From the IMG/VR virus record IMGVR_UViG_3300033153_005390, positions 1-21,206 of that record: DNA of 21,206 nucleotides; one strand, given 5' to 3'. The stretch is from a virus. Under the pieces are notes generated by a model. It searched no databases and was not told the origin of the DNA. It saw only the letters and a program-made list of their open reading frames with translations. A program made the translations under genes and the position numbers. Of this stretch, positions 1 through 21,206 are shown piece after piece. Positions within the stretch are counted from its first letter, which is position 1. Every line of letters begins with the position of its first letter.

Positions 1-1087
1 CAGAATCAAGTTCGAAAGAAACTTCTCCCATTTCACAACTTTCCTCAAGGTCAGCGTATGAATGCCAAACTACATTGAAAGCGTTATCTAAAGAAGAGTT
101 ATTAGGTCCTGCTACAATAGGTGTGGTATCAGCCGAAAGAGCTCCGATGTAACCATCAAAGGTTCCGTCACCACAAGTAACACATACTGGGTGAGTCATA
201 TCAACTTCAAGGAAAATACATCCATCAGCATCACATATATCACCGTAACTAACAATACCTTTTCCATATCGTTGTGTTACAACCCTAACAGGTAGTTGGT
301 CACCAATATTAGCTATTACTTGGCCATCTTTATCTGTAAGTGTCTCTAATGCCAACACCGTCAATGATGCTAAGAAAGTTTCAGTATCCATTTCATTTCC
401 GTCAGGACCTAAAAGTCTACCAGCTCCAGTATCATTAAAGTTACACATTCTTATGATTTGTTGTCTAAAAGAACCATCACCACCAGCCGGTCCAATTCCA
501 AGATGAAATTCTGAGCTGGAACCATCAGTACACGCTGAAAATGCTACAGGTACACCAGCATCAGTATGAATTGTTATTGCTCCTTTTGATTGGTCGAACA
601 TTCCATCATCGTAGAATCTGTCATACATATCCTTTGCACAATCACTGTAGGTGGTTGGATTACAACCAGCGTCAACACAGTGACAAATAATTGGTGCTCC
701 GTGTGTAGAACCAGTTGAAGGGCTACCCCCAGCGTCAATTCTCTCAGATACTTTTGGTACAAAGTAGAAAAGTTTACCAATTGGTAAATTTAATGCTTGT
801 ACGGAAACGATGTCGTTTGCCAACAATTTTGAAAACACACGCCTTACGATTGGAAAAACTACTGTTTCGAAAGAACCAGTTGAAGCTCCACCAGCCGCAG
901 CTGTTGTTTCACTTAATAGAGACGATGCTTGATTTTCATAGAGTAGAGCGATGTTTTCTTTAACATGGCCGTCTAACCCATCCAAAAACCCAAGGTCGTT
1001 CCATTTATTTACGGTTGCTTCACGGATAGCTTTTTGATGCTTAAGTCCGATATTTCCAACCTCACCAGATTTTAATAAATATCCCAT
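1..1087 (-). CDS. 23: Major capsid protein, T4 gp23-like (N-terminal 362 residues, 3' end outside window)
   Basis: The shell-forming protein of a T4-type head. The reading frame is open to the left edge, so the C-terminus is missing. The recognisable stretch is residues 78-110, an FPIVRR...ANDIVSVQ...LPIGKLFYF block. It matches the T4-family pattern of an R-rich turn, 'DI-x-VQ-x-N-x-P-x-G' and an aromatic strand. Residues 1-60 look like a cleaved propeptide, and L58-S59-E60 fits the (L/I)-x-E rule of the T4 prohead protease; T4 gp23 is cut after residue 65. The visible part has 11 cysteines, in two clusters (C135, C137, C142, C150 and C285, C290, C302, C305), which is unusual for a cytoplasmically assembled capsid protein. 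ATG at 1087 follows an A-rich run with no Shine-Dalgarno and is the first ATG of the frame. The gene lies directly downstream of the scaffold, as in T4. Confidence 0.9.
   Translation of the reverse strand, partial: MGYLLKSGEVGNIGLKHQKAIREATVNKWNDLGFLDGLDGHVKENIALLYENQASSLLSETTAAAGGASTGSFETVVFPIVRRVFSKLLANDIVSVQALNLPIGKLFYFVPKVSERIDAGGSPSTGSTHGAPIICHCVDAGCNPTTYSDCAKDMYDRFYDDGMFDQSKGAITIHTDAGVPVAFSACTDGSSSEFHLGIGPAGGDGSFRQQIIRMCNFNDTGAGRLLGPDGNEMDTETFLASLTVLALETLTDKDGQVIANIGDQLPVRVVTQRYGKGIVSYGDICDADGCIFLEVDMTHPVCVTCGDGTFDGYIGALSADTTPIVAGPNNSSLDNAFNVVWHSYADLEESCEMGEVSFELDS
908..916 (-). other. Candidate prohead-protease cleavage site in the capsid protein
   Basis: These codons give L58-S59-E60, followed by T61-T62-A63. 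The T4 protease gp21 cuts after (L/I)-x-E. Removing 60 residues would leave a mature start in a Thr/Ala/Gly-rich linker just before the conserved capsid fold. Position and motif both fit the T4 model; the cut itself is inferred. Confidence 0.6.
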
Positions 1088-1119
1088 TTTTTTTGTTTTT
1101 TATTTTATTATTATTATTA

Positions 1120-2379
1120 TTAGTATTTGTAATTAAACTCCCATAAGTTTTTCATTTTTTCTAACTCAGGGTGTACATATACTTTAGACTCAGTTACTTG
1201 TGCTGAACCACTAGATTTGGTTTCGTTAATTTTATTATCAATAGATTCTTTAATTGGGGCTTTTGTCTTAGCGATTTCTTTAACTAAATTTTTATATGTA
1301 GTTTTTGATTCTTTAAGAGTTTTTGCCTCGTCAAACCTTTTAATAATATCAACTTTCTCATTTTTAGTAGTTGAGTGTTCAGTAAATAATCTAACACTAT
1401 ATGTTAAGTTGCTATTAAACACAGCAACCTCATTAAGTTTTTGTCTAAATTGTTTCAGAGCGTCGACCATTTTATTATAGTCTTCTTTTAACTCTTTATT
1501 TTCAGATTCAACTTTTATCATATTTGTTTTTATAACTTTATTTTCATTCATTGTTTTTAAGAACTTGGGTGTTCTAGTTTCTGGTAAGTTAATCCCTTTT
1601 GGATTACCATATTTTCTACCCTTTAATTTAGATTTTGTTCTAGGTGCTTCAGTTTTTAAGTCTTCAGCTTCGTCTCCATCATCAGATAGCTCAACTTCAT
1701 AAACAACTTCTTGTTCTTCGTCTTCACCACCTTCTAGGTCGTCTATCTCATCACCATCTAGGTCTAAACCTTCTAGGTCGTCAATGTCAATTTCAACACC
1801 TTCTAAGTCGTCACCTTCTAAGTCACCACCTTCAATGTCAACATCAATGTCACCATCAATATCATCAACATCAATTTCACCTTCTAGGTTTTCCCCACCA
1901 AGTTCTACTCGATATTCTGCACCAGTTTCGTTATCCTTAATATCAATATTTCCACCATCTTGAACCACTTCGATTTCATCATCTGGGCCCATTTTTTTGA
2001 AAACTCTAACAACTTCAGTGTCATCAGCGTCTGTCAAATCAATCATTTCAACATCCATATCAAGTTCTTCATTATCACCTTCTAGGTCTTCTAAACCTTC
2101 TAGGTCATCGCCTAATTCTAGGCCTTCTACGTCACCAGCAACAGCGACGGTATCACCGTCTTCTTCATCACCCATATCGGGTAAATCCAAATTTAATATT
2201 TCATCATCTTCATCTTCTGTTAAGCCATTTGAACCTTCTAGAGATTCCTTTACCATTTCTTCAATTTCTGAACCCATAGTTTGGGTCAGTATTTCTTTTG
2301 CGTTGGCTTCGAAAGCTTTTTCAATTTGTTCGCTTTCTAAGAGAGCTTCATCGACGATAGACTTTCCTTTGTTTGCCAT
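1120..2379 (-). CDS. 22: Prohead core scaffolding protein, T4 gp22-like, with long acidic repeat domain
   Basis: The internal scaffold around which the capsid shell assembles; in T4 it is degraded by the prohead protease before packaging. The 419 residues have three parts. Residues 1-46 form a helical start. Residues 47-245 are extremely acidic, with D-L-E-G type repeats densest at 165-218, interrupted by a small folded-looking block at 123-163 (VFKKMGPDDEIEVVQDGG...). Residues 246-419 are Lys-rich. In this last part 285-318 looks coiled-coil, and 316-368 (NEVAVFNSNLTYSVRLF...IIKRFDEAKTLKESKTTYKNL) resembles the C-terminal domain of T4-type scaffolds. It lies between the protease cluster and the capsid gene, the gp22 position. 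A terminator and the ATATTTAT motif precede it, so it probably starts a unit with the capsid gene. It is longer and more acidic than T4 gp22. ATG at 2379 is the first in frame. Confidence 0.82.
   Translation of the reverse strand: MANKGKSIVDEALLESEQIEKAFEANAKEILTQTMGSEIEEMVKESLEGSNGLTEDEDDEILNLDLPDMGDEEDGDTVAVAGDVEGLELGDDLEGLEDLEGDNEELDMDVEMIDLTDADDTEVVRVFKKMGPDDEIEVVQDGGNIDIKDNETGAEYRVELGGENLEGEIDVDDIDGDIDVDIEGGDLEGDDLEGVEIDIDDLEGLDLDGDEIDDLEGGEDEEQEVVYEVELSDDGDEAEDLKTEAPRTKSKLKGRKYGNPKGINLPETRTPKFLKTMNENKVIKTNMIKVESENKELKEDYNKMVDALKQFRQKLNEVAVFNSNLTYSVRLFTEHSTTKNEKVDIIKRFDEAKTLKESKTTYKNLVKEIAKTKAPIKESIDNKINETKSSGSAQVTESKVYVHPELEKMKNLWEFNYKY
1726..1887 (-). repeat. Degenerate tandem repeat encoding D/E-L-E-G-D units in the scaffold gene
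   Basis: On the plus strand the DNA shows recurring ccttctaggtcgtc and ccttctaagtcgtc units of 9 to 15 bases. They encode residues 165-218 of the scaffold, with motifs such as GDLEGDDLEGV and DDLEGLDLDGDEIDDLEGG. A second short patch of the same units lies near 2078-2120. Such repeats can vary in number by slippage. The long plus-strand open frames opposite them are side effects of the repeat. Confidence 0.8.
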
Positions 2380-2436
2380 TTTATTGTTTTTATTAAAATA
2401 ATATTATTAAAAACCCTAAAGCAATAGAGTTTTCTA

Positions 2437-2444
2437 ATAAATAT
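2437..2444 (-). promoter_or_regulatory. ATATTTAT motif 57 nt upstream of the scaffold start
   Basis: The minus strand reads CATATTTATTA here, the same form seen before the protease gene and the 264-aa gene. It lies between the terminator at 2525-2561 and the scaffold start, which is where a promoter for the scaffold-capsid unit is needed. Confidence 0.45.
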
Positions 2445-2524
2445 GTATTAAGTGTGGAAAAAGTTAAAAAAACTTTATTTTAATACATTTTAGTTGTTAT
2501 TTTTTTTTATATTAAACTTTTGAG

Positions 2525-2561
2525 CATAAAAAAACACGAAACATCATATAGACATTTCGTG
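2525..2561 (-). terminator. Rho-independent terminator after the DUF4494-like gene
   Basis: On the minus strand the arms CACGAAA (2561-2555) and TTTCGTG (2541-2535) pair across a 13-nt loop and are followed by seven T. It sits 24 bases past the stop codon of the small gene at 2585 and closes the protease-to-DUF4494 unit before the scaffold gene. Confidence 0.8.
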
Positions 2562-2584
2562 CTAAAAATATTTTTTTATACTAA

Positions 2585-2812
2585 TTAAGCCACAACACCA
2601 ACATTAATTACATCTTCTATTGGACTTTTAGCTGTTGATATAACCTCATAATCCAAAACAGAATCTTTTAAATATTTGTTTGTTCTTGCTTCAGCTTCAG
2701 TACATGTCATTGCATCAACAAGATATTGTGTTTTAATTTTCTTTGGGTTACCATTATTTTCATTAATGGACTCAAATTCTACTTTTACTAAAAAATACTT
2801 TATTTCATTCAT
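2585..2812 (-). CDS. DUF4494-like small protein
   Basis: A 75-residue protein of unknown function. The core pattern, an N-terminal strand 'YFLVKVEFE', then KKIKTQYLVDAMTCTEAEARTNKYLKD and YEVISTAKSPIEDVI, closely follows what I know of DUF4494. That family is found almost only in Bacteroidetes and their phages ('YLVDALSFTEAEARI...'). The match is from memory of the family pattern; no search was run. It is the last gene of the unit that begins with the protease and is followed by a terminator. ATG at 2812 follows a 62-nt AT-rich gap with no clear promoter. It is shorter than most family members and seems to keep only the core. Its main value here is as a marker of host group. Confidence 0.7.
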   Translation of the reverse strand: MNEIKYFLVKVEFESINENNGNPKKIKTQYLVDAMTCTEAEARTNKYLKDSVLDYEVISTAKSPIEDVINVGVVA

Positions 2813-2874
2813 TTTAAAACTTTTTAATTAATAATTAATACAATTATACTTATAATACTTAAAATTGTGAACAG

Positions 2875-3375
2875 TTATCTATACCTTGGATTAAATCTAT
2901 TCATAAACATTGTATTTGTTTCCTTTAATGCATCGGCATATGCTCTAATTGTCGGTTCTAGACCCAATATTAATTTCATTATTCTATTTTCATATTCTGA
3001 TTGTGTAAAATTACTAGGTAAACCTGATAAAAGTCTAATCTTTCTTTTAAACTCATTCATATTTTTTATAAAATTTTGACCTTCCAATATTACATTATCT
3101 TCAGTAAAATCTTTAATTAACATACCTGTAACTCTAACACTCTCATCAATACCATCTGATAGTTTTGATAATATTTCTTCTCCACTAAACTTATCGAAAG
3201 TACCATTATCTACTTTTTCACCTAAAATTTTAATTACCTCCAATACGCCACTAAATACTTTAACTAACCCCTCCATTACCTCACCAGAATGTTTGGCCAT
3301 AATTATTTTATCATCATAACCACCAACTTCTTTAAGTAACTCTTCTTTTATGATTTTACTAATTGATTTCATCAT
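2875..3375 (-). CDS. Hypothetical helical protein in the prohead cluster
   Basis: A 166-residue protein I do not recognise. It is predicted mostly helical by eye: hydrophobic heptad-like stretches at about 30-58, then 'EEILSKLSDGIDESVRVTGMLIKDF', and a C-terminal half with 'FKRKIRLLSGLPSNFTQSEYENRIMKLILGLEPTIRAYADALKE'. The first 16 residues (MMKSISKIIKEELLKE) are a basic amphipathic start containing I-K-E and L-K-E, possible prohead-protease sites. This makes it a looser relative of the leader proteins next to it. The ATGATG start overlaps the stop of the preceding gene by 4 bases, so the two are translationally coupled. A core or internal head protein is a reasonable inference from position, since T4 has gp67 and gp68 around the protease. 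Nothing in the fold proves it. Confidence 0.65.
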   Translation of the reverse strand: MMKSISKIIKEELLKEVGGYDDKIIMAKHSGEVMEGLVKVFSGVLEVIKILGEKVDNGTFDKFSGEEILSKLSDGIDESVRVTGMLIKDFTEDNVILEGQNFIKNMNEFKRKIRLLSGLPSNFTQSEYENRIMKLILGLEPTIRAYADALKETNTMFMNRFNPRYR

Positions 3376-3779
3376 CTTTCGATGTCTTCAGGATTGATGT
3401 CGTATTCATCTGTCCCACCAACTTCTTTGTTAGCTCTATCCCCAATACTACCGAACTTTTTTCTTTGTTCACCAGATTCTTGTGAATCAACAGGTTCTCC
3501 TTTAATGTCCTTTAAACTTTCTTTAAATTTATTAAATAACTGTAAAGCTTTACCCGTGGCTTGATTACCAGATTGAGCAAAGAAATTTTTCAACATATCT
3601 ACAGCAGTACCAAATACTTCCCTCTCTTTTGGAGTAAGTCCCATTTTTTTTATATCTTTACCCGCTTGTTGTGTTGATTTACCAAGTTGTCCAGATGAAA
3701 CTTTATCTTCTTCTTTTATAATTCTATTAACCAACCTTTCAATGTCGTTTTCGTTAAGTTTTACAATTCTTTTTTTCAT
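3372..3779 (-). CDS. Leader-bearing small protein 3, candidate prohead core/internal protein
   Basis: A 135-residue protein of unknown function. Residues 1-24 (MKKRIVKLNENDIERLVNRI then IKEE) are nearly the same as the starts of the proteins at 4521-4880 and at codon 47 of 3785-4510, while the rest of each protein is unrelated. The remainder is polar and Gln/Gly/Ser-rich, with a short helical block at about 50-90 (TPKEREVFGTAVDMLKNFFAQSG...LQLFNKFKESLKD) and an acidic C-terminus. I21-K22-E23 fits the prohead-protease cutting rule. ATG at 3779 lies 5 bases after the preceding stop in an A-rich context. The pattern of one conserved leader on different bodies resembles the capsid-targeting sequences of T4 internal proteins; this is inference. 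Confidence 0.7.
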   Translation of the reverse strand: MKKRIVKLNENDIERLVNRIIKEEDKVSSGQLGKSTQQAGKDIKKMGLTPKEREVFGTAVDMLKNFFAQSGNQATGKALQLFNKFKESLKDIKGEPVDSQESGEQRKKFGSIGDRANKEVGGTDEYDINPEDIER

Positions 3780-3784
3780 TTTAA

Positions 3785-4510
3785 TTATTTATTTGCATGA
3801 TAAGCATCCAATTGTTCTTCACAGTTTTTCTTGCTGGAACACTTTCTCCAAACACCACCTTTTTTATTATTAAGGATAATCCAACCAGATTTTCGTTTTC
3901 TAACACAACCTTTCTTTGTATCAGCACAACCCTTACCTTCTGATTCAAGTAAAGACCTTCTAAATAATTTTCTATTTTCTTCCATATAATTTACGCAACC
4001 ATCTTCGGTCATATAACCACCATCACCACACTCATTAATATTCTCTTCAATATCTACATTTTGTTGTGGTATATAATCATATATTTTGTCTCCATATATT
4101 TTATATAATCTTTTCATTATGGCGGCAGGATTTTTTCTCATATATCTAATTACCGTTGGTGGTACATCGGCACCATATTTACCAAACATACTAGTAACAT
4201 CTCTTTCTCTTGGGTTGGAAACATATTCACCTCTGGTTCTAGCCCCACTCATCTCATAATCAGTCCTATCTTCACTAAGAGATTTTCTTTTTTGTAATTT
4301 TTCTTCCCTGATGATTTTTTTAACAAGTTTCTCTATTTCTTGTTCATTAAATTTAATTACTTTCTTTTTCATTTTATTAATTTTATGGTTTGTTTTATAT
4401 TCATTAATTGTTTTTCTTTTTTCAGCTAAAGCTGACATCCCCATACTTGAGGCCTTTTTAGATGCACTATCATAAGTTGATTTATCTAATTCTTGTAGTT
4501 TCTTTTTCAT
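3785..4510 (-). CDS. Leader-bearing small protein 2 with an extra N-terminal extension
   Basis: A 241-residue protein read from ATG 4510, which lies 8 bases past the preceding stop. The shared leader (MKKKVIKFNEQEIEKLVKKI then IREE) begins at codon 47 (ATG 4372). The first 46 codons are therefore an extension that itself begins MKKK and may be a fused small gene. Behind the leader come a disordered basic stretch, 'MFGKYGADVPPTVIRYMRKNPAAIMKRLYKIYGDKIYDYIPQ', a Cys-containing 'NECGDGGYMTEDGCVNYMEENRKLFRRSLLESEGKG' segment, and a compact C-terminal domain (KSGWIILNNKKGGVWRKCSS...EEQLDAYHANK). I have seen tails of this last type on other Bacteroidetes-phage proteins but know no function. Starting at 4372 would give 195 residues that align with the neighbouring leaders. 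The 4510 start is preferred because the stretch is open and the gap is small. Confidence 0.65.
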   Translation of the reverse strand: MKKKLQELDKSTYDSASKKASSMGMSALAEKRKTINEYKTNHKINKMKKKVIKFNEQEIEKLVKKIIREEKLQKRKSLSEDRTDYEMSGARTRGEYVSNPRERDVTSMFGKYGADVPPTVIRYMRKNPAAIMKRLYKIYGDKIYDYIPQQNVDIEENINECGDGGYMTEDGCVNYMEENRKLFRRSLLESEGKGCADTKKGCVRKRKSGWIILNNKKGGVWRKCSSKKNCEEQLDAYHANK

Positions 4511-4520
4511 TTTATTTGTT

Positions 4521-4880
4521 TTACAATTGACTTTTATACTCATCTTCGTCCAACATAATATCAACTAGTCTTGTCACACTACTATGTGCGCCATCTAAAG
4601 CACTAATATCGTAATCAAGTCTTCTAGTTAATGATACCATTTCTTCCGATGGTTGGTATCCGTCATTAATAGCCTCATCAATTATACGTTTTAATGTTTC
4701 ATCATAATAAGATGCCGCTGTAACATCACTAGAAGTGTATGTCAAACTATCATGTATGTCTGTTACTTCATCATCATAATCATAGTCAAAAATACTCTCA
4801 TTTAATTTTTCTTTCTTGATAATTTTCTTAACCAAGTTCTCTATATCGTTTTCGTTTAGTTTTATAATTTTCTTTTTCAT
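4521..4880 (-). CDS. Leader-bearing small protein 1, candidate prohead core/internal protein
   Basis: A 119-residue protein of unknown function, the first of three with the shared leader. Residues 1-24 are MKKKIIKLNENDIENLVKKI then IKKE. The body is acidic, with FDYDYDDEVTDIHDSLTYTSSDVTAASYYDE, then a helical stretch 'LKRIIDEAINDGYQPSEEMVSLTRRLDYDISALDGAHSSVTRLVDIMLDEDE'. L26-N27-E28 just behind the leader fits the prohead-protease rule. Its start codon overlaps the protease stop by one base (TAATG), so it is almost certainly co-translated with the protease. Size, acidity and position recall the small prohead core proteins gp67 and gp68 of T4, which also flank gene 21. No sequence match to them is claimed. 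Confidence 0.72.
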   Translation of the reverse strand: MKKKIIKLNENDIENLVKKIIKKEKLNESIFDYDYDDEVTDIHDSLTYTSSDVTAASYYDETLKRIIDEAINDGYQPSEEMVSLTRRLDYDISALDGAHSSVTRLVDIMLDEDEYKSQL

Positions 4881-5617
4881 TACAATAAAAAATTGTTTAA
4901 ATTATTTAATAGCTTTGATTCTTCTTCTGATAATAATTTATCGTCATTAACTTTTTTAACTGATTCCATATAAGGTACCAAATCTTGTTGATTTGTTGAT
5001 ATCCAAGAACCTGGTGTTGATGGTGATGTAACAATATCCCAACAAATTAATTCAAAATCATCTTGAACAACATTTTTTCCACCTTCTTGTTTTAATGAAC
5101 CTACACCTCTAGAGGAAATTCCAACAGTCCAACCTTTTCTAATCATATTAAGAACCTTATCTCCTACAGAACTAATAATGCCCATTTTATGATAACCTGG
5201 GGTTGTATCTAATTCCATTTTACCCATTAATGTATTACCTTCCCACCATATCTCTGTTATTGCGTGGGAAACTCTTTCACCATCAATAATTGATGATTCT
5301 GGATGATTAAGTTCACCAAGAGATGTACCCATATCAATAAATTCTTGATATCTATCGGCTTCTCTTCTTAATATTTCTTCTGTATATACTCTACCGTTTT
5401 TATTTTCTACACCCCATTTTTGAAGTACGGCATATAGTTCTATTTTATCTGGTAAAGGACCATCTGATGTTAAATTATTTTTAAATTCTCTTAATAAAGT
5501 CTCATTTATTATATCTCCATTTTTTTTACCTCTATGTGATATATTTGAATTAACATAACCCGCATCATATTCTATAATATAACCATAACCTTCTTCACCT
5601 GGTTTTAATATTTTCAT
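4880..5617 (-). CDS. 21: Prohead core protease, T4 gp21-like serine protease
   Basis: It cleaves scaffold, capsid protein and core proteins inside the prohead during T4-type head maturation. The family core runs from residue 63 to about 200: 'VLQKWGVENKNGRVYTEEILRREADRYQEFI', then GELNHPES with the likely catalytic His105, 'VSHAITEIWWEGNTLMGKMELDTTP', and WTVGISSRGVGSL with the likely catalytic Ser168 or Ser169. The next block, QDDFELICWDIVTSPSTPGS, is typical of the family. Residues 1-60 are an extension not seen in the core family. The 245-residue length is close to the 212 of T4 gp21 plus this extension. The gene opens the minus-strand unit left of the divergent region at 5618-5734, with the ATATTTAT motif 17 nt before its ATG. 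Confidence 0.9.
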   Translation of the reverse strand: MKILKPGEEGYGYIIEYDAGYVNSNISHRGKKNGDIINETLLREFKNNLTSDGPLPDKIELYAVLQKWGVENKNGRVYTEEILRREADRYQEFIDMGTSLGELNHPESSIIDGERVSHAITEIWWEGNTLMGKMELDTTPGYHKMGIISSVGDKVLNMIRKGWTVGISSRGVGSLKQEGGKNVVQDDFELICWDIVTSPSTPGSWISTNQQDLVPYMESVKKVNDDKLLSEEESKLLNNLNNFLL

Positions 5618-5634
5618 ATTTAATACTTTTCTTA

Positions 5635-5642
5635 ATAAATAT
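5635..5642 (-). promoter_or_regulatory. ATATTTAT motif 17 nt upstream of the protease start
   Basis: The minus strand reads GCATATTTATTAAG. It is the only repeated element between the protease gene and the divergent plus-strand operon, so it is the likely source of the minus-strand transcript here. Confidence 0.5.
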
Positions 5643-5663
5643 GCAATAATTTTACTTATTTCA

Positions 5664-5693
5664 TTGCCAATTAAAATAATATTATTATATTTG
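5664..5693 (+). promoter_or_regulatory. Bacteroidetes-type promoter for the plus-strand operon
   Basis: TTG at 5664-5666 and TATATTTG at 5686-5693 are separated by 19 nt. This matches the known Bacteroidetes housekeeping promoter, TTG-(about 19)-TAnnTTTG. Transcription would begin near 5700, giving a leader of about 35 nt before ATG 5735. The element suggests that host RNA polymerase reads this pair without phage factors. Confidence 0.65.
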
Positions 5694-5734
5694 TCTATTA
5701 ACTATTCAAAAACTAATTTAAAATACTTACGACT

Positions 5735-6367
5735 ATGGCAAATATGTTCTCAAAGGCTAAATTAAAAGCCAAAACCACTAAACCAAAAACTGTTGAAAAA
5801 CAGATGGTGACCCCAAAATTAAAAACAGAAGAAATGGCTCAATTTCATTCAAAATTAGTTAAATTAGCTACATTGAAAAAAGAAATGGCTACCATTAAAT
5901 CAGAGTTAGCTGATGCTGAATCAATAATAAAGGAAATCGGTGTTGATGAATTTATTCAATTATTAGAAAAAACTGGTAAAAGAGAAACATCTTTCAATTT
6001 AACTTCAGACCAAGGCGGTAGAGTAATGGTTATCATCCAAGACTCCTATAAAAAAATAGATGCTGAAAGAGCTGAATATCTAACTGAAACTTATGGTGAA
6101 GATATTGTAAAAGAAAATGTTGAATATAAATTTAATGTTAATGTTTTAGAAAGAAATCAAGAGGTTGTTGCTAACTTGATTGAAAATTGTGAGGATATAT
6201 CTAATGATGATAAAAACACTTTAATCGATGCTGTAGCTACCTACTCTATTAAAAAAGGTACAATAGACCAACTATATAAATTGGCTAACGATATGGATGT
6301 TTCATATGAGGTTTTATTGGAAGAAATTCAACCGACAGTACAACTTAAAAATCCACAAATAAAATGA
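5735..6367 (+). CDS. Conserved-looking phage hypothetical, Lys-rich N-terminus and coiled coil
   Basis: A 210-residue cytoplasmic protein. Residues 1-32 are basic and probably flexible (FSKAKLKAKTTKPKTVEKQ). Residues 33-70 form a likely coiled coil (MAQFHSKLVKLATLKKEMATIKSELADAESIIKEIG). Residues 90-110 are strand-rich (GGRVMVIIQDSYKKID), and the C-terminal half is helical and acidic (ERAEYLTETYGEDIVKENVEYKF...). I recall proteins of this shape, with 'IDxERAExLxExYGxDIV', in other large tailed phages, without a known function. It stands on the strand opposite to the structural genes, behind a host-type promoter, and overlaps the next gene by 4 bases (ATGA). Early expression and a role in host takeover or nucleic-acid handling are possible but unproven. 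Confidence 0.75.
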   Translation: MANMFSKAKLKAKTTKPKTVEKQMVTPKLKTEEMAQFHSKLVKLATLKKEMATIKSELADAESIIKEIGVDEFIQLLEKTGKRETSFNLTSDQGGRVMVIIQDSYKKIDAERAEYLTETYGEDIVKENVEYKFNVNVLERNQEVVANLIENCEDISNDDKNTLIDAVATYSIKKGTIDQLYKLANDMDVSYEVLLEEIQPTVQLKNPQIK

Positions 6368-6867
6368 AAACCATAATAACATTATTATTATTATTTGTTG
6401 TTACAATTGTATCATCACAACATGTCGTTACCATAGAAGGTAAACAACCTTATCCAAATACAGATTGGGACCTAGTTCATGGAATATTAGGTTCCAATCG
6501 GTTAAATGATGACCTTGAACAAAGAGTTAGTGATAAATTATCACAACTTAGAATGGATGGTACTTATAATGTTACAGATATAAAAATACAATCATATAAA
6601 AATAGTGGTTATATATATACAAAAGCTACAGTATATATAAATGAAAGTACAGATGGTAAAAGTTATACTGTTTTTACCACCAGGGGCTCAATAGGTTATG
6701 ATTATATTAAAAGACATGATGAACAAGCTTTAGGGTTATCTAAAAGATTGTCCGATTATTATAATGGTACGGTTAAAACTTTTGGTCCATATGAAGTTTG
6801 TGTTAGTGACGAAAATGGTGACTGTTTTATAAAATACAAACAATCGTTTTATAGTGTTGGTAAATAA
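6364..6867 (+). CDS. Secreted protein of unknown function with signal peptide
   Basis: A 167-residue protein that begins with a clear signal peptide: K2, a hydrophobic core ITLLLLFVVTIV, and a predicted cut in VSSQ-HV around residue 18-19, the SSQ ending being common in flavobacterial secreted proteins. There is no Cys at the cut, so it is not a lipoprotein. The mature part is alpha/beta with 'QRVSDKLSQLRMDGTYNVTDIKIQSYKNSGYIYTKATVYINEST' and only two cysteines (VCVSDENGDC), which could form a periplasmic disulfide. It is translationally coupled to the gene before it. A phage protein sent to the periplasm or outer envelope in a separately promoted operon suggests superinfection exclusion or envelope modification. 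No family was recognised to support that. Confidence 0.75.
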   Translation: MKTIITLLLLFVVTIVSSQHVVTIEGKQPYPNTDWDLVHGILGSNRLNDDLEQRVSDKLSQLRMDGTYNVTDIKIQSYKNSGYIYTKATVYINESTDGKSYTVFTTRGSIGYDYIKRHDEQALGLSKRLSDYYNGTVKTFGPYEVCVSDENGDCFIKYKQSFYSVGK

Positions 6868-6893
6868 AAAAAAGGGACAATGTCCCTTTTTTT
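6867..6893. terminator. Bidirectional terminator between convergent units
   Basis: A perfect 12-bp stem (seven A plus GGGAC against GTCCC plus seven T) surrounds a 3-nt loop. It ends in T runs on both strands, so it serves both the plus-strand pair and the glutamine synthetase unit. It fills nearly the whole 27-base gap between the two converging stop codons. Confidence 0.88.
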
Positions 6894-6894
6894 G

Positions 6895-7335
6895 TTAACC
6901 CTTCTTTTTATAAAATTTAAAATCCTTATCTCTTTCAAAAACATCTGTTATTATTTTTTCAGATATAGTGCCCAGTATTGGTTGTAATTTTTCTGAATTT
7001 ATTGGTAATAATGGGTCTTTTTTAAATAATGTCATTTCCACAGACATAAAACTTCTTTTATCTTTATCTATACCCGATGATGCCATATTAAAATCAACAA
7101 TTGACCTATCTTTATGGAATACCGTGTTATCCAAAACTTCAAATAACTTTCTTTTAACTTTTTTAGATTTAAATTTTAATATATTATTATAATTTTGTTG
7201 TTCACTAAATGTCTTTGGTTTACCCCAAGCCGATATTTGTATATACAAAGACTTTGGATTTTTATTATCAACTGTTCCAGAGACAACATTATATTCATAT
7301 GGTAAATTAATTCTCACTTCTTTCCCTCTTTTCAT
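6895..7335 (-). CDS. Hypothetical protein downstream of glutamine synthetase
   Basis: A 146-residue protein I do not recognise. It is strand-rich at the start (EVRINLPYEYNVVSGTVDNKNPKSLYIQISAWGKPK), has a basic middle (FKSKKVKRKLFEVLDN), and then 'RSIVDFNMASSGIDKDKRSFMSVEMTLFKKDPLLPI' followed by a C-terminal helix and a Lys-rich end. There are no cysteines, no signal peptide and no membrane segment. It starts 10 bases after the glutamine synthetase stop and ends 2 bases from the terminator stem, so it shares that transcript. A link to nitrogen metabolism is only positional; it may equally be an unrelated phage gene. Confidence 0.68.
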   Translation of the reverse strand: MKRGKEVRINLPYEYNVVSGTVDNKNPKSLYIQISAWGKPKTFSEQQNYNNILKFKSKKVKRKLFEVLDNTVFHKDRSIVDFNMASSGIDKDKRSFMSVEMTLFKKDPLLPINSEKLQPILGTISEKIITDVFERDKDFKFYKKKG

Positions 7336-7345
7336 ATTAATTTAA

Positions 7346-8446
7346 TTAAACTTCTACCGTTTCTAAAACAGTATTATACACAGTATCCAACATTGTGTAA
7401 CACACCAAATATGGGTCACAATTTGCACCTGGTCTTCTATCTTCAAAATAACCTTTACCATCTAATTTAGTTTTAATCGGTATTCTAACACTAGTATCTC
7501 TTGTGCTCCAACCCCAACTAAACTCATCTATACTAGCGGTCTCATGGTCACCCGTTAATCTTTCTTCATTTTTTTGTCCATAAACTTTTATGTGTTCCTC
7601 TTGCCTTGTAGATAATTTACCAATTATTTCTATAATTTTATCTAAACCACCTTTTTTTCTTGTTTCTTCTGTAGATACATTAACGTGACAACCGGCTCCA
7701 TTCCAGTCACCAGTCATGGGTTTTGGTGCTAAATTAACAATCATACCATGTATTTCTGATAATCGATGAAGTATATATCTAGATACCCATAATTGGTCTG
7801 AGCCTTCAAGTGGCGTTACTGGACCCAATTGATATTCCCATTGTCCTAACATAACTTCAGCATTAATGCCAGAAATATCTAAACCAATATCTGAACACAT
7901 TTTTAAATGTGATTCAACTAAGTTACGTCCAACAACATTATCAAAACCATTACCACAATAATAATCCCCTTGTTTTCTAGGTTCTTGTAACCCATTTTGG
8001 TTAAAATTAAATCCAAGTGGTAATCCAGGTTCATTTGTAAATGGTCTAAGTTTATAAGTTAATGTATACTCCTGTTCCCACCCAAACCAAGGCATTTTAT
8101 TAAATTTTTTATTATTTAAATTTAAATCTTCTAACATTGCGTATAATTTAAATCTACTATTAGTTTTATGTGGTGTGTTATCTGGACTATAAACTTCACA
8201 AAAAACTAATTTATGTTCTTTACCCCTAAATGGGTCGTCCTTTATAAAAACCGGTTTAAGTATACAATCTGTATTTTCACCTTTACCCGCTTTAGACTGT
8301 TTTGTTGAACTGCCATCAAATGACCATTCTGGTATAGGACCAGAAAACCCACCGTCATAATCTGATGACAAAACTTTTGTTTTACTTCTAATTTGTTGTG
8401 GTTGGTTTCCATCCAACCAAATATATTCTAAGAATATCTTTTTCAT
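7346..8446 (-). CDS. glnA: Glutamine synthetase, type II (eukaryotic-like GSII)
   Basis: It joins ammonia to glutamate using ATP to make glutamine. All 366 residues align with GSII. The beta-grasp domain has WSFDGSSTKQS (41-51) and DPFRG...LVFCEVY. The catalytic domain has WFGWEQEYTL (120-129, metal-binding Glu), GQWEYQLGP (201-209), DQLWVSRYILHR, NGAGCHVNVST (249-259, the His loop), RIP (321-323) and GYFEDRRPGANCDP (332-345). The expected active-site residues are present, so an active enzyme is likely. The length fits full GSII rather than the longer bacterial GSI or GSIII. GSII is known in Flavobacteriia, so capture from the host is the simple explanation. The gene has a terminator just upstream and no ATATTTAT motif, which points to its own regulation. 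Confidence 0.95.
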   Translation of the reverse strand: MKKIFLEYIWLDGNQPQQIRSKTKVLSSDYDGGFSGPIPEWSFDGSSTKQSKAGKGENTDCILKPVFIKDDPFRGKEHKLVFCEVYSPDNTPHKTNSRFKLYAMLEDLNLNNKKFNKMPWFGWEQEYTLTYKLRPFTNEPGLPLGFNFNQNGLQEPRKQGDYYCGNGFDNVVGRNLVESHLKMCSDIGLDISGINAEVMLGQWEYQLGPVTPLEGSDQLWVSRYILHRLSEIHGMIVNLAPKPMTGDWNGAGCHVNVSTEETRKKGGLDKIIEIIGKLSTRQEEHIKVYGQKNEERLTGDHETASIDEFSWGWSTRDTSVRIPIKTKLDGKGYFEDRRPGANCDPYLVCYTMLDTVYNTVLETVEV

Positions 8447-8503
8447 ATAATTTTTGTTTTTTATTATCTATTATTATAATAACATTAAGAAAATTATTAT
8501 AAT

Positions 8504-8526
8504 AAAAAAAGCCCCTTTCGGAGCTT
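8504..8526 (-). terminator. Rho-independent terminator after the holin-like gene
   Basis: The minus strand reads AAGCTCC-GAAA-GGGGCTT followed by T residues (seven in all from the last T of the stem outward): a 7-bp stem with one G-U pair and a GNRA loop. It separates the GAF-like/holin-like unit from the glutamine synthetase unit. The 57 AT-rich bases between it and the synthetase start show a TATAAT-like hexamer but no convincing promoter. Confidence 0.82.
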
Positions 8527-8533
8527 GTCTTAT

Positions 8534-8839
8534 TTAATCAGTTAGTAATTCTTTTGGGGGTTTCTCTTTACCACCTTTCACAGTTTTTATAACATCTAAA
8601 AACTTACCACCAAAAACATAGCCACCAAATAATGTCATAGCATATTCTAAAGCGTCAACAATCATTATAAAATTATCCATATCAATATCACTTTTTCTAA
8701 TACCCGCAAATGTAAGTATACCAAGAGTAATATAATATGCAAAAACTGACCACAATAAATAAACCCGCCCTTGAGAATATTTGCCTCTTTCTTTAAGGAT
8801 ATCTGTAAACATTTTAAAATAATTTTTATTAGTTTTCAT
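8534..8839 (-). CDS. Holin-like small membrane protein
   Basis: A 101-residue protein from ATG 8839. Two membrane segments are visible: about 27-49 (VYLLWSVFAYYITLGILTFAGI) and about 58-82 (FIMIVDALEYAMTLFGGYVFGG). There is a basic N-terminus and a charged Lys/Glu-rich tail. Size and topology fit a class II holin, the pore-former that times lysis. The 'LFGGYVFGGKFLDV' segment recalls small phage membrane proteins often called holins, though no enzymatic lysis gene is next to it. A GTG start at 8857 would add six residues and overlap the previous gene by 14 bases; the ATG, 4 bases after that gene's stop, is preferred. It forms a unit with the GAF-like gene and ends at a terminator. Confidence 0.68.
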   Translation of the reverse strand: MKTNKNYFKMFTDILKERGKYSQGRVYLLWSVFAYYITLGILTFAGIRKSDIDMDNFIMIVDALEYAMTLFGGYVFGGKFLDVIKTVKGGKEKPPKELLTD

Positions 8840-8843
8840 ATTT

Positions 8844-9443
8844 TTAATTTTTGCCACTTAAATAACCAGGCATTTTAATAACATTTAATGTTATTTTATT
8901 TAAAATATCGTCTGATAGTACCTTATTTTTTTTAATATAATCTACACGTAACATACCAATAGCTCGTTTATGTAAATCAAAAATAGCCCATTGATATGTT
9001 GACTTCACACCATCTTCTATAAGATTATATTTACATATTGACTCTGGATAATCTTTTATACTTGGGAAATGCATTATTTTATCTACCATCACTGGTTTTA
9101 ATGTACTTATCGCTGCAGATACTGGAATAGATTGTCTTTCTGTTTGAACTCTAGCGATACCTCTAGCAACCACCTCATATGATACAGACATTTTTTGCAT
9201 TGATTTTCCAGAATAATACTCCCCACCATTATGAAAAGAATATATGGAAATTCTATCTGATTTTATATCTTTTAACATTTCTTCTAATTTATTTAGAAGT
9301 TCTGCATCTTCCATAATACATTTACCAATAGGACACTCCATGTCTAATTTAGCTTTTTCTAATTTATTTCTATACCATAAAGCTAATAGGGTTCCAAAAA
9401 TACCTATAATGGCTGTTATAACTGGGACTATTAATTCTGACAT
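8844..9443 (-). CDS. Membrane-anchored GAF-like domain protein
   Basis: A 199-residue protein. Residues 4-24 (LIVPVITAIIGIFGTLLALWY) form an N-terminal membrane anchor, and a helical linker follows to about 60. Residues 62-185 look like a GAF sensor fold: 'SDRISIYSFHNGGEYYSGKSMQKMSVSYEVVARGIARVQTERQSIPVS' followed by 'DGVKSTYQWAIFDLHKRAIGMLRVDYIKK'. GAF domains bind small ligands or sense redox state. Three cysteines (37, 42, 137) are present. I recall similar HNGG-motif membrane proteins in other large phages without an assigned role. Its ATG is the end of a 14-bp inverted-repeat arm, and it is followed at 4 bases by the holin-like gene, so a part in lysis timing or infection sensing is a fair guess only. 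Confidence 0.65.
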   Translation of the reverse strand: MSELIVPVITAIIGIFGTLLALWYRNKLEKAKLDMECPIGKCIMEDAELLNKLEEMLKDIKSDRISIYSFHNGGEYYSGKSMQKMSVSYEVVARGIARVQTERQSIPVSAAISTLKPVMVDKIMHFPSIKDYPESICKYNLIEDGVKSTYQWAIFDLHKRAIGMLRVDYIKKNKVLSDDILNKITLNVIKMPGYLSGKN

Positions 9444-9476
9444 ATTTTATAATTTTTTATATAATTATAAAATATG
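9441..9476. repeat. Perfect 14-bp inverted repeat over the start codon of the GAF-like gene
   Basis: Left arm CATATTTTATAATT (9441-9454) and right arm AATTATAAAATATG (9463-9476) are exact reverse complements around an 8-base loop. The ATG of the minus-strand gene is the outermost three bases of one arm. In the mRNA it would therefore pair at the base of a hairpin. The distal arm also resembles the ATATTTAT motif with one extra T. Confidence 0.8.
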
Positions 9477-9494
9477 TTAAAAAATTCTATATCA

Positions 9495-10289
9495 TTACTC
9501 ATTATTAAATTTATTTTTTAAATCGTATAATTCCAAAATCTTATCACTCATATTTTTTATATCCTCATCACTAGATGTTCTATAAATAACGTCTTTAGTT
9601 TCTAATAACTTTTCTTTTATTGTAACATTATTTTTATATTTATCTAAATTTTCGTTAACGATACTTATAGTGTCTTTAACTAATTTTGAAACCATTCTCT
9701 TTAAATCGTCTAATTTAGATTCTTTGAGTGTTTTCAATATGTCCTTTTCCTCTTCAGTTAGGTCTGAATATTTTTCATTAAATTTTTCTACAGCTATATT
9801 TAAGAATTTTTTAGGATTTATGTTTTCTTTAACGTACTCACTTTTTTCTTCTTCTATTTTACTACTTGTTAACCAATCTATAACATTTACTCTAGATTTA
9901 TGTAGTTTATTAACGGTATTGATACGATTAGTTGTAGTTGTTAAAACATGTAGTGATTCGTGTAGTTCTTTTGTGTCTTTATCCTTAAAATCAACATTAT
10001 TTTTTGTTAAAATTTTAGTTAATTTTTTTGTTTGTTCTATTATAGAATTTTTACCTCTAAAATTTTCTACTAAAGATAAATTTTCTTTTAAATATTGATT
10101 GGCCTCAAATTTATCCTTTATTGTATTACCTTCAATATTTTTATAAACAATAAAGGCCGTCTTTAAAGTTTCATTTTCTTTTACTGTTTGTAAAAACTTT
10201 TTATATAGGTTTTTTCCACTTTTTTCACCAGAAATATGGGATTCTACCAATCTCTCAATAAAAATATCTTTAATAGTACCAAAATTCAT
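9495..10289 (-). CDS. Helical hypothetical protein downstream of the portal
   Basis: A 264-residue, almost entirely helical, Lys/Glu-rich protein with no cysteines and no membrane segment. Its opening, 'TIKDIFIERLVESHISGEKSGKNLYKKFLQTVKENETLKTAFIVYKNIEGNT', followed by a middle section rich in KLTKILTKNN and a C-terminal coiled-coil-like half, recalls uncharacterised proteins that sit next to the portal gene in other T4-like uncultured phages. Position suggests a head-assembly or core role, since T4 carries gp67 and gp68 directly after gp20, but no similarity to them can be shown. It starts 49 bases past the portal stop, with the ATATTTAT motif 14 nt before its ATG. A 51-base gap follows it before the GAF-like gene. 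Confidence 0.68.
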   Translation of the reverse strand: MNFGTIKDIFIERLVESHISGEKSGKNLYKKFLQTVKENETLKTAFIVYKNIEGNTIKDKFEANQYLKENLSLVENFRGKNSIIEQTKKLTKILTKNNVDFKDKDTKELHESLHVLTTTTNRINTVNKLHKSRVNVIDWLTSSKIEEEKSEYVKENINPKKFLNIAVEKFNEKYSDLTEEEKDILKTLKESKLDDLKRMVSKLVKDTISIVNENLDKYKNNVTIKEKLLETKDVIYRTSSDEDIKNMSDKILELYDLKNKFNNE

Positions 10290-10303
10290 AATATTATTTT
10301 AAA

Positions 10304-10311
10304 ATAAATAT
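10304..10311 (-). promoter_or_regulatory. ATATTTAT motif 14 nt upstream of the 264-aa gene
   Basis: The minus strand reads GGCATATTTATTTT. It lies in the 49-base gap between the portal stop and this start, so it would raise expression of this gene separately from the portal. Confidence 0.45.
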
Positions 10312-10338
10312 GCCGAAATTAATAAGTGTTCTAAAAAA

Positions 10339-12234
10339 TTACTTATCTTCTCCATTTTTATTGTTATTTATAAGGTCATCTATACCTTCAGTCATCATAA
10401 AAATTTCTTCATTTTTTTTCTTACCCTCTAATAGTAGTTTATCTATTATTTTTTCATCACCCCTAAAGCTTTCACCAAACCCACCAGCTTCACCACCACC
10501 AGCTTCTTCACCGCCAAATTCTTCACCACCACCAAATCCACCAGCTTCACCACCAAATCCACCAGCTTCAAATCCACCAGCTTCACCACCAAATCCACCA
10601 GCTTCACCACCAGCATCGGTGCCAGCTTCTTCACCTTCGGCTCCTTGGTCCATAGGTAATTCACCATAAAGTTTATCCACTTTTTCAAAGAAACCCGTTT
10701 TCTTTATAATTTCTGGTGTCATCTCAAGTTCTTTTGATGCCGCTCTTTCAAGTCTCTGTTGTTCTAAATCAGACATAATTTCATCTTCAGACCAATTAAA
10801 TATATTTTTCTTAGCCCATGTATGTGACGAGGGTGATATGCCACCATCTACAGCTGAAACAAGGTCTTTATATAACATCACCTTTTCTTTCCATTGTTCA
10901 ATTTTTAACATCTCCCCCTGTGTTGATGGGTTTGTTAAACTTAACACAAAATCATTTAGTTCATCATGAAAACCTAAGACATATAAATGTATTATAGCTA
11001 TCTTATTTAATTCTTGTATTATAGACTGTTGTATTCTATTTATAGTTCTAGCGAATCTAATATCCATTAAGGCTAAATTTTTACCCTCACCAATTGGTTC
11101 TTCAAACCCCAAAAATGTTTTTGGAACTCTTAGGGCTGTAACTAATTTTCTTTGTATATATTGAATATCAGCTATTTGGTCCAAATTTTGTGCCCCTGGT
11201 AAAGTCTCGATTGGCATTGATGCTTGTGGGTCTCTAACTGGTACAAAATAGTCTTGGTCAACGGCTAATGTATTATATCTAATATCAGCTTGGCCAGTTT
11301 GTTGGTCTGTAGTTTGTGTTCTTTTAAATTTATTTGCAACTTTTTGTACATATGCCTCAACATCTTCATCATCAATATTACCAACATAAACTTTAAAAAC
11401 TCTTCTTTCTGGTGCTCTTGTGACACGATAAACTAACATAGCATCTTCAGCTAAAAGAAGTTGTTTCCATATTCTTCTAACTTTTTCTAATATTGCTGTA
11501 CCATATGGTAATTTTCTATCATCCCCCATTAAACGAAAATGTGCAATTTCCCATGCATTAAAAATTAAATTCTTATCCTTCCAAACAAATGTTACTTGTT
11601 TTTTACTTACATCATCCTCACTACCTGCCGCGTTATCACTGATAGTGTCTTGTCTTGAAAAGGGAAACATACCATTTTCTTTTCTCTCAATCTCTATGTT
11701 TGTAAGTTGTGAGGCTCCAACGACACCCTTTTTATTGTCTATTTTAAGGTAAACAAAATTATCACCATATTTACATGTATTTCTAACCCACATAGGTAGA
11801 TTAGTGTGTACATCTAATATATTATAAAATAAATCTTCAAGAACCTTTTTTATTCTAGATGAATCAGAATAAATCCCCATTATATTGTTTTGTTCATTTA
11901 ATGTACAACTCTCTTCTGCCATAATATCTAATGAAGCCGATATTTCCGGAGTAAATTCCATTGCCTCATAATCCATGTATGATGCTAATCTAGATGTTTC
12001 ATAGTATACAGATTTCTGGTATAATTCACTATCGACTTTAGTCCATTGTGATTCTAAATATTTTTGTTGTTGTAACTCTAATTTAGTTTTATTATAATCT
12101 TGTTTAGATTGTGTTACAATTAAATCATTATCTGTTAATTTAAATTTAGAATTTACAATATTTGTTTTAGGTCCTTGACCCTGCCCAAATAGATAAAATA
12201 ATTTTTGATATACTGTTAAATCTTTGTTTGCCAT
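10339..12234 (-). CDS. 20: Portal vertex protein, T4 gp20-like
   Basis: It forms the ring at one capsid vertex through which DNA is packaged and to which the tail attaches. The 631 residues include the T4-family blocks 'SLDIMAEESC' (about 101-110), RNTCKYGDNFVYLKID (151-166), 'LPYGTAILEKVRRIWKQLLLAEDAMLVYRVTRAPERRVFKVYVGN' (242-286) and 'LPGAQNLDQIADIQYIQRKLVTALRVPKTFLG' (about 343-374). The last of these lies in the crown/stem region. Length is slightly above the 524 of T4 gp20. The extra part is a C-terminal tail in which residues 541-587 are a Gly-Gly-Glu-Ala-Gly-Gly-Phe repeat, followed by a charged end. The ATATTTAT motif lies only 5 nt before the ATG at 12234. The start is fixed by the MANKDLT opening and the absence of an upstream in-frame alternative. 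Confidence 0.93.
   Translation of the reverse strand: MANKDLTVYQKLFYLFGQGQGPKTNIVNSKFKLTDNDLIVTQSKQDYNKTKLELQQQKYLESQWTKVDSELYQKSVYYETSRLASYMDYEAMEFTPEISASLDIMAEESCTLNEQNNIMGIYSDSSRIKKVLEDLFYNILDVHTNLPMWVRNTCKYGDNFVYLKIDNKKGVVGASQLTNIEIERKENGMFPFSRQDTISDNAAGSEDDVSKKQVTFVWKDKNLIFNAWEIAHFRLMGDDRKLPYGTAILEKVRRIWKQLLLAEDAMLVYRVTRAPERRVFKVYVGNIDDEDVEAYVQKVANKFKRTQTTDQQTGQADIRYNTLAVDQDYFVPVRDPQASMPIETLPGAQNLDQIADIQYIQRKLVTALRVPKTFLGFEEPIGEGKNLALMDIRFARTINRIQQSIIQELNKIAIIHLYVLGFHDELNDFVLSLTNPSTQGEMLKIEQWKEKVMLYKDLVSAVDGGISPSSHTWAKKNIFNWSEDEIMSDLEQQRLERAASKELEMTPEIIKKTGFFEKVDKLYGELPMDQGAEGEEAGTDAGGEAGGFGGEAGGFEAGGFGGEAGGFGGGEEFGGEEAGGGEAGGFGESFRGDEKIIDKLLLEGKKKNEEIFMMTEGIDDLINNNKNGEDK
10474..10614 (-). 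repeat. Tandem AGGFGGE-type repeat in the portal C-terminal tail
   Basis: On the plus strand, caccaccaaatccaccagct units of 9 to 21 bases recur across this interval. They encode residues 541-587 of the portal, made of GGEAGGF, EAGGFGG and GGGEE blocks. Such a tail is probably disordered and could change length by slippage. Open frames on other strands and phases here are by-products of the repeat. Confidence 0.82.
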
Positions 12235-12239
12235 AATAT

Positions 12240-12247
12240 ATAAATAT
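12240..12247 (-). promoter_or_regulatory. ATATTTAT motif 5 nt upstream of the portal start
   Basis: The minus strand reads TAATATTTATATATT directly before the ATG. If it acts as a -10 element, the transcript would begin at or inside the start codon, so a leaderless message would have to be assumed. This closeness is the main argument for a translational role instead. Confidence 0.35.
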
Positions 12248-12287
12248 TATCTAAAAAATAATAATTAATAACATAATGTGAATGGTT

Positions 12288-12563
12288 CTAAAATACATAA
12301 TCACAGTCTACATATGCTAAATGATTTCCATAACCTTCTGTGGTAAGTATCACTTCAAAAACATATTGTACTATATTATCATATCCATTAATTTCATCAC
12401 AACCATCTAATTTACTAGTTGGTTTAGATTTTTTATCACCTTTAATAGGTTCCCAACTATATCTTATTGGACCTGAACCGGCTCTAACATTTTTATTATT
12501 TGGGAAGGGACTATTTGACGATATACAAGGTCCTTCCTTATTTATATTACATTTTTTTGCCAT
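12288..12563 (-). CDS. Hypothetical 91-residue protein between terminase and portal
   Basis: A small protein I do not recognise. It opens MAKKCNINKEGPC, continues with a Ser/Pro/Asn-rich stretch (SSNSPFPNNKNVRAGSGPIRYSWEPI), and ends with 'YDNIVQYVFEVILTTEGYGNHLAYVDCDYVF', which looks like two beta strands. Four cysteines (C5, C13, C55, C87) are present. It begins 2 bases after the terminase stop and must be co-translated with it. In T4 this position is held by the tail sheath and tube genes (18 and 19), and this gene resembles neither. A minor virion or packaging accessory protein is possible from position only. Confidence 0.65.
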   Translation of the reverse strand: MAKKCNINKEGPCISSNSPFPNNKNVRAGSGPIRYSWEPIKGDKKSKPTSKLDGCDEINGYDNIVQYVFEVILTTEGYGNHLAYVDCDYVF

Positions 12564-12565
12564 TT

Positions 12566-14350
12566 TTATTTACCTTTAAATCCAAATAAACCATTAAAAA
12601 GCCACAGATGTTCCTTTGTATTTTGAAGGGTTTGTGTATTTTCTACCTTATCTACAATAAAGCCATTAATAACTTCATCAAGTTCACTAATATCTTCACT
12701 ATTTGTCGTAGTAATAGACCAACTATCAATCATTGCTTTAGCTTGACCTTTAGATTTTTCTAAATCTTTAAAAGATGTCATCCCAACAAAACAACACATA
12801 CCTATAGACATTAAAAGGTCATCATGGTAACCTTTCATATGGTCGGGTCTACCATTAATATGTGAAAAAGTGTCCATTTCATTAATAGCTCTAATTGACC
12901 TAACTTTAAAGGTATCCATTCTAATAGATTTTTCCATCTCAGATACTATTGTATTTCTATTTTTTTGAAAATTAATTCCTGGTAATTTACCTTTATTCAT
13001 ATGTTTTTGTAAAGTTCTATTATTTTCTAATACATCTATACCTACAGTGACATCATAATACATTGATTTTTTAGAGTACCCCAATTCAATTAATTTAAGA
13101 ACTGTAGAGGCTCCCCAACCACCCGTAATGTCAACAACTATGAAAGCATTATACGATTCTCCATAATATTTACATATTTCACCTAAAATATCTGGGGCGG
13201 TCTTTCCTTTATATTCCGCAACCTGATATCCAGTAGTATAATCCCAAATACAAATGCCAGCAAAATCATCAGAAGAACCACTAGAAGGGTCTGCAGCTAA
13301 TATATATTGATGGTCTTTAGTTGGGTCTTCCCAAATCCACATATTACCATCCATCCACTCTTTTCTAATTGGGTCTTTAACATTATCCTTTTTTTGTCTT
13401 TCTACATATTTTTCAACAATAACATTATCACCTGAACCTAAAAAACTACATAAAAGTTCTTGGGAAATACTACGTGGGTTATGATTAAGTTGTGCACACA
13501 TATTTTCAAACCATTCTGAAGTGGGCTCCCAACCATCTTTAACTAAATCATTCCACTTACTTTTATCAAATTCCTCTTTTGTTTCTATAGTTTCTTCACC
13601 ATCTTTATTTCTTTCTTTTTTAACCCACGTCATACCATTATTATATCTAGGGTCTTCATACCATTTCATTTCAGTTATATAAAAATTATTATCACCAGAT
13701 TTAGCATTTGCATAAGCTTTATGATAAAGAGGGTCATAACCATTAGGGGTTGAAATTAAGATTGAACGTCCCCCAGTGGAGAGTGATGGTTGTGCCGCGG
13801 TATAAAATTCTTCACCCTTATTACCCTCAATAAATGCTGCCTCATCAACAACAATAACCGATGGTGTGTACCCCCTTAAAGCATCTTTTGAAGAAGCAAC
13901 CGCCTTAACTTCACTATTATTCCATAATTTATAATGTGAACTTGAATTTTTTTCACTATCAAACCATTCATCTGAATTTGGATTTCTGTAAACATCCATC
14001 CAACTAGGTAATTGTTTTGTAAAATCTTTAATTTTTTTAAGAAATTCTTTTGCTGTTTCTTGTTTATTAGCCGCTATCAATATTTTTTGTGTACTTTTAT
14101 TTGACGCTAAAGTAGTTACAATCGCTAAATAAGCCGCGGTTGTTGTAGTTATTCCTGCTTGTCTAGGTTTCATAACTATATTATGCTGATTATTAACATA
14201 AGCTATAATTAATTCTTTTTGTCTTGGGAATAATTTAAATGGTACAATACCATTTTGTGTTCTATCTTCTGTTTCAAGATAGGTTTCTATAGCATAAATT
14301 GGGTCCTTTATACATTTCCCAATTTCATATAACATTTGAGCCTTATTCAT
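12566..14350 (-). CDS. 17: Large terminase subunit, T4 gp17-like DNA-packaging motor
   Basis: ATP-driven motor and headful nuclease that fills the prohead through the portal. The 594 residues carry both domains. In the ATPase, PRQAGITTT (62-70) is the variant Walker A, VIVVDEAAF (165-173, D169 and catalytic E170) the Walker B, and ILISTPNG (197-204) the coupling motif. The RNase-H-like nuclease has the acidic residues AADPSSG (D354), VVDITGG (D407) and HDDLLMS (D510/D511), matching the three-acid site of T4 gp17. Length is close to the 610 of gp17. It begins right after a terminator, with only 30 bases in between, so it must have its own promoter. No small-terminase gene is seen directly upstream, where T4 has gene 16. 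Confidence 0.95.
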   Translation of the reverse strand: MNKAQMLYEIGKCIKDPIYAIETYLETEDRTQNGIVPFKLFPRQKELIIAYVNNQHNIVMKPRQAGITTTTAAYLAIVTTLASNKSTQKILIAANKQETAKEFLKKIKDFTKQLPSWMDVYRNPNSDEWFDSEKNSSSHYKLWNNSEVKAVASSKDALRGYTPSVIVVDEAAFIEGNKGEEFYTAAQPSLSTGGRSILISTPNGYDPLYHKAYANAKSGDNNFYITEMKWYEDPRYNNGMTWVKKERNKDGEETIETKEEFDKSKWNDLVKDGWEPTSEWFENMCAQLNHNPRSISQELLCSFLGSGDNVIVEKYVERQKKDNVKDPIRKEWMDGNMWIWEDPTKDHQYILAADPSSGSSDDFAGICIWDYTTGYQVAEYKGKTAPDILGEICKYYGESYNAFIVVDITGGWGASTVLKLIELGYSKKSMYYDVTVGIDVLENNRTLQKHMNKGKLPGINFQKNRNTIVSEMEKSIRMDTFKVRSIRAINEMDTFSHINGRPDHMKGYHDDLLMSIGMCCFVGMTSFKDLEKSKGQAKAMIDSWSITTTNSEDISELDEVINGFIVDKVENTQTLQNTKEHLWLFNGLFGFKGK

Positions 14351-14362
14351 AGAGTTTTATCT

Positions 14363-14370
14363 ATAAATAT
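14363..14370 (-). promoter_or_regulatory. ATATTTAT motif 12 nt upstream of the terminase start
   Basis: The minus strand reads AAAGATATTTATAGAT. The gap between the upstream terminator and the terminase ATG is only 30 bases, and this is the only recognisable element in it. It is the strongest single argument that the motif drives transcription. Confidence 0.55.
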
Positions 14371-14379
14371 CTTTAGGCA

Positions 14380-14404
14380 TAAAAAAACCCGCAATAGCGG
14401 GTTT
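14380..14404 (-). terminator. Rho-independent terminator after the 645-aa structural gene
   Basis: On the minus strand AAACCCGC and GCGGGTTT form an 8-bp stem around a 4-base loop (TATT), with seven T in all from the stem end onward. It ends the surface-protein unit 27 bases past the stop of the 645-aa gene. Confidence 0.87.
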
Positions 14405-14431
14405 AAAGAATAATTAAATTATTTTTTTTAT

Positions 14432-16369
14432 TTAATTTAAATAAGAACCTATTTTTTTAACTAAATTCATATCACCAGAATCTAATGCCGCGTCAATAGC
14501 TCTTTCTAAGTCTCTTTTACTCATACTAGAATAATTTGGTTCTGTATCTTCTGGTGGTTGGTCTTCTATGCCAGCAGGGTTAACTTCTTGTCCACCTGGT
14601 TGTGTTAAAACATCATCGTCGGGTGGGATATCATCTGGTGGTGTTTCATCCTCTGGACTATCTTCATAACCACCAGTACTATCTTTATACGCTTCATTCC
14701 TCAATTGTTCCAATGCCTCCTTTGCCATTGTTTCAACCCTATTTTTAGCGTCTTGGTCACCATTAAGTAGTCCCTTTATTAAATTATTAAAATCTTCTGT
14801 GGGTAACTGTTGTAAATAATTAAATGTTAATGATATAACCTCTTGATTATCTACAGGTATATTTTCAACAATTTTAGTCCAAATATGTTGACCTAATCTT
14901 ATATCGTTTGTTTCAGCATCTAAATTATCAGTATTATCCAAAACGTGTTGTCTCAAATCTCTATCTTGTGGTAATGAATGTAATGACATTAATTCCATAA
15001 CACCCTTTGTTAATTCATGTAATAATATTGGAAATACCATTCCCTGTGCAATTATTTTTGGTTTATCACCAGAAAGGTCAATCCTAGAATTCCCTGCATG
15101 AATACCTTGGCTACCCTCAGTCTTTATTGTATTATCATCCAACGCCCAATAATTAAAATCATTAGCCGCCATAATATTACCATAATCTCTAGATAAATCT
15201 GGTACATTTTGTGCTAATTCATCATCCATAAAATGTAAATTTTGTGATTTTCTAGCTGCCCCATGCATAAGTGCATTATTAAAACGTCTTCTTGTTATCT
15301 CATTTTTAACTTCCTCATTAGATGCTCCCTCCGGTTTGGGTATATTACCCTTTTCATGTTTTAACTGACCTTTATCTATAGCACTAACCTTAAACCTCGC
15401 TTGTCTAGATAATTGTTCAGCCTCTTGGGGTGAAATATTTCTACCAACAACCATCATAGGGTTTAACCCAGTTATTGTAGCTTCAACATCAACAGCGTCT
15501 GCTGGCATATTAAATTGTGCCCTAATCATTTCCACAGCTTTTCTTTCAAGATTTTCAATACCATATTCATATTCTTTTTTAGCGGCCTCCATTAAAGAAT
15601 TTCCTAATAACTGTTGTGCATCTTCAATGGTTACCCTATCGTGGCCTACTTTTTCTCTAATTTTTTCTTGTATTTCACGAAAAACTTCATCAGATATATT
15701 TTTAGCTAATTCTCTTTCCAGATGTTCAGAATAGTCATGTTCTCCAGATTCGAAATTTCTTCTTACATTATCGTTCATATTTGCTTCAGATATTAATTGT
15801 TTACTAAATTCTTCGACCAATTCTGATTTGCTCATAATTGGGTTTTGTGTTTCTTTAAGAATACTAATAATATTTGATTCTGACAACGATATTTTACCAT
15901 AATTATTAACTATTTCTTTAAAAGAATTTTTTGTAATAATTTTACTTTCATTTTTTTGTAGTTCTACGGTATTACCTTCTTTATCTGTATATTTTACAAT
16001 CTTATTTGGGTTTCTTTGTTTAATTTCATCAGCAGTTACCTCTGGGTCATCGTCATCAATACCCACAGTAATATCTTCATCAACATTTTCATCGTCATGT
16101 AAAAGATATTTTTCATCTCCTTTTTCAGATTCTTCTAAATCAGGGTATTCTTCATTCACTATCTTACCACCAGAATTAATAAATAAATTATAATCGATTC
16201 CATTCTCATTACCAGTCCAATCCTCTTCTTCATTATCAGAATCCCATAAAATAAAGCCATACTTATTAGTGTTAGGGTCTACTTTATCTAATACTACACC
16301 ACTATCATGGTCTAATGTTACCTTATCACCAGGGTTAAACTCTTCTTTAAGTGATTGTTTTTTTTTCAT
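14432..16369 (-). CDS. Probable large structural protein upstream of terminase
   Basis: A 645-residue protein without a named family known to me. Residues 11-60 look like a small SH3-like barrel (FNPGDKVTLDHDSGVVLDKVDPNTNKYGFILWD). Residues 72-115 are acidic. Residues 180-290 are helical, with 'EHLERELAKNISDEVFREIQEKIREKVG'. Residues 360-470 hold the most conserved-looking block, RRRFNNALMHGAARK...DLSRDYGNIMAANDFNYW...IIAQGMVFPILLHELTKGVMELMSLHSLP. The tail is Pro/Asp/Glu-rich and ends in a short helical hairpin. I recall the 'FP-x-L-x-HE-x-x-KG-x-ME' block from structural-region proteins of other large phages. The start MKKKQSLKEE has an L-K-E protease-type site. It overlaps the previous gene by one base (ATAATG) and ends at a terminator. 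Confidence 0.7.
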   Translation of the reverse strand: MKKKQSLKEEFNPGDKVTLDHDSGVVLDKVDPNTNKYGFILWDSDNEEEDWTGNENGIDYNLFINSGGKIVNEEYPDLEESEKGDEKYLLHDDENVDEDITVGIDDDDPEVTADEIKQRNPNKIVKYTDKEGNTVELQKNESKIITKNSFKEIVNNYGKISLSESNIISILKETQNPIMSKSELVEEFSKQLISEANMNDNVRRNFESGEHDYSEHLERELAKNISDEVFREIQEKIREKVGHDRVTIEDAQQLLGNSLMEAAKKEYEYGIENLERKAVEMIRAQFNMPADAVDVEATITGLNPMMVVGRNISPQEAEQLSRQARFKVSAIDKGQLKHEKGNIPKPEGASNEEVKNEITRRRFNNALMHGAARKSQNLHFMDDELAQNVPDLSRDYGNIMAANDFNYWALDDNTIKTEGSQGIHAGNSRIDLSGDKPKIIAQGMVFPILLHELTKGVMELMSLHSLPQDRDLRQHVLDNTDNLDAETNDIRLGQHIWTKIVENIPVDNQEVISLTFNYLQQLPTEDFNNLIKGLLNGDQDAKNRVETMAKEALEQLRNEAYKDSTGGYEDSPEDETPPDDIPPDDDVLTQPGGQEVNPAGIEDQPPEDTEPNYSSMSKRDLERAIDAALDSGDMNLVKKIGSYLN

Positions 16370-16788
16370 TATATTTTTACTTTATTCTCATTATATTTTA
16401 ATGCCAAATCCATTATATATAATTTGGATTCTACCAATTCTTTTTTCTCACCAAATTTAAACACAATTCTTTCAATTTCTGGGTCATCTTCTTCTTCATT
16501 CAATTTTTGCCAACCCAAAGCAATAATATCCTCAACTGCATTATAAATATCAAACACACCTGATTCTTGTACCAAATCCAAATCTAATTCATTTGTTTTA
16601 AGTGAACCTATCACTTTAACAACTGATGGGTCTGGTGATAAATCTGTTGTATCTGTTATAACAGAAGATTCATACCAACCTTCATCCCATTCCCATTTTA
16701 TTGAATTTGAAAATAAAAATTCGAACATATGTTCACCTTTAAATGTGGTGCCTATTTTATTTATGTATATTAAATATAAATCTTTCAT
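16369..16788 (-). CDS. Conserved phage hypothetical, structural region
   Basis: A 139-residue protein of mixed alpha/beta type. It begins with strands (LYLIYINKIGTTFKGEHMFEFLFS) and continues with 'WEWDEGWYESSVITDTTDLSPDPSVVKVIGSLKTNELDLDLVQESGVFDIYNAVEDIIALGWQKL' and 'RIVFKFGEKKELVESKLYIMDLAL'. The pattern 'YINKIG...GE-x-x-FEF-x-FS' and 'VFDIYNAVEDIIALGW' is familiar to me from unassigned proteins in other T4-like phages, so I regard it as conserved. The function is unknown. It overlaps the gene before it by 4 bases and the gene after it by 1, so it belongs firmly to the surface/structural operon. The ATATTTAT motif 23 nt upstream lies inside the end of the repeat-protein gene. Confidence 0.72.
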   Translation of the reverse strand: MKDLYLIYINKIGTTFKGEHMFEFLFSNSIKWEWDEGWYESSVITDTTDLSPDPSVVKVIGSLKTNELDLDLVQESGVFDIYNAVEDIIALGWQKLNEEEDDPEIERIVFKFGEKKELVESKLYIMDLALKYNENKVKI

Positions 16789-18821
16789 AAAGTAATTATT
16801 TTATAGGTTATATAAATATCTAATGAACTATCACCATTAATACCTGGGTTAGTAGATGCAATTAGTACTACACTATCATTAGGTGACCATGAATTTTGAT
16901 AAGCAGCCTCTTGAGTAAAGGTCCCATATGTATCAGTATTATATGCGGAACCCATTAACCCACTAGTGTGGCCCCACCGACACAACTCTGGGGCTGGTGG
17001 TGGAAACCCACCAGCTGAACACGAAGTTCCTGAATATTTTAAAATGAGCTCTACACCATTATTGTAAGGTGTTGTACCATAAATCTTTCTAGCGTTAGCT
17101 GCTATAATTTGTATGGCTTTTCCTACTCCAGGTGCAGGAATCATCTCAACAGTAACCGAAGTAGCAGTTAATACTGAAATTTGTGCAGGAACTAAACTTT
17201 TTTTAATAAATAAGGTTTGACAAGACGCAGAATAAGGTACTCCACCAACATTAAGTGATGGTGTATTAATGCCTGTTGGAGTTATTGTTGTTGCACTAGT
17301 ACCACCAGATATAGTAATCTTAGGTGTTATTATTTGTGGTCCAATGTATACTGGAGAACAACCTGATATAGAAGATGTATATAATGTACCACCAAACTCA
17401 CATAAATCTAAATTTGGTACATAAACTGTGTCATTTGTTGTCCCACTAATATGTGACCCACCCAACACAACACTTCTTAGTATATTATCTGATATTGTAT
17501 TTCCAGACCCAGCAAATATTCCAGAACTTGTACTACCACCACCAATATTATGGTCTGTGCCACCAAGAATTGCTGAATAATTACCATAAGCACCAATGGT
17601 TCCTGAAGCACTTGTTTGTCTAAAATGAACAAATGATGTTTCACCACTTGCAATAATTTTATTACTTACAGCATCCAATCCTCTACCACCAGAATGTGAA
17701 TTGGCACCACTTGCGATTGTTAGATGACCTTCAGCATGAGAATGGCTACCACTTGCGGAATCGCCTTCAGCGTGAGAATTAAGACCACTTGCCATTGCAA
17801 AACTACCTTCAGCGTGTGAATAAGTTCCACTGGCAGTTGTACCTTCACCTTCAGCGTGTGAATAATCACCACTTGCGGTTGTAAAGTCACATTCTGCATG
17901 AGAATGAATACCAATTGCTTTTGTATAATATCCTTCAGCGTGAGAACCTGCACCACTTGCGATTGTATTTTCTCCTTCAGCATGTGAAGCGAGACCACTA
18001 GCTAATGTACCTATACCTTCAGCGTGTGATGAAAATGTGGTTGCTGATGTCGCATCATTATATGGTATAGGCTGCGGAAAAGACGATAGACCACCTTCGG
18101 TGTGAGATGCTATACCAGTAGAAATATTCCCATATCCTTCAGCATGTGAATACCTACCACTAGCTAATGTATCACCACCTTCAGTATGAGAATGGCTACC
18201 ACTTGCGGTGGTTCTATTACCTTCAGCGTGAGAACCACTACCTTTCGCAGTTGTATCTATACCTTCTGCGTGAGAACCTAATTTACTTGATATTGTTCTC
18301 ACACCTTCTGCGTGTGATGCTACACCGCTTGATAATGTTCCATATCCTTGTGCATGAGATGAGTGTGTTGTCGCAGATGTTGGTGTTATTAATCCCTCCC
18401 CATTCACACCGCCAAAAGTAGAAGAATAAATAGCACCTGTAATGTTATTACTACCTTGTTTAAAATTTCCTTCTACAATCATTTCCCCAATAGTAACTGG
18501 TGAACACCCCGATATCGTAGATACCCATAACTCACTTATACATGTGGCTTCTGTATTTCCTGTAAATGTACTTGATGTGGTAATGCCACTAATTGATATT
18601 ATTACATCGTCATTTCTATATAAATTTATTGTTGAAGCACTTGAAACATAAATTCCACTTTCTACATATGTGTCACCACTAACACCAACAATAAAATTAG
18701 ATAATGTATTTAAAGATACTTTTTCTGTTTTATTATTAATAACATCCCATATTGGTATTAAATCTGTATCTTTTAATGCGTTACTGTTTATCGGTAGTTG
18801 GTCTATTCTTTTATTTGCCAT
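16785..18821 (-). CDS. YadA-head-like SHAEG repeat fiber or adhesin
   Basis: A 678-residue surface protein, probably a trimeric fiber that touches the host. Residues 1-45 (ANKRIDQLPINSNALKDTDLIPIWDVINNKTEKV) are an opening often seen on Bacteroidetes-phage virion proteins, likely a docking segment. Residues 155-379 contain about 16 copies of a 14-residue repeat, S-H-A-E-G-x-x-T-x-A-S-G-x-x. This is the Hep_Hag/YadA-head type left-handed beta-roll known from bacterial trimeric autotransporters. Two copies of an ISGCSPV-x-IG block (about 103-113, and again after the repeats) frame the roll. The C-terminal 130 residues, without repeats, are strand-rich (SLVPAQISVLTATSVTVEMIPAPG...) and may be the tip domain. 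The start overlaps the stop of the LamG-like gene by one base. Confidence 0.82.
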   Translation of the reverse strand: MANKRIDQLPINSNALKDTDLIPIWDVINNKTEKVSLNTLSNFIVGVSGDTYVESGIYVSSASTINLYRNDDVIISISGITTSSTFTGNTEATCISELWVSTISGCSPVTIGEMIVEGNFKQGSNNITGAIYSSTFGGVNGEGLITPTSATTHSSHAQGYGTLSSGVASHAEGVRTISSKLGSHAEGIDTTAKGSGSHAEGNRTTASGSHSHTEGGDTLASGRYSHAEGYGNISTGIASHTEGGLSSFPQPIPYNDATSATTFSSHAEGIGTLASGLASHAEGENTIASGAGSHAEGYYTKAIGIHSHAECDFTTASGDYSHAEGEGTTASGTYSHAEGSFAMASGLNSHAEGDSASGSHSHAEGHLTIASGANSHSGGRGLDAVSNKIIASGETSFVHFRQTSASGTIGAYGNYSAILGGTDHNIGGGSTSSGIFAGSGNTISDNILRSVVLGGSHISGTTNDTVYVPNLDLCEFGGTLYTSSISGCSPVYIGPQIITPKITISGGTSATTITPTGINTPSLNVGGVPYSASCQTLFIKKSLVPAQISVLTATSVTVEMIPAPGVGKAIQIIAANARKIYGTTPYNNGVELILKYSGTSCSAGGFPPPAPELCRWGHTSGLMGSAYNTDTYGTFTQEAAYQNSWSPNDSVVLIASTNPGINGDSSLDIYITYKIITL
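16812..16819 (-). promoter_or_regulatory. ATATTTAT motif 23 nt upstream of the 139-aa gene
   Basis: The minus strand reads TTAGATATTTATATAA. It lies within the last codons of the SHAEG-repeat gene, so it would be an internal promoter of the operon. Confidence 0.4.
17685..18359 (-). repeat. About 16 tandem 42-bp units encoding the SHAEG repeats
   Basis: The units recur every 42 bases with the plus-strand core ccttcagcgtgtgaa and its variants. The register is broken by one longer insert around 18020-18090 (SSFPQPIPYNDATSATTFS) and one shortened unit near 17745. One copy reads SHAEC and the last reads SHSGG. The regular coding phase shows this is a protein repeat and not a CRISPR array. Confidence 0.9.
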
Positions 18822-20530
18822 TATAATATTATTTTCTCTCCTGTTTCTGTTATAATAAAACAGTCTTTATCATATAATAAATATGTTGCAGGTGTCCCAG
18901 ATTTACAATCGCCACATAAATTTGATGTTGGTTGTATAATTTGTGCTCCGCCAAATGTTTCTCTTATACAATAACGGTTGCAATCAACGAAAAAATTATT
19001 TCTAATCTCCAATATATTAAGTGGTTTATCATAAAATCTTAATTGTGATAATTCCCCTAAAAACGAACCAGCAAAATAAGTTTCAAGTTGTAACCCTCTA
19101 TCTGCCGGGTCAGGACCATTAAATGTTTGTGATTCAACCAACCCTTGTGTGCCACCACCCCATGTTATATTAAATGGTACACCCAATTGTTTTGAACTCC
19201 ACTCATTTAATGCTCTTAATTGTAATCCTATAAAATCTTTTATTCTATAAACAACCCTACCATTAACCCAAAACCTTAATGTTCCAGTTGGCAACCCATT
19301 TTTAAATCCATTTCCCTGCACATAAGTTACTGTTATATGCATCCAAGAATCACCTGAAAGTATAACAGAATTTTCTGAATAACCCTCTTCCATTGTTGTG
19401 CCAGTCATCCTAAATTCGTTATTAAAACAAGAACCAGTTACAGTCATTTTTCTATAACCAATCTTACCATCAGGTTTAATTCTAAAACCTAATGCGTTTT
19501 CTGATAATTGGTCACACCAAGTTGATGTTGAAGCTGTTGTTATTGATGTATTGGCTTCCACATCACAAACACACCACCCACATTTGGCCCCAGCACGATG
19601 AGAACTTGTTGAAAACCAATTTTGACCCCCATTATTTATATTTAGTTGTTCATCTGGAGATAATGGTACTAAACCATCACAAGTATATAAACCTGTCTCA
19701 CCTGAAAACACATTCCTAAATTTATTTTCCGCTCTCGTACCTATATAAAAGAAAAATCCAGTATTGCCACTATAATCATCATTCAACGTTGTTCCTGTAT
19801 GGCCCGAACAAGCTGAATTATCCCATTTAATCCATGTTTCCATTGACCAACCATCACTAAACTCTGTTGGCATTAAATCATATATCATTGCCTCATCATC
19901 ACCATCTATAAGTTCTGTTGTCACACTAGTACCACTACATGATGTGGTTGTGGTAGTTGTTGCTGTTGTTTCTATTGGGTCAGGTTTTAAAAAGTCTAAT
20001 TTAAAATATCCCTGATAAAACCCACCATCCAAACAAACAGTATTTCCTACAATACAATCTCTACTTGTTGTTGTGGTACCTGTTCTAAATTCCCATGGAT
20101 AATCATATAAACCTTTGGTTGCTCCTGTAGCTGAAGTTATTGTATATCCAGTCACCGGATATAAAACAACTTTTGTATCTGCTGACGTTATTGTTACTGT
20201 TAACCCTGATAATACATCATATCTGCCATTATCAACCCCAGTTAACCCAAAATCACATAATGTAAAACCAGAAGATGGTTTTATTTCTGTTTCATCCCAT
20301 TCTGTTAAAGATGTTAATGAATTACCATCAGTTGTTGTACCACTTTGATTAATATCAAACCAAAGTACAAGGTCATTTGTTATTATTGTATAATCACAAG
20401 AGGTGTCTTGGCATGATGCTGCATAGAATAAACACTCACCCTGGTCATCCGAGGTAATGTGAAAGTCCCAATAATCGTCATTAATTAATTGGCCACCTAT
20501 GTTATTAAAATAATAATTACTAATTCCCAT
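18821..20530 (-). CDS. LamG/concanavalin-like lectin-domain surface protein
   Basis: A 569-residue Cys-rich protein (about 20 Cys) that is probably part of the host-contact apparatus. Residues 1-215 hold a short opening, Thr/Ser-rich beta segments and a poly-Thr linker (TTATTTTTTSC). Residues 225-520 look like a laminin-G/concanavalin jelly roll: 'SDGWSMETWIKWDN', 'GFFFYIGTRAENKF', 'SWMHITVTYVQGNGF...TLRFWVNGRVVYRIKDF' and 'FAGSFLGELSQLRFYDKPLNILEIRNNF'. The last block is the typical closing LamG strand, 'G-x-x-x-x-x-R-x-Y-x-x-x-L'. Such domains usually bind sugars. The C-terminus (ATYLLYDKDCFIITETGEKIIL) is a short strand-rich tag that I have met on other large-phage surface proteins. The ATATTTAT motif lies 5 nt before ATG 20530. 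Confidence 0.78.
   Translation of the reverse strand: MGISNYYFNNIGGQLINDDYWDFHITSDDQGECLFYAASCQDTSCDYTIITNDLVLWFDINQSGTTTDGNSLTSLTEWDETEIKPSSGFTLCDFGLTGVDNGRYDVLSGLTVTITSADTKVVLYPVTGYTITSATGATKGLYDYPWEFRTGTTTTSRDCIVGNTVCLDGGFYQGYFKLDFLKPDPIETTATTTTTTSCSGTSVTTELIDGDDEAMIYDLMPTEFSDGWSMETWIKWDNSACSGHTGTTLNDDYSGNTGFFFYIGTRAENKFRNVFSGETGLYTCDGLVPLSPDEQLNINNGGQNWFSTSSHRAGAKCGWCVCDVEANTSITTASTSTWCDQLSENALGFRIKPDGKIGYRKMTVTGSCFNNEFRMTGTTMEEGYSENSVILSGDSWMHITVTYVQGNGFKNGLPTGTLRFWVNGRVVYRIKDFIGLQLRALNEWSSKQLGVPFNITWGGGTQGLVESQTFNGPDPADRGLQLETYFAGSFLGELSQLRFYDKPLNILEIRNNFFVDCNRYCIRETFGGAQIIQPTSNLCGDCKSGTPATYLLYDKDCFIITETGEKIIL
18877..18884 (-). promoter_or_regulatory. ATATTTAT motif 55 nt upstream of the SHAEG-repeat gene
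   Basis: The minus strand reads ACATATTTATTATA. It is embedded in the last codons (YLLYDK region) of the LamG-like gene, at nearly the same distance from the next start as the scaffold copy. A coding coincidence is possible. Confidence 0.35.
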
Positions 20531-20535
20531 ATTAC

Positions 20536-20543
20536 ATAAATAT
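20536..20543 (-). promoter_or_regulatory. ATATTTAT motif 5 nt upstream of the LamG-like gene
   Basis: The minus strand reads CTAATATTTATGTAAT, with the same 5-nt spacing to the ATG as the portal copy. It lies in the 23-base gap after the 70-aa gene. Confidence 0.38.
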
Positions 20544-20553
20544 TAGATATTAT

Positions 20554-20766
20554 CTATATATCTTTTATTGTTCTTGTACCACCACTAAAAATAATTTCTT
20601 TCTTATTATCTATTGGATATGTTGCGTTCAGTTCTAACTCATCTATTTTACTGAAACACTCTTCCATTGTATCAAAATACAGTAAATTTTTTCTTGTATA
20701 TGTTTTACCCTCTGATTCAAGTAAAGCATAAACTGTATCATTTTCATATACTAATCTCCAGCTCAT
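20554..20766 (-). CDS. Hypothetical 70-residue protein
   Basis: A small protein I do not recognise. It begins with a strand pair (SWRLVYENDTVYALLESEGKTYTRKNLLYF), continues with a helix (DTMEECFSKIDELELN) and ends in a polar tail (IIFSGGTRTIKDI). The strand-strand-helix layout resembles the compact C-terminal domain of the protein at 3785-4510 (W-x-I...K-x-x...C-x-x-x-L), but the likeness is weak. It lies one base after the stop of the LRR-like gene and 23 bases before the LamG-like gene. Co-translation with the LRR-like gene suggests a small partner or chaperone of the surface proteins; this is inference from position. Confidence 0.62.
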   Translation of the reverse strand: MSWRLVYENDTVYALLESEGKTYTRKNLLYFDTMEECFSKIDELELNATYPIDNKKEIIFSGGTRTIKDI

Positions 20767-20767
20767 A

Positions 20768-21206
20768 TTAACTTGTTGTTATTGTCCAATTATTTGTTGC
20801 CCCCGTTAAACTACTTAATGCTGCCAAACCATTAAACCCACCACTTGACCCATCTGGTGCGTCATTTGTGCCACCCATATCCAATGTTGTTCCTGTCCAC
20901 TCCGCGGGATTTAAGTTAGTTGAAATATTATCAAAATCTTCCAATATATGGTTAACCTCATCTACCGACATATTATTATTATGTATCCTGATACCATTAG
21001 TAGAACTAACACCTACACTAGCGCCAGATAATGGTAAAAAATTAACATACCCTAAATCACAGTTATACATCCAAAGTCTATTTGTGAATGACCCAGTAAC
21101 ATTTCCAAATATAACGTTTGTTAAATTAGAATTTAGTGCTATATCAAAATATTTATATGCGTTTAGACCACTTACATCTAATACTCCTGTTATATTAGAA
21201 TTATAA
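20768..21206 (-). CDS. C-terminal end of a leucine-rich-repeat-like surface protein (5' end outside window)
   Basis: The frame stays open to the right edge, so ATG 21070 is only an internal Met. The visible 145 residues start YNSNITGVLDVSGLNAYKYFDIALNSNLTNVIFGNVTGSFTNRLWMYNCDLGYVNFLPLSG. This has the roughly 20- to 24-residue L/I-x-N periodicity of leucine-rich or BspA-like repeats. It closes with RIHNNNMSVDEVNHILEDFDNIS, Trp-Thr-Gly-Thr-Thr-Leu-Asp-Met-Gly-Gly-Thr and SGGFNGLAALSSLTGATNNWTITT. I have seen this ending on LRR-type adhesins of Bacteroidetes phages. A role in host binding fits the two surface proteins downstream. Whether it is a tail fiber, a baseplate part or a head decoration cannot be told from this fragment. 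Confidence 0.7.
   Translation of the reverse strand, partial: YNSNITGVLDVSGLNAYKYFDIALNSNLTNVIFGNVTGSFTNRLWMYNCDLGYVNFLPLSGASVGVSSTNGIRIHNNNMSVDEVNHILEDFDNISTNLNPAEWTGTTLDMGGTNDAPDGSSGGFNGLAALSSLTGATNNWTITTS

Follow-up and report, generated by a model that had tools for sequence, protein, structure and literature searches.

Analysis of a 21-kb virus fragment from IMG/VR uncovered a short N-terminal leader that is common to many otherwise unrelated proteins of large T4-like phages. We consider it probable that this leader is a cleavable capsid-targeting propeptide, analogous to the capsid-targeting sequences (CTSs) of the T4 internal proteins and not detectably homologous to them. The fragment (here, the window) is one strand of IMGVR_UViG_3300033153_005390, positions 1 to 21,206. 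The putative cut position and cutting protease are inferred by comparison of sequences, and packaging is likewise an inference; no virion proteomics, isolate or virion mass spectrometry was found for leader-bearing phages, and no cleavage assay. The earlier note on this DNA had proposed a cargo-loading tag, and the comparative evidence favours that proposal in the form of a cleavable, swappable head-targeting propeptide, with head entry, cleavage and delivery all inferred.

Leader-bearing genes within a T4-type head module

A T4-type head module occupies the minus strand of the window, on which all window features described here are encoded. It includes the terminase (12566-14350), the portal (10339-12234; Portal_T4, E 2.7e-72), a Peptidase_S77 prohead protease of the T4 gp21 family (4880-5617; Pfam PF03420, E 4.8e-26; PHROG head maturation protease, E 1e-41), which is the presumed cutter, and a gp23-type major capsid protein (MCP) that is incomplete at the window edge (1-1087) and has a predicted propeptide cut at LLSE60↓TTAAAGG (base 908). 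An acidic 419-aa ORF (1120-2379) between the capsid protein and the cargo genes has no convincing family match in Pfam or PHROG and is probably the scaffold, a role inferred from position and composition. Four genes of interest lie between the protease and this probable scaffold, in the arrangement that the earlier note had described; three carry a long leader and the fourth (166 aa) a short one.

The three ORFs with the long leader start MKKKIIKLNENDIENLVKKIIKKE (4521-4880), MKKKVIKFNEQEIEKLVKKIIREE (3785-4372), and MKKRIVKLNENDIERLVNRIIKEE (3372-3779). As had been claimed from the sequence alone, they have 23-24 near-identical N-terminal residues in common and unrelated bodies; one consensus is matched by all three leaders (E 4e-9 to 5e-8), and a scan of the 21-kb record with it gave no leader match beyond these three places. 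The site numbering given previously (I21-K-E, I21-R-E, and L26-N-E in the 135-, 195-, and 119-aa proteins) is also correct. The ATG of the 119-aa gene (4521-4880) overlaps the protease stop codon (TAATG). Its leader (4797-4880) has lost the canonical I-x-E site (I-K-K; IIKKE), and the next predicted cut follows L26-N27-E28; the L015 orthologue keeps a canonical I-K-E leader. The 135-aa gene (3372-3779), whose orthologue in L005/L016 has 114 aa, carries a leader (3711-3779) that ends I21-K-E23.

The 195-aa gene (3785-4372) lies in frame inside a 259-aa ORF. Its leader (4304-4372) ends I21-R-E23, and the linker that follows (4271-4303) contains a second predicted cut site, L32-S-E34↓DRTD; throughout this family (I/L)-(S/N)-E stands ahead of a conserved DRTD, with INE↓DRTD or LSE↓(A)DRTD in the orthologues. 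The protein has a conserved core (REKDI..FGKY..RYMRKNP), and members of the family have no match among isolates. Its AlphaFold model is globally poor (pTM 0.35), with the leader modelled as an extended start and a helix at 10-37 (pLDDT ~90). A leaderless stretch, MKKKLQELDKSTYDSASKKA... (4373-4510), is inferred to be the remnant of a domain that in L005/L016 follows a single leader and is joined to the 195-aa domain in a 381-aa protein.

The 166-aa protein (2875-3375) belongs to a family that we refer to as GYDD and is predicted to be a helical bundle (model pLDDT 80). Its short leader (3328-3375) ends L14-K-E16↓VGGYDD. What had been described as a looser version of the long leader on this neighbour is actually a different, shorter leader, MMKSISKIIKEELLKE. 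GYDD proteins have no match among isolates. An assignment of function from the fold was rejected: the model matches only generic helical bundles, none below E 0.001, so the fold names no function.

Conservation of the leader ends at a single motif

A first set was collected from relatives of the window protease (80 loci), in which a regular expression that used only the first part of the leader, and not its end, recovered 50 distinct leader proteins. The final E is present in 47 of these 50 and I, L, M, or V stands two residues earlier in 49, while the residue between them varies (K, R, N, A, S, T). In the aligned block, where the hydrophobic residue is position 14 and E is position 16, information drops from 3.9 bits at E to ~1 bit three residues on. 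A profile scan of IMG/VR enlarged the set to 224 distinct leader proteins, with up to 17 leader genes per large contig. Conservation ends abruptly after [ILVM]-x-E in 219 of 224 leaders (192 of 224 for the strict [IL]-x-E). The caution that L-x-E hits might arise by chance is not upheld, the motif being found at the junction in 98% of cases vs. 1.5% per position in the bodies.

The main leader is 22-26 residues long, and its placement is N-terminal (284 of 291 leader matches begin no more than 40 aa from an upstream stop). A 210-kb relative (G001) has eight convincing copies, none of them more than 12 kb from the protease; in others, leader genes form scattered clusters distant from the head genes. 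A rumen/gut leader, MxKxLIRLTESDLHRIVKESVxRILxE↓, is three residues longer with the same ending; it was found without using its end, and has the terminal E in 112 and [LIM] in 119 of 122 cases, with no conservation afterwards. No model of the leader was apparent in Pfam, PHROGs, or NCBIfam, where 2 of the 136 tagged proteins was the most that any family matched, and the string LTESDL was absent from 5.39 million open papers.

Unrelated leaders are exchanged at the same junction

Judged from sequence comparison, leader swapping in the GYDD family is the strongest evidence for a putative cleavable propeptide. The shared core of this family begins (V/A/I)xGYDD, and what precedes it varies among the orthologues: the short or the long leader, one of two others, or an interior stretch of a larger protein. 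The leaders, which are not homologous, are MNIRKIIKEELLKE↓, MKKKVIRLTESDLEKLVKKIITE↓, MGKKYQITEEQFSNLMRNLTE↓, and MGKKIIISESQLERLAKLIAE↓, and the internal junctions read SRIDE↓, QLDE↓, SRINE↓, TINE↓, and YINE↓. An (I/L)-x-E stands at the junction in 28 of 28 orthologues, no more than two residues from the core start. L012 and L028 each encode a fusion that opens with the long leader and has an internal IDE or LDE ahead of the GYD core, as if the product were a polyprotein.

Ten of 11 copies of a further non-homologous leader of ~45 aa, KHLLNN..IREQH.GG..KLGDVKPLVNE↓Q, share this type of ending (VNE↓Q or similar). Four bodies that follow the long leader in one phage follow the ~45-aa leader in another, and the part of these bodies that aligns starts 3-8 residues past the junction (phmmer E 2e-8 to 1e-29). 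Because unrelated leaders converge on one terminal motif where the body begins, we interpret the motif as a putative processing site; neither a mere helix nor a homologous N-terminus would predict such convergence.

Homologues without a leader have the motif near the expected start in 48 of 76 cases, vs. 20% in control stretches. This test was pooled and is not clean, since most misses come from one tandem paralogue family, in which leader and site are both missing from most members and the only member with a leader ends IIKK.

Further N-terminal sequences were seen on several contigs. The ~45-aa module (KHLLNNxSEEEKNxIREQHTGGMKV...KLGDVKPLVNEQ) is found on unrelated bodies in L101, L112, L116, L122, L124, L134, L148, L162, and L163. 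A third start, MKIIITESQYKLLxE, is common on many different proteins (L091, L101, L104, L114, L132, L134, L136, L139, and others); only 24 of 57 copies have its terminal E, and it is therefore not counted here as the same signal. In L091, L121, L131, and L159 there are large tandem arrays of paralogous ~100-aa proteins (~27 frames) that begin MKYLITESQLDKVIFKYLDNQDF.

Association with the prohead protease and the capsid protein

Predicted MCP propeptides end [ILV]-x-E in 70 of 70 intact N-termini (INE 33, LTE 9, LNE 8, IYE 7, and others), which matches the rule for T4 gp21, a cut after L/I-x-E (PMC9026906). The residue after the predicted cut is A, T, or S in all 70 MCPs vs. Q, E, S, D, or N in most leaders, and this difference counts against the propeptide reading. 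It would suit a rival reading in which the leader docks onto a phage structure (scaffold, portal, tail, or shell) and stays on the protein, its last E being a helix residue with no cut site, and the leader segment is indeed predicted as a helix. A hydrophobic residue at P3 could follow from an amphipathic helix alone, but the nearly invariant E would be left unexplained. Nor does a retained tag account for the coincidence of I/L-x-E ends in non-homologous leaders, internal fusion junctions, and MCP propeptides, or for orthologues that retain the junction and not the leader, and we regard it as unlikely.

The propeptide reading is further supported by the company that the leader keeps. S77 scores above the Pfam cut-off in 24 of 24 large leader-bearing contigs tested and gp23 is present in 23 of 24, against a background in which only 2,225 of 50,697 phage records match this protease. 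Among 17 rumen contigs, gp23 is intact in 11, and each of these also has S77; the other six are probably incomplete, because five have no gp23 match and one has a gp23 fragment only. No significant leader was seen in two relatives, of 353 and 363 kb, that do carry S77; such S77 relatives without a leader, together with the misfit tandem paralogue family, the frequent distance of leader genes from head genes, and the lack of a profile match between the leader and T4 internal or head proteins, count against a propeptide. That distance from the head module, and bodies such as thioredoxin or esterase that could act in the cell, would be expected if the leader were a signal to another compartment or process (replication compartment, membrane, or host protein) found only by coincidence in T4-like phages. 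This seems to us more unlikely still, given S77 in every one of the 24 large contigs, a leader end that equals the cut motif of the capsid protein, and a leader sequence that is short and charged, without a secretion-signal-like hydrophobic core.

Two rumen contigs have a prohead protease frame that an intein-like insert splits exactly at the conserved HP(E/S) motif (L283, 1429-3255; L281, 676-1869). The insert in L283 is ~375 aa with homing-endonuclease-like motifs, and that in L281 is ~165 aa.

Diversity of the bodies and of the leader DNA

The 224 leader proteins fall into 136 body clusters, 109 of them single. Pfam searches with 136 representatives matched thioredoxin (1e-21), PG_binding_1, UPF0227 esterase, LysM, annexin repeat, and weaker families, while most leader-bearing bodies fall in no known family (Pfam, PHROGs, NCBIfam). 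A leader found mainly on early cytoplasmic proteins, the outcome named earlier as refuting head targeting, is not what these body families indicate, although most bodies have no known function. That most are short and without a known family leaves some room for a single domesticated gene family, with bodies diverged beyond recognition and the leader as the conserved N-terminus of homologues; the thioredoxin, LysM, PG_binding_1, and UPF0227 folds are mutually unrelated, however, and the same body is found with different leaders, which makes common descent very improbable.

At the DNA level the window leaders are only 68-81% identical, and each pair differs at 5-7 codons synonymously. It is therefore the protein sequence that is shared, rather than a recent DNA duplication, and selection acts on the leader peptide; an origin from a shared DNA element was rejected on the basis of these synonymous differences. 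An element that acts in the DNA or RNA, as a recombination hot spot or in translation initiation, and is only incidentally translated is hardly credible, for although repeated recombination could give unrelated genes the same N-terminal position, the protein is kept despite the synonymous changes and its conservation spans the freshwater-type and rumen sets.

Distribution and hosts

The leader is almost absent from 84,980 cellular genomes, with only two relatives, both of the gut variant on metagenome-assembled contigs. When the leader was searched as a short peptide by tblastn, none of 50,697 phage records matched, and because this search is insensitive, whole genomes of the nearest isolates were scanned. 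No convincing leader was found in Flavobacterium phage immuto, Rhodothermus phage RM378, or Microcystis phage Mel-JY01, nor in two uncultured huge phages; the match in LR756508 reached only E 0.008. No isolate checked carries the leader.

The nearest isolate is a Flavobacterium phage (42% identical protease). From this isolate, the literature on bS21 phages, and one Bacteroidales metagenome-assembled contig, we infer that the hosts of the large T4-like leader phages are mostly Bacteroidota. Two leader-bearing contigs (G002 and G003) carry bS21. In the available passages on bS21-encoding Bacteroidetes phages, these are large and from freshwater, like the leader phages, and identity of their clades with the leader contigs is not established; RNA reads suggest that their prohead protease and a downstream hypothetical gene are co-transcribed at a late stage, and those passages do not mention the leader (PMC9723584).

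Proposed mechanism and relation to known systems

We propose that the N-terminal segment, MKK-[IV]-[IV]-[KR]-L-[TN]-E-x-D-[LI]-x-x-[LI]-V-x-x-[IV]-I-x-E, for which a brief extended start and an amphipathic helix are predicted, would bind a component of the prohead core, and that the cargo would thereby be enclosed in the prohead; both steps are inferred. The S77 prohead protease would then cut after the terminal (I/L)-x-E, as predicted for the major capsid protein, a step that has strong comparative support and has not been shown biochemically. By analogy with T4 internal proteins, mature cargo may stay with the DNA and be ejected into the host. The tag is modular: more than 130 unrelated bodies carry it, other leaders with the same end can take its place, and some cargoes are fusions that contain additional internal cut sites. 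We lean, if only modestly, towards the broader view that large T4-like phages of Bacteroidota have a general, modular virion cargo system with several interchangeable N-terminal tags, each ending in the cut motif of the head protease, and about ten or more unrelated proteins per phage, some of them polyproteins cut in the prohead.

Like the leader, the T4 CTS (IPI, IPII, IPIII, Alt) is N-terminal and common to otherwise different proteins, and it ends L/I-x-E in a phage with a gp21-type S77 protease, both of which are true of the leader phages (PMC9026906). In T4 IPIII, an aspartyl in place of the P1 Glu prevents processing, while targeting still takes place (PMC9026906). Its length of 10-19 residues (PMC9026906) is not met by the main leader (22-26), while the 16-residue leader of the 166-aa protein would fit. 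The leader profile showed no detectable similarity to T4 IPI-III, gp22, gp23, or gp24 (best E 0.09, not at the N-terminus). We do not file the leader as a member of the T4 CTS, because length and sequence homology do not agree, and its removal and sufficiency are unproven. It also differs from the T4 CTS in that more than 130 body clusters bear it, with as many as 17 genes on one contig, and in having several exchangeable leader types and fused cargoes with internal sites, targeting being inferred. Short N-terminal propeptides (20 and 24 residues) are also cut from gp45 and gp225, head proteins of the giant phage SPN3US, by its prohead protease (PMC10052503); that phage belongs to a different group with a different protease, whereas the leader is common to many unrelated proteins and lacks mass-spectrometric proof.

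The principle is already known, since a review of T4 suggests that CTSs let T4-like phages package varied proteins (PMC9026906). The extent, modularity, and phage group of the leader system are new relative to the searchable literature. To our knowledge, proteins injected with phage DNA are known for very few phages. If the propeptide reading is true, a single short profile turns hundreds of unnamed proteins from uncultured giant phages into predicted injected effectors that are ready to test against host defences; the leader would also give the T4 CTS idea a second case, independent of the first and much wider, and would offer a ready-made tag to load proteins into phage heads. Should the modular cargo system also hold, the delivered repertoire of uncultured giant phages could be read from sequence.

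Other features of the head region

Four further features were recorded in the window. A glutamine synthetase gene (7346-8446; Gln-synt_C E 4e-18, Gln-synt_N E 2e-9) lies inside the phage head region. A 264-aa protein (9495-10289) that adjoins the portal has no match among isolates; its start, MNFGTxKDIFxEKLIES, is kept in ~50 distinct relatives, and with an L-x-E-like end near residue 16 it is a candidate core protein. The portal protein itself has a long tail (10339-10800) of Gly/Glu/Ala-rich repeats (GGEAGGFGGEAGG...). Finally, a 678-aa protein (16785-18821) has SHAEG repeats that resemble the YadA head (E 4e-4, which misses the Pfam cut-off) and is probably a fibre.
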